Part shown: in pieces, positions 1 through 53,669 of the stretch
How the letters are laid out: each line of letters opens with the position of its first letter
How positions within the stretch are numbered: the first letter of the stretch is position 1
Source of the DNA: Jannaschia seosinensis
Lineage (GTDB): Bacteria > Pseudomonadota > Alphaproteobacteria > Rhodobacterales > Rhodobacteraceae
Assembly (NCBI RefSeq): GCF_001408515.1
Contig: NZ_CYPR01000207.1
Span: 1 to 53,669, forward strand
Length of the DNA: 53,669 nt
Direction: 5' to 3'
The notes under the pieces: model-generated
Database searches by the model: none
What the model was told of the DNA's origin: nothing
What the model saw: only the letters and a program-made list of their open reading frames with translations
Position numbers and translations under genes: made by a program

Positions 1-524
1 TAGAACGCATTGAACAGGCGCAGCTGCTGGTGGCCATGCACCGCGTCAAAGGTATCATCGATATCGAGCACGATCCGGCTTGGGGGGCGCGCAAACGAGT
101 GGCAGTAGAACCGGACCATCTCGCGGCCCATGCGGATCAGGGCGCGGGCGTCGGGCAGGTTTTCCATGCGAGAGATCGTTGGCTGCGAACACAAGGCCGG
201 CCCTGTTTCCGGGCCACGCTCCAGCGCGATCCTGAAGCTGGGATCGTGCCGAAGGGCTGCCGCGTCGTTGCCGTCTTCATATCCCGCCGCGATCATCATG
301 ATCCGGAACCGGATGATGTCGCTCAGACTATGCTGAACTTTCGCCGGGTCACGCGGATCGTGCAGGCAATCTGCGAGCCGCTGCGCCAGACCCGCCCTGC
401 GCTCGATCTCGCGCAGCAGGGTCAGGCCGGCGTCGGAGCTCATGTCGGCGCCGTCAAACCCGAGCAGGATCGGCTTACCGTTAAGGGGTGACAGGCGGGG
501 CGTGGAGCACGTAGACTGGGTCAT
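1..524 (-). CDS. IS1380-family transposase, N-terminal part (runs off window)
   Basis: The minus-strand frame starts at ATG 524-522 and stays open to position 1, giving about 174 residues of a protein that is usually roughly 440-460 long. It reads PILLGFDGADMSSDAGLTLL near the start, then an arginine-rich stretch, QPTISRMENLPDA, and RIVLDIDDTFDAVHGHQQL. The IVLDIDDT segment is the first acidic patch of the DDE transposase fold in this family. The missing C-terminal portion corresponds in kind to the transposase fragment at the right edge of the window. Confidence 0.85.
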   Translation of the reverse strand, partial: MTQSTCSTPRLSPLNGKPILLGFDGADMSSDAGLTLLREIERRAGLAQRLADCLHDPRDPAKVQHSLSDIIRFRIMMIAAGYEDGNDAAALRHDPSFRIALERGPETGPALCSQPTISRMENLPDARALIRMGREMVRFYCHSFARPPSRIVLDIDDTFDAVHGHQQLRLFNAF

Positions 525-611
525 GGCGGAGGTCGTCCTGCTGAAATCTGAATCTTTGGCGTCGATAACCAAAAAATACAGATTTTCAGACGGTTACGCA
601 ACCTCCGCCGC

Positions 612-635
612 CTTCTCGTGAATTATCCGGGTTAA
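612..635. repeat. IS1380 terminal inverted repeat plus TTAA
   Basis: Read outward-in on the minus strand the repeat is CCCGGATAATTCACGAGAAG (631-612). The right-hand IS end at 53080 begins CCCGCATAATTCATGAAG, identical at 14 of the first 16 positions. The TTAA at 632-635 abuts the repeat, as it does at 53076-53079. IS1380-type elements are known to make short AT-rich target duplications. Confidence 0.75.
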
Positions 636-1107
636 ACTGTCGGCCCCAGCGCCCTCCTCTCGGGACATTGCTGAGCAATGCAAAGTCGGGCAGGGCATGG
701 TACAGAACGTCGACCGTCAGATTGCCGAGTTCCAGCTCCGCATTGCCGTCCTGAACGCCACTACCGCGCTTGGCATCCCCTTCACACAGGATGTGGAACA
801 GGTTTCCCGGGGAAAGGCGAAGCTTGGTCATCACCCAGCTTTTGCAACAGAGCCGAACTACGCGCTCGTCGCCGAAGGTTCCTCTTTTTTGCAAGTTCAC
901 AACCAATGTCCGCGACCGCTACGCCCCATAATTCCAAGAGCGCTGTGAGGGACCGCTTCCAGTTCCAATGTTGCCGCCAAAGTTCTCGTGACCGGACTTC
1001 GCCGCGTTGACAACGAGCCAGGCAAGCAGGCATCGTTTTTCCACGAAAGCGGTTTGAACTCAGGCCGTGACCTAGAGAACACAGGGTGCAAGCCCGGGGG
1101 AGGATAG
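636..1107. other. Non-coding or decayed stretch between IS and aglE
   Basis: About 470 bases hold no gene I can recognise. A minus-strand reading frame begins near 906 and runs into the IS repeat, so if it was ever a gene its 3' part was replaced by the insertion. Its central part (GNLFHILCEGDAKRG, then LTVDVLYHALPDFALL) reads like plausible protein, but I do not recognise a family. The aglE promoter must lie in the right-hand part. No LacI-type regulator gene, the usual neighbour of agl operons, is present. Confidence 0.5.
1044..1057. promoter_or_regulatory. Possible LacI-family operator upstream of aglE
   Basis: CGAAAGCGGTTTGA contains AAAGCGGTTT, close to the AAA-N-CG-N-TTT core typical of LacI/GalR operators, with one symmetry mismatch. 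It lies about 50 bases before the aglE start. Alpha-glucoside operons in related bacteria are controlled by a LacI-type AglR; here only the putative site is seen, not the regulator. Confidence 0.3.
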
Positions 1108-2460
1108 ATGAACAAGCTGCTGACGGGCACCGCCATTGCGGTGCTCACCGCGAACATGGCCGGAGCCGAGGCCCACCTCACATTCATGCCGGGGGAGGGC
1201 GAATTCACCTGGGACAGCTTCCAGGAATTTGCCGGTTCAACCGACCTGAGCGGCCAGACTCTCGACATCACCGGCCCTTGGACCGGCGACGAGAAGGTCA
1301 AGGCGGACATCATGTTCGACTATTTCGAAGAAGCTACCGGCGCGACGGTCAATTATTCCGGCTCCGACAGCTTCGAGCAGGACATCGTCATTTCCTCCCG
1401 GGCCGGGTCGGCGCCGAACATTGCCGTGTTCCCGCAACCCGGACTAGCCGCCGATATGGCGAGCCAGGGGCTTCTGACGCCGCTGCCGGAGGGCACGGCC
1501 GAATGGGTCGCCGACAATTACGCAGCGGGTCAGTCGTGGGTCGATCTCGCGACGTTCGAAGGGCCGGACGGTGAGGAGGACCTCTACGGCCTGTTCTACC
1601 GCGTCGACGTCAAATCGTTCGTTTGGTATTCGCCCGCCGCATTCGACGAAATGGGATATGATATCCCGGAGTCGATGGAAGAGCTCAAGGCGCTGACCGA
1701 CCAGATCGTCGAGGACGGCGGCACGCCCTGGTGCATCGGTCTCGGCTCGGGTGCCGCGACAGGCTGGCCCGCGACGGACTGGGTCGAGGACATGATGCTC
1801 CGCACGCAGCCGCCCGAGATCTACGACCAGTGGGTCAACAACGAGATCCCGTTCGATGCGCCCGAGGTCGTGAATGCGATCGAGGAATTCGGCTACTTTG
1901 CGAAGAACGACGATTACGTCAACGGCGGCGCTCAGGCGGTTGCCTCGACCGACTTCCGCGACAGCCCGACCGGCCTCTTCGAAATCCCGCCGCAATGCTA
2001 CATGCACCGTCAGGCGTCATTCATTCCGGCCTTCTTCCCGGCAGGAAGCGAAGTCGGGGTCGACGTCGACTTCTTTTATTTCCCTGCCTACGAGGAGCGT
2101 GATCTCGGCAACCCGGTCCTCGGGGCGGGAACGCTGTTCTCGATCACCGATCCGTCCGAGGCGGCCACCGCGATGATCGAGTACCTGAAGCTGCCGATCG
2201 CGCATGAGCTGTGGATGGCACAGGGCGGTTTCCTGACCGCGCATGCGGGCGTCAATCCGAACGTCTACGCGGATGCAAGCCTGCGCGCCCAAGGCGACAT
2301 CCTTCTCGAAGCGACGACGTTCCGGTTCGATGCTTCCGATCTCATGCCGGGTGAAATCGGCGCCGGCGCGTTCTGGACAGGGATGGTCGACTACGTAACC
2401 GGCGCCTCGGCCGAAGATGTGGCCGAACGTATCCAGGAACGTTGGGAATCGCTGAATTGA
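1108..2460 (+). CDS. aglE: Alpha-glucoside ABC transporter, periplasmic binding protein
   Basis: Encodes 450 residues. A signal peptide is visible in the first ~21 residues (short basic start, hydrophobic core, AGAEA cleavage region), followed by a family 1 extracellular solute-binding fold. It should capture maltose, sucrose or trehalose-type alpha-glucosides in the periplasm and deliver them to AglF/AglG. The start ATG is preceded by GGAGGA at suitable spacing. It is first in aglE-aglF-aglG-aglA-aglK, the order known from Rhizobium and Rhodobacter, which supports the substrate call. A strong hairpin directly follows the gene. Confidence 0.9.
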   Translation: MNKLLTGTAIAVLTANMAGAEAHLTFMPGEGEFTWDSFQEFAGSTDLSGQTLDITGPWTGDEKVKADIMFDYFEEATGATVNYSGSDSFEQDIVISSRAGSAPNIAVFPQPGLAADMASQGLLTPLPEGTAEWVADNYAAGQSWVDLATFEGPDGEEDLYGLFYRVDVKSFVWYSPAAFDEMGYDIPESMEELKALTDQIVEDGGTPWCIGLGSGAATGWPATDWVEDMMLRTQPPEIYDQWVNNEIPFDAPEVVNAIEEFGYFAKNDDYVNGGAQAVASTDFRDSPTGLFEIPPQCYMHRQASFIPAFFPAGSEVGVDVDFFYFPAYEERDLGNPVLGAGTLFSITDPSEAATAMIEYLKLPIAHELWMAQGGFLTAHAGVNPNVYADASLRAQGDILLEATTFRFDASDLMPGEIGAGAFWTGMVDYVTGASAEDVAERIQERWESLN

Positions 2461-2467
2461 TCGGCGA

Positions 2468-2493
2468 CGGCCCGCTCCGAAAGGGGCGGGCCG
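2468..2493 (+). promoter_or_regulatory. Strong intercistronic hairpin after aglE
   Basis: CGGCCCGCTCC and GGGGCGGGCCG pair over 11 bp (one G-T) around a GAAA tetraloop, starting 8 bases after the aglE stop. No clear T-run follows, only AATTGCTTTG, so partial termination or 3'-end protection of the aglE message is more likely than full termination. Binding-protein genes of sugar ABC operons often carry such a hairpin, which lets them be expressed above the permease genes. Confidence 0.7.
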
Positions 2494-2565
2494 AATTGCT
2501 TTGACCATCGCTTCGATGCCGGTCAAAGCTGCTGAACCTGCATTGCCATCTTGGGGGGAGGGGCC

Positions 2566-3543
2566 ATGTCACCGCTGATACAGGGCATATTGACGATCGT
2601 TATCGGCGTGACCGGTTGCATCGGCTATTTCTGGAGTTCGAATTTCGTGCTCGACCGCTTCGTCTTTCCCGCAAGGGGGCCGGAGGCCGGGCGCAACATC
2701 AACCGCGCCAATGCGGTGCGGCCTTGGCTATTTCTTCTTCCCGCTTTAGCGGCTTTGTCACTTTACCTCGTCTACCCGGTATTCGGCAGCTTCTGGCGGT
2801 CGCTCTTCAACCGGGCCGGAACGGAATTCGTGGGGCTCGGGAATTACGGGCTCCTGTTCGGCGACGGTGAATTCCGGACGGCGCTCTTCAATAATTTCCT
2901 GTGGGTTCTGGTTGTGCCCGCCATGGCGACCTTTCTTGGACTTTTGGTGGCGCAGCTGACTGACCGTTTGTCCTGGGGGAACATTGCGAAATCCCTCATC
3001 TTCATGCCGATGGCCATCTCCTTTGTCGGCGCCTCGCTGATCTGGAAATTCGTCTACGCGGTCGATCCGGAGATTGGCATCATCAACGCGATGCGCGGCA
3101 CGCTCGACATGTCGCCTCTCGATCCGCTGCAGGTCGGGTTCTGGAACAACTTCTTTTTGATGGTCATTCTGGTCTGGGTCCAGACTGGCTTCGCCATGGT
3201 AATCCTGTCGGCCGCGCTCCGCGGCATTCCGGAGGAGACGGTCGAGGCCGCGATCATCGACGGCGCATCGCCGGCGCAGATCTTCTTCAAGATCAAGATA
3301 CCGCAGATCATGGGCACGATCGTCGTCGTCTGGACGACGATCACAATCCTTGTGCTGAAAGTCTTCGACATCGTCTACACGATGACCGGCGGCAATTTCG
3401 GGACGCAGATCCTGCCAAGTTACATGATGGAATACATGTTCCGCGACGACGGGCGCGCGACGGCCGTCGCCTTTGTCATCATGATCATCGTCCTGCCGGT
3501 GATGGTCTGGAACATCGTGCAGGCCCGTAAGGAGGTGCGCTGA
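2566..3543 (+). CDS. aglF: Alpha-glucoside ABC transporter permease AglF
   Basis: Inner-membrane permease of 325 residues, MalF-type (binding-protein-dependent transport inner membrane component). An N-terminal transmembrane segment (about residues 3-27) precedes a second near residues 45-65, then the main permease domain. The EAA loop that docks on the ATPase is seen as EAAIIDGASPAQIFFKIKIP. I chose ATG 2566 because GGGGGGAGGGG lies just before it; an in-frame TTG at 2551 lies upstream of that ribosome site and is unlikely. The aglG start is 1 base after the stop. Confidence 0.9.
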   Translation: MSPLIQGILTIVIGVTGCIGYFWSSNFVLDRFVFPARGPEAGRNINRANAVRPWLFLLPALAALSLYLVYPVFGSFWRSLFNRAGTEFVGLGNYGLLFGDGEFRTALFNNFLWVLVVPAMATFLGLLVAQLTDRLSWGNIAKSLIFMPMAISFVGASLIWKFVYAVDPEIGIINAMRGTLDMSPLDPLQVGFWNNFFLMVILVWVQTGFAMVILSAALRGIPEETVEAAIIDGASPAQIFFKIKIPQIMGTIVVVWTTITILVLKVFDIVYTMTGGNFGTQILPSYMMEYMFRDDGRATAVAFVIMIIVLPVMVWNIVQARKEVR

Positions 3544-3544
3544 C

Positions 3545-4681
3545 ATGGCGAAGGACGACGACGGCATCGCAGGCTCCAAGACCTCGCTCTCGCTGGTCAC
3601 GAACCTCTCGGTCATATTCCTTGTGGTTCTCTGGCTGATCCCGACGGTCGGCCTGTTCGTGAGTTCCTTCAGGGACCGCGATGCGATTACCGAATCGGGC
3701 TGGTGGAAGTCGCCCTTTCCGACGCAGGAGAACATCGCCGTCCAGACCGAGGGTGAGTTCGTCGAGACCCCCGAAGGCTGGGTGCTGACCGGAAACGTAT
3801 TCGGCGAAGAAGGCAGCGGAGAGATCGTCGCATTCGGCGGCTCGCGCGCGGAACCGACGGCCTTCGCGCCGGGTGAGACGGGCGAACTCGTGCGCGGGCG
3901 GACGCTTCAGATCGCCGAGACCGGAGATTTCACCTACTTCTATCCGGATGAACCTTCGCGCAATCCGACTGTCTACATCGCTGCCGAGGTGCCGCCCAAC
4001 TTCTCCTTGGTCAATTACGAGACGATTCTCGAATCGGCGGGCATGGATGTCGCCTTCATCAATACGCTGACGGTAACGATCCCGGCGACGATCATTCCGA
4101 TACTGATCGCCGCCTTCGCCGCCTATGCGCTGGCCTGGATGGATTTTCCGTTTCGCGGCACGATCATCGCGATCGTCGTGGGCCTGCTCGTCGTGCCGTT
4201 GCAGCTTGCGCTGGTCCCGATGCTGCAATTCCACAACCAGATCGGCATCGGGCAGAGTTTCTATGGCATATGGTTCGCCCATACCGGCTTCGGCCTGCCA
4301 TTGGCGATTTACCTTTTGCGAAACTACATGGTCGGTCTGCCGCGCGACATCATCGAAAGCGCGAAGGTCGACGGTGCCACGGACTTTCAGGTCTTCACCC
4401 GCATCGTCCTCCCGCTCAGCTTTCCGGCGCTGGCCTCTTTCGCGATCTTCCAGTTTCTCTGGACGTGGAACGACCTGCTCATCGCAAAGGTTTTCCTGCC
4501 CGCCAGCAGCGACAGCTGGGTGATGACGGTCAAGATCGCCGACGACCTTCTGGGCTCGCGGGGCGGGGACTGGGGCATACTTGCCGCAGCCGCCTTCGTT
4601 TCGATCGCCGTGCCCCTTGTGGTGTTCTTCACGATGCAGCGATACCTCGTCCGCGGCCTATTGGCTGGCTCCGTGAAATAG
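3545..4681 (+). CDS. aglG: Alpha-glucoside ABC transporter permease AglG
   Basis: Inner-membrane permease of 378 residues, MalG-type. The first transmembrane helix (about 18-40) is followed by a long non-membrane insertion of about 110 residues before the remaining helices, a feature typical of AglG compared with shorter MalG proteins. The EAA loop reads ESAKVDGATDFQVFTRIVLP. It pairs with AglF and the AglK ATPase. It lies one base after aglF and 21 bases before the glucosidase gene, so all are likely co-transcribed. Confidence 0.9.
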   Translation: MAKDDDGIAGSKTSLSLVTNLSVIFLVVLWLIPTVGLFVSSFRDRDAITESGWWKSPFPTQENIAVQTEGEFVETPEGWVLTGNVFGEEGSGEIVAFGGSRAEPTAFAPGETGELVRGRTLQIAETGDFTYFYPDEPSRNPTVYIAAEVPPNFSLVNYETILESAGMDVAFINTLTVTIPATIIPILIAAFAAYALAWMDFPFRGTIIAIVVGLLVVPLQLALVPMLQFHNQIGIGQSFYGIWFAHTGFGLPLAIYLLRNYMVGLPRDIIESAKVDGATDFQVFTRIVLPLSFPALASFAIFQFLWTWNDLLIAKVFLPASSDSWVMTVKIADDLLGSRGGDWGILAAAAFVSIAVPLVVFFTMQRYLVRGLLAGSVK

Positions 4682-4702
4682 CCTGAGACTGGACACCGCA
4701 GC

Positions 4703-6340
4703 ATGACAGCGACCGCCGAAGCGCCTCTGGCCGCCACCAATCCCGACTGGTGGCGGGGAGGGATCATCTATCAAATCTATCCCCGCTCTTTTCAAGACAC
4801 GACCGGCGACGGAATCGGCGATCTTCCCGGTATCACCGAGCGGATCCCCTACGTCGCGTCTCTGGGCGTGGATGCCATCTGGATCAGTCCGTTCTTCACG
4901 TCGCCGATGAAGGATTTCGGCTACGACGTCAGCGATTATTGCGACGTCGACCCGATGTTCGGCACTCTGGAGGATTTCGCACACCTCGTCGCGACTGCGC
5001 ACCGGCATGGTGTGCGCGTGATGATCGATCTCGTCCTCTCGCATTCCTCGGACCAGCATCCCTGGTTCGTCGAAAGCCGCTCGAGCCTGTCCAACGGAAA
5101 GTCCGATTGGTACGTCTGGGCCGACCCGAAGCCGGATGGAACACCGCCCAACAACTGGCTGTCGATCTTCGGCGGTACGGCTTGGCAATGGGACGCCCGG
5201 CGGCTCCAATATTATCTGCACAACTTTCTCATTTCGCAGCCCGACCTCAACTTCCACAATCTGGAGGTGCAGGACGCGCTGCTCGACGTAACGCGGTTCT
5301 GGCTGGATCTGGGCGTGGACGGCTTCCGCCTCGATACGATAAACTTCTACTTCGCCGACGCGGACCTCCGCGATAATCCGGCCCTTCCGCCGGAGCACCG
5401 CAATGCCACGATTGCGCCCTCGGTGAACCCTTACAACCACCAGGACCACATGTTCTCCAAGAACCAGCCGGAGAACCTGCTCTTCCTGCGCCGCTTCCGC
5501 GAATTGCTCGACGAATATGGCGCTTGCGCCGTGGGCGAGGTCGGCGACGCGCAGCGCGGGATGGAACTGCTGGGTGAGTATACCCGCGACGGGCAGGGCG
5601 TGCAGATGTGCTACGCCTTCGATTTCCTCGCGGCCGAGCCGCTGACGGCTGCACGGATCGTCGACGTGTTCCACCGCCTCGACCGCGAGGCGCCCGACGG
5701 CTGGGCCTGCTGGGCTTTCTCGAACCATGACGTAACACGTCATGTCACACGGTGGGGTCTAAGTCATGCGGGCGCGCGGGCCTACGCGACGCTGATCTGC
5801 TGTCTGCGCGGCTCGGTCTGTCTTTATCAGGGCGAGGAGCTTGGGCTTCCGGAGGCAGACGTCGCGTTCGAGGATTTGCAGGACCCCTACGGCATCCAGT
5901 TCTGGCCCGAGTTCAAAGGCCGCGACGGCTGTCGCACGCCGATGGTCTGGGAGCCGTCGAACCGCAACGGCGGCTTCAGCGATGTCCGGCCCTGGCTGCC
6001 GGTCTCCTCCGATCATCTCGGCCACTCGGTCGCCTTGCAGGAGGATCGGGACGACGCGATCCTGCATCACTATCGGGCGGTAATCTCGATGCGCACCACG
6101 TCGCTGGCCCTGCGCCGCGGCGAACAGGACGGGATCGAGGCCCGCGGCAATCTTCTGACATTCACGCGCGTCGCAGATGGGGAGCGCATCTTCTGCGCCT
6201 TCAATCTCGGCGAGAGCGAGGTCGCTCTGACCCTGCCGGAGGGGTCGTGGAACCTCGTGGAGGGGATTGGCGCGACGATGCCGGGGGCGGGCGGCATGAC
6301 GCTAGGCCCTTGGGAGTACGCGATATTGCGCGCGGCGTGA
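4703..6340 (+). CDS. aglA: Alpha-glucosidase, GH13 family
   Basis: Encodes 545 residues with no signal peptide, so it acts in the cytoplasm on imported alpha-glucosides, releasing glucose. The GH13 barrel motifs are complete: WWRGGIIYQIYPRSF at the N-terminus, the LVLSHSSDQHPWF region, GVDGFRLDT with nucleophile Asp211, the acid/base in GEVG (Glu279), and SNHD with Asp343. It resembles oligo-1,6-glucosidase/alpha-glucosidase enzymes encoded within agl operons. Exact linkage preference cannot be read from the sequence. Confidence 0.92.
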   Translation: MTATAEAPLAATNPDWWRGGIIYQIYPRSFQDTTGDGIGDLPGITERIPYVASLGVDAIWISPFFTSPMKDFGYDVSDYCDVDPMFGTLEDFAHLVATAHRHGVRVMIDLVLSHSSDQHPWFVESRSSLSNGKSDWYVWADPKPDGTPPNNWLSIFGGTAWQWDARRLQYYLHNFLISQPDLNFHNLEVQDALLDVTRFWLDLGVDGFRLDTINFYFADADLRDNPALPPEHRNATIAPSVNPYNHQDHMFSKNQPENLLFLRRFRELLDEYGACAVGEVGDAQRGMELLGEYTRDGQGVQMCYAFDFLAAEPLTAARIVDVFHRLDREAPDGWACWAFSNHDVTRHVTRWGLSHAGARAYATLICCLRGSVCLYQGEELGLPEADVAFEDLQDPYGIQFWPEFKGRDGCRTPMVWEPSNRNGGFSDVRPWLPVSSDHLGHSVALQEDRDDAILHHYRAVISMRTTSLALRRGEQDGIEARGNLLTFTRVADGERIFCAFNLGESEVALTLPEGSWNLVEGIGATMPGAGGMTLGPWEYAILRAA

Positions 6341-6363
6341 CATAACATCGAGGGAGGAAGAGC

Positions 6364-7467
6364 ATGGCCAATCTGAAGCTGACGGACGTACAGAAGGTCT
6401 ATGGAGGGCAGGTTGAGGTCCTCAAGGACATCAACCTCGACATCGAGACGGGCGAGCTGATTGTCTTCGTCGGGCCCTCGGGTTGCGGCAAATCCACCCT
6501 CCTGCGAATGATCGCGGGCCTCGAGAAGATCTCCGGCGGGACGCTGGAAATCGACGGAACGGTAGTCAATGACGTGCCCCCGTCCGAACGGGGCATTGCC
6601 ATGGTGTTCCAGTCCTACGCGCTCTACCCGCACATGACCGTGCGCGAAAACATGCAGTTCGCGCTCAAGATCGCCAAGAAATCCAAGGAGGAAATGAACG
6701 CGGCGGTCGAGGCCGCGGCCAACAAGCTGCAGCTGACCCCCTATCTCGACCGGCTGCCCAAGGCCCTTTCCGGCGGTCAGCGTCAGCGCGTCGCGATCGG
6801 CCGGTCGATCGTTCGCGACCCGAAGGTTTACCTGTTCGACGAACCGCTTTCGAACCTCGATGCCGCCCTCCGTGTCGCGACCCGGATCGAGATCGCGCAG
6901 CTCAAGGAGCAGATGCCCGAATCCACGATGATCTACGTCACCCACGACCAGGTGGAGGCGATGACGCTGGCCACCCGGATCGTCGTTCTCGCCAACAAGG
7001 GGATCGCACAGGTCGGCACGCCGCTCGATCTCTACGAGCGTCCGAATGGAGAGTTCGTGGCCCAGTTCATCGGCTCGCCCGCAATGAACCTGCTGCCCGG
7101 AGAGATCGTCGGAACCGGTGCGACAACGACGCTGAAGCTCGACCAGGGCGGCGGCACCATCACGTCGACCGTGCCTAGCAAGCCGGAAGATCAGGGTGCG
7201 CAGGTCAACGTCGGCATCCGCCCCGAGGACATGGTTCCGACCGATGGCTCCGATTTCGCATATTCAGGCAAGGTGGAAATCGTCGAGGCACTGGGCGAGG
7301 TGACGCAGCTCTATTTCGAAACCCCCAAGGCCGAGAGCGATTCCCGCGCCGTCATCGCCAAGCTGCACGGAATACACACCGACATTCGCGGACGTGAGAT
7401 GCAGCTGACCGGTGCGCCGGAAAAGGTGCACATATTCAGGAACGGAGTGTCGCTCCTCTACAGATGA
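6364..7467 (+). CDS. aglK: Alpha-glucoside ABC transporter ATP-binding protein
   Basis: ATPase of 367 residues, MalK/UgpC type. Walker A is GPSGCGKST (37-45), the signature LSGGQ is at 135-139, Walker B follows as VYLFDEPLSNLD, and the switch histidine is in YVTHDQVEA. The last ~130 residues form the TOBE/MOP regulatory domain. It energises AglF/AglG on the cytoplasmic face. A good ribosome site (GAGGGAGGAAG) precedes ATG 6364. It closes the operon; a hairpin follows. Confidence 0.92.
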   Translation: MANLKLTDVQKVYGGQVEVLKDINLDIETGELIVFVGPSGCGKSTLLRMIAGLEKISGGTLEIDGTVVNDVPPSERGIAMVFQSYALYPHMTVRENMQFALKIAKKSKEEMNAAVEAAANKLQLTPYLDRLPKALSGGQRQRVAIGRSIVRDPKVYLFDEPLSNLDAALRVATRIEIAQLKEQMPESTMIYVTHDQVEAMTLATRIVVLANKGIAQVGTPLDLYERPNGEFVAQFIGSPAMNLLPGEIVGTGATTTLKLDQGGGTITSTVPSKPEDQGAQVNVGIRPEDMVPTDGSDFAYSGKVEIVEALGEVTQLYFETPKAESDSRAVIAKLHGIHTDIRGREMQLTGAPEKVHIFRNGVSLLYR

Positions 7468-7505
7468 TACGTCGGGCTCCTCCAGCCGCATTCGCAGGAC
7501 GGGAC

Positions 7506-7535
7506 GTCCGGATCCCCGTCCTTGGAGATCCGGAC
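7506..7535 (+). terminator. Hairpin after aglK, candidate terminator
   Basis: GTCCGGATC (7506-7514) and GATCCGGAC (7527-7535) form a perfect 9-bp stem with a 12-base loop, about 40 bases after the aglK stop. The following bases are C-rich and then CATCGTTT, so the T-run is weak. It lies between the ends of convergent aglK and hpt and could serve either strand. Confidence 0.5.
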
Positions 7536-7632
7536 CCCTTCATCGTTTAGACAAAGGTGTTGGAGTGCTCAGGCCGCCGCGACCGAGGGTTCTCCTCCCG
7601 ATCAACCGCTCTACGCTGTCCCGCCGGATGAG

Positions 7633-8184
7633 CTAGGCCTCCGCCGCCTCGTCGAGGAAACGGACCGTGCCGATATAGGGGAGATTGCGGTTCCTCTGCG
7701 CGTAGTCGATGCCGTAGCCCACGACGAAGGCATCAGGGATCTCGAACCCCGTCCAGGTCGCGCGCACGTCAACTTCCCGCCGCGACGGCTTGTCGAGGAG
7801 CGCGATCGTCTCCAACCGTGCCGGGCTGCGCGACCTCAGAAACGCCGTGACGTGGTGCAACGTGTGACCCGTATCGACGATGTCCTCGACCACCAGAACG
7901 TCGCGACCCGCGATCTCTCCACGCAAATCCTTCAGTATCCGGACTTCGCGGCTCGACACCATCGCGTCGCCGTAACTGCTGGCCTCAAGGAAATCGACCT
8001 CGACCGGAAGGTTCAGTTCCCGCACGAGGTCGGCGATGAACACGAAAGAGCCGCGGAGCAGGCCGACCACGACCAGCTTGTCAGTCCCGGCAAAACGCTG
8101 CTCGATCTCCCGGGCCAGCGCCTCGATCCGGGCGGCAATCGCCTTGGCCGAGATCATCTGATCGATCGCGTATTTCTGAGCCAT
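7633..8184 (-). CDS. hpt: Hypoxanthine(-guanine) phosphoribosyltransferase
   Basis: 183-residue purine salvage enzyme joining hypoxanthine or guanine to PRPP to give IMP or GMP. The PRPP-binding motif [14 protein letters not shown] is intact, as are the [11 protein letters not shown] loop near residue 44 and the C-terminal [20 protein letters not shown] that closes over the purine. Length fits the family. It is transcribed away from the downstream START-protein gene with a 70-base divergent gap, and converges on the agl operon. Confidence 0.92.
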
Positions 8185-8254
8185 CTTGCTCCCTCAGGAC
8201 CCTTCGTCCATCACACGCGTTATCACGATTAATCCTTGGACATGAAGAGGCCCG

Positions 8255-8710
8255 ATGCCCCGCCATTCCGAAACCCGCGAGTTGCCGTACACGGCGCAAC
8301 AGATGTATGACCTCGTCGCAGATGTCGGGAACTATCCCGAGTTCCTGCCATGGACCGCCGCCGCGCGCATCCGTTCGCGCGAAGATACGGCCGACGGTGA
8401 GGTCATGTTAGCCGACCTCGTCATCTCGTTCAAAGTGTTCCGCGAAAGCTTCGGCTCGAAGGTCACCCTGCACCCAAAAGAAAAACGGATCGAGACGGAG
8501 TATCTCGACGGGCCGTTCCGACACATGGAGTCGGAATGGCGGTTCGAGGAAATTCCAAACGCGGCAAACCCGTGCTGCAAGGTGCATTTTTGGGTCGATT
8601 TCGAGTTTCGCAACCGCCTCATCGGCTCGGTTGCGAACCGCGTGTTCAACGAGGCGATGCAGCGGGTCGTGGCGGCCTTCGAGAAGCGCGCGAAGCAGCT
8701 CTACGGCTGA
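8255..8710 (+). CDS. Coq10/RatA-type START-domain protein (ubiquinone-binding)
   Basis: 151 residues matching the type II toxin RatA / Coq10 family of the SRPBCC (START-like) superfamily. The N-terminus [20 protein letters not shown] and the C-terminal helix ending [10 protein letters not shown] are typical. Coq10 homologues bind ubiquinone and assist its delivery or biosynthesis; toxin activity is described only for the E. coli protein and should not be assumed here. The gene overlaps the 3' end of the convergent cinA by 10 bases. Confidence 0.85.
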
Positions 8711-9171
8711 GCCGCCGCCAGCAGCAACTCGAGCGCATGATCGCGCGCGGCGGCTCGCACCGCATCGCGGCCAAGGGCCCCGAATTCGACAGTCTCTGTT
8801 CGCACGCCGCGCGCATCGGCCAGACCGAAGCAGACCCGTCCCTCGGGTTTGTGGTCGGAGCCGCCGGGCCCCGCGATGCCGGTGATCGCAACGGCAAGGT
8901 CCGCGCCGGACCGCTCCCGCGCACCCGCCGCCATCTCCTGCGCAACTTCTTCGGAGACGGCGCCGTGCGCGATCAACGTCATCTGCGAAACGCCCAACAT
9001 CTCGCGCTTCGCCGCATTGGCATAGGTGACGGCGCCCCACTGGAACATCGCCGATGCGCCAGGCAGGGCGGTCAGGGCGGCGGCCAGCGACCCGCCGGTA
9101 CAACTCTCCGCCGTGGCGACCGTCAGGCGCTGTTCGATGCAGATTTCCAGAAGATCACTTGCCCGGTTCAT
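8701..9171 (-). CDS. pncC: CinA C-terminal domain protein, nicotinamide-nucleotide amidohydrolase
   Basis: 156 residues covering only the CinA C-terminal (PncC) domain, with no N-terminal molybdopterin-binding-like domain. It should deamidate NMN to NaMN in pyridine-nucleotide recycling. Motifs include [18 protein letters not shown] near the start, the [12 protein letters not shown] segment and [11 protein letters not shown]. It is the last gene of ispDF-pgpA-cinA; its ATG overlaps the pgpA stop by 4 bases. Confidence 0.88.
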
Positions 9172-9653
9172 AGATGTGCCAGCCCCGCCAGCACGACCAC
9201 ACCGATAGCCGCCATCGCCCCCGCCACCGCGTCGTCCAGAACCACGCCCCAAACATCGTCGCGCCGATCCACCGCACCGACCGGACCCGGCTTCCAGATA
9301 TCGAACAGGCGGAACAGAAGGAACGCCGCGACCCATCCGGGCCAGAGCGCGGTCACCGGCGCCCCCGCCATGGCCGCGCCCCACGCAATCGGCATGAGGG
9401 CGATCCACTGGCCCAGCACCTCGTCGATCACCACTTCGCCCGGGTCGTGGTCGTCCGATCCGCGCGTCACCTCCCGTGTGGCCCACGCGGCCAAGGGAAC
9501 GAGTAGTACGGTCAACGCTGTGAACAGGATCGGGCCGCCCTGCATCACCACCCACCCGAGCGGCAGGGCCGCCAATGAGCCCCACGTGCCCGGTCCGGGC
9601 CGCAGCAATCCGACATAGCCGCAGGTCGCGACGGCATGGGCCAGTCGGTTCAT
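9168..9653 (-). CDS. pgpA: Phosphatidylglycerophosphatase A
   Basis: 161-residue inner-membrane phosphatase converting phosphatidylglycerol phosphate to phosphatidylglycerol. The family signatures are [17 protein letters not shown] at the N-terminus, VIDEVLGQW in the middle and [11 protein letters not shown] before the last helix. Several hydrophobic segments fit a multi-pass membrane protein. It overlaps ispDF by 4 bases upstream and pncC by 4 bases downstream, so the three genes are translated as one coupled unit. Confidence 0.92.
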
Positions 9654-10768
9654 GCCGAGACCAGCGTTGCGGTCGCCGTGCAGGCGATGCCTTCGCCACG
9701 GCCGGGAAACCCGAGCCGCTCCGTCGTCGTGGCCTTGATGGAAACGCGGTCGATGCCGATCCCGACTATTTCGGCAACGCGGGCGCGCATCGCGTCGGCG
9801 TGAGGACCGACTTTCGGGAATTCACAGATCAGGGTCGCGTCGAGGTTCGAGAGCTCGAAACCCTTCTCCCTCGCAAGACCGACCGCGTGGGCGAGGAAGA
9901 CGGATGAGTCGGTCCCCTTCCACTGCGGGTCGGAGGGCGGGAAATGTCGCCCGATATCGCCCTCGGCCAATGCGCCGTAGATCGCATCGGTCAAAGTGTG
10001 CAGCCCGACATCCGCATCGGAATGCCCGTCAAGCCCATGCGAATGCGGAACCGCCACACCGCACAGCATCACGTGGTCGCCGTCCCCGAACCGGTGGACG
10101 TCGAACCCGTTTCCAACCCGCACATCCATCCCGAGTCCCCTTTCGAACCGGGCGAAGTCGTCCGGACCGGTGATCTTCATGTTGCGTTCGTCGCCCGCGA
10201 CGATCGCGACGTCCAGCCCCGCCGCACGGGCAACTTCCACATCGTCGGCGGCCTCGCCGGGATGCGCCTCGTGGGCCGCGCGGATCGCGTCGGCCCGAAA
10301 CCCCTGCGGCGTCTGTGCACGCCATAGACCGCTGCGGTCGCGGGTTCCGGTTACGGTGGTCTCGCCCTCCCACAGCGCGTCAACGACGGGCAAAGCGGGC
10401 GCCGCACCGTCATGGTTGCGTAACGCACCAGTCACGCGGTCGATGACGGCACCCGTCACACCAGGCCGCGCGGCGTCGTGGATCAGCACGAACGGCGTCG
10501 TGACGGCGGCCAGACCGGCCCTGACGGAGGCGCTGCGCGTCGCACCTCCCGCGACCAGATGGGCATCCGGAGCCGCGGCGCGCGCCAGATCCTCGTCGTC
10601 GGGATGAACGGCCACGACCATGTCGGCGACCCGATCCGCGAAAGCGGCGATCGTCAGCGAGATCATCGGAACGCCACGAAGGTTGCGGTATTGCTTCGGG
10701 ATTTCACCGCCCGCGCGCGTGCCTCTGCCGGCGGCAACGATCAGGGCGGTAAGCTGGCTGGGTTCCAT
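9650..10768 (-). CDS. ispDF: Bifunctional IspD-IspF isoprenoid enzyme
   Basis: 372 residues fusing 4-diphosphocytidyl-2-C-methylerythritol synthase (IspD, about 1-215) and 2-C-methyl-erythritol 2,4-cyclodiphosphate synthase (IspF, about 216-372), two MEP-pathway steps. IspD shows [19 protein letters not shown] and DAARPGVT. IspF shows [18 protein letters not shown], the [15 protein letters not shown] metal site and the C-terminal [15 protein letters not shown]. The start is ATG 10768 with GGAGATCCGC before it; longer readings lack a ribosome site. The fusion is common in alphaproteobacteria. Its product feeds isoprenoids, including the carotenoid genes further right. Confidence 0.93.
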
Positions 10769-10958
10769 TGCGGATCTCCACGGGATTGCGCCGTGCCTAG
10801 CCTCAGGCTCTGATACTGACAACCGGCGAGGCACGGGGCTGGCAAGCTGCACAATTTTTGGGCATTTGGAGCCTGACGATGCTGCAATCCTCTGCCGTCC
10901 CTGCCGTATCCCGCCCAGATCGCTTAACCATGACCCGAACTGCCCGGAAATCCATCAC

Positions 10959-11963
10959 GTGACTGATCTCTCTGCCTTTCCCCTCGACCCACGCCTGACG
11001 GAGCTTGGCCTCACGAGCCCCGTGGCTCTCGCGCCCATGGCGGGCATCACCGATTTGCCGACGCGTCAGATCGTGCAAGAATTTGGCGCGGGGCTGGTGG
11101 TCTCGGAGATGGTCGCGTCGCGCGAGATGGTCGAGGCCAAGCCGTCGGTCCGTGATCGCGCGGAAATCGGCGCCGCACGTTCGGGCACCGCGGTCCAGAT
11201 TGCCGGGCGCGACGCACATTGGATGGCCGAGGCCGCGCGGATGCTCGAAGGGCAGGGCGCCGCGATCATCGACATCAACATGGGCTGCCCCGCAAAGAAG
11301 GTGACCGGCGGCTTCTCCGGCTCCGCCCTGCTGCGCGATCACGATCATGCGCTGCGCCTGATCGATGCGGTGGTCGGCGCCGTGACGGTTCCGGTGACGC
11401 TGAAAACGCGTCTGGGGTGGGACGACGACAGCCGCGACACTGCCGCGCTCGCCGTCCGTGCCGAGGCGGCGGGTATCCGGATGCTGACGATCCACGGTCG
11501 GACACGGTGCCAGTTCTACAAGGGGCACGCCGACTGGGAAGCTATCCGGCACGTGGTCGAAGCGGTCTCAATTCCCGTCCTGGCCAATGGCGACATTACC
11601 GATCCGGAGCAGGCGCGTGCCGCCCTCGCGGTATCGGGTGCGGCGGGTGTCATGGTCGGGCGCGGTGCGCAAGGACGGCCGTGGGCGCTGGCCGAAATTG
11701 CCGCGGGGCTGGGTCATGGCGCGGGGCCATGTGTGCCGCGTGGCGCAGACTTCGCCACGCTCGTCATCCGGCATTACGGCGCAATCCTGAACTTCTACGG
11801 GACGGCCCTCGGCGGCCGTGTCGCGCGTAAGCATCTCGGCTGGTACATGGACGAAGCCGCGACCTCTCCGGAACGCCGCCGTGCTATCTTGACCGCTCCG
11901 CCCGAGGCCGTTGCCGACCTGCTTTCCGAAACGCTGGCGGCGCCGGCGAGGCGGGCCGCATGA
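10959..11963 (+). CDS. dusB: tRNA-dihydrouridine synthase B (NifR3)
   Basis: 334 residues from GTG 10959. FMN-dependent reduction of uridine to dihydrouridine in tRNA. The family signatures are PMAGITDLPTRQ near the start, INMGCPAKKVTGGFSGSALL containing the catalytic cysteine, and HGRTRCQFYKGHADW. It overlaps ntrB by 4 bases; nifR3-ntrB-ntrC is a classic alphaproteobacterial operon. The frame is open far upstream, but GTG gives the normal length; ATG 11038 would cut into the fold. Confidence 0.9.
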   Translation: MTDLSAFPLDPRLTELGLTSPVALAPMAGITDLPTRQIVQEFGAGLVVSEMVASREMVEAKPSVRDRAEIGAARSGTAVQIAGRDAHWMAEAARMLEGQGAAIIDINMGCPAKKVTGGFSGSALLRDHDHALRLIDAVVGAVTVPVTLKTRLGWDDDSRDTAALAVRAEAAGIRMLTIHGRTRCQFYKGHADWEAIRHVVEAVSIPVLANGDITDPEQARAALAVSGAAGVMVGRGAQGRPWALAEIAAGLGHGAGPCVPRGADFATLVIRHYGAILNFYGTALGGRVARKHLGWYMDEAATSPERRRAILTAPPEAVADLLSETLAAPARRAA

Positions 11964-13036
11964 CGCAAGGCCGGGTCTGGCAGGCTCTACCGATGGCGGC
12001 CCTCGTGCTCGATGCCAATGACCGGATCGAGGAAGTGAACGGCCCCGCCGAAGGGCTGTTCAACCGCTCCGCCAGATCCCTGACCGGTGCGGTCCTGACC
12101 GAGCTGACGGAGATCGACGGCGATCTCTCCACCGTGACTGCGCGGGTCCGACGCACCTTGGCTCCCATGACCCTGCATGATGCGCGCCTGTCGATCGGGC
12201 GGGCGCCGGCGATCGGCTGCGAATTGCATGCGGCGCCGATGGAAGACGGTGTCCTCGTCCTCATTTCGCCCCGCGACATCGCCGGCCGTCTCGACCGCGC
12301 CCGCAAATCGCGCAATGCGGCCCGCTCTGCGATCGGGATGGCCGAAATGCTGGCCCACGAAATCAAGAACCCGCTCGCCGGCATTACCGGCGCGGCGCAA
12401 CTTCTCAGCATGAACCTTTCGGACGACGACCTTGAACTGACGGACCTGATCGTCGCCGAAAGCCGGCGCATCGTGAAGCTGCTGGAACAGGTGGAGCAGT
12501 TCGGGAACCTGCGCCCGCCGGAACGCCGCGCCGTCAACGTTCACGATATCCTCGACCGCGCGCGCCGATCCGCGATGGTCGGCTTTGCCGCGCATATGAT
12601 GATCGTCGAGGACTACGATCCGTCCCTGCCAAATGTCTGGGGCGATCCAGATCAGTTGCAGCAGGTAATCCTGAACCTGCTGAAGAACGCCGCCCAAGTC
12701 GGCGCGCAGGGGGGGCGAATCACGATCCGCACCTTCTACGAGCTGGCGTTGCGCGTTCGCCGCCCGGACGGCACCGGCGGGACCGTTCCGCTCCAGATCG
12801 AGATCAGCGATGACGGCCCCGGCATTCCCAACGAGATCGCCGCCAGCCTCTTCGACCCGTTCGTCTCGGGCCGCGAAAACGGAACGGGCCTCGGGCTCGC
12901 CTTGGTGTCGAAGATCGTCGGCGACCACGACGGCTGGATCTCCGTCGAAAGCGAGCCCGGTCGCACGACGTTCCGCATTTCCCTGCCCCTCGCCCCAAAC
13001 CACACGAAGAACGACGCGCAAACGCCGGAAAGGTAA
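11960..13036 (+). CDS. ntrB: Nitrogen regulation sensor kinase NtrB
   Basis: 358-residue soluble histidine kinase. A PAS domain covers roughly residues 10-100, the H-box is [17 protein letters not shown] with phospho-acceptor His133, and the ATPase domain carries [18 protein letters not shown] and [12 protein letters not shown]. NtrB phosphorylates NtrC under nitrogen limitation and dephosphorylates it when PII signals sufficiency. It overlaps dusB by 4 bases and is followed by ntrC after 4 bases. Confidence 0.93.
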
Positions 13037-13040
13037 CGAT

Positions 13041-14411
13041 ATGGATGGAACGATCCTCGTTGCGGACGACGACCGCACGATCCGAACCGTACTGACCCAG
13101 GCGCTCACCCGCGCCGGTTGCAAGGTGCATGCGACGGCGTCGCTGGTGACGTTGATGCGGTGGGTGGAGGAGGGGAAGGGCGACCTCGTCATCTCCGACG
13201 TCATCATGCCCGACGGCAACGGGCTGGAAACCCTGCCGAAGATCGCGGAGGCCCGGCCCGGCCTGCCCGTCATCGTTATCTCGGCGCAGAACACCATCAT
13301 GACGGCCATACAGGCGGCCGAGGCGGAAGCGTTCGACTATCTCCCGAAGCCGTTCGACCTGCCCGACCTGATGAAGCGCGCGTCCCGTGCCCTCGAGCAG
13401 AAGCGGAACGCGACACCCGCGGCGGAACGCACGGAGGCCGGTCCCGCCGACGAGCTCCCTCTGGTCGGGCGCACAGCGCGGATGCAGGCGCTCTACCGGC
13501 TCGTGGCGCGGGTGATGAACACCGATCTTCCCGTCCTGGTGACGGGTGAAAGCGGTACCGGAAAATCCTTGATCGCACGCGCGATTCACGACTTCTCAGA
13601 TCGGCGTACGCTGCCCTTCGTGACGGCGACGGGGGCGGACCTGACCGGCTACGACGCAACGGCGGAACTCGTGGCAAAGGCCCGAGGCGGCTCGATCCTG
13701 TTCGACGAGGTGGGCGATCTTGAGCCTGAGGCCCAGAGCCGCGTCGTGCGGATGCTCGACACGCTGGCCGAGGGCGGCCCCCGCATCATGGCCACATCGC
13801 AGCGCGATCTCGCGCCCCTTCTCGACGCCAAGGGTCCCGATGGCTTCCGGTCGGACCTCTATTACCGGATCGCGGGAGCGCAACTCGACGTACCTGCCTT
13901 GCGCGAACGGGTGGACGATATTCCCTTGCTCTCCACGCACTTCCTCGCGCGTGCCGAACGCGAAGGCGGATCGATGCGCCGCTTCTCCGACGAGGCGATG
14001 ACCCTTATCCGGGCACATCCCTGGCCGGGCAACGTGCGACAGCTTGAAAATATCGTTCGCCGTCTCGTCGCGACCAGTCCGGCGGAGGTTATCGCCAAGT
14101 CGGAAGTTGAGGCCGTTCTGACGAATGTGCCTTCCGGTCCGCGGGCCGCGGCGGCCGGAGACAACCTGAGCGAGGCGGTCGAGGGTCACCTGCGCCGCTA
14201 CTTCGACCTGCAGGCGGGGCAGCTCCCCCCGCCGGGTCTTTACCAAAGGGTTCTTCGAGAGGTGGAGGCCCCGCTGATCGAAATCGCGCTCGATGCCACC
14301 GGCGGAAATCAGGCACGTTGCGCCGACCTGTTGGGCATCAATCGCAATACGCTGCGAAAGAAGGTTCTGGATCTGGAAATTCACGTGACACGCCGGCGCA
14401 AGTTGATGTAA
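13041..14411 (+). CDS. ntrC: Nitrogen regulator NtrC, lacking the GAFTGA loop
   Basis: 456 residues: receiver domain (about 1-120, phospho-acceptor Asp53 in ISDVIMPDG), AAA+ domain with Walker A GESGTGKS and Walker [10 protein letters not shown], and C-terminal Fis-type helix-turn-helix ([17 protein letters not shown]). The L1 loop motif GAFTGA, which contacts sigma-54, is absent: between FVTATGADL and Walker B only a short stretch remains. This matches Rhodobacter NtrC, known to activate sigma-70 RNA polymerase. ATG 13041 follows AAGGTAACG and gives the receiver its proper start; a longer frame upstream is a shadow within ntrB. Confidence 0.92.
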
Positions 14412-14486
14412 AGAAGCCACAGCGTTGCAGATCGGGAACAACCCGGCGGGCCAGACGCGCGGTGGGACATTGAAGCAGGGGCAGGC

Positions 14487-16724
14487 GTGCGAGCTTCGCA
14501 AATTACCGGAACCGGCAGAGCCGGTCGGTCGCGCATGTTCCTGTGGGAGCGGCGGCGACAGATTCAGTCCGGCATCGCGGTCGTTCTCGTGGTGCTGGGT
14601 CCCGCACTCGTCGTGCTTACCTTCCTCGCGCTCAGCGTCCGGGGTCCGAGCGGCGACCTGACGTGGTTGCGCGGCGTCTTGCTGTTCGATGCGGTCTACA
14701 TCCTTGCGGTTGCTGCGCTTGTCGTCCGGCGCCTGACACGAATGATCGCCGCCCGCCGCGCCCGCTCCGCCGGGTCACAGCTTCACCTGCGGCTGACCGG
14801 GGTGTTCACCGGAATCGCGCTGGTGCCCACCATCCTGACCGCCGTATTCGCGACGGTCACGATAAATATCGGGCTGGAGGGTTGGTTCTCGGACCGGGTC
14901 CGCAACGCGCTTGGCAATTCGGTGGAGGCGGCGCAGGCCTATGCGCAGGAGGTCCGCGACGGGCTCACGGAGGATGCCCGCGCGCTCGGCAGCTATCTCG
15001 ACGTCGCCAAGCGTGCCGCGTTCTTCATGGATGACGGCAATCTGCGCGAGGTTCTCGCCGACGGACAGGCGCAGATCCAGCGCGGCTTGGAGGAAGCCTT
15101 CGTCGTGGACGGCGCCGGTGAAATTCGGGCGCGGGGCGAGCGCTCCTACCTCTTCGATTTCGAGCCAATTCCGCCAGAACGCCTCGATCAGGCGGAGAAC
15201 GGATCGGTCATCCTGATCGAGGACAAGGAAATCAATGAGTTTCGCGTTCTTCTTAAACTCGATGCCTATCCCGACCGCTACCTTTATGTCACGCGAGCCG
15301 TGGATGGGGACATCCTGCAACTCCTCGACGAGACGCGGGCGACAGCGCAGCTTTATCAACAGCTTGAGCGGGATCGCGGGCGCATCCTGTTCGAATTCGC
15401 TCTCCTCTATCTCGGCTTTGCGCTGATCCTAATCCTTGCGGCGACCTGGGCAGGCCTATGGTTCGCCGAGCGGCTGTCGCGTCCCGTCGGCAGGCTCGCC
15501 GGCGCGGCGCAGCGGGTGGGGCAGGGCGACCTCTCCGTGCGCGTTACCGAGGAGGACGGAGACGACGAGATTGCCATGCTCGGGCGGATCTTCAACCAGA
15601 TGACCCGGCAGTTGAAGGGACAGCGCGACGCCCTCGTCGAGACCAACATGCAGACCGAACGGCGGCGGCGGCTCTTCGACTCGGTCCTCGGGTCGGTGAC
15701 GGCCGGGGTGATCGGCCTCGACCCCGACGGGCGCATCGACTTCATGAACCGCTCGGCCCAGCGGCTTCTGGTTCTCGACGAGGAGCGCTACGGCGTCGAT
15801 CTCGGGCGCGTCGTTCCGGAATTCGCGACCGTCCTCTCCCGGCTGCAGGAGACCCATGCCGATACGATGCAGGAGGAGATCCGCCTCACCCGCGGCGGCA
15901 AGCTCGAGAGCCTTCTCGTCCGCATCGCCACGCGGCCCGGTGCCGATGAGGCGCCGGAGGGCTACGTAGTCGCCTTCGACGACGTCACCGACCTCGTCAG
16001 TGCGCAGCGGATGGCCGCCTGGGGCGACGTCGCGCGTCGCATCGCGCACGAGATCAAGAACCCCCTGACCCCGATCCGCCTGTCGGCTCAGCGCGTCAAC
16101 CGCCGCTTCGGCAAGGAATTGTCACCCGAAAGCGCCGCGAAGCTGGGGGAACTGACTGATGTCATCGTCCGGCAGACTGGCGATCTGGGGCGCATCGTCG
16201 ACGAGTTCTCCCGCTTCGCCCGGATGCCGGAGCCGGAGCGCAGGCGCGGCGATCTGGCCGCCCTTCTGCGCGAGACGGTGACGCTTCAGCGCGCCGCGCT
16301 CGACCCGATCGAACTCGTCGCCACCATTCCGGACGGGCCGCTGCCGGCGGAATTCGATCACACGATGATGGGCCAGGCCTTCACGAACCTCGTCAAGAAT
16401 GCCGGCGAAGCGATCGAGACGCGCGAGGAGAAGCTGGATGCGCCGTTCGAGAAGCGTGTGAAGGTCACGCTGGAGACGCTTGATCATCATGTGGAAATTC
16501 GCATTGCCGATACCGGAGTCGGCTTGCCGCAGGATCGGGCGCGTCTGTTCGAACCCTACGTGACGACCCGCGACAAGGGGACGGGCCTCGGCCTTCCCAT
16601 CGTCAAGAAGATCATCGAGGAGCACGGAGGCACGCTCGACCTGCGCGATGCCGAACCGGGCCCCGACGGACACCGGGGGGCGGAGGCCGTGATCCGCCTC
16701 CCCCGCATCGAGGAGGAGCACTGA
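14487..16724 (+). CDS. ntrY: Membrane sensor kinase NtrY
   Basis: 745 residues from GTG 14487 (AGCAGGGGCAG upstream); ATG 14535 is a fair alternative. Two or three N-terminal transmembrane segments flank a periplasmic loop, then a HAMP region (SRPVGRLAGAAQRVGQGDLS), a PAS domain, and the kinase core: [19 protein letters not shown] with His521, NLVKNAGEAIE, ADTGVGLP and GTGLGLPIVKKI. With NtrX it forms a second nitrogen/redox-responsive two-component pair. It precedes ntrX by 2 bases. Confidence 0.92.
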   Translation: MRASQITGTGRAGRSRMFLWERRRQIQSGIAVVLVVLGPALVVLTFLALSVRGPSGDLTWLRGVLLFDAVYILAVAALVVRRLTRMIAARRARSAGSQLHLRLTGVFTGIALVPTILTAVFATVTINIGLEGWFSDRVRNALGNSVEAAQAYAQEVRDGLTEDARALGSYLDVAKRAAFFMDDGNLREVLADGQAQIQRGLEEAFVVDGAGEIRARGERSYLFDFEPIPPERLDQAENGSVILIEDKEINEFRVLLKLDAYPDRYLYVTRAVDGDILQLLDETRATAQLYQQLERDRGRILFEFALLYLGFALILILAATWAGLWFAERLSRPVGRLAGAAQRVGQGDLSVRVTEEDGDDEIAMLGRIFNQMTRQLKGQRDALVETNMQTERRRRLFDSVLGSVTAGVIGLDPDGRIDFMNRSAQRLLVLDEERYGVDLGRVVPEFATVLSRLQETHADTMQEEIRLTRGGKLESLLVRIATRPGADEAPEGYVVAFDDVTDLVSAQRMAAWGDVARRIAHEIKNPLTPIRLSAQRVNRRFGKELSPESAAKLGELTDVIVRQTGDLGRIVDEFSRFARMPEPERRRGDLAALLRETVTLQRAALDPIELVATIPDGPLPAEFDHTMMGQAFTNLVKNAGEAIETREEKLDAPFEKRVKVTLETLDHHVEIRIADTGVGLPQDRARLFEPYVTTRDKGTGLGLPIVKKIIEEHGGTLDLRDAEPGPDGHRGAEAVIRLPRIEEEH

Positions 16725-16726
16725 CC

Positions 16727-18121
16727 ATGGCAGACATCCTGATCACCGACGACGAGGACGACATCCGGTCCCTCATCTCCGATATCCTGACGGACGAAGG
16801 CTATTCGTGTCGCACCGCCGGAACCGCCGAGGCTTGCCTGGCGGCCATCGAGGAGGAGGCACCCGCCTGCATGATCCTCGATATCTGGCTGAAGGACAGC
16901 GACATGGACGGGATCGACATCCTCAAATCGGTTCGGCGCACCCACCCCGATATCCCGATCATCATCATCTCGGGTCACGGCAACATCGAAATCGCCGTCG
17001 CCGCGATCAAGCAGGGCGCCTACGACTATATCGAGAAGCCGTTCAACCTCGATCAGCTGATGGTCGTCGTCACCCGCGCGATGGAGACGTCGCGCCTGCG
17101 ATCCGAAAACAGCGAGTTGCGCCGCAAGGATGCCTCCTCCGCCGAGATGATCGGGCAGTCGATCGCCTACAAGGGCCTGCTGGGTCAGCTCAAGAAGGTG
17201 ATGAATTCCAACGGTCGCGTGATGCTGACTGGCGCGGCCGGGTCCGGAAAGGAAGTCGCCGCCCGCTACATCCACGGCAAGTCCAACCGCGCGTCCGGGC
17301 CCTTCGTCACCGTCTCCTCGGCCTCGATCGAGCCGGAGCGGATGGAAATCGTGCTGTTCGGTCGCGAAAGCCCCGAGAAGGGTGTCGAGCCGGGCCTTCT
17401 GGAGCAGGCGCATGAGGGCGTGCTCTATCTCGACGAGGTGGCGGACATGCCGCAGGGCACGCAGTCCAAGATTCTGCGCGTTCTGGTGGAGCAGGCTTTC
17501 ACGCGTGTCGGTGGCACCGAAAAGGTGCGCGTGGACCTGCGCGTCATTTCCTCGACCAACCGCGACCTGATGCACGAGGTCCGCAGCGGGCGTTTCCGCG
17601 AGGAACTCTATCACCGCCTCAACGTGGTCCCGATCGACGTCCCCTCGCTGGAGGAGCGGCGCGACGACATCCCCGTGCTCGCCGACCATTTCATCGCCGC
17701 CCTGAACAAGGCGCAGGGTCTGCCGCTGCGGGTCCTGTCCGACGAGACGAAGGCCCTGCTGCAAACGATGCGCTGGCCGGGAAATATCCGCCAGTTGCGC
17801 AACGTGATCGAGCGGGTCCTGATCCTGGGCGACGGGACCGGTCCGATCGAACCGTCCGAATTGCCGGCTCCCGGTGACGGTGGTGGCGATCAGGGCGACA
17901 TGACGCTGTCGGGCTCGCTCGCCTCGCTTCCGCTGCGCGAGGCGCGGGAGCTTTTCGAGCGGCAATATCTGATGACGCAGATCAACCGTTTCGGCGGCAA
18001 CATCTCCCGCACCGCGGCGTTCGTGGGGATGGAGCGGTCGGCCCTGCACCGAAAGCTCAAGTCGCTGGGCGTCGTCACGACCGCGCGGGGCGGTGCGCGG
18101 GTCGCGCGGGTGGACGACTAG
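16727..18121 (+). CDS. ntrX: Response regulator NtrX, degenerate sigma-54 contact loop
   Basis: 464 residues: receiver (Asp52 in ILDIWLKDSDMDG), AAA+ domain and C-terminal Fis-type helix-turn-helix (ISRTAAFVGMERSALHRKL). Walker A is GAAGSGKE and Walker B VLYLDEVAD. The GAFTGA position reads LFGRESPEKGVEPGLLEQA, so the sigma-54 interaction loop is lost here as well as in NtrC. Partner of NtrY just upstream. Its stop overlaps the stop of the convergent lipoprotein gene. Confidence 0.92.
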   Translation: MADILITDDEDDIRSLISDILTDEGYSCRTAGTAEACLAAIEEEAPACMILDIWLKDSDMDGIDILKSVRRTHPDIPIIIISGHGNIEIAVAAIKQGAYDYIEKPFNLDQLMVVVTRAMETSRLRSENSELRRKDASSAEMIGQSIAYKGLLGQLKKVMNSNGRVMLTGAAGSGKEVAARYIHGKSNRASGPFVTVSSASIEPERMEIVLFGRESPEKGVEPGLLEQAHEGVLYLDEVADMPQGTQSKILRVLVEQAFTRVGGTEKVRVDLRVISSTNRDLMHEVRSGRFREELYHRLNVVPIDVPSLEERRDDIPVLADHFIAALNKAQGLPLRVLSDETKALLQTMRWPGNIRQLRNVIERVLILGDGTGPIEPSELPAPGDGGGDQGDMTLSGSLASLPLREARELFERQYLMTQINRFGGNISRTAAFVGMERSALHRKLKSLGVVTTARGGARVARVDD

Positions 18122-18543
18122 TTCGCCGCGATCCGTCCGCTCCGTGTGACGCAAACGCCGCGCGTGTCGAAGGGCTGGCTCTGCAACACCGTCTCTCCGC
18201 CGTCGCAGGCGGGCAGGACGGTCCGGTCATAGCCCTTCGTGCGCATGCAGACGTCGATCGCCCGCTCGCGCAATGGCTCGTTCTGATCGTAATCGTAAAT
18301 GTCGGGAATGTTGCTGACGCCGGTACAGATACGGTCGCGGCAGTAGCCGCCGCTCAGGGTGATGCGCGGCGCGGTCGCGATCCGCGTGGTCACGGGAAAG
18401 GCGTCCTGCGCCTCGGCCGCGCATTGCAGGTAGTCGCGTTCCGCGGCGAGCGCTGGCGTGCCGGGCCGCAGCCAGACGGCCTCGCTTCCGGCGGCGCAGG
18501 CAACGAGGAGGGCGATCGGGGGCAGGGCGAGCAGGAGTTTCAT
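18118..18543 (-). CDS. Small Cys-rich lipoprotein of unknown function
   Basis: 141 residues with a lipoprotein signal (MKLLLALPPIALLVAC, lipobox Cys16). The mature part has several cysteines (LQCAA, GYCRDRICTG, DVCMRTKGY, LPACDGG, GVCVTR), suggesting disulfides in the periplasm. I do not recognise the family beyond a conserved hypothetical of Rhodobacteraceae type. Start could also be ATG 18555, giving four more residues. It lies between ntrX and trkA on the opposite strand, interrupting the usual ntrX-trkA linkage. Confidence 0.7.
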   Translation of the reverse strand: MKLLLALPPIALLVACAAGSEAVWLRPGTPALAAERDYLQCAAEAQDAFPVTTRIATAPRITLSGGYCRDRICTGVSNIPDIYDYDQNEPLRERAIDVCMRTKGYDRTVLPACDGGETVLQSQPFDTRGVCVTRSGRIAAN

Positions 18544-18687
18544 GCCTTCTGTCATAGCATCGCCGACGTGCCGGACAATGCGCACCCGCATGTTATCCGA
18601 TGACCGCCCGATTGACCGCCCGCATCCGCGCGCCTATCCCGACGCCCTGATGCTGGGCCCGTAGCGGTCCGCCACGGGGGAGCGGGC

Positions 18688-20076
18688 ATGAAAGTGATCA
18701 TCTGCGGAGCCGGACAGGTCGGATGGCAGATCGCGCGCCATCTCTCGGGCGAGCGCAACGACGTGACCGTCGTCGACAACAACCCCGACCTCGTGGCCCG
18801 CGCGAGCGATACGCTGGACGTCCAGGGCATCACCGGCTTCGCCTCCTATCCCGATATCCTCGAGAAGGCGGGCGCGGAGGATGCGGACATGCTGATCGCG
18901 GCGACGCATTCGGACGAGGTCAACATGGTGACCTGCCAGATCGCCCATTCGATCTTCACGGTGCCGCGCAAGATCGCGCGCCTTCGGGCGCAGAGCTACC
19001 TGTCCGCCGTCCGCTCGGGTCTCTACCGCCGCGACCACCTGCCGATCGATGTCGTCATCTCGCCGGAGCGCGAGGTGGCCGAGGCCGCTTTGCGACGTCT
19101 GCGCGCGCCGGAGGCCTTCGATATCGAGGAGTTCATCGACGGCGGGGCCCAGTTCATCGGCCTGCATCTCGACCCCGATTGTCCGGTTCTCGACACGCCG
19201 CTGCGGCAATTGTCGGAACTGTTCTCGACCCTCCGCGCCGTGGTGGTCGGCGTACGTCGCGCCGGTGGCCGACGGCTTTTCGTGCCCGACGCGGGCGATC
19301 AGCTCAAGTCGGGGGACCAGATCTACGTCCTGTGTCACGCCGACGACCTGACCCGTACGCAGGAGATCTTCGGCAAGCAGGTTCGGCGGCAGGAGCGTGT
19401 CGTGATCATCGGCGGCGGCAATATCGGTCTCGCCGTGGCACAGGCGCTCGATTCGGCGCCGGAGCGGATCCGCGCCAAGATGATCGAACGTGATCGCCGC
19501 GCCGCCGAACGCGCGGCCGAAGCCTTGTTGCGCACCATCGTCCTCTCCGGCGACGGCCTCGACATCGAGCTTCTGCGCGAAGCCAATGTCGAACGCGCCG
19601 ATTCCGTCCTGACCGTGACCGACGACGACAAGACCAATTTGCTGGCTGCCGTGCGGGCCAAGGCGGCGGGTTGCTCAAAGACGATCGCGCTGATCAACGA
19701 CCCGACCCTCGTGCCGCTGCTGGAGCCGCTCGACATCGACGCCTATGTCAATCCGCGGCAGACGACGGTGTCGTCGATCCTGCGCCATGTCCGCCACGGC
19801 CGGGTTCGCAACGTCTATTCCGTTGGCGACTCCGAGGCGGAGGTGATCGAGGCGCAGGTTCTGTCCACCTCTCCCATGACCCGGCAGGCGATCCGCGACA
19901 TCGACTTCCCCGAAGGCGCGCTGGTCGGATCGATCCGCAAGGCCGACGGCCGGGTGATTCGCCCCGACGGCGGCACCCGCATCGAGGAGGGCGACGTCGT
20001 CGTGATCTTCGCCCTGGCGGCCGACGTTCCGGAGGTCGAGCGGCTTCTGCAGGTGCAGGTGGACTTCTTCGGATGA
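18688..20076 (+). CDS. trkA: Trk potassium uptake regulatory protein TrkA
   Basis: 462-residue peripheral membrane protein with two RCK_N Rossmann domains, each followed by an RCK_C domain. The first nucleotide site is MKVIICGAGQVGWQIA, the second RVVIIGGGNIGLAVAQ near residue 237. TrkA gates the TrkH channel through NAD(H)/ATP binding. Good ribosome site GGGGGAG before the ATG. It overlaps trkH by 4 bases (ATGA). Confidence 0.93.
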   Translation: MKVIICGAGQVGWQIARHLSGERNDVTVVDNNPDLVARASDTLDVQGITGFASYPDILEKAGAEDADMLIAATHSDEVNMVTCQIAHSIFTVPRKIARLRAQSYLSAVRSGLYRRDHLPIDVVISPEREVAEAALRRLRAPEAFDIEEFIDGGAQFIGLHLDPDCPVLDTPLRQLSELFSTLRAVVVGVRRAGGRRLFVPDAGDQLKSGDQIYVLCHADDLTRTQEIFGKQVRRQERVVIIGGGNIGLAVAQALDSAPERIRAKMIERDRRAAERAAEALLRTIVLSGDGLDIELLREANVERADSVLTVTDDDKTNLLAAVRAKAAGCSKTIALINDPTLVPLLEPLDIDAYVNPRQTTVSSILRHVRHGRVRNVYSVGDSEAEVIEAQVLSTSPMTRQAIRDIDFPEGALVGSIRKADGRVIRPDGGTRIEEGDVVVIFALAADVPEVERLLQVQVDFFG

Positions 20077-21584
20077 CCCGGATGCTCGCGCGTGTGCCGC
20101 TGATCGTGGCGCTGGCGGGCATCCTGTCGGCCACGATGTACATTCCGGCGTTCCATGCCTCCGCGCTCGATTTTCACGTGACGGCGCGGGCGTTTTTTTA
20201 TGCGGGCACGATCTTTCTTGCACTGACCGCTGCGATCGGCCTCGCAACCGCACGATACGAGACCGACAATCCGACGCGGAGCAATCTTCTGGCGCTGCTG
20301 GGGGTCTTCACGCTTCTGCCCGTCATCGCGGCCGTCCCGTTAGGAGAGATCGTGCGCGACGCGAGCTTTCTGGACCTCTACGTCGAGATGGTCGCCGCAA
20401 TGACCACCACGGGCGGCAGCCTGTTTGACCCGCGCCTCCTCCCCGACAGCGTCCATCTGTGGCGCGCCATGGTCGCGTGGCAGGGCGGGCTGCTGATCTG
20501 GATCGCCGCCGCCGCAATCCTCGCGCCTCTCCGCCTCGGCGGGTTCGAAGTGTCCGGTGATGTGGGGCCCCAGGGCGACGGCCCGCCCGGGCGCAGCGAG
20601 GTGACCACGCCGCAGGCCCGCGTCGCGCGTGCCGCAACGCTGCTGGTGCCGATCTATTTCGGCCTCACGCTCGCCTTGTGGATGATGCTCGTCGGCGCGG
20701 GGCAGCCGGCGACGACCGCAGTAATCCACGCCATGTCCACGCTCTCCACCTCCGGGATCACCAACGACACGGATTTCGTGGAGGCCGGCGCGGGCGTCCC
20801 GGGCGAGATCCTGATCGCGCTGTTCCTCGTCTTCGCCCTCAGCCGCCGGACCTTTTCGCCCGAGATCGGCAGGGAGCGGTTCCGCCTCCTGGCTCAGGAC
20901 CGGGAGCTGTGGGTGGCCGGCATGATCATCGGCTCGGTGACGGTCTTCCTTTTCGTGCGTCACTGGATCGGCGCCTTTGACGAGGATCGGCTGACCGATA
21001 CCCGCGCCGCGCTCGGCGCGCTCTGGGGGTCGGCCTTCACGGTCCTGTCCTTCCTCACCACCACCGGATTCGAGAGCACCTACTGGGACGACGCGCAGAA
21101 CTGGTCAGGCTTCACCACGCCTTCGGTCCTGCTCCTGGGGCTCGCGGTCTTCGGCGGCGGCGTCGCGACCACGGCGGGAGGGGCGAAGCTTCTGCGCATC
21201 TACGCGCTCTACACCCATGGCCGGCGCGAAATGGCGATCCTCGTGCATCCCAGTTCTGTCGCCAACAAACGCCGCGGCGGCGTGCGGTTTCCTCGGGGCG
21301 GGATCAATGCCGCGTGGGTATTCTTCATGCTCTTCGCCACGTCGCTCGCGGTCGCGACGCTGGCGCTCGCGCTGGCCGGGCTTGGCTTCGCCGAGGCGCT
21401 GACGCTCGCGGTCGCGTCGCTGACGACGACCGGACCGCTGGCGGACATCGCGATCGGGGGACGCGCCGCAGTCTACGTCGTCCCCGACGCGGCCAAGCTG
21501 GTGGCGGCCGCGGTTATGGTCGTGGGGCGACTGGAATCGCTGGCGCTGATCGCACTCCTGAATCCGGATTTCTGGCGCGACTGA
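20073..21584 (+). CDS. trkH: Potassium transporter TrkH
   Basis: 503-residue inner-membrane potassium uptake channel. The four pore loops with their selectivity glycines are visible as MTTTGGSLF, LSTSGITND, LTTTGFEST and LTTTGPLAD. The conserved TTAGGAKLLRIY follows the third. ATG 20073 overlaps the trkA stop and gives the normal length; a longer open frame starting near 19671 only exists because the frame stays open through trkA and is not real. Confidence 0.92.
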   Translation: MTRMLARVPLIVALAGILSATMYIPAFHASALDFHVTARAFFYAGTIFLALTAAIGLATARYETDNPTRSNLLALLGVFTLLPVIAAVPLGEIVRDASFLDLYVEMVAAMTTTGGSLFDPRLLPDSVHLWRAMVAWQGGLLIWIAAAAILAPLRLGGFEVSGDVGPQGDGPPGRSEVTTPQARVARAATLLVPIYFGLTLALWMMLVGAGQPATTAVIHAMSTLSTSGITNDTDFVEAGAGVPGEILIALFLVFALSRRTFSPEIGRERFRLLAQDRELWVAGMIIGSVTVFLFVRHWIGAFDEDRLTDTRAALGALWGSAFTVLSFLTTTGFESTYWDDAQNWSGFTTPSVLLLGLAVFGGGVATTAGGAKLLRIYALYTHGRREMAILVHPSSVANKRRGGVRFPRGGINAAWVFFMLFATSLAVATLALALAGLGFAEALTLAVASLTTTGPLADIAIGGRAAVYVVPDAAKLVAAAVMVVGRLESLALIALLNPDFWRD

Positions 21585-21737
21585 CGCCGCGTCGGCAGGA
21601 GTGCAACACCTGTTGCCGCACCGCGTCACCGGGATTTGTTTCAGGGGTGGAAACTTGGGGAACGGGCCCTCATAACGAACGCAATGACCTTTAATCGACG
21701 CTCCGGGCAAGGGGCGCACCGGGACGGGACCGCGACC

Positions 21738-21995
21738 ATGGCATCGGACAAGCAGAACCTTCAGGACGCCTTTCTCAATCATGTCCGCAAGACGAAGGTG
21801 CCGGTCACGATCTTTCTGATCAACGGCGTCAAACTTCAGGGCGTGATCACCTGGTTCGACAATTTCTGCGTGCTGCTGCGCCGCGACGGTCAGTCCCAGC
21901 TTGTCTACAAGCACGCGATTTCCACGGTGATGCCGGCCCAGCCGATCAATCTCTACAGCGGCGGCGACGAAGGGGATGGCTCTGACGCCGCCTGA
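21738..21995 (+). CDS. hfq: RNA chaperone Hfq
   Basis: 85 residues. Both Sm motifs are present: Sm1 covering [19 protein letters not shown], and Sm2 with [11 protein letters not shown], which matches the Hfq signature YKHAIST. The proximal-face QNLQDAFLN start is intact. Short C-terminal tail, as in other Rhodobacterales. It supports sRNA-mRNA pairing. ATG 21738 was chosen from the protein family; the frame is open further up without a ribosome site. Its 3' end overlaps hflX by 20 bases. Confidence 0.95.
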
Positions 21996-23382
21996 GACGC
22001 CTGAGACGGGGCATTCGACCGAGGCGCGCGCGACCCGCTCCCTCGTCCTGCATCCCGACATGCGCGGCGGCGACCGGTCCGGCCGCGACCCGAAGCTTGC
22101 GCTGGAGGAAGCCGTCTCCCTCGCCCATGCGCTGCCGGGACTGGAGGTCGTGGGAAGCGAGGTCGTCCGCCTGCCCAAGCCGCATCCGGGCATGCTTTTC
22201 GGATCCGGCAAGGTGGAGGAGCTGCGCGCGCAGATCGAGAGAGACGAGATCGAACTCGTCCTCATCGACGGCACCGTCACCCCGGTTCAGCAGCGCAACC
22301 TCGAGCGCGCCTGGAAGGTCAAGCTGCTCGACCGCACGTCGCTCATCCTCGAAATCTTCGCCGACCGGGCCGCCACCCGCGAGGGGGTTCTTCAGGTCGA
22401 ACTCGCCGCGCTAAGCTATCAACGCACGCGTCTCGTGCGGGCTTGGACCCACTTGGAGCGGCAGCGCGGCGGCCTCGGCTTCGTCGGTGGACCGGGCGAG
22501 ACCCAGATCGAGGCCGACCGCCGCGCCATCGACGAGCAGATCGTCCGCATCCGCAAGCAGCTCGAAAAGGTCGTCCGCACGCGCGAACTCCACCGCGCCG
22601 CGCGTGCCAAGGTGCCGTATCCGATCGTGGCGTTCGTCGGTTACACCAACGCAGGCAAATCGACGCTGTTCAACCGGCTGACCGGGGCGGACGTCATGGC
22701 CAAGAACATGCTGTTCGCCACGCTCGACCCGACGATGCGCGCGGTCGAGCTGCCGCATAACCTCAACGTGATCCTGTCGGACACGGTGGGCTTCATCTCG
22801 GATCTGCCGACGCAGCTCGTCGCCGCTTTCCGCGCCACGCTGGAGGAAGTGCTGGATGCCGATCTAATTTTGCATGTCCGCGACATCTCCCATCCCGAGA
22901 CCGAGGCTCAGGCACAGGATGTCGAGGAAATCCTTGAAGCGCTCGGCGTTCCCGACGACGTGCCGCGGCTGGAGATGTGGAACAAGGCCGACGCCTTGAC
23001 ACTTGAGGCGCGGCAAACGGCCGAGAACCTCGCCGCGCGGCAGGAGGATGTCTATCTCGGCTCTGCGCTGACGGGGCAGGGACTTGACCCGCTGCTCGAC
23101 CGGATTGCCGCCGACCTGACCGAGACGCTCCGCGAGGTCCGCATCAGGATCCCCTTCGCCGCCGGCGCCGCCCGCGCGTGGCTTCATGAGGAGGGCGCGG
23201 TTCAAGACGAGACTCCGACGGAGGAGGGATACACGCTCGACCTGCGCTGGACGGAGCGTCAATCCGCACGCTTTGCCGCCACCTATCCGGAACTGGCGCC
23301 GGAGGAGGCCCGCCGTGCCGCCGCGCCGAAGGATGCCGACCCGGAGCGCGACCGGTCCGACGATCCGTGGGAGCCGACGTGA
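21976..23382 (+). CDS. hflX: GTPase HflX
   Basis: 468-residue ribosome-associated GTPase that splits or rescues stalled ribosomes. N-terminal HflX domain with [14 protein letters not shown] and [14 protein letters not shown] domain with P-loop GYTNAGKST (222-230), [10 protein letters not shown] (G3) and NKAD (G4). hfq-hflX order is conserved in proteobacteria. ATG 21976 overlaps hfq by 20 bases. The C-terminal ~100 residues are a lineage-variable tail. Confidence 0.93.
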
Positions 23383-23541
23383 GCGCTGGCCGCTCTTTCT
23401 TCTGACCAAGCGCCAGGCGGGCCACGGCACCGGCGCGGCTTTTTCCGAGGTGACAGGCGCAGACCCGTCCGCTATCGTCGCCGCCACGATCGGGACGTCA
23501 GATCCCGACACGGTTGAGCAGCCTTGGACAGGACAGACATC

Positions 23542-24099
23542 ATGACCGCATTCACGCGTCGCAGCTTTCTTGCGGCGGCCTCCGCGCCACTGGCCCTCGC
23601 GGCCTGCGGCAACGGCATCGGCAGTGCCGGCGCCCAGCGTATCGACGGCCGCGTCGATACCGCCTTCAATTTCATGTACAACACCCTTCCCGAGACGCGG
23701 ACGCTGGCGGAGAAGTCGGTGGGCATCCTGATGATGCCGGTCGTGACCGAGGCGGGACTGGGCCTTGGCGGTGCCTACGGGCGCGGTGCGCTGCGGATCA
23801 ACGACGTGACGGTGGATTACTACTCCACGACCGCCGCTTCGGTCGGCCTGCAGATCGGTGGCCAGCAATACAGCCACGCGCTGTTCTTCATGACGCCGGC
23901 TGCGCTTCAGAACTTCCGCACGTCGCCCGGTTGGACCGCGGGTGCGGAGCTGGAATACGCTTATCAAAATCGCGGCAAATCGATAACCACCGACACGACG
24001 GCCCTTTTGACGCCGGTCATCGCGGTCGTCTTCGGTCAGGCCGGCCTCTTGGCGGGCGCATCGCTCGAAGGCGCGAAATATAACCGCATCATTCCCTGA
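23542..24099 (+). CDS. SYLF (YSC84-like) domain lipoprotein
   Basis: 185 residues with a combined twin-arginine and lipoprotein signal: RRSFLAAASAPLALAAC, lipid-acceptor Cys22. The mature part is a SYLF/YSC84 domain (KSVGILMMPVVTEAGLGLGG ahead of a glycine-rich core and FGQAGLLAGASLEGAKYNRI at the end), a lipid-binding fold of unknown bacterial role. It probably sits in the outer or inner membrane leaflet facing the periplasm. A single-gene unit with about 160 bases of non-coding DNA before it and 230 after it. Confidence 0.82.
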   Translation: MTAFTRRSFLAAASAPLALAACGNGIGSAGAQRIDGRVDTAFNFMYNTLPETRTLAEKSVGILMMPVVTEAGLGLGGAYGRGALRINDVTVDYYSTTAASVGLQIGGQQYSHALFFMTPAALQNFRTSPGWTAGAELEYAYQNRGKSITTDTTALLTPVIAVVFGQAGLLAGASLEGAKYNRIIP

Positions 24100-24331
24100 T
24101 GTTGGTGAGCACAATGGCGGCGAGCGGTACATCCCGTCGGAGCCATGTGCCTCGGAAGGATCGCCCGGCCCGCGCACGTTTTCGCTCTTGCGGCGCCGCG
24201 CTCGCCGCACTAGAACGCGTCCACTTCACAGGCGGGGGCGGGCCCCTGGGGGAGACATCCCCGGACGGTCCACCGGTTGAGCCAACGCTCTGATCCCCCG
24301 CCGAGGATCAAACCGGAAAGGTATTGAATAC

Positions 24332-25141
24332 ATGGCTTTGCCTGATTTCTCCTTGCGTCAACTTCTCGAATCCGGCGTCCACTTCGGACACCAGACCCAG
24401 CGGTGGAACCCCCGCATGGCGCCCTATATCTACGGCGCCAAGAACGGCATCCACATCATGGACCTCACCCAGACGGTCCCCCTGCTGGAGCAGGCCCTCA
24501 CCGTTGTCCGCGACACCGTTGCCCGCGGCGGCCGTGTCCTTTTCGTGGGCACCAAGCGTCAGGCCCAGAAGCCGATCGCCGATGCGGCCGAGCGTTGCGC
24601 GCAATACTACATGAACCACCGCTGGCTGGGCGGCACGCTCACCAACTGGAAGACGGTCTCGAACTCGATCCAGCGTCTCAAGAGCATCGACGAGGCGATG
24701 GAGCAGGGCGGCGAAGGCCTTACCAAGAAAGAGCGCCTGAACATGGAGCGGGACCAGCAGAAGCTTCAGGCTTCGCTGGGCGGCATACGCGAGATGGGCG
24801 GCCTGCCGGAGCTTCTGTTCGTCATCGACGTTAACAAGGAAGATCTGGCGATTGCCGAAGCCAAGAAGCTCGGCATCCCGGTCGTCGCGATCGTCGACAC
24901 GAACTGCTCCCCCGATGGCGTCGATTATGTCATTCCCGGCAATGACGATGCGGCCCGCGCGATTGCGCTCTACTGCGACCTCGTCAGCCGCGCCGCCCTT
25001 GACGGAATGAGCGCGCAGCTCGGCGCCGCTGGCGTCGACATCGGCGAGATGGAGCAGGGCGTGGACGAGGATATCGACGCCGGTGCGGCCGAAGAGCCTG
25101 CTGCCGAGGCTGGCGCGGAAGAGGCCAAGGCCGAGGCCTGA
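24332..25141 (+). CDS. rpsB: 30S ribosomal protein S2
   Basis: 269 residues. It begins [20 protein letters not shown], and carries [12 protein letters not shown] and the [15 protein letters not shown] signature. The C-terminus is an acidic, Ala/Glu-rich extension (from about residue 235), common in alphaproteobacteria. It lies with tsf in the conserved rpsB-tsf order. The ~230-base upstream region holds its promoter and leader; I could not identify specific elements there. Confidence 0.96.
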
Positions 25142-25148
25142 CCCACCC

Positions 25149-25196
25149 GTTACGGAACTTTCGCGGGGCGGCGTTATATAAACGGCGTCCCGTAAC
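25149..25196 (+). promoter_or_regulatory. Stem-loop in rpsB-tsf spacer
   Basis: GTTACGG (25149-25155) and CCGTAAC (25190-25196) form an outer stem. The inside can pair further (GGGGCGGCGTT against AACGGCGTCCC with a mismatch) around ATATA. It occupies most of the 75-base spacer, so it may act as an attenuator, processing site or spacer hairpin that sets the rpsB to tsf ratio. Function is inferred from position only. Confidence 0.45.
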
Positions 25197-25216
25197 CCAT
25201 TGAAGGAGAGTATAGG

Positions 25217-26092
25217 ATGGCGATCACCGCTGCACAGGTGAAAGAACTCCGCGAGACGACCGGCGCGGGCATGATGGACGCCAAGAAGGCGCTGACCGAG
25301 ACCGATGGCGACATGGAGGCGGCGATCGACTGGCTGCGCACCAAGGGTCTCGCCAAGGCCGCCAAGAAATCCGGCCGCACCGCCGCCGAAGGCCTCGTGG
25401 CGGTTGCCGTCGATGATGGCACCGGCGTTGTGGTCGAGGTGAACTCCGAGACCGACTTCGTCGCCAAGAACGCCGATTTCCAGAAGATGGTGAAGGACAT
25501 AGCCGACACCGCGCTCAAGGTGCCGGATCTCGGTGCGCTGACCGATACCGAAATCGGCGGCAAGACCATCGGCGCGATCATCACCGATAAGATCGCCACC
25601 ATCGGCGAGAATATGTCCGTGCGCCGGATGGAAAAGCTGTCGAGCGAATCGATCGTCACCTATGTCCACAACGCCGCCGCGCCGGACATGGGCAAGATCG
25701 GGGTTCTGGTGGGGCTGTCCGGCTCTAACGACGCGTTCGGCAAGCAGGTTGCGATGCACATCGCTGCGACCAATCCCGCCGCGCTCAACGAGTCCGAGCT
25801 CGACGCGTCGCTCGTCGAGAAGGAGCGTCAGGTCCAGATCGACATTGCGCGCGAGAGCGGCAAGCCCGAGCAGGTCATCGAGAAGATGATCGAAGGCCGT
25901 ATGAAGAAGTACATGGCAGAGGTTACGCTGGTGAATCAGCAATTCGTCATCGATCCCGACAAGACCGTCGGTCAGGCCGCCGCCGATGCGGGCGTCGAGA
26001 TCACTGGCTATGTCCGGCTCGAGGTCGGCGAAGGCATCGAGAAGGTGAAGGAAGATTTCGCCGCCGAGGTCGCGAAGACCGCACGGGGCTGA
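25217..26092 (+). CDS. tsf: Translation elongation factor Ts
   Basis: 291-residue guanine-nucleotide exchange factor for EF-Tu. N-terminal [16 protein letters not shown] is the EF-Ts signature 1, and [14 protein letters not shown] the second. Length and domain layout are normal. A strong ribosome site (GAAGGAGAG) precedes ATG 25217. A clear terminator follows 20 bases after the stop. Confidence 0.96.
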
Positions 26093-26112
26093 TCGTTTCG
26101 GCTTCAGATACG

Positions 26113-26146
26113 GGGCGGCGCCGAGCAATCGACGCCGCCCTCTTTC
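26113..26146 (+). terminator. Terminator of rpsB-tsf
   Basis: GGGCGGCG (26113-26120) and CGCCGCCC (26133-26140) form a perfect 8-bp stem, followed by TCTTTC. Position right after tsf and the T-rich tail fit a rho-independent terminator. Confidence 0.75.
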
Positions 26147-26201
26147 ATGCTCGGTAAGGGTACCCGGGGAATTTTCTGCAGCCCGACCAAGGCTTTGCAG
26201 A

Positions 26202-26219
26202 AATTACCCATGGGTAATT
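26202..26219. repeat. Perfect 18-bp palindrome
   Basis: AATTACCCATGGGTAATT is a perfect palindrome, 22 bases beyond the stop of the DUF2783 gene. To its left, TTCTGCA/TGCAGAA arms form an adjoining imperfect inverted repeat (26172-26204). It could be a regulator site or the trace of an excised element; it lies between convergent gene ends, which makes a promoter operator less likely. Confidence 0.6.
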
Positions 26220-26241
26220 CGACGAGGCGACACGCCGAGCG

Positions 26242-26430
26242 CTACGTTTTCGCGGCCTTTAGCGCTTCATCAAGCAGTTCCGGATCGCCCAGATGGTTCA
26301 TCAGGATCAGCACGAGCCGGGCGTTGAACGCTGCGCTTTCCGCCTCGTCCAGCTCCTCATGCGCCGCGAGAAGACGGGCATAGGCGGCATCCGGGTCAGG
26401 CAGGTTCGGTGTCAGGATCAGTCTGGTCAT
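26242..26430 (-). CDS. DUF2783 domain protein
   Basis: 62 residues, starting MTRLILTPNLPDPDAAYARL and ending LMNHLGDPELLDEALKAAKT, typical of the small DUF2783 family of unknown function. Its ATG overlaps the stop of the FAD monooxygenase by 4 bases, making it the last gene of the homogentisate operon. DUF2783 proteins are usually found beside such flavoprotein hydroxylases, so an accessory role is likely but unproven. A longer in-frame start at 26493 has no support. Confidence 0.8.
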   Translation of the reverse strand: MTRLILTPNLPDPDAAYARLLAAHEELDEAESAAFNARLVLILMNHLGDPELLDEALKAAKT

Positions 26431-28025
26431 GTCGTCGCTCCGCAGGCATGTGAATGCGCGGCCGCGACCGTTGCTGCATCCGCCATTGGCCACCGCGCCG
26501 CAACATGCTGGTCCGGCCGGATGAGATAAAGCGCAGAGGGCGCCGCACCGAGATAGCGGGCGGTCAGCTCAGGCGTCGGCTCGCAGGCTACGACGGCGAG
26601 ACCGGTTTCCGGCGCCGCGCAGCCGATCGCGAGAAGCGTGAACTTCGATCCCAGTTTCTCCAGCAGAAACCCGTCGCCGAGTGGCGCGTCGGGGCAGGGC
26701 GCGCCAGGTCGCGTGGCTGGGGGCCCATCGGGGAGCGCGTCTGGCATGGACAGGTAGCTGTCGTAGATCGACGGCATCGACAGGCGCCCGCTATTGACCA
26801 TCGCCCGCGCGAAGGGGTGCCGCGCGGCCAGCGCAAGCGTCGCATCGCGGAACATCCGACTGGCCTTCGACTTGGGCGTGATGAAATCCGTAGACCGGGT
26901 CGAGGCGAGGATATTCTCGTCCGCCGCTGCCTCCCGCTCCTCCGCATAGGTGTCCAGAAGGCTGTCGGGCGCCGCGCCGCGCACCACGAGGTCGAGCTTC
27001 CAGCCGAGATTGTCGGCATCCTGAATACCCGAATTCGCACCCCGCGCCCCGAACGGCGAGACCTGATGCGCCGCGTCGCCGGCAAACAGCACCGGACCGT
27101 GCCGGAACTTGCGCATCCGCCGACACTGAAACGTGTAGATCGAGGTCCAGACAAGGTCGTAATCGACTCCCTCGCCCAGCATGGCATCGACCCGGGCGCG
27201 CACGCGGTCCTCGGACAACTCGGCCTTGCGGTCGATGTCCCAACCCAGTTGAAAGTCGATGCGCCAGACATCGTCGGGCTGCTTGTGCAGCAGGGCGGAG
27301 TCACCCGACTTGAAATGCGGCGCGAACCAGAACCAGCGTTCGGTCGGGAATTCGGCCTTCATCCGAACGTCGGCGATCAGAAAGTTGTCTTCGAAGACAC
27401 GCCCTTCGAAGTCGAGGTCGAGCATCTTGCGGACGGGCGATCGTGCGCCGTCGCAGGCCACGACGTAATCCGCGGTCAGCGCATAAGGTCCGTCCGGCGT
27501 CTCAACCTGCAAACGCGCGGGTTGGCTCGTCTCCAACGCAGTTACGCGATTGCGGCCGCGGATCTCGATCGGGGCGCCGTCTGATATCGCGGTCCGGATC
27601 CGCTCCACGAGGAACCGCTCGGCATCGGGTTGCGGCAGGTTGACGAAGGCGGGGGCCTTGTGTCCCGCCTCCGGCAGCAGGTCGAATTCGTAGAGAAGAT
27701 CGGTATCGTGAAACACCTTGCCGACCTGCCATTTCACGCCCTTTTCCACCATCGGCGCACCGCACCCCAGCCGGTCGGCGATTTCCAGCGTCCGCTTGGA
27801 GAAGCACAGCGCCCGCGACCCCTCGCCGATGCCCTCCGCGTCGTCGAGCACCAGCGTCGGCGTGCCTCGCAGCCCGAGATCGAGCGCGAGGGCGAGGCCG
27901 ACCGGCCCGCCGCCGACGACGATCACCGGGTGATGCGCCGGACCGCCCGCATCCCGATCCTGGTCCGCGGACCGCGCATAGGGATAGAGCCGGTGGGCCA
28001 GCGGGTAACGATCGCCGTCGGGCAT
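26427..28025 (-). CDS. FAD-dependent aromatic-ring monooxygenase (MhpA/PHBH-type)
   Basis: 532 residues of the class A flavoprotein hydroxylase family. The FAD motifs are VIVVGGGPVGLALALDLGL near residue 34, DYVVACDGARSPVRK, and the GD motif VLFAGDAAHQVSPFGARG. The closest named relative by feel is 3-(3-hydroxyphenyl)propionate hydroxylase. In this operon it probably hydroxylates a phenolic acid that leads to homogentisate, but substrate is not determined. Start ATG 28025 follows AGGAGAGCTGAC. One base separates it from the upstream MBL stop. Confidence 0.82.
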   Translation of the reverse strand: MPDGDRYPLAHRLYPYARSADQDRDAGGPAHHPVIVVGGGPVGLALALDLGLRGTPTLVLDDAEGIGEGSRALCFSKRTLEIADRLGCGAPMVEKGVKWQVGKVFHDTDLLYEFDLLPEAGHKAPAFVNLPQPDAERFLVERIRTAISDGAPIEIRGRNRVTALETSQPARLQVETPDGPYALTADYVVACDGARSPVRKMLDLDFEGRVFEDNFLIADVRMKAEFPTERWFWFAPHFKSGDSALLHKQPDDVWRIDFQLGWDIDRKAELSEDRVRARVDAMLGEGVDYDLVWTSIYTFQCRRMRKFRHGPVLFAGDAAHQVSPFGARGANSGIQDADNLGWKLDLVVRGAAPDSLLDTYAEEREAAADENILASTRSTDFITPKSKASRMFRDATLALAARHPFARAMVNSGRLSMPSIYDSYLSMPDALPDGPPATRPGAPCPDAPLGDGFLLEKLGSKFTLLAIGCAAPETGLAVVACEPTPELTARYLGAAPSALYLIRPDQHVAARWPMADAATVAAAHSHACGATT

Positions 28026-28026
28026 G

Positions 28027-28976
28027 TCAGCTCTCCTGCAGGGCGGTCCACATTTCCTTGTCGCGGGCGGCGGTCCAGATACGCGGATGATCGAGCCCGC
28101 GCGCTTCGTCATGGGCGCGGGCGACATTGAAGGGCAGGCAATGCTCGTAGATCGCATAATCCGAGAACTTCGGGTCGCAGACCGCGCGGCAGGCGGCCAT
28201 CGCCTCGGCCAGATCGCCGCCGCGAAGCGCGACGCGGGCGACCGGATCGTAGGTCGAGCGGATGAAGTCAGCGGTGGAGTCGAGCGCCTTGCCGACCATG
28301 TCGCGCCCCATCAGCGCGTCGCCACGGCCGGGTGCGATCGCATCGAGATCGAAGGCGCGGATCGTCTCGAGCGTACGGGGCCAGTCGGCGAAATGGCCGT
28401 CGCCACAATAGCATGCGGAGCGGTATTCCACGATGTCGCCCGTGAACATCACGCCCGCATCGGGAACATGGGCGACGATGTCGCCGGCCGTATGGGCGCG
28501 GCCCGGCTGCATCAGGTCGACGCGGCGCTTGCCGAGATGCACCGACATGCGGCCCGTGAAGGTCGTCGTGGGCCAGGTCAGGCCGGGGATCTCCTCGTGT
28601 CCCTGGAACAGGCGGGGAAAACGGTCGAACTCGCTCTCCCAGTCTTCCTGCCCGCGCTCCATCACCATCCCGCGGGCGGCGTCTGACATGATGATCGTGG
28701 GCGCGCCGTAGGCGGAGGCGCCGAGGACGCGGACGGCGTGGTAATGCGTCAGGACGAGATGGCTGATCGGTTTGTCCGTCACTTCGCGGACATGCGCGAT
28801 GACCTTGCGCGCGAGGCGCGGGGTAGCCTGCGCCTCGATCACCATGACGGAATCGTCGCCGATGATGATGCCCGAATTCGGGTCCCCCTCGGCGGTGAAG
28901 GCCCACAGACCGTCGCCGATCTCGGTGAAGGAGGTCTGTTTGTCGGCCGTATCTCCGGCGGAGGCGAATTGCTTGC

Positions 28977-28980
<4 letters not shown>
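28027..28980 (-). CDS. MBL-fold hydrolase-like protein with altered metal motif
   Basis: 317 residues of metallo-beta-lactamase fold, after a short polar N-terminus. The first metal motif, normally HxHxDH, reads THYHAVRVLG: His79 and His81 remain but Asp and His are replaced by Val83 and Arg84. Later ligands appear kept (His163 in RAHTAGD, Asp182 in FTGDIVEY). It may bind one metal ion or act differently from canonical members. It overlaps the fumarylacetoacetase gene by 4 bases in the hmg operon; a role in tyrosine/homogentisate breakdown is inferred from position. Confidence 0.78.
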
Positions 28981-29920
<940 letters not shown>

Positions 29921-29924
<4 letters not shown>

Positions 29925-31267
29925 TTGAGGCCCGGCGTCCCGTCGAAGAGCTTCGGCAAGTCAGCCCAGCAATCGACGTAGTCGTCCTGCAACGGCGCCT
30001 CTTTCGCGGCGAAAGGCGTCAGGTGCTGCGGGAAGCGGGTTTCGAACATGAAGGACATCGTGTCCTCCAGCTTGACCGGCTTGAGGTCGGCATTCGACGC
30101 GCCCTCGAACGCCTCCCGGTCGGGACCGTGCGGCAGCATCATGTTGTGCAGCGAAACGCCACCCGGCACAAAGCCCTGCGGCTTGGCGTCATACTGGCCG
30201 TAGATGTTGCCCATCAGTTCCGACATCACGTTCTTGTGGTACCATGGCGGACGGAACGTATCCTCGGCCACCATCCAGCGGTCGCGGAACAGCACGAAGT
30301 CGATATTGGCCGTGCCCGTCACACCCGACGGCGCGGTCAGCACGGTGAAGATCGACGGATCGGGGTGGTCGAACAGGATCGCGCCGACCGGACAGTACGC
30401 GTTCAGGTCGTATTTTACCGGCGCATAGTTTCCGTGCCAGGCGACGACGTCGAGCGGGCTCTGGGGGATGTCACAGGTATGGAAATGGCCGCCCCACTTG
30501 ACGGTGAGTTGCGACGGCACCTCCCGATCCTCGTAAGCGGCGACGGGCGCCTTGAAATCACGCCGGTTGGCCATGCAGTTCGCGCCGATGGGGCCGCGAT
30601 CGGGCAGGGCGAATTTCTGGCCGTAATTCTCGCACACGAACCCCCGGGCCGGGCCTTCGAGCACCTCCACCCGGTAGACGAGGCCGCGGGGCAGAATGGC
30701 GATCTCCTGCGGCGCGAGGTCGATGATGCCGAGTTCGGTCGCGAAACGCAGCCGCCCCTCCTGCGGAACGACGAGAAGTTCGCTGTCGGCGGAAAAGAAG
30801 TATTCGTCTTCCATCGACTGCGTGACGAGATAGACATGCGCGGCCATGCCGACCTGCGTGGCCACGTCGCCCGCCGTCGTCATCGTGCGCATCCCCGTCA
30901 GCCAAGTCGTCGCGTCCCCGGAATGCGGCACCGGGTCCCAGCGATACTGGCCCAGAGAGATGACGTCGGGGTCGACCAGCGGCGCCGATTTCCAATAGGG
31001 CAGATCGATCTTGCGGTAGCGGCCGGAATGCTTGACCGACGGGCGGATGCGATAGCACCACGTCCGCTCGTTCTCGCCCTGCGGCGCAGTGAAGGCGGTG
31101 CCCGAGAGCTGCTCTCCGTAGAGGCCGTAATTGCAACGCTGGGGCGAGTTCATGCCCTGCGGCAGGGCGCCGGGCAGGGCCTCGGTCTCGAAATCGTTGC
31201 CGAAGCCGGGCATGTAGCTGAGCGTGTCGGCGGCGGAACGTGTTTTGGTCTCGGTCGCGCTGTTCAT
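29921..31267 (-). CDS. hmgA: Homogentisate 1,2-dioxygenase
   Basis: 448-residue Fe(II) ring-cleaving dioxygenase converting homogentisate to maleylacetoacetate. Typical stretches include [34 protein letters not shown], the [12 protein letters not shown] region, [13 protein letters not shown] and [12 protein letters not shown], which carry the iron ligands. ATG 31267 is preceded by GGGAGGATGCC. It is the first gene of the operon; a MarR gene faces it across a 58-base gap holding a palindromic operator. Confidence 0.95.
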
Positions 31268-31294
31268 GGCATCCTCCCTTGGGGACAGGTATAA

Positions 31295-31310
31295 GGTTGC
31301 AAATGTAACC
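31295..31310. promoter_or_regulatory. Palindromic operator between hmgA and marR
   Basis: GGTTGCAAATGTAACC pairs at six of eight positions of each half-site (GGTT-CA and TG-AACC). It is centred in the 58-base gap between the divergent hmgA and marR genes, the place where a MarR-type repressor would block both promoters. MarR boxes are commonly 16-20 bp palindromes. Confidence 0.65.
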
Positions 31311-31325
31311 AACAAGGGGGTGAAG

Positions 31326-31754
31326 ATGTCCAATCTCGAAATGCGCGATTTTCTCCCCTATCTGCTGACGATGGCTGCGGAGGAGGTTTCGGTGGGGTTC
31401 CAGCGGGTCTACCGCGAACGCTACGGGATGTTGCGGACCGATTGGCGAGTGCTGTTCCACTTGGGTCGCTACGGGGCCATGACGGCTTCGGAGGTGCGCG
31501 GGCGGTCGCGGCTGCACAAGACGAAGGTCAGCCGGGCCGTCGCCAACCTCGAGCGGCTCAGGATGCTCAGCCGGGAGGCGGACGAGAGGGATCGCCGGCG
31601 CGAGACGCTGTCGCTGACCCCTGCCGGGATGCGGGCCTACGACGACCTTGCGCGGGAGGCGGAGCGCTACGATGCAAAACTTTGGCACGGCGTGACGCCG
31701 CAGGAGCGGGACGCCATCACCGCGCATCTTCGGCGGCTGGCCGACCTCGCGTGA
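31326..31754 (+). CDS. MarR-family transcriptional regulator (likely of hmg operon)
   Basis: 142-residue winged-helix regulator. The recognition region reads [20 protein letters not shown], followed by the wing [19 protein letters not shown] 31326 follows GGGGGTGAAG. A longer frame to 31224 enters hmgA and is rejected. Divergent placement from hmgA with a shared palindrome implies that it represses the homogentisate operon, releasing upon binding of a phenolic ligand. Target is inferred. Confidence 0.88.
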
Positions 31755-31827
31755 TGCTTGTGGGCGTTGTTCGGGATGGGTTTATGTGCGGGACGACGAG
31801 ACAACTGACGGAATTCGGAGGCCAGGT

Positions 31828-32556
31828 GTGACGAAACTTCGGGGTGCGATCCTGTTGCTCGTGGCATGCGGCCTCGTGGGGGCATTGGCGGCCGGATCGG
31901 TGCCAATGGTCGCCATCACGGCGGGCAGCGTCGCGTTCGGCGCGTCGATGTTGCTCTTCGAGGCGGTGTCGAACATCACCTTCCCGCGCCGTCTGATCGT
32001 CGGTGTCGTGGGTTTCGCGCTTAGCGCGCTGCTTCTGGGCGAGCATTTGCAGTTCTACGAGACGTTCGTTTGGTGGGACCTCGCGCTTCATGCGGTCAGC
32101 GCTTGGATCCTGTCGATCGTCGGGATGGGGCTTGCGCTGTTGCCGACCGCGGGCGGTCCGGCACGATCGCCGGTCTGGATACTCGCGACGCTGGCTTTCA
32201 GCTTTTCCATGACGGTCGGCGCGATCTGGGAGGTCATGGAATTCGGGCTGGATCAGACGATCGGCACGAACACGCAGACGACCGGGCTCGTCGACACGAT
32301 GTGGGACATCGTCGCCAATCTCGCCGGCGCGGTTCTGGGGGCCGTTGTCGGCCATGTCGCCGCGGCCACGGGGCGGCGGGTTCCGTCGGGGGGAGGGCTG
32401 CTTCTGGATTTCGTTGTGGCGAACCGGGTTCTCTATGGGGCCTGGGTGGGGCCGTTAGCGCGCCCGGAGCGCCAGGTCGGCGGCGCGCAGGCCGGATCTG
32501 ACGGCACCTTCAAGGGTCGCGGGCAGGCCGGTCGCGACGTGGTCGCCGGCGAGTAG
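31828..32556 (+). CDS. YjdF/DUF2238-like integral membrane protein
   Basis: About 242 residues from GTG 31828 (CGGAGG upstream), with around six hydrophobic helices. The core WWDLALHAVSAWILSIVG, then GAIWEVMEFGLDQTIGTNTQ and GLVDTMWDIVANLAGAVLGA, resembles the DUF2238 (YjdF) family of unknown function. The last ~34 residues lie over the 3' end of hpnE on the other strand and read as low-complexity, so the original stop may have been lost and the frame extended by about 100 bases. Confidence 0.7.
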   Translation: MTKLRGAILLLVACGLVGALAAGSVPMVAITAGSVAFGASMLLFEAVSNITFPRRLIVGVVGFALSALLLGEHLQFYETFVWWDLALHAVSAWILSIVGMGLALLPTAGGPARSPVWILATLAFSFSMTVGAIWEVMEFGLDQTIGTNTQTTGLVDTMWDIVANLAGAVLGAVVGHVAAATGRRVPSGGGLLLDFVVANRVLYGAWVGPLARPERQVGGAQAGSDGTFKGRGQAGRDVVAGE

Positions 32557-33705
32557 GAGGTTGCGCCACCGCGTGCGGGGCGCGTGGCGAGCGGCGGCGC
32601 CCGCGGGGCTCTGATCGAAGGTCGCGGCACGCTCACGCAGCAGGCGCGCGGGCGGCATCTCCGAGGGTGGCGTTCCGCCATGAGCCGCGATGGATGCGGC
32701 GACGTCGGACCACAGGCGCGCGAGCGCCGCCTCCCGCGGGGCATCGGCCAGCGGCGCGGCCTCCTCTGCCGAGACGGTCACGGAGACCACGTCGCCCCGA
32801 CGGAACAACCAGTGCGCATCGCCCCCGATCAGCGCGAGAAGCGGGGGCAGGGGCGTGTCACCGATGCGGAAATGCGCGTTGAGAATGGCGCGTCCGGGTT
32901 CGGGAAAGCGCGCGCCGGGCAGAAGGCTCGCGGCCTGTCGCGGCGGCAAGGCGAGGATTGCGACATCGCCGGCACCGAGGACGTGTCGATCGCCGCCGAC
33001 CACGAGCGCCCGCAGGCTGTCTCCTCCCTCCAATCCCGAAACAGGAGAGCGCAGGCGGATGTCCACACCGCGACCCGCGAGAAGGTCGAGGGCCGGGTCG
33101 ATCAGCGCGGGGCCCAGCCCGTTCGGGGCAAAAACCGGACGCGCGGCCTTGCTGCCCCGCGCGAAACTGCGCAGCAGGGCGGCACGCAGGAGGGCAGCGC
33201 TGCCGTGCTCCGGGTCCTCGTTCAGAACGGCGCGGGTCATCGGGTCCCAGAAGGTGTGCCAGGCAGGGCCGCGCCGGATGGCCTGTGCGACGGTTCGGGT
33301 TCGGGAGGTGGTCAGCAATCCGGCCAGATCGCGCATCAGAACCGGAGCGGAGACGCCGGGCGGACGGGCCGCGGCGGTGAGGGCGCCGAACGGGCCGCGG
33401 CCGGGGCGGACGGTCCAGCGCTCGCCGCTGGCGAGGTCGAGGAACGGGTACGCCGCCTCGCCGATCTCCAGCGCCTCGCGCCCGCCGATCCGCGTCGCCC
33501 AGTCGAGCACGGCGCGATTTGCCGACAGGACGAGGTGATTGCCGTTATCGATCACCCGGCCCAGCCGGTCGTCGCGATAGGAGCGGCAGCGACCGCCGGC
33601 CTTTGGCGACGCTTCGAACAGGACGACGTCGCGGCCGGATGCGGACAGCCGCTCGGCCGCGACCAGCCCCGCAAGGCCGGCGCCGATGACGTAGGCCCGG
33701 CTCAT
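32455..33705 (-). CDS. hpnE: Hydroxysqualene dehydroxylase HpnE
   Basis: 416-residue FAD-dependent amine-oxidase/CrtI-superfamily protein. The N-terminal dinucleotide site is AYVIGAGLAGLVAAERLSAS, then GGRCRSYRDDRLGRVIDNGNH. The C-terminus holds LLLAGDHVATGLPATLEGAV, the FAD-closing motif. HpnE reduces hydroxysqualene to squalene. It overlaps hpnD by 4 bases in hpnC-hpnD-hpnE. No squalene-hopene cyclase gene is in the window. Confidence 0.88.
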   Translation of the reverse strand: MSRAYVIGAGLAGLVAAERLSASGRDVVLFEASPKAGGRCRSYRDDRLGRVIDNGNHLVLSANRAVLDWATRIGGREALEIGEAAYPFLDLASGERWTVRPGRGPFGALTAAARPPGVSAPVLMRDLAGLLTTSRTRTVAQAIRRGPAWHTFWDPMTRAVLNEDPEHGSAALLRAALLRSFARGSKAARPVFAPNGLGPALIDPALDLLAGRGVDIRLRSPVSGLEGGDSLRALVVGGDRHVLGAGDVAILALPPRQAASLLPGARFPEPGRAILNAHFRIGDTPLPPLLALIGGDAHWLFRRGDVVSVTVSAEEAAPLADAPREAALARLWSDVAASIAAHGGTPPSEMPPARLLRERAATFDQSPAGAAARHAPRTRWRNLLLAGDHVATGLPATLEGAVRSGLRAADLALRAR

Positions 33706-34571
33706 CGTATCGGCCGGGCGACCATGACCATGCCGTCGACGAGCTTGCCCAGCTTGGACCGGCGCGGTGGCGGGCGGGACCAATCCGCCTCCCAGCGCGC
33801 AAGCAGGCGTTCGTAGGGGCCCATCATCATCAGCGCGGGCAGGAGCGGCGTGCGGCGATGGGCCGGGATCTCGACCGCGGCGGCACGAAAGGCGGCGCGG
33901 GCCTCGCGCGCGAAGGCGGCGCGCGCGGCGGGCAGTGCGGGATGCCCCGTCACGCGGGCCGGATCCGCCGGAAGGCCGGTTTCCTCCAGCACATGCGACG
34001 GAAGGTAAAGCCGCCCCATGCGGGCATCCTCCTCGACGTCGCGAAGGATGTTCACTGTCTGCAAGCCACGCGCGAGTTCGAGCGCGAACCGCTCCGACGG
34101 CTTGCCTTGCCACGCGCCGAAGCAGCGCATGGACAGGACGCCGACCGCGCCCGAGACGCAGCGGATATAGGCGGCGAGCTGCTCCGCATTGGGTGCGACG
34201 ATGTTCTCGGCATCCATTCGCATCCCGTCGAGGATCAGGAGGAACTCCGCCTTCGGCAGGTCCAGCCATTTGCGGGCGCGGGCGATTTCCGCGCCGATGG
34301 CCGTCTGCGGGGCGCCGCGATAGACATTGTCGATCTCCGTACGCCAACGCGCAAGCTGCGCCGCGCGCGCCTCGGCGCTTTCGGCACCGGGGGCGTCGCC
34401 GTCGGCGATATCGTCGACCGCCCGGCAGAGCGCGTAGATCGCATGGATCGCGCGGCGGCGCGCGGCGGGCAGGACGCGCATTCCGGCGGCGAAGCTGGAC
34501 CCGGCGGAGGCGACGATGCGCCGCACCTCGATGACGTCGGATGCCTCGTCGGATGCGGCGGCGAAGCTCAT
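33702..34571 (-). CDS. hpnD: Presqualene diphosphate synthase HpnD
   Basis: 289-residue trans-isoprenyl diphosphate synthase (squalene/phytoene synthase family), joining two farnesyl diphosphates into presqualene diphosphate. Both Asp-rich motifs are present: CRAVDDIADGD and ILRDVEEDARMGRLYLP. The N-terminus has GSSFAAGMRVLPAARR in the FPP-binding region. Overlaps hpnC and hpnE by 4 bases each. Confidence 0.9.
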   Translation of the reverse strand: MSFAAASDEASDVIEVRRIVASAGSSFAAGMRVLPAARRRAIHAIYALCRAVDDIADGDAPGAESAEARAAQLARWRTEIDNVYRGAPQTAIGAEIARARKWLDLPKAEFLLILDGMRMDAENIVAPNAEQLAAYIRCVSGAVGVLSMRCFGAWQGKPSERFALELARGLQTVNILRDVEEDARMGRLYLPSHVLEETGLPADPARVTGHPALPAARAAFAREARAAFRAAAVEIPAHRRTPLLPALMMMGPYERLLARWEADWSRPPPRRSKLGKLVDGMVMVARPIR

Positions 34572-35464
34572 CGTGCGGCCCACAATCCGGCCAGCCCGGC
34601 ACGAAGGAAATCGGTGCGGGAGGGCGCGATGCGGTCTGCGAGCGGATCGCCCGCCCGAAGCCGCCGCGACAGACGATTGGCGAGCGCCAGCGTCGCCGTC
34701 GCCTGCCCCCGCAATCCGCGCGCGGCGATGCGGCCGGGCAGGGGTGCGGCGCGCGACAGCAATTCGTCGCAGGCATCGAGCGTCCGGTCTACGACCTGCC
34801 GGAGTCCGGGCGTCAGGGCATCGCGCGTCAGATCGTCGTCGGAGGCCCCGGCCCCCGCCATCCATTCACCCGGTAAGTAGCGCCGCCCGAGATCGCGCCG
34901 GTCGGCGGCGATATCCTGCAGGTGGTTGAGGACCTGAAGCGCGTCGCAGAGCGCGTCGGAGGGGGCGTGGGTGTCGGCCGCCTCCTCGTGGATGGCCAGC
35001 AGGAAGCGCCCCACCGGCCGGGCAGAGAAGGTGCAGTAGGTTTGCAGATCGTCCCAATCGGCACAGGCGATTCCACCGGCATCCCGCCGGAACGCCACCA
35101 GCAGATCGCGCGAAGCGGCGAGTGCGGCGGCATCAGCCGGCGCGGATCCGTCGGCCAATGCGCGGCGCAATGTCGCGCCCGGGTTCGCCGCGGTGCCTTC
35201 GAGAAGGCCGCGTTCGAGGTCCGCAAGGCGTTCAAGGCGTTGCTCCGGTGTCTTCCACGGGTCGTCGGCGGCGTCATCGGCGGCGCGGGCATAGTTATAG
35301 AAGGCCACGACGCGACCGCGCAGGCGCTTCGGGATAAGGCGCGATGCGACCGGGAAGTTTTCGCCCCGCGCGGCATCGACGAGGCGGGCGGCGGGGTTCC
35401 GCGCAGCTGCGGCCGATCGCATCACCCGAGCCCTACCGTCTTTCGTCGCCTCGACAATTGCCAT
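34568..35464 (-). CDS. hpnC: Hydroxysqualene synthase HpnC
   Basis: 298-residue member of the same family as HpnD. It converts presqualene diphosphate to hydroxysqualene. Motifs: the ENFPVASRLIPKRLRGRV start, YARAADDAADDP (first Asp motif) and LQDIAADRRDLGRRYLPGEW (second). ATG 35464 lies 8 bases after GAGGA; ATG 35479 is less likely. First gene of hpnCDE, divergent from DUF2141-crtN across 72 bases, so both arms of the cluster may share regulation. Confidence 0.9.
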   Translation of the reverse strand: MAIVEATKDGRARVMRSAAAARNPAARLVDAARGENFPVASRLIPKRLRGRVVAFYNYARAADDAADDPWKTPEQRLERLADLERGLLEGTAANPGATLRRALADGSAPADAAALAASRDLLVAFRRDAGGIACADWDDLQTYCTFSARPVGRFLLAIHEEAADTHAPSDALCDALQVLNHLQDIAADRRDLGRRYLPGEWMAGAGASDDDLTRDALTPGLRQVVDRTLDACDELLSRAAPLPGRIAARGLRGQATATLALANRLSRRLRAGDPLADRIAPSRTDFLRAGLAGLWAAR

Positions 35465-35536
35465 TTGTGGTGTCCTCATAGGTGACAAGCCCGGCGCAGG
35501 AGCTAGCTCGCCGTCATGGCCATCAAAGAGGATAGC

Positions 35537-35950
35537 ATGGGTTTTCGCAAATGGTTGGTGCCGGCAGCGGCCTTGTTGCTTGCGACGCCGGCCTTCGGTG
35601 GGGACGTGCGGGTCGAGATCGCGAACCTCAGGTCGGGGGACGGTATGGTGCGCGTGGCGATCTGTCCGCGCGAGACGTTCACGCAGCCGTCCTGCCCGTA
35701 TGTCGGCGCCGCACCGGCGAGCCGGGGCGCGGTGGTTATTGAAGACGTGCCCGATGGCGTTTACGCGGTGCAGGCTTTTCACGACGAGAACGGCAATGGC
35801 GATCTCGACCGCCGCCGGTTTCGTCCGGCGGAAGGACTGGGATTTTCGCGGGACGCACGGATGTGGATGGGACCGCCGCGTTTTTCGGATGCGGCGATAC
35901 GCGTGACGGGTGACGGAATGCTGACTTTGACGATGAGGTACTACCAATGA
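35537..35950 (+). CDS. DUF2141 secreted protein in carotenoid cluster
   Basis: 137 residues. A signal peptide (KWLVPAAALLLATPAFGG) exports it to the periplasm. The mature DUF2141 domain contains two cysteines (VAICPRE and QPSCPYVG) that may form a disulfide, and GVYAVQAFHDENGNGDLDRR, an Asp/Asn-rich loop. DUF2141 proteins often sit beside carotenoid genes, but no role is established. The ATG follows AGAGGATAGC. Its stop overlaps the crtN start by 4 bases, so it is in the same transcript. Confidence 0.82.
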   Translation: MGFRKWLVPAAALLLATPAFGGDVRVEIANLRSGDGMVRVAICPRETFTQPSCPYVGAAPASRGAVVIEDVPDGVYAVQAFHDENGNGDLDRRRFRPAEGLGFSRDARMWMGPPRFSDAAIRVTGDGMLTLTMRYYQ

Positions 35951-37497
35951 ACGCCATCACGGGTGGGACGGCGCGACATGCCGTCGTGATCGGCGCGGGG
36001 CCGGGCGGCCTGGCCACGGCGATGCTGCTGCGAGCCTCGGGAGCCAGGGTGACGGTTCTGGAGCAGTCGGACCGCGTCGGCGGGCGCACCGCCGGGTTCA
36101 CGCAGGACGGCTTTACCTTCGATTACGGGCCGACCTTCTATCTCTATCCGCAGGTGCTGCGCGACATCTTCGCAACCTGCGGCTACGACCTCGACGCCGA
36201 GGTGGACCTGAAGCGGCTCGACCCGATGTACCGGCTGCAATTCGACGACGGCAATACGTTCGACGCCACCGCCGACGTGGAGCGGCTCAAGGCCGAGGTG
36301 GCGCGGATTTCGCCCGAGGATGTCCCCAAGGTCGAGCACTACCTCAACGAGAACCTCGCCAAGTTCGACCGGTTCGTTCCCATCCTGCAGCGTCCGTTCC
36401 TCGGCCTGTCGGATCTGATGCGGACGGACATGCTGCGCGCCCTGCCGAAGCTGCGGCCATGGTCGACGGTGGATGCGGATCTCAAGCGGTGGTTCAAGCA
36501 TCCTGATCTGCGCCTCGCCTTCAGCTTCCAGTCGAAATACCTCGGCATGTCTCCGTTCAAGTGCCCGTCTCTGTTTACGATTCTGGCGCATGTGGAATAT
36601 GGCTACGGCGTGTTTCACCCGATCGGCGGCTGTAACGCGATCCCGCGCGCGATGGCGCGGGTGGCGACCGAGATGGGCGTCGATATCCGCCTGTCCGAGC
36701 CCGCTGAGGAGATCGTGTTCGAAGGCCGCAAGGCGCGCGCCGTCCGCACCCCGCGCGAGACACTCGCGGCGGATGCGGTGGTGGTGAACGGGGACTTCTC
36801 CTCGACCGTTCCGAAGCTCATCCCGAACCGGCTGCGCCGGCGGTGGACGGATGCCCGGATCGACCGCAAGAAGTTCTCCTGCTCGACCTTCATGCTCTAT
36901 CTCGGCATCGAAGGCCGGTACGACGACATGCAGCATCACACGATCTTTTTGTCGGATGATTACCTCGAGAACATCCGCGAAATCGACGCGGGCCTCGCGC
37001 CGGAGAAGCCGACGATCTACGTGCAGAACGCCTCTGTCACCGATCCGACCCTCGCGCCCGAAGGTCATTCGACGCTTTATGTCCTGGTGCCGACGGGGAA
37101 CCTTGAGGGCGGGGTGGATTGGGAGACGCTTGCGCCGATCTACCGCGAGAAGGTCCTCGACCGGCTTTCGCGCCTGTCGGGACATGACATCCGGCCGCGC
37201 ATCCGGACGGAGCGGATGATCACGCCCGCCGACTGGAAGGCACAGATGGGCATCTTCCGCGGCGCGACGTTCAATCTGGCGCATAATCTGGGTCAGATGC
37301 TGCATTTCCGGCCGCGGAACCGGTTCGAGGACGTGGACGGCGTCTATCTGACCGGCGGCGGCACCCACCCGGGCAGCGGCTTGCCCACCATCTTCGAGAG
37401 CGCACGGATCGCGTCGCGGCTTGCGGCCAACGATATCGGTCTGGAATATCCCGAAACGGGCGCGACGCCCGCAACCTACAAGGAGGCGGCGGAATGA
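35947..37497 (+). CDS. crtN: CrtN-like squalene/dehydrosqualene desaturase
   Basis: 516-residue FAD-dependent carotenoid desaturase. N-terminal site AVVIGAGPGGLATAMLLRAS; C-terminal GGGTHPGSGLPTIFESARIA. It follows the remembered Staphylococcus CrtN along its length: DGFTFDYGPTFYLYPQVL, FQSKYLGMSPFKCPSLFTIL, FSCSTFMLYLGIEG, IFLSDDYLENIREI and LAPEGHSTLYVLVPT. This favours desaturation of a C30 substrate over C40 phytoene. Overlaps crtP by 4 bases. The exact number of desaturation steps cannot be read. Confidence 0.82.
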   Translation: MNAITGGTARHAVVIGAGPGGLATAMLLRASGARVTVLEQSDRVGGRTAGFTQDGFTFDYGPTFYLYPQVLRDIFATCGYDLDAEVDLKRLDPMYRLQFDDGNTFDATADVERLKAEVARISPEDVPKVEHYLNENLAKFDRFVPILQRPFLGLSDLMRTDMLRALPKLRPWSTVDADLKRWFKHPDLRLAFSFQSKYLGMSPFKCPSLFTILAHVEYGYGVFHPIGGCNAIPRAMARVATEMGVDIRLSEPAEEIVFEGRKARAVRTPRETLAADAVVVNGDFSSTVPKLIPNRLRRRWTDARIDRKKFSCSTFMLYLGIEGRYDDMQHHTIFLSDDYLENIREIDAGLAPEKPTIYVQNASVTDPTLAPEGHSTLYVLVPTGNLEGGVDWETLAPIYREKVLDRLSRLSGHDIRPRIRTERMITPADWKAQMGIFRGATFNLAHNLGQMLHFRPRNRFEDVDGVYLTGGGTHPGSGLPTIFESARIASRLAANDIGLEYPETGATPATYKEAAE

Positions 37498-39002
37498 GCA
37501 GCGTCGGCATCATCGGAAGCGGCCTCGGCGGCCTCGCGGCGGCGGCGACACTGGCGGCCCGCGGCCACAAGGTCACGGTTCTGGAGAAGAACGACTGGCT
37601 CGGCGGCAAGGCGGCCGAGTTGAACGAGGAGGGGTTCCGCTTCGACATGGGGCCCACGATCCTGACCATGCCGCGCGTGCTGGAGCGTGTGTTCTCCGAA
37701 GCCGGGCGCGATATGGCCGACTATCTCGACCTGCGCCGTCTCGACCCGCAATGGCGATGTTTCTACGACGACGGCACGGTTCTGGACCTGAAGGGCGACA
37801 AGGGCGCAGCGGCCAGGGCCATCGGCGCGCTGTCGCCCGAAGACGCCGCGGGGTTCGAGCGTTTCATGGCGGTGGCCAACCGGCTGTCGGATGTGTCGGA
37901 CAGGTTCTTCTTCTGGCGCTCGGTCGAGGATCTGCGCGACACGATGAACCTCAAGCAGAACATGAGCCTTGCGACGCTGTCGGATGTTATGGCGCTGCGG
38001 ATGCATCGCACCGTGGCCGGTCAGATCAAGAAGGACATCCGCGACCCGCGCGTCGTGCAGATGCTGGAGCATTTCATCCAGTATGTCGGCTCTTCGCCGC
38101 TGGCCTCTCCGGCAGTGCTGTGCGGGATCGCGCAGATGCAGATGGGCGAGGGGGTCTGGTATCCGATCGGCGGCACCCGCGCCGTGCCGACCGCCCTGAC
38201 CCGTCTGGGCGAGGAGCTGGGCGTCGATTACCGGACCGGCGTCGATGTATCCTCCATCGAGGTCGAGAATGGGCGTGCCATGGCGGTGATCGCCGACGGC
38301 GAGCGCATGGTGTTCGACAAGGTCGTCTCCAACATGGATTCGGTGCGCACCTACAGAGAGTTGATCGGCGGCAAGGCCTGGCGCGATTTCGGTCATGCCA
38401 AGCGGGAGGCGGCCTGTTCGGGCGTGGTGCTGTATCTCGGGCTCGACCGGGCTTACGATCATCTTGCCCATCACAACTTCGTCTTCTCGCGCGACCCGAA
38501 GGAGGAGTTCCGCGCGATCTACGACGAGGGCCGGCCCGCACCCGATCCGACCGCCTATATCGCCGCGCCCGCGCGGACCGAAGCGGGTGTCGCGCCCGAG
38601 GGAGGCGAGGCGCTTTACGTCCTCGTCCACACGCCGCATCTGCGGCCGGGGCACGATTGGTCGAAGATGCTGCCGGAATACCGGCGGACGATCCTCGACA
38701 AGTTGGGCCGTGCCGCCGGGATGGGCGATATCGAGGAGCGGATCGTGTTCGAGCGGACACTCACGCCACAGGATATTCACGACCGTTACAAGGTCCTCGA
38801 CGGGGCGATCTACGGGTTGGTCAGTCATGGCCGCATGAACGGGGCGTTCAAGCCCGGCAACCGTTCGCGGCAGGTGCGGGACCTCTATCTCGCCGGTGGC
38901 AGTGCGCATCCGGGGCCGGGCATGCCGATGGCGCTGATGTCGGGTTGGATCGCCGCAGACAGCCTGCACCAGGACGCCACGTCGAACGTTGCCGCCGAGT
39001 AG
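37494..39002 (+). CDS. crtP: CrtP-like diapocarotenoid oxygenase
   Basis: 502-residue CrtN paralogue. N-terminal GIIGSGLGGLAAAATLAARG. Stretches matching remembered Staphylococcus CrtP (4,4'-diaponeurosporene oxidase) include FDMGPTILTMPRVLERVFSE, MLEHFIQYVGSSPLASPAVL, GVWYPIGG, HLAHHNFVFSRDPKEEF and KVLDGAIYGLVSHGRMNG. It would oxidise a terminal methyl of a C30 carotene to an aldehyde. Followed by the acyltransferase and, two genes on, an aldehyde dehydrogenase that could take the aldehyde to the acid. Confidence 0.8.
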   Translation: MSSVGIIGSGLGGLAAAATLAARGHKVTVLEKNDWLGGKAAELNEEGFRFDMGPTILTMPRVLERVFSEAGRDMADYLDLRRLDPQWRCFYDDGTVLDLKGDKGAAARAIGALSPEDAAGFERFMAVANRLSDVSDRFFFWRSVEDLRDTMNLKQNMSLATLSDVMALRMHRTVAGQIKKDIRDPRVVQMLEHFIQYVGSSPLASPAVLCGIAQMQMGEGVWYPIGGTRAVPTALTRLGEELGVDYRTGVDVSSIEVENGRAMAVIADGERMVFDKVVSNMDSVRTYRELIGGKAWRDFGHAKREAACSGVVLYLGLDRAYDHLAHHNFVFSRDPKEEFRAIYDEGRPAPDPTAYIAAPARTEAGVAPEGGEALYVLVHTPHLRPGHDWSKMLPEYRRTILDKLGRAAGMGDIEERIVFERTLTPQDIHDRYKVLDGAIYGLVSHGRMNGAFKPGNRSRQVRDLYLAGGSAHPGPGMPMALMSGWIAADSLHQDATSNVAAE

Positions 39003-39813
39003 CGCGGTGCCACAGGGGGACATTGCGGACGATCCGGTCGCGCTGCGCTCGGACCGGATGTGCCGCTTCTTTACGGGCGTCATGCGGCGCCAGATGATGC
39101 GCGGGTTCCGCGCGGTGCGCCTCCTTAAACCCGGCCTGCCGGATCTGCCTGAGGACGCGCCGGTGGTGGTTTACTCCAACCATCCCGGCTGGTGGGATCC
39201 GGTCTTCTACATCGTGTTGCAGCGGACATTTTTCGCTGACCGCGAGGGCTACGGCCCGATGGAGGCGGAGGCTCTGGAGCGTTACGGCTTCATGAAGCGG
39301 ATCGGGATCTTCGGCGTCGATGCGGAGACGAGGGCAGGGGCCGCACGGTTCCTCCGGGTCGGGACGCACATTCTGTCCGATCCGAAGCGGATGGTCTGGA
39401 TGACCGCACAAGGTCGGTTCGCCGATCCCCGCGCGCGTCCCGTCGCGATGCGGCCCGGGCTCTCGCACCTCATGGCGCGCCTGGAGGGAGCGGTCGCCTT
39501 GCCGCTGGCCATGGAATATCCGTTCTGGTCCGAAAAGCGCCCCGAGGCGCTGGCCGCTTTCGGCACACCCGTCCGGATCGGCGGGAATGCGAAGGCGTGG
39601 CAGGCCGCGCTCGAGGACGCGCTGACCGAAACGCAGGACCGGCTTGCCGCCGCCGCCATCGCGCGCGACCCCGCCGCATTTTACCGCGTCATCGGCGGAA
39701 GGAGTGGTGTCGGCGGCATCTACGGCATGTGGTCGCGGGGGCGTGCATGGATTGGCGGACACCGCTATCAATCCGACCACTTGTCCGACGACACGACCGA
39801 TACGACCAACTGA
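38989..39813 (+). CDS. PlsC-type acyltransferase, likely carotenoid O-acyltransferase
   Basis: 274 residues from TTG 38989, overlapping crtP by 14 bases; GTG 39007 or ATG 39058 are alternatives. The lysophospholipid acyltransferase catalytic motif NHxxxxD is seen as SNHPGWWDPVFY, and the second block as MTAQGRFADPRARPVAMRPG, in place of the usual EGTRS. In this cluster it probably acylates the sugar of a glycosyl carotenoate, the role played by CrtO in staphyloxanthin synthesis. No clear sequence identity to staphylococcal CrtO was seen. Confidence 0.75.
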   Translation: MPPSSAVPQGDIADDPVALRSDRMCRFFTGVMRRQMMRGFRAVRLLKPGLPDLPEDAPVVVYSNHPGWWDPVFYIVLQRTFFADREGYGPMEAEALERYGFMKRIGIFGVDAETRAGAARFLRVGTHILSDPKRMVWMTAQGRFADPRARPVAMRPGLSHLMARLEGAVALPLAMEYPFWSEKRPEALAAFGTPVRIGGNAKAWQAALEDALTETQDRLAAAAIARDPAAFYRVIGGRSGVGGIYGMWSRGRAWIGGHRYQSDHLSDDTTDTTN

Positions 39814-39832
39814 TCGCACGACGAGGTTCACG

Positions 39833-40960
39833 ATGCTGCTTTACCTGTCCGCTGCCTGCCTCGCCCTTGGGGGGCTCTATGCGGTGGTCACGTTTGTCAA
39901 TCTGGTCGTCTTTCGCGCGCCGCCGCGTGTGAATGGCGGGCAGGGCGCGCGCGTCTCGATCCTGATCCCGGCCCGGGACGAAGCTTCGAATATCGCGGCT
40001 GCGCTCGATTGCGTTCTTGCGCAGCAGGACGTGGAGATGGAAGTCGTCGTGCTCGACGACGGGTCGACCGACGGGACGGACGAGATTGTGGCCGCGCGGG
40101 CCGCCAGCGATCCTCGGGTGCGGTTGATCCGGGGCAAACCGCTGCCGGCCGGTTGGAACGGCAAACAGCATGCCTGTCACCAGCTTGCGAATGAGGCGCG
40201 ACATCCATCCTTGCTGTTCCTTGATGCCGATGTCCGGCTCGCACCCGACGCGGCGGCGCGCATGCAGGTGTATATGAGCATCCGCGACCTGTCGCTCGTG
40301 TCGGGCTTCCCGCGACAGATCACGCGGACGCTGTCGGAGATGATCGTGATTCCGCAAATCCTGGTGCTGCTTCTCGGATATCTGCCGTTCCCGATGGCGC
40401 GGCTGTCGAACGAGCCGGGGCTTGCCGCGGGGTGCGGGCAGTTGATGATGGTCGATGCCGCGGCTTACCGCGTCGCCGGGGGCCATGAGGCCTTCCGCAA
40501 CAGGATGCACGACGGTCTGAACCTGCCGCGCAATGTGCGCCGGACGGGGGGGAGAACCGATATCCTAGACGCCACGCCGCTCGCCTCCTGCCGGATGTAC
40601 GACAATTGGCCGGACATCTGGACGGGCTTCAGCAAGAACGCGACAGAGGGGATGGCGAAGCCTGTCGCACTGCCGGTCTGGACGGTCCTTCTGTTCGGTG
40701 GGCATATCCTGCCGCCGGTTGTTGCGCTTGTCGCGCTGCTTTTGGGGGCACCGGATGCGGCGCGCGCGGCGCTTTGGGCCACAGGGCTCGTCTTCCTCGC
40801 GCGGACGCTGCTTGCGGTGAAGGTCCGGCAGCATCCGCTGTCGGTCATTCTCCATCCCGTCGGGGTCGCCGTCACACTTTGGATCCAGTGGGCCGCTCTG
40901 ATCGGTGCAAGGAAGGGGCAGCGCGCCGAATGGCGTGGCCGCACCTATGACGTCAATTGA
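39833..40960 (+). CDS. Family 2 glycosyltransferase, CrtQ-like
   Basis: 375 residues, the same length as Staphylococcus CrtQ. N-terminal membrane segment (4-26), GT-A domain with VSILIPARDEASNIAAAL, VVLDDGSTDGT and the DxD-type LFLDADVRL, then several C-terminal hydrophobic segments. CrtQ-like traits include PLPAGWNGKQHACHQL and the final AEWRGRTYDVN. It would attach a sugar to the carotenoid carboxylate. Start ATG 39833 follows CGAGGTTCACG. The aldehyde dehydrogenase TTG overlaps its stop. Confidence 0.82.
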   Translation: MLLYLSAACLALGGLYAVVTFVNLVVFRAPPRVNGGQGARVSILIPARDEASNIAAALDCVLAQQDVEMEVVVLDDGSTDGTDEIVAARAASDPRVRLIRGKPLPAGWNGKQHACHQLANEARHPSLLFLDADVRLAPDAAARMQVYMSIRDLSLVSGFPRQITRTLSEMIVIPQILVLLLGYLPFPMARLSNEPGLAAGCGQLMMVDAAAYRVAGGHEAFRNRMHDGLNLPRNVRRTGGRTDILDATPLASCRMYDNWPDIWTGFSKNATEGMAKPVALPVWTVLLFGGHILPPVVALVALLLGAPDAARAALWATGLVFLARTLLAVKVRQHPLSVILHPVGVAVTLWIQWAALIGARKGQRAEWRGRTYDVN

Positions 40961-42318
40961 GCGGCGTAGAAGACGTTCGCGCCGCGTATGAGCGTCTGTC
41001 GGAGGCGTTTTCGCTGGATGCCGTTCCCTCGGTGGTGGCGCGGATCGACCGCCTTAAGGCGTTGTCGCGGGCGATCGGGGAGAAACAGGAGGAGCTGGTC
41101 GCGGCGGTTTCCGCGGACTTCAACCCGCGCGCGGAGGCGGAGACGCTAACCGCCGAACTCGCGTTCACGCAGGAGACGATCCGGCACACGATCCGCAACT
41201 TGCCGAAATGGGCGCGGCCGCGGCGGAAGCGTGTTCTGCGTCCGGTGCCTGGACGGACGGAAGTCTGGGTTGAGCCCAAGGGCGTCGTCGGGGTTCTCTC
41301 GCCGTGGAACTATCCGTTGCAACTGGCGCTGGTGCCGCTGATCGCGGCCGTCGCGGCGGGAAACCGCGTCCTGCTGAAACCGTCGGAGCGGTCGCCGCAC
41401 AGCGCCGAAGCGCTCGTCAACCTCATCGGCGGCGTGTTTCCCGGTGACGAGGTGGCTGTCCTGACCGGCGGGCCTGACGTTGCCGAGGCGGTGACGCGTT
41501 TGGCGCTTGGGCATCTCTTCTTCACGGGATCGACGGCGACCGGCCGACGCGTGGCCCTTGCGGCGGCGGAGACTCTGACGCCTGTGACGCTGGAGCTCGG
41601 CGGCCGTTCGCCTGCGGTTGCGCTGCCGGGTGCGTCGCCGAAGCATCACGCGCGCATGATCGCGTGGGGCGCGTGGCTCAACGCCGGTCAGACTTGTGTC
41701 GCGCCGAACCATCTTTGGGTGAAAAAAGGGACGGAAGACGCTTGGGCGGATGCGCTTCTATCTCATGCGAAGGGATTCTTCCCGAATGACTACAGTGGCA
41801 TGATAGATAGCCGTGCGTCCGACCGAATGACCGCGATGCTCGATGAGGCAACCGCTCGCACTCGCGTCTTGCCCGCCAAGGCAGATGTCGCACACGCGCC
41901 AAGGGTGGTAATCGATCCGCCGCCGGGAAGCGTGCTTCTTGAGGAGGAGATTTTCGCGCCGATCCTGCCGATCCTGACATATGGCGACCCGAGCGAGGTC
42001 ATCGCGGCGGAGCGCGGACGGTCGCCGCTGGCAGCCTATGTTTTCGATCGCGACAGCGCCGCAGCCTTGGCATTTCTGAAGCGCTTCCGGTCAGGTGGCG
42101 GAATGGTCAACGGAACCGTTCTGCACCTCGCGGCACACGATCTGCCGTTCGGTGGCATCGGAGAAAGCGGGTACGGCGCGTATCACGGGCAGCGAGGTTT
42201 CAGAGAGTTCAGCCACGAACGCGCGATATTCACGCCGTCACAGGGGCCGTGGCTCAAGATGCTGGCACCGCCATACGCTGCGACAGCACGGAAGATATTT
42301 CGACTTATGGCGCGCTGA
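40957..42318 (+). CDS. Aldehyde dehydrogenase, likely for C30 carotenoid aldehyde
   Basis: 453-residue NAD(P)+-dependent aldehyde dehydrogenase of the class 3/coniferyl aldehyde type. Catalytic Cys247 is in NAGQTCVAPNH, general base Glu213 in TLELGG, and the cofactor site includes FFTGSTATGRR. It starts at TTG 40957, overlapping the glycosyltransferase stop (TTGA). A hydrophobic, basic C-terminus (YAATARKIFRLMAR) resembles membrane-attached class 3 enzymes. In context it should oxidise the CrtP product aldehyde to the carboxylic acid. Confidence 0.85.
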   Translation: MSGVEDVRAAYERLSEAFSLDAVPSVVARIDRLKALSRAIGEKQEELVAAVSADFNPRAEAETLTAELAFTQETIRHTIRNLPKWARPRRKRVLRPVPGRTEVWVEPKGVVGVLSPWNYPLQLALVPLIAAVAAGNRVLLKPSERSPHSAEALVNLIGGVFPGDEVAVLTGGPDVAEAVTRLALGHLFFTGSTATGRRVALAAAETLTPVTLELGGRSPAVALPGASPKHHARMIAWGAWLNAGQTCVAPNHLWVKKGTEDAWADALLSHAKGFFPNDYSGMIDSRASDRMTAMLDEATARTRVLPAKADVAHAPRVVIDPPPGSVLLEEEIFAPILPILTYGDPSEVIAAERGRSPLAAYVFDRDSAAALAFLKRFRSGGGMVNGTVLHLAAHDLPFGGIGESGYGAYHGQRGFREFSHERAIFTPSQGPWLKMLAPPYAATARKIFRLMAR

Positions 42319-42377
42319 AGCACGACCAGAGCGATCTATAAATTACATAATTCCAATTATCACGCTTTTGGATTCGA

Positions 42378-43067
42378 TCATCCGAGTGCGTAGCCCGCAC
42401 CCCGCACCGTGCGAATTGGGTCCGCCGTACCGGTGGCGCCGCGTAATGCTTTACGAAGCCGTCCGACATGGACATCAACCGTTCGGCTGTCGACATAGAT
42501 GTCGCGTCCCCAGACCCGGTCGAGAAGTTGGTCGCGCGACCATACACGGCCCGGCCGCTCCATGAATGTTGTCAGCAGTCGGAATTCCGTCGGACCGAGA
42601 TGCAGTTCGTTTCCCGCGCGAAACACGCGATGTTGGGCCGTGTCTACGGCGACGTCATCGTATTCCAGCCGCTCGCCGACGCTGGACGGACGCACACGAC
42701 GAAGCTGCGTTCGAATGCGCGCCATGAGTTCGACCACGGAATAAGGCTTGACGATGTAGTCGTCGGCCCCTGTTTCCAAGCCGCGCACGCGGTCGACTTC
42801 CTCGGACCGGGCCGAGATCATGATGACCGGAATTCCGCGCGTTTCCGACGCGGTCTTCAGGCGACGGCAAACCTCGATCCCGGACACCTCGGGCAGCATC
42901 CAGTCGAGGAGGATGAGGTCAGGATGATCCTCGCGCACCAGCGACATGGCCGCGTCGCCGCTATCGGCCTGGAGGACACCGTAGCCCTCGGCCTCCAGGT
43001 TGTAGACCAGAACCTCTCGCTGCGGAGCTTCGTCTTCTACAACGAGAACAGAGGGTTGCACGGACAT
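42378..43067 (-). CDS. phoB: Phosphate regulon response regulator PhoB
   Basis: 229 residues: receiver domain with acidic pocket VVEDE and phospho-acceptor Asp55 (LILLDWMLPEVSG), Lys in DDYIVKPYS, and an OmpR-type winged helix ending with DVHVGRLRKALR and TVRGAGYAL. It activates genes bearing Pho boxes at low phosphate. It starts one base after phoU and is the last gene of pstB-phoU-phoB; the convergent aldehyde dehydrogenase ends 59 bases away across a short AT-rich stretch. Confidence 0.95.
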   Translation of the reverse strand: MSVQPSVLVVEDEAPQREVLVYNLEAEGYGVLQADSGDAAMSLVREDHPDLILLDWMLPEVSGIEVCRRLKTASETRGIPVIMISARSEEVDRVRGLETGADDYIVKPYSVVELMARIRTQLRRVRPSSVGERLEYDDVAVDTAQHRVFRAGNELHLGPTEFRLLTTFMERPGRVWSRDQLLDRVWGRDIYVDSRTVDVHVGRLRKALRGATGTADPIRTVRGAGYALG

Positions 43068-43068
43068 C

Positions 43069-43788
43069 TTAAGATACCACTCCGCCTCTGGCCGTGCTCG
43101 TGTAATCCGCCTTCTTACGGTCCTCGTCGGGCATCTCGCCGGTCACGAGATAGATCACCTGCTCCGAGATGCCGGTCACGAGATCGCCCATCCGTTCGAT
43201 GTTCTTTGCCATGAAATGCAGGTGCATGCAGGCGGTTATGTTGCGCGGGTCTTCCATCATGTGGGTCAGGAACTCGCGGAAGAGCGCGTTGTACATCTGG
43301 TCCACTTCGGCGTCCCGCGCACGGACATCGAGCGCAAGATCCGCATCCCGCTGGATATAGGCGTCGAGTACGTCCTTCAGCATGATCTGAACCGCGCGCG
43401 ACATTCGCTTAAGCGACAGCGTGGCGCCCTCGATCGGACTGAGATCGTAAATGATTTCCGTGCGTTTCGCGATGTTCTTCGCGTAATCTCCAACGCGCTC
43501 CAGCGCCGCCGCGATGCGGAAGATGGTCAGGACGGTACGCAGATCTGTGGCGATTGGTTGCCGCAGGGCGATGACGCGGGCAGCCTCCTCGTTCACCTTC
43601 TCTTCGAGAGCGTCAATTTCCTTATCCGCCAGCCGCGTCGACGCCGCGAGTTCAGTATCTCCTTCGGTCAGGGCCTCTGTGGCGTTTTCGATGGCCTCTT
43701 CGACCATTCCGCCCATTTTCATGATCATCGCCTGAATGGCTTCGAGGTCGCGGTCGAAGGCGCTTGCGATATGCGTGCTGTTGATCAT
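43069..43788 (-). CDS. phoU: Phosphate signalling protein PhoU
   Basis: 239 residues with the two PhoU helical repeats. Typical are IASAFDRDLEAIQAMIMKMG, the metal-binding ALERVGDYAKNIAKR, and the repeat FMAKNIERMGDLVTGIS. PhoU transmits the state of the Pst transporter to PhoR and limits phosphate uptake. The start ATG 43788 follows AGGAGGGGACAG. With the permease genes missing here, what PhoU senses locally is unclear. Confidence 0.94.
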   Translation of the reverse strand: MINSTHIASAFDRDLEAIQAMIMKMGGMVEEAIENATEALTEGDTELAASTRLADKEIDALEEKVNEEAARVIALRQPIATDLRTVLTIFRIAAALERVGDYAKNIAKRTEIIYDLSPIEGATLSLKRMSRAVQIMLKDVLDAYIQRDADLALDVRARDAEVDQMYNALFREFLTHMMEDPRNITACMHLHFMAKNIERMGDLVTGISEQVIYLVTGEMPDEDRKKADYTSTARGGVVS

Positions 43789-43799
43789 CTGTCCCCTCC

Positions 43800-44597
43800 T
43801 CAGCCGATCCGGCCGGAGATATAGCTTTCGGTGCGCGGGTCCTCGGGCGATGTGAAGATCTTGCCCGTCTCGCCATATTCCACGAGATTTCCGAGGTGGA
43901 AGAAGGCCGTCTTCTGGCTCACACGTGCGGCCTGCTGCATCGAGTGGGTGACGATCACGACGGAGTAGTTCTGGCGCAGATCGTCGATCAGTTCCTCCAC
44001 TTGGGCGGTGGCGATCGGGTCGAGCGCGGAGCAAGGCTCGTCCATCAGGAGAACCTCCGGCGAAGTGGCGACGGCGCGTGCGATGCAAAGACGCTGCTGC
44101 TGACCGCCGGACAATCCGGTCCCCGGCGATTGCAGCCGATCCTTCGCCTCCTCCCACAAAGCAGCGCGGCGCAGGGCGTTCTCCACGATGCCGTCGAGGT
44201 CCGCCTTGTCCTGCGCAAGCCCGTGAATCTTCGGCCCGTAGGCCACGTTGTCGTAGATCGATTTCGGGAACGGATTGGGCTTCTGGAACACCATGCCGAC
44301 CTTTGCGCGAAGCTGCACCGGATCGACACGGCGATCGTAGATGTCTTGCCCGTCGATCAGGATGTCCCCCTCGACCCGCGCAATCGGAATCGAGTCGTTC
44401 ATCCGATTGATGCAGCGCAAAAACGTGGATTTGCCGCAGCCCGAGGGCCCGATGAAGGCCGTGACGGTCTTGTCCAAGATGTCGACGTCAACATCCTTGA
44501 TGGCGTGCGTATCGGCATAATAGACCTGTACGCCGCGCGCCGTGATCTTGGTCGTCTGGCTTTCCACCGCTCTCTCCGTCAGTCTCATATCATTCAT
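43800..44597 (-). CDS. pstB: Phosphate ABC transporter ATP-binding protein PstB
   Basis: 265-residue ATPase. Walker A is [19 protein letters not shown], signature LSGGQQQR, Walker [13 protein letters not shown], followed by [12 protein letters not shown]. All motifs are intact, so the protein should work if PstC and PstA exist elsewhere. Start ATG 44597 follows GGAGGGTGGGGCC. Upstream, in place of pstA-pstC-pstS, there is only a short scrambled segment with a pstA-like tail. Confidence 0.94.
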
Positions 44598-44610
44598 GGC
44601 CCCACCCTCC

Positions 44611-44676
44611 TTACCAGCGGCGTTCGATCAGGCGGCGCAGAAGTTGCACCGCACGATGCGTCACAAGCAGGAACAT
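44611..44676 (-). pseudogene. 3' stub of phosphate permease gene pstA
   Basis: Just before the pstB ribosome site, a minus-strand frame ends [13 protein letters not shown] then TAA. The stretch before it (FLLVTHR) is hydrophobic. This resembles the last residues of a PstA-type permease, whose stop normally sits directly upstream of pstB. A stop codon (TGA) lies just upstream of 44676, so only about 21 codons remain. The match is short and rests heavily on position. Confidence 0.5.
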
Positions 44677-44969
44677 TCATGGGACGATAACCGCCCCGGA
44701 GGCCTGCGATACAAAAACAGGGTCGGCCCTCGGCGTCCAGTCGATCACGACCCTATGCCGCCATGCGCGAGGTGGCGGACGGCGGATTTTGCTCGCATCG
44801 GGTTCGGGGAATTGTGACGTACTGCGACTATAGAATGATCGAGCGCTTCCGCGAAGAAGCCGCCTCGTAAGGAAGCGGTGGTCGGGGCGATACCTGTATT
44901 GAAGGCCAACGATCACTCCTAGTCCATGAACAAGCTTGGCCGGATGCGCCTTGGCCCCGGTTTAAGCGC
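44677..44969. other. Scar where pstS-pstC-pstA are expected
   Basis: About 290 bases between the pst-type promoter and the pstA stub hold no recognisable gene. A minus-strand frame (44916 down to 44677) begins with GTG after TAGGAG but its product (Arg-rich, no membrane segments, no signal peptide) does not resemble PstS. No IS repeat was seen, so the loss looks like a simple or already healed deletion. Confidence 0.55.
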
Positions 44970-44991
44970 TGAATAGGGATTCCGTGTTGGT

Positions 44992-45024
44992 GTTCTGTGA
45001 CAGTTTGGTAACCGTTTTGTAACA
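44992..45024 (-). promoter_or_regulatory. Three tandem Pho-box units (PhoB site)
   Basis: On the minus strand three exactly adjacent 11-base units read TGTTACAAAAC (45024-45014), GGTTACCAAAC (45013-45003) and TGTCACAGAAC (45002-44992). This is the TGTcACanAAC pattern and 11-bp spacing of PhoB sites. About 16 bases downstream is TATTCA (44975-44970), a fair -10 element. The direction is toward pstB-phoU-phoB. It is where the pstS promoter lies in intact pst loci. Confidence 0.8.
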
Positions 45025-45041
45025 CTCACGGAGACCTCACG

Positions 45042-46082
45042 TCAGGCATTCACCTCCGCAGGCAGCGTGACGGTGACCGTCGTCCCTTTACCCAATTCGC
45101 TGGTGATCTGCAGGCGTCCGCGATGGCGATTGATAATGTGTTTGACGATTGCGAGGCCAAGCCCGGTGCCGCCCTGCTCACGCGAGCGGCCGGTATCGAC
45201 GCGGTAGAACCGCTCCGTCAGGCGCGGAATATGCTCTGGCGGAATGCCGGCGCCGCGATCGGTGACCGCAATGCGCCAGGCCGGACCCCGGATGACCGGC
45301 TCGCGCGTCACGCGACGGAGCGTGACGGTAACGATGCCGGGACGCGCGCCGTATTTCACCGCATTCTCGACCAGATTCGTGACGACCTGCGTGAGTTGAT
45401 CGCGATCTCCCGGCGCCATTGCCGTGGGCGGGCTGTCGAACTCGATATCCACATCGTTATCCGCCGCGCCGGGCTCCAAAGCGGCGATCAGGTCGGTGAT
45501 CAGCTCCGCCAGGTCGACCCGCCCCGTCGGGCGCCGCCGCGACTGGCCTTCCAATCGGCTCAGCGACAAAAGGTCGGAGACGAGCCTGTTCATCCGGCTC
45601 AACTCCTGCGCCATGAGGGCCAGAAAACGGTCGCGGCCTTTCGGATCCTCCCGCGCTGGACCCTGAAGCGTCTCCACGAACCCCATGACAGCGGTAAGGG
45701 GCGTCTTGAGCTCATGGCTGACATTGGCGACAAAATCGCGCCGCATCGTCGGCGCGGCATTCAGTTCCGACACGTCGCGGAAAACCAGCAGGACGTGGCG
45801 CTGCCTCTCCCCCTCTGCACGGATCGGTGAGACGCGGACGGAGTAGAGCGTGTCGACCTCGCCCGAGGACTGGGTGAAGCGCGCGGTGCCTTCCGTTCCG
45901 TGGGCGTATGCATCCTCCACCGGCGCCAGAAGAGCCGGCTGCCGCAGGACACTGATGTAGGAACGCCCCATCATCCACACCCCGAGCCGATCCCGCGCCG
46001 CGGTATTCGCCATCGCCACCCGCCCCGCAGGATCGAGCAGCAAGGCAGGCTCCAGCAACGCGTCCAGAATCCCGGGAATCAT
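45042..46082 (-). CDS. phoR: Phosphate regulon sensor kinase PhoR
   Basis: 346 residues: PAS domain (about 8-105), HisKA with VSHELKTPLTAVMGF (His123) and HATPase with NLVENAVKYGA, DRGAGIPPEHIPRLTERFYR and GTGLGLAIVKHI. No transmembrane segment is visible, unlike E. coli PhoR, which has a membrane anchor. The Pho-box promoter begins 18 bases after its stop, and phoB is in the same locus, which supports PhoR over other kinases. Confidence 0.87.
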   Translation of the reverse strand: MIPGILDALLEPALLLDPAGRVAMANTAARDRLGVWMMGRSYISVLRQPALLAPVEDAYAHGTEGTARFTQSSGEVDTLYSVRVSPIRAEGERQRHVLLVFRDVSELNAAPTMRRDFVANVSHELKTPLTAVMGFVETLQGPAREDPKGRDRFLALMAQELSRMNRLVSDLLSLSRLEGQSRRRPTGRVDLAELITDLIAALEPGAADNDVDIEFDSPPTAMAPGDRDQLTQVVTNLVENAVKYGARPGIVTVTLRRVTREPVIRGPAWRIAVTDRGAGIPPEHIPRLTERFYRVDTGRSREQGGTGLGLAIVKHIINRHRGRLQITSELGKGTTVTVTLPAEVNA

Positions 46083-46264
46083 CGGTCGGAGCAGATCATC
46101 CGGGGAAGATCCTCTCCTTGCATAGCGACCGGGATAAACTCGTCGTGCCTCGGAACAAAGCGCCCCCCCGGCGGAGTTTTGTCATCGGAAATCTCCAATC
46201 ACGCAGTCGTCCGGGGGCCAAGTTTCCCGGTTTAGAACGGGACACTAGCCACAGGGACGCGCTC

Positions 46265-46687
46265 ATGACCAGTCGACGACCCGCATCGTCGCACCTGCCC
46301 CGTTCGAAAGGGGCGGAACGCGAAAACGCGCGTCCGAAAGGTGCGGCCATCCTCGCCGTCGGAATGACACCGGAGCAGGCAGGCTCCGTGACCTCGCGCC
46401 TTTTCGGAGCGCTCGGCGCGGAGATTGTCACCGCGCCGTTCGAGGATTTAGAAAACGTCCGCCTGAGCGATGTCATCGCTGTTGTCTCGCCCGTCGTGTC
46501 GGCAGCCTTCGACGCGGTGGATGTGGCGCAGCGGTTGGCTCTTCTCGGATTTACCGGCCACTACGTTGCATACGCGCCCACCCTGCCCGACCGCGAGCTT
46601 GTCCGGCAGGAAGTGCGCGAGGCAGCGCCGGATCTCGCCTTCGAAATCATCGAGACGGGCCGCGGCCCCTACCTCGCAGCCAGCTAG
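46265..46687 (+). CDS. Conserved-looking hypothetical protein beside phoR
   Basis: 140 residues from ATG 46265. The first ~35 residues are basic and polar, then alternating strand/helix pattern: GAAILAVGMTPEQAGSV, LGAEIVTAPFEDLENV, SDVIAVVSPVVSAAFDAVDV, LLGFTGHYVAYAPTLPDREL. This looks like a small alpha/beta (receiver-like) fold, but no phospho-acceptor pattern is clear. I do not recognise the family. It diverges from phoR across 180 bases and its stop overlaps the convergent PLP-enzyme gene by 4 bases. Confidence 0.65.
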   Translation: MTSRRPASSHLPRSKGAERENARPKGAAILAVGMTPEQAGSVTSRLFGALGAEIVTAPFEDLENVRLSDVIAVVSPVVSAAFDAVDVAQRLALLGFTGHYVAYAPTLPDRELVRQEVREAAPDLAFEIIETGRGPYLAAS

Positions 46688-47865
46688 CCTTTCGCCACCG
46701 CGTCGAGCGCTCGGATGATGTCGCTCCGGAGCAAGTCGATCGGTTCGCATCCGACAGAAACGCGGAAGAAGCCTTCGGTGATCCCGAGTTCCGCACGCCC
46801 CTCCTCCGTCAGCCCACGGTGACTGCTCGATGCCGGGTGCGACAGGGTCGTACCGATATCCCCCAGCGTCGGCGCGAAGGCGATTTGCGGGGCGGCCCGG
46901 GTCAGGGCATTCGCCGCCTCTCGCCCGCCATGCAGCCGAAAGCTGAGCATGTTGCCGAATTGTCCGCCGAGCAGCGTCCGGGCCCGCGCATGATCCGGAT
47001 GGTCTGCCCGGCCGGGATAGATCACCGCCGCAATTGCCGGGTGGTCCGCCACAGCCTCGGCAAGCGCCGCCGCATTCGTCTGCGCCCGCTCGAAACGCAT
47101 GTCGAAGCTGTAGAGCCCCCGCTCCGCCATCCAGCAATCCCACGGCGACGGTGTCAGGCCGAGAGTGACGAACGTGTCGTAGATTGCCGTCCGCTGCGCC
47201 GGGTCGCGCGCAAGAATGTAGCCCAGCGTGACGTCGGAATGGCCGGCCAGCAGTTTGGTGACGGAATGAATGACGACGTCCGCGCCTTTTACGAACGCGG
47301 GATAGCCGTAGGGCGTCGTGAACGTGTTATCGACCACGAGGATGAGGCCCCGCTCCCGCGCAAGCCGCTCGATCCCCGCCATATCGGCGATGCGGAGGGT
47401 CGGGTTCGACACGACCTCCACCAGAAGAAGCCTGGTATCGGGAGTGATTGCGGCCTCCATCGCGGCTACATCGGTCGGATCGGCAAGTGTGGCGGTGATG
47501 CCCCACCGGGGCAGGTCGCGCGTCAGCATCCGCAGGCTGCGGCCGTAGAGTTGGTTGCCGCCGACGATATGATCGCCCGCGGACAGAAGGCCCAGCAGCG
47601 TTGCCGTCACAGCCGACATGCCCGAGCCGGTGACAATACCGCCCTCCCCGCCCTCCAGACGGTCAATCATCTGCGCCAATACGTCCGCGTTTGGATGGCC
47701 CTCGCGTCCGTAGGTGTAGCCTTTCGCCCGGCCCTCGTACTGATCGTCGAGCGCATCCGGGTCGGGCGACGAATAGACGACCGAGGGCTGTAACGGCGTC
47801 ACGACGGCGCGGCTGACGCTATCGGGAAATGGCGTGCGGCGCACGAGGTTGGGGCGGTAAGTCAT
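46684..47865 (-). CDS. Cys/Met metabolism PLP-dependent enzyme (cystathionine lyase/synthase type)
   Basis: 393 residues of the gamma-family transsulfuration enzymes. PLP lysine is Lys204 in DVVIHSVTKLLAGHSDVTLG. The YTYGREGHPNADVLAQ and ILVVDNTFTTPYGYPAFVKG stretches and C-terminal GFFRVSVGCEPIDLL are typical. It could be a cystathionine gamma-lyase, beta-lyase or gamma-synthase; motifs do not settle which. ATG 47865 lies 12 bases after AGGACTTCC in the minus direction. The neighbouring proB is unrelated in pathway. Confidence 0.85.
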   Translation of the reverse strand: MTYRPNLVRRTPFPDSVSRAVVTPLQPSVVYSSPDPDALDDQYEGRAKGYTYGREGHPNADVLAQMIDRLEGGEGGIVTGSGMSAVTATLLGLLSAGDHIVGGNQLYGRSLRMLTRDLPRWGITATLADPTDVAAMEAAITPDTRLLLVEVVSNPTLRIADMAGIERLARERGLILVVDNTFTTPYGYPAFVKGADVVIHSVTKLLAGHSDVTLGYILARDPAQRTAIYDTFVTLGLTPSPWDCWMAERGLYSFDMRFERAQTNAAALAEAVADHPAIAAVIYPGRADHPDHARARTLLGGQFGNMLSFRLHGGREAANALTRAAPQIAFAPTLGDIGTTLSHPASSSHRGLTEEGRAELGITEGFFRVSVGCEPIDLLRSDIIRALDAVAKG

Positions 47866-48271
47866 GAAGGAAGTCCTGTAAACTGCTGTTTTCGTCCGGG
47901 TCGCGCGTTCGCCCGTCTGAGGCTGATCATAATATCGGTATTGCTTGACGCCAACTTGAGAGCGTATCCAAGTCGGGTAGCCGAAGCTGCAACCATTGCA
48001 CAACCTGCGGTGTTTTTGCGTCGGCAGGACGGCTCGATCTTTTGTCGGAAACCGCGGATTCCATATTGGGAGAAAGGTCGGAGAACTGTTTGAGGGGGCT
48101 CCGTGCGTTCGCGTCGATACTGGGATCGGGCGTTCCCGGAGACGCCTTGGTCGGGCACGCCAGCGAAGGCTGGAAGCCTTTCGAGATCCCTTAAAAGTGC
48201 TTTGCTTCGGCTTCGCACCGGTCCCACCCGAACCTGCATGTTGTACAGGAGACGTGACGGATCCTTCAGCA
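47866..48271. other. Gene-free stretch downstream of proB
   Basis: About 400 bases hold the promoter of the PLP enzyme and no recognisable gene. proA, which follows obgE-proB in most Rhodobacteraceae, is not here. An ATG overlapping the proB stop opens a minus-strand frame (48272-47862), but its Arg-rich product does not resemble ProA. I looked for a SAM-II-like riboswitch before the PLP gene and saw no convincing match. Confidence 0.5.
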
Positions 48272-50466
<2,195 letters not shown>

Positions 50467-51045
50467 TCAAGCGGCGCTCTGGTTCATTTGCCTGATATAC
50501 GTCCAGGTGGGCACGACAGCACCGCGGGCGACGCAGAAGGATTCGGCGTCGCCGATGTAATCGAAGCCCGCATTGGTCAGCACCCGCGCCGAAGCGGGAT
50601 TGTCCTGAAAGATGGAGCCGAAGACCTGAGTGGACTTCAGCGGATTTCCCGTCACCAACTCCGTCACCGCTTCTGACGCGAGGCCGGTATTCCAGGTGAA
50701 CGGCGCGACCCAGTACGACACTTCCGCTTGGCCGCGATCAAGTGCCTTGAGGCTGACCGCGCCAACAAGTTCGTCCATACCCGACTTTGTCGCGTCGAGC
50801 GCCCAAATCCGGTCGTCGCCCTGCCCCGCCAGCACGCGCGTCACAAAGGCGTCGATCGCGCCGGGTGGCAGGGGATGCGGAATCGAGGGCGTCTGTTCTG
50901 CGACGCGACGGTCGCCGGCGTAGAGTTCGATCAATCCCATGTCGGACCGCCGCAATGGGCGCAGCGTAAGGCGATCCGTCTCGATAACGGGCTGGTCAAC
51001 CGTCTGAACGATGTCCAGCCGGATAGGTGCGCGTTGAGGTGTCAT
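50467..51045 (-). CDS. GNAT-family N-acetyltransferase
   Basis: 192 residues, RimJ/RimL-like GNAT fold: IETDRLTLRPLRRSD at the start, an acetyl-CoA region near WNTGLASEAVTEL (in place of the usual GxGxA loop), and NPASARVLTNAGFDYIGD near the end. Substrate is unknown; possibly a protein N-terminus or small molecule. Located between rpmA and obgE, as in related genomes. The usual Q/RxxGxG/A motif is weakly conserved. Confidence 0.82.
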   Translation of the reverse strand: MTPQRAPIRLDIVQTVDQPVIETDRLTLRPLRRSDMGLIELYAGDRRVAEQTPSIPHPLPPGAIDAFVTRVLAGQGDDRIWALDATKSGMDELVGAVSLKALDRGQAEVSYWVAPFTWNTGLASEAVTELVTGNPLKSTQVFGSIFQDNPASARVLTNAGFDYIGDAESFCVARGAVVPTWTYIRQMNQSAA

Positions 51046-51120
51046 AGGGCCTCCCCCCTACGGAGATTGGTGTCCCTCGCCGGGTTCTCTTTATCCGGGA
51101 TCCTGTCGGCGCGGGATAAT

Positions 51121-51165
51121 TCGCAAAAGCACGAAGGGGGACCAACAATCGCCGATCCCCCTTCG
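51121..51165 (-). terminator. Terminator of rplU-rpmA
   Basis: CGAAGGGGGA (51132-51141) and TCCCCCTTCG (51156-51165) form a perfect 10-bp stem with a 14-base loop. On the minus strand it is followed by TGCTTTTGCG. It lies 21 bases past the rpmA stop, so it ends the ribosomal-protein transcript before the GNAT gene. Confidence 0.8.
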
Positions 51166-51186
51166 ATTTGCAATGCGAGGTTCAGC

Positions 51187-51456
51187 TTACTCTGCGGCTT
51201 CCGCCACAGGCAGAACGCTGATGAAGGTCCGCCCCTTCAGTCCCTTGCGGAACGTGACGGCGCCTTCGGAGGTGGCAAAGATCGTGTGATCACGCCCCAT
51301 GCCAACGCCTTCACCCGGCCACCACTTGGTGCCGCGCTGCCGCACGATGATGTTGCCCGGAGCGGCCTGCTGGCCACCGAACAACTTTACGCCCAAGCGG
51401 CGGCCCGCTGAGTCGCGGCCGTTGCGGGAGGAACCACCGGCTTTTTTATGTGCCAT
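51187..51456 (-). CDS. rpmA: 50S ribosomal protein L27
   Basis: 89 residues, beginning [20 protein letters not shown], the L27 signature, with [19 protein letters not shown] following. It needs no N-terminal extension removal beyond Met, unlike Firmicutes L27. It lies 6 bases after rplU. Confidence 0.97.
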
Positions 51457-51462
51457 GTCGTA

Positions 51463-52221
51463 TTACTCCTGTTCTGCGGCGAAAGTCTTCGCCTGATCGA
51501 TCCAGCCGTCACGTTCGATACGGCCCTTGAAGGAAAGCCGGTCGTCCATGTAAGCGACTTCCTCCGGTCCCCATTCCGAGATCTGATCGAAGTGGAACAC
51601 GCCGTTCTCGTGCAACAGCCCTTCGAGCTTGGGGCCAACGCCGGAGATCTTCTTCAGGTCGTCGGGCTGGCCATTGCGCGCGCTGTCGAGCAGGTTGGAC
51701 GGCTTCGTGCCGGCCAGCGCTGCGTCCTCGATCTTCTCTTCCTTCGATGCGGTCTCGGAGACGGCGTCCTTTGCCGGTTTCGAAGCTGCGTCGTTATCAC
51801 GCTTCGCACGCGATCCAGCGACCGCGGCGGCACCCGCTGCAACAGCACCGACGGCCGCGGCAACGGCGGCAGCGCCGACCGCGACCTTGACACCGGTGGA
51901 TGTGCCGCCCGACGGCATGATGTCGGTCACACGCAGCAGCGTAAGTTGCTGACGGTGCCCTTTCGTGCGCTGCGACGAGTGCTTCCGACGACGCTTGACG
52001 TAGTGAATAAGCTTCTCGCCCTTGATCTGGTCGATCACATCCGCCTGAACGGCCGCGCCGTCGATCGTCGGCGTGCCGACGGTGACTTCGTCGCCCCCGA
52101 TCATCAGAACTTCATTGAACTGAACCTTTTCACCGGCTTCGGCGGCGAGCTTCTCAACGCGAAGCACATCGCCTTCGGCGACCCGGTACTGCTTCCCACC
52201 GGTCTTCAGAACGGCAAACAT
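51463..52221 (-). CDS. rplU: 50S ribosomal protein L21 with long C-terminal extension
   Basis: 252 residues. The first ~103 are ordinary L21 (MFAVLKTGGKQYRVAEGDVL, then KRRRKHSSQRTKGHRQQLT). An Ala/Gly-rich hydrophobic stretch (111-137) and a charged linker follow, then a helix-hairpin-helix-like domain (about 186-250: DDLKKISGVGPKLEGLLHEN, FKGRIERDGWIDQAKTFA). Such extensions occur in Rhodobacterales; their function is unknown. ATG 52221 follows AGGAGGGGACGGA. Confidence 0.94.
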   Translation of the reverse strand: MFAVLKTGGKQYRVAEGDVLRVEKLAAEAGEKVQFNEVLMIGGDEVTVGTPTIDGAAVQADVIDQIKGEKLIHYVKRRRKHSSQRTKGHRQQLTLLRVTDIMPSGGTSTGVKVAVGAAAVAAAVGAVAAGAAAVAGSRAKRDNDAASKPAKDAVSETASKEEKIEDAALAGTKPSNLLDSARNGQPDDLKKISGVGPKLEGLLHENGVFHFDQISEWGPEEVAYMDDRLSFKGRIERDGWIDQAKTFAAEQE

Positions 52222-52965
52222 TCCGTCCCCTCCTATCTGTCGCGCCCTACGGCCCCCCTTTCGGGGTGTTCGCGCCGCCCCCACATGGAGCGAAACCTCG
52301 GACTGCGGCCCCTTCGGGCATGCCAAAAAATAATTAGGCCGCAAGTCTCCCTGCAGCCTTGGTTTGCTATTCCACGCGGAGCAAGCGGCGTCAACCTGCG
52401 ACAGGCTTATGTTCACGATGGAGGCGTCAGTTGTAGCAAGTCGGCTCTGACGAGATAAAGGGACCTCATCCCGACTCATTATCGACGTCACCGTGTCGCG
52501 CCGGCCGACGCCTTCCTGGTCACAACGGGATCCCCGTGAAAGTCATCCACCTGAAGCAGCGTGTGCGTATCTGCCAGTGAACGCGTGTACGGTTGAGAAT
52601 CGCTTCTTGCAGCGCATTCTCCTCACCGGCAACATCACAAGCAGCTTCCCAGCCACCTGCTTGGCAAGCGCGGCCTTTGAAAAGACACTGGAACCTCAGA
52701 CACTCGGATAGATCACTCTCCATCGCGCGTTGACGGACCTAGGGCGATGAGAGCAAACTCACGCCCGCTGTCAACGTGATCGGCCTGCAGTCATAGAGAA
52801 TTTGAACCCGACATTGATCGCTCGCCACCACGGCTGGAGGATCTTTAAGCTTTACTTTATATTACGGAGTCTCGGTGACCTGGCGGCGAACTCGGCAAAA
52901 ATCCGCGGCGTCCTCTTGCGGCACCATGAACATTTGCATAAGGAGCCGCCACGACGATCCTGTGC
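52222..52965. other. Gene-free 744-base stretch between rplU and tRNA-Ser
   Basis: The rplU leader and promoter must lie in the left part. A GC-rich hairpin (CCCC-TTTC-GGGG core at 52255-52266) sits 35 bases before the rplU ATG and could be a leader structure. The frames of 60-70 residues on both strands near 52500-52720 show no recognisable family. Base composition is lower in GC than the surroundings at 52300-52400 and 52780-52870. Confidence 0.5.
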
Positions 52966-53055
52966 GGAGAGGTGCCGGAGTGGTCGAACGGGACGGTTTC
53001 GAAAACCGTTGACCCTTCACGGGGTCCCAGGGTTCGAATCCCTGTCTCTCCGCCA
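52966..53055 (+). tRNA. tRNA-Ser (anticodon CGA)
   Basis: 90 nt with encoded CCA. Acceptor arm GGAGAGG pairs with TCTCTCC (last pair G-U); anticodon arm ACGGT-TTCGAAA-ACCGT gives anticodon CGA at 53000-53002 (reads UCG); a long variable arm (class II) follows; the T arm is CAGGG-TTCGAAT-CCCTG. Only 20 bases separate its 3' end from the TTAA next to the IS. Confidence 0.95.
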
Positions 53056-53075
53056 TTTCATTCTAGATCAAAGAC

Positions 53076-53669
53076 TTAACCCGCATAATTCATGAAGCTG
53101 CGGACTTGTGCTCCGTGGGATGGTTTCCCCGGTCTCGGTTTTCTTGCGCGCACCCGGTGTTTGCGTCCGGTTGGCATGCCGGCCGGTGACTTGGGTCTTG
53201 GGCGATACGGGTTGATGTTTCTGGGTTTGTCGGGGCGCATGCGTCAGGCTGTTTTCGGTGGGGCGAGGGCGTCGAAGAGAAGGAGGAGAAGTCCCTTTCG
53301 GGGACACGATGCCGGCAGGGTCACGATGATCCGGGTCTTCTTTTCGACGATGGTGGCGGCCAGCTTGACGAGATGCAGCCGCAGCGTGTCGAACTGGGCG
53401 CGGCGCCATGGTGAACGTTTTGGGCAAGCCGCGCGGAGCTTCCACCAAGTCCAGTAGGCGCAGCCGTGCAGCATCAGGCGCATCTGGTTGGCGTTCGCCT
53501 TCGAGCACGACGTCCGGTCTGCTGCGAGGTGGGCCTTCCACGCCTTGATGTGGTTCTCGGCCTGGCCGCGAGCGGAATAGAGCTTCTCGTAAAGATGCTT
53601 GCCGCGACCGCCCTCGAGATTGGTGACGACGTAGCGGGTGTCCTGCCCCATGGGACCAACCTCGACGCG
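53076..53669 (-). mobile_element. IS1380-family insertion sequence, downstream end (partial)
   Basis: TTAA (53076-53079) precedes the inverted repeat CCCGCATAATTCATGAAGCT (53080-53099). After about 140 non-coding bases the transposase 3' end begins, running off the right edge. Orientation (minus) is the same as the left-hand copy, whose outer repeat is its inverted partner. The insertion point is 20 bases beyond tRNA-Ser. Confidence 0.82.
53244..53669 (-). CDS. IS1380-family transposase, C-terminal part (runs off window)
   Basis: About 141 residues, open to the right edge. The DDE family's C-terminal glutamate region appears as LYSARGQAENHIKAWKAHLA, with preceding YVVTNLEGGRGKHLYEKLY, typical of IS1380 transposases; TSCSKANANQMRLMLHGCAY follows. 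If joined with the N-terminal piece at the left edge, about 130-140 residues would still be missing, so the two pieces do not overlap. Confidence 0.85.
   Translation of the reverse strand, partial: RVEVGPMGQDTRYVVTNLEGGRGKHLYEKLYSARGQAENHIKAWKAHLAADRTSCSKANANQMRLMLHGCAYWTWWKLRAACPKRSPWRRAQFDTLRLHLVKLAATIVEKKTRIIVTLPASCPRKGLLLLLFDALAPPKTA

Follow-up and report, generated by a model that had tools for sequence, protein, structure and literature searches.

The locus described here raises the question whether a member of the Rhodobacterales, an order in which C40 carotenoids are the norm, carries a complete pathway for a C30 carotenoid that starts from squalene. Squalene reportedly serves as the C30 precursor in Planctomycetes and others, going by citations of the work of Santana-Molina et al. 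from 2022. The window, i.e. the whole stretch of 53,669 nucleotides that was analysed, belongs to the draft genome of Jannaschia seosinensis (98.7% complete, 253 contigs), and a sequence-only reading of it had proposed a staphyloxanthin-like C30 cluster with hpnC-hpnD-hpnE diverging from DUF2141-crtN-crtP-acyltransferase-glycosyltransferase-aldehyde dehydrogenase. A frame check found nine intact reading frames with the proposed positions and strands (Table 1), and the tight coupling also held: four-base overlaps join DUF2141 to crtN, crtN to crtP, the glycosyltransferase to the aldehyde dehydrogenase gene and, with starts checked, hpnC to hpnD and hpnD to hpnE; crtP overlaps the acyltransferase gene by 14 bases, and 19 bases separate acyltransferase and glycosyltransferase. 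The divergent gap measures exactly the 72 bases claimed, with hpnC starting at 35464 and DUF2141 at 35537, both starts having been chosen downstream of letters resembling a ribosome-binding site. A promoter scan of 32000-42600 returned no sigma-70 consensus promoter.

Table 1. Features of the putative C30 carotenoid locus (positions refer to the window).
Feature	Position	Strand	Evidence or remark
Putative membrane protein with several helices, weakly DUF2238-like	31786..32556	+	GTG start unsure
hpnE, hydroxysqualene dehydroxylase	32455..33705	-	TIGR03467, 302.7 bits, passes NCBIfam cut-off 283.05
hpnD, presqualene diphosphate synthase	33702..34571	-	TIGR03465 best match, 236.2 bits, under cut-off 278.6
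hpnC, hydroxysqualene synthase of the trio	34568..35464	-	TIGR03464 best match, 224.1 bits, under cut-off 250.45
Divergent intergenic region	35465..35536	.	72 bases; presumably both promoters inside
DUF2141 protein, probably secreted	35537..35950	+	PF09912, E 4.8e-23
crtN-type desaturase	35947..37497	+	TIGR02734, 531.9 bits (CrtI family, cut-off 238)
crtP-type terminal methyl oxygenase (putative)	37494..39002	+	TIGR02734, 422.8 bits (CrtI family, cut-off 238)
PlsC-like acyltransferase	38989..39813	+	TTG start; PF01553, E 0.0019, 18.5 bits, below cut-off 23
GT2 glycosyltransferase, CrtQ-like	39833..40960	+	PF00535, E 8.2e-20
Aldehyde dehydrogenase	40957..42318	+	TTG start; PF00171, E 2.4e-67

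The observations comprise the gene content, the enzyme families, the orthology to genes tested genetically elsewhere and the enzymes absent from the draft, and with them the locus is very probably a self-contained pathway for an acylated glycosyl C30 carotenoid made from squalene. For the substrates, the step order and the product we infer the following route, leading to what may be a protective membrane pigment. HpnD and HpnC would convert two molecules of FPP via presqualene diphosphate to hydroxysqualene, which HpnE would reduce to squalene. CrtN would then desaturate squalene to a 4,4'-diapolycopene-type polyene, CrtP would oxidize the terminal methyl groups to aldehydes and the aldehyde dehydrogenase would carry these on to the carboxylic acid(s). 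The GT2 enzyme would next attach a sugar in ester linkage, to be acylated in turn by the PlsC-like protein.

Judged by the models in Table 1, the genes for HpnC, HpnD and HpnE appear to be present, with HpnC and HpnD below their cut-offs but best matched by these models and embedded in the trio. Both are SQS_PSY proteins (PF00494, E 3e-50 for HpnD and 3.9e-41 for HpnC) with paired DxxxD motifs, which read DDIAD and DVEED in HpnD. NCBIfam names the TIGR03464 model squalene synthase HpnC. The trio adjoins the cassette in divergent orientation in all 23 distinct Rhodobacterales loci compared (21 by blast, two plasmid loci by annotation); in two of these relatives the C30 cluster is plasmid-borne. 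Likewise, paired SQS_PSY genes lie next to crtN-crtP in 8/8 C30 genomes of the genus. In the host genome, the SQS_PSY search gave just three proteins: HpnC, HpnD and a weak match (74 bits). A single protein of this last kind is present in every one of 24 genomes tested; in one of them, G001, it is the sole SQS_PSY protein. This agrees with the earlier statement that a CrtM dehydrosqualene synthase is missing.

The same inventory bears on the possibility that the substrate of the crt genes is C40, the usual case in Rhodobacterales, with hpnCDE being incidental. Both desaturases indeed belong to the broad CrtI family, and most of the other genomes from the genus have C40-type genes. However, the host draft contains no strong phytoene-synthase-class match (CrtB, about 215-245 bits), while such a match occurs in 11 of the 12 genomes of the genus that lack the C30 cluster; apart from the weak SQS_PSY protein these 12 carry one strong match each (two in G010, none in G001), which we read as CrtB because of the neighbouring CrtI genes. 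In a desaturase tree of 84 rows, which includes Azospirillum brasilense Sp7 itself, with Methylorubrum rhodesianum and M. salsuginis standing in for M. extorquens AM1, the CrtN and CrtP of the window each fall in a starred clade with their Methylorubrum and Azospirillum counterparts (57 and 66% identity to those of Sp7) and apart from the C40 CrtI and CrtD rows of the genus itself. A C40 substrate is therefore highly improbable. A further CrtI-family protein of the host, outside the cluster on contig C102, scores 228 bits, just under the cut-off of 238; it counts against the C30 reading, which does not account for it.

Alternatively, hpnCDE could make squalene for hopanoids and the crt genes could form a separate unit. 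The trio is named for hopanoid clusters, squalene-hopene cyclase is found in 6/7 C30-cassette genomes tested outside the order, and one genome of the same genus with a C30 cluster (G018) carries it as well. Against this stands that a genome search with PF13243 gave no match in the host draft, and that the cyclase was likewise not found in 23 of the 24 Rhodobacterales genomes tested. This is in line with the accessible part of a survey that places shc in less than 1% of Rhodobacterales, with Jannaschia among the genera lacking it (PMC12583986), and makes a hopanoid role extremely improbable. We rejected both alternatives, since each lacks its key enzyme in the draft and the desaturases group outside the C40 clades, although in 253 contigs such absences are not absolute. 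The preferred reading, a squalene-entry C30 pathway with glycosylation and acylation, had been put forward together with the absence of the cyclase and with checks on shc, crtB and the desaturase phylogeny, none of which spoke against it. As neither a squalene-hopene cyclase nor a strong phytoene synthase was detected, squalene would be expected to serve this pigment alone and the cell to make no C40 carotenoid.

The later steps are best judged against two alphaproteobacterial systems. In AM1, the glycosyltransferase and the acyltransferase were deleted and complemented, and the product is an acyl-glucosyl diapolycopenedioic acid (PMC10448405). For Sp7, the part of the report available describes loss of pigment with accumulation of squalene upon deletion of crtNPOQ, and loss of pigment upon deletion of hpnCDE (PMC13274349). 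The Sp7 locus (L181) shares with the window the order crtN-crtP-acyltransferase-glycosyltransferase as well as an aldehyde dehydrogenase and a DUF2141 gene, with identities of 57, 66, 55, 57, 34 and 50%, respectively. In contrast to the window, where hpnCDE lies beside the cassette, the available part of the Sp7 report places hpnCDE at a separate locus (PMC13274349), and the Sp7 aldehyde dehydrogenase gene is oppositely oriented and only distantly similar. AM1 has the HpnCDE squalene supply, CrtN, CrtP, the glycosyltransferase and a lysophospholipid-type acyltransferase in common with the window, but its genes are spread over separate loci, hpnCDE is clustered with shc and an aldehyde dehydrogenase was not found (PMC10448405), whereas the window, compared in sequence via relatives of AM1, unites all genes and an aldehyde dehydrogenase in one divergent locus with no cyclase found in the genome. 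Two of these relatives, the Methylorubrum loci L072 and L075, also have a DUF2141 gene near crtN. Compared by step class, every class of staphyloxanthin synthesis in Staphylococcus aureus (desaturase, terminal oxygenase, aldehyde dehydrogenase, glycosyltransferase, acyltransferase) has its family in the window as claimed, but S. aureus enters via CrtM, and the window via HpnCDE and squalene, with a PlsC-like acyltransferase. The label "staphyloxanthin-like" thus fits the enzyme classes, while for the product the Methylorubrum ester of the dicarboxylic diapolycopenedioic acid is the closer model.

As in the AM1/Sp7-type pathway, homologous glycosyltransferase and acyltransferase genes adjoin crtP. 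The acyltransferase contains an HPGWWD box and shows 55% identity to the Sp7 gene annotated as lysophospholipid acyltransferase and 46% to its M. salsuginis counterpart; the glycosyltransferase reaches 57 and 47% to the respective proteins. The aldehyde dehydrogenase contains ELGG and GQTC stretches, which we take to be catalytic signatures of this family, and its relatives in the PDB are class 3 and fatty aldehyde dehydrogenases. Its assignment to the acid-forming step is the least sure, because identity to Sp7 aldH is only 34%, even though the gene overlaps that of the glycosyltransferase, and because two AldH candidates proved dispensable in AM1 (PMC10448405). In a third alternative, a C30 carotenoid is made that falls short of or deviates from the acyl-glycosyl product and ends as a free diacid, a methyl ester, a sulfated form or with another sugar. 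M. extorquens PA1 is reported to form a C30 product unlike that of AM1 despite the genes (PMC10448405), a sulfotransferase gene sits in a Palleronia plasmid cluster, and the aldehyde dehydrogenase gene, near the cluster in 19/23 Rhodobacterales loci, varies in strand, identity and presence. Nevertheless, homologues of the acyltransferase and the glycosyltransferase occur in 79 and 78, respectively, of the 80 named loci listed, so that both steps look integral, and we regard such a different end product as rather unlikely.

Since the pathway is described in the alphaproteobacteria AM1 (PMC10448405) and, for the Sp7 genes, in the accessible part of PMC13274349, the novelty claimed for the acyl-glycosyl layout was overrated; its occurrence in Rhodobacterales was not met in the literature searched. 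What is new is the presence of this known pathway in an order where C40 carotenoids are usual, together with two unexplained companion genes. A recently described pigment pathway is thereby extended to a group in which C40 pigments and aerobic phototrophy have been subjects of study. The nine-gene, single-locus version, with squalene apparently made for nothing else, offers a practical unit for reconstruction, and its clustered aldehyde dehydrogenase is a candidate for the step missing in AM1.

Two unstudied proteins travel with the pathway, and both are candidates for unrecognised components. The DUF2141 protein has a signal-peptide-like start (by eye), and its alignment shows two nearly invariant cysteines and a DxNGNGxLD stretch. 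The predicted model (pLDDT 90.8) consists of beta-strands; in a fold search no solved structure reached E 0.001, a sequence-profile search for solved structures gave nothing beyond chance, and the best match in a viral library was a carboxypeptidase-regulatory-like domain (E 8.8e-4). Given these searches, the fold may be assigned only loosely, to a transthyretin/Ig-like beta-sandwich, and no function follows from it. DUF2141 tracks the C30 cluster, sometimes unlinked: it is present in 7/8 C30 genomes of the genus vs 0/12 others, in 4/6 vs 14/286 in the order sample and in 8/8 CrtP-positive vs 106/377 CrtP-negative genomes in the class sample, and was not found in three C30-bearing Rhodobacterales genomes (G008, G253, G267). 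It is not exclusive to C30, as shown by the 106 CrtP-negative genomes and by its position next to crtG in C40 Sphingomonadales, described in the available parts of two reports (PMC5989583, PMC9241875). Three of the eight class-sample positives (G339, G349, G649) have the gene at a distance from crtP or on a different contig; two of the three were examined, and their DUF2141 proteins show only 32 and 35% identity to the protein of the window and may therefore be unrelated paralogues. Six regions with unlinked DUF2141 matched none of the nine cluster proteins except DUF2141 by blast, and no carotenoid gene was seen among the neighbours of two such genes (L189, L191). On a three-gene tree of the genus, DUF2141 goes with C30 in 3/3 pairs in most pairings and in 2/3 in the rest, too few pairs for a test.

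The second companion, a membrane-protein gene outside the cluster as originally delimited, converges on hpnE and overlaps it with its 3' end. Homologues lie near the cluster in 16 of the 23 distinct Rhodobacterales C30 loci, with none nearby in the other seven; the remaining loci compared (L012-L214) gave no homologue. The family also occurs in unrelated settings on Priestia and Sphingopyxis plasmids. No Pfam match was found at E 0.001, the DUF2238 match reaches E 0.09 at best in 2/10 family members, and the predicted model (pLDDT 80.0) had no match in a fold search. It is possible, though doubtful, that the secreted DUF2141 protein is dedicated to the acyl-glycosyl C30 system and joins this DUF2238-like protein in handling the completed, glycolipid-like pigment beyond the cytoplasm, whether by binding, placement or export; in that case a module acting after synthesis would have gone unrecognised in the known C30 pathway. 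Several genomes keep DUF2141 though the gene is away from the cluster, which is an argument made within this proposal.

In the genus sample, C30 clusters also seemed linked to missing reaction-centre genes (5/8 vs 1/12, Fisher p 0.018). We dropped this as a claim, since the three-gene tree offers only three independent pairs on supported branches, with which a sign test cannot reach significance. Within the genus, some genomes carry C40-type and phototrophy genes, some only C30 and some both, which makes it possible to study among near relatives how one pigment system gives way to another.

The C30 region of the window comprises nine intact genes, as determined by reading frames and family models. 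hpnC, hpnD and hpnE lie on the minus strand and succeed one another with 4-base overlaps, and a divergent gap of 72 bases separates hpnC from DUF2141 at the head of the plus-strand genes. The latter overlap by 4 (DUF2141/crtN), 4 (crtN/crtP), 14 (crtP/acyltransferase) and 4 bases (glycosyltransferase/aldehyde dehydrogenase), with a gap of 19 bases between acyltransferase and glycosyltransferase. Frames, families and overlaps thus agree with the divergent, tightly coupled layout claimed by the sequence-only reading. HpnE exceeds the curated cut-off of its model, while HpnC and HpnD have theirs as top match but score slightly too low to pass. The acyltransferase matches PlsC below threshold and shares 55% identity with an Azospirillum-cluster gene annotated as lysophospholipid acyltransferase. 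Where that Azospirillum enzyme reads AEGAF, the window's acyltransferase reads AQGRF, a position which we take to be the third conserved acyltransferase motif.

Positions of the features discussed in the window and in related loci
Feature	Sequence	Position	Strand
Membrane neighbour	window	31786-32556	+
hpnE	window	start 33705	-
hpnD	window	start 34571	-
hpnC	window	start 35464	-
Acyltransferase	window	38989-39813	+
Putative phosphate-regulation block	window	42378-46082	
CrtI-family protein, contig C102	L012	4866-6242	
Sulfotransferase, Palleronia plasmid	L180	12352-13461	
Stretch with lone HpnD-like protein (L188)	G018:C6	224000-236000	

Orthology to genetically tested relatives makes a C30 carotenoid pathway the well supported function predicted for this cluster. 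In Azospirillum brasilense Sp7, deletion of crtNPOQ led to loss of the pigment and accumulation of squalene, and deletion of hpnCDE also abolished the pigment, according to the published report (PMC13274349). The Sp7 stretch holds an aldehyde dehydrogenase, crtN, crtP (published tag AMK58_25215), an acyltransferase, a glycosyltransferase and DUF2141, to which the window proteins are 34, 57, 66, 55, 57 and 50% identical, respectively. For Methylorubrum extorquens AM1, PMC10448405 gives the product as 4-[2-O-11Z-octadecenoyl-glucopyranosyl]-4,4'-diapolycopenedioic acid, with the glycosyltransferase and acyltransferase proven via deletion and complementation and the aldehyde dehydrogenase remaining unknown; in our sequence comparison, loci of M. 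rhodesianum and M. salsuginis stood in for AM1. Among the papers listed by literature searches on Rhodobacterales and several of its genera, we saw no described C30 pathway for this order (a PNAS 2022 survey, outside our search, may include such genomes); the kind of pathway is already described by the AM1 product and the Sp7 genes.

The desaturase tree, built by a quick LG+G4 search on a thinned set of 84 proteins with SH-aLRT as the sole support measure, supports the assignment of both desaturases. The window CrtN falls into a 30-row clade (support 100) together with Methylorubrum, Microvirga, Azospirillum, Acetobacteraceae, Acidobacteriota and one Verrucomicrobiales MAG, and CrtP into a matching 33-row clade (support 100), which is joined by a Cytobacillus protein (98; long branch, flagged). 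Rows labelled as C40 CrtI (genus members adjoining a strong gene of the squalene/phytoene synthase family, SQS_PSY) and CrtD (the second family member, an inferred label) form groups apart from these clades. The CrtI group lies next to the CrtN clade (support 89, with long-branch warnings on the deep joins) and includes, on a long branch, a further CrtI-family protein of the window's genome. This protein of 458 aa, on contig C102, scores 228 against the family cut-off of 238 and lacks a phytoene synthase to feed it in the draft genome.

Consistent with the proposed squalene entry, neither squalene-hopene cyclase nor a strong phytoene synthase was found in this draft (3.83 Mb, 253 contigs, 98.66% complete), nor were reaction-centre genes (PF00124). 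The SQS_PSY family has three members in it: HpnD, HpnC and a weak one (74 bits), presumably NDUFAF6-like, of a kind present once in each of 24 genomes tested and as the sole SQS_PSY protein in G001. Within the genus, the C30 cluster occurs with strong (CrtB-type) SQS_PSY and reaction-centre genes in three genomes (G005, G013, G018) and without either in five (G000, G007, G008, G011, G017); eleven genomes are C40-type only and G001 has neither type. Jannaschia is listed as shc-free in a hopanoid survey (PMC12583986). G018, which also holds the C30 cluster, has a squalene-hopene cyclase with a single HpnD-like protein next to it (48% identity to that of the window), and no hpnC or hpnE homologues in that stretch. 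The same survey reports hopanoid genes with undetected degradation products for Microvirga massiliensis, A. brasilense and S. aerolata. Since these genera also carry the C30 cassette (Azospirillum brasilense and Skermanella aerolata loci L103, L105 and L102, and Microvirga loci), squalene may go to pigment there, or the two may coincide by chance.

With a threshold of E 1e-90, CrtP was found in 6/292 order-sample and 8/385 class-sample genomes and, at 83% identity or more, in 8 of 20 genus genomes, the window's genome included. Among the 80 named loci listed of 588 in the collection scan, many of them truncated, homologues at E 1e-4 or better were found for the acyltransferase in 79, the glycosyltransferase in 78, crtN in 71, DUF2141 in 45 (39 of the 60 with long enough flanks), any kind of aldehyde dehydrogenase in 33 and hpnE in 25. 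The Rhodobacterales contribute 23 distinct loci, from Palleronia, Jannaschia, Tropicimonas, Rubellimicrobium, Limimaricola, Roseitranquillus and others, no two of which match each other at 97% or more over 3 kb. All have hpnCDE divergent next to the cassette (21 by blast, two plasmid loci by annotation); 19 have an aldehyde dehydrogenase nearby and 11 a linked DUF2141 gene.

The most original leads from this locus are DUF2141 and the membrane neighbour. DUF2141 anywhere in the genome is associated with CrtP in the genus (7/8 CrtP-positive vs 0/12 CrtP-negative genomes; one-sided Fisher 1.0e-4), order (4/6 vs 14/286; 1.4e-4) and class samples (8/8 vs 106/377; 4.9e-5), which share some genomes, with p values that ignore kinship. 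Because the gene was first noticed in the window's genome, we repeated the test without it (6/7, 3/5 and 7/7 CrtP-positive genomes; p 2.6e-4, 1.6e-3 and 1.7e-4). In G011, G017 and G316 the gene lies away from the C30 cluster and is still 51-56% identical to that of the window; the distant copies in G339 and G649 reach just 32 and 35%, so the class-sample association may partly reflect background. Two cysteines of DUF2141 are almost invariant in the alignment, which also has a D-x-N-G-N-G-x-L-D stretch, presumably of calcium-loop type, and the structure model is confident (pLDDT 90.8), with no significant solved relative in a fold search. DUF2141 is co-located with crtG in Sphingomonadales according to PMC5989583 and PMC9241875; no mention of it for C30 clusters was found in the papers that a full-text search matched, and the main text of the Sp7 paper (PMC13274349) contains no word beginning with DUF. 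Homologues of the membrane neighbour accompany the C30 cluster in 16 of the 23 Rhodobacterales loci, adjoining hpnE or beyond the aldehyde dehydrogenase, and were not found in the other loci examined (L012-L214; frames of at least 100 residues). Linkage kept at varying positions speaks against a simple sharing of flanking DNA; members of the wider family are also found in other settings that lack carotenoid genes.

Beside the cluster end, the window carries genes that we read as a block for phosphate regulation, with a response regulator, PhoU-like and PstB-like proteins and a sensor kinase; the flanks of related clusters offer only weak ABC-ATPase matches to it (28-33%), indicating a different genomic site. 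The cluster is plasmid-borne in Palleronia sp. LCG004 (L180, 411 kb) and Limimaricola variabilis (L184, 294 kb), in the latter with replication and ParB genes a few kb away. On the Palleronia plasmid, a sulfotransferase gene between those for glycosyltransferase and aldehyde dehydrogenase suggests a sulfated variant of the pigment.
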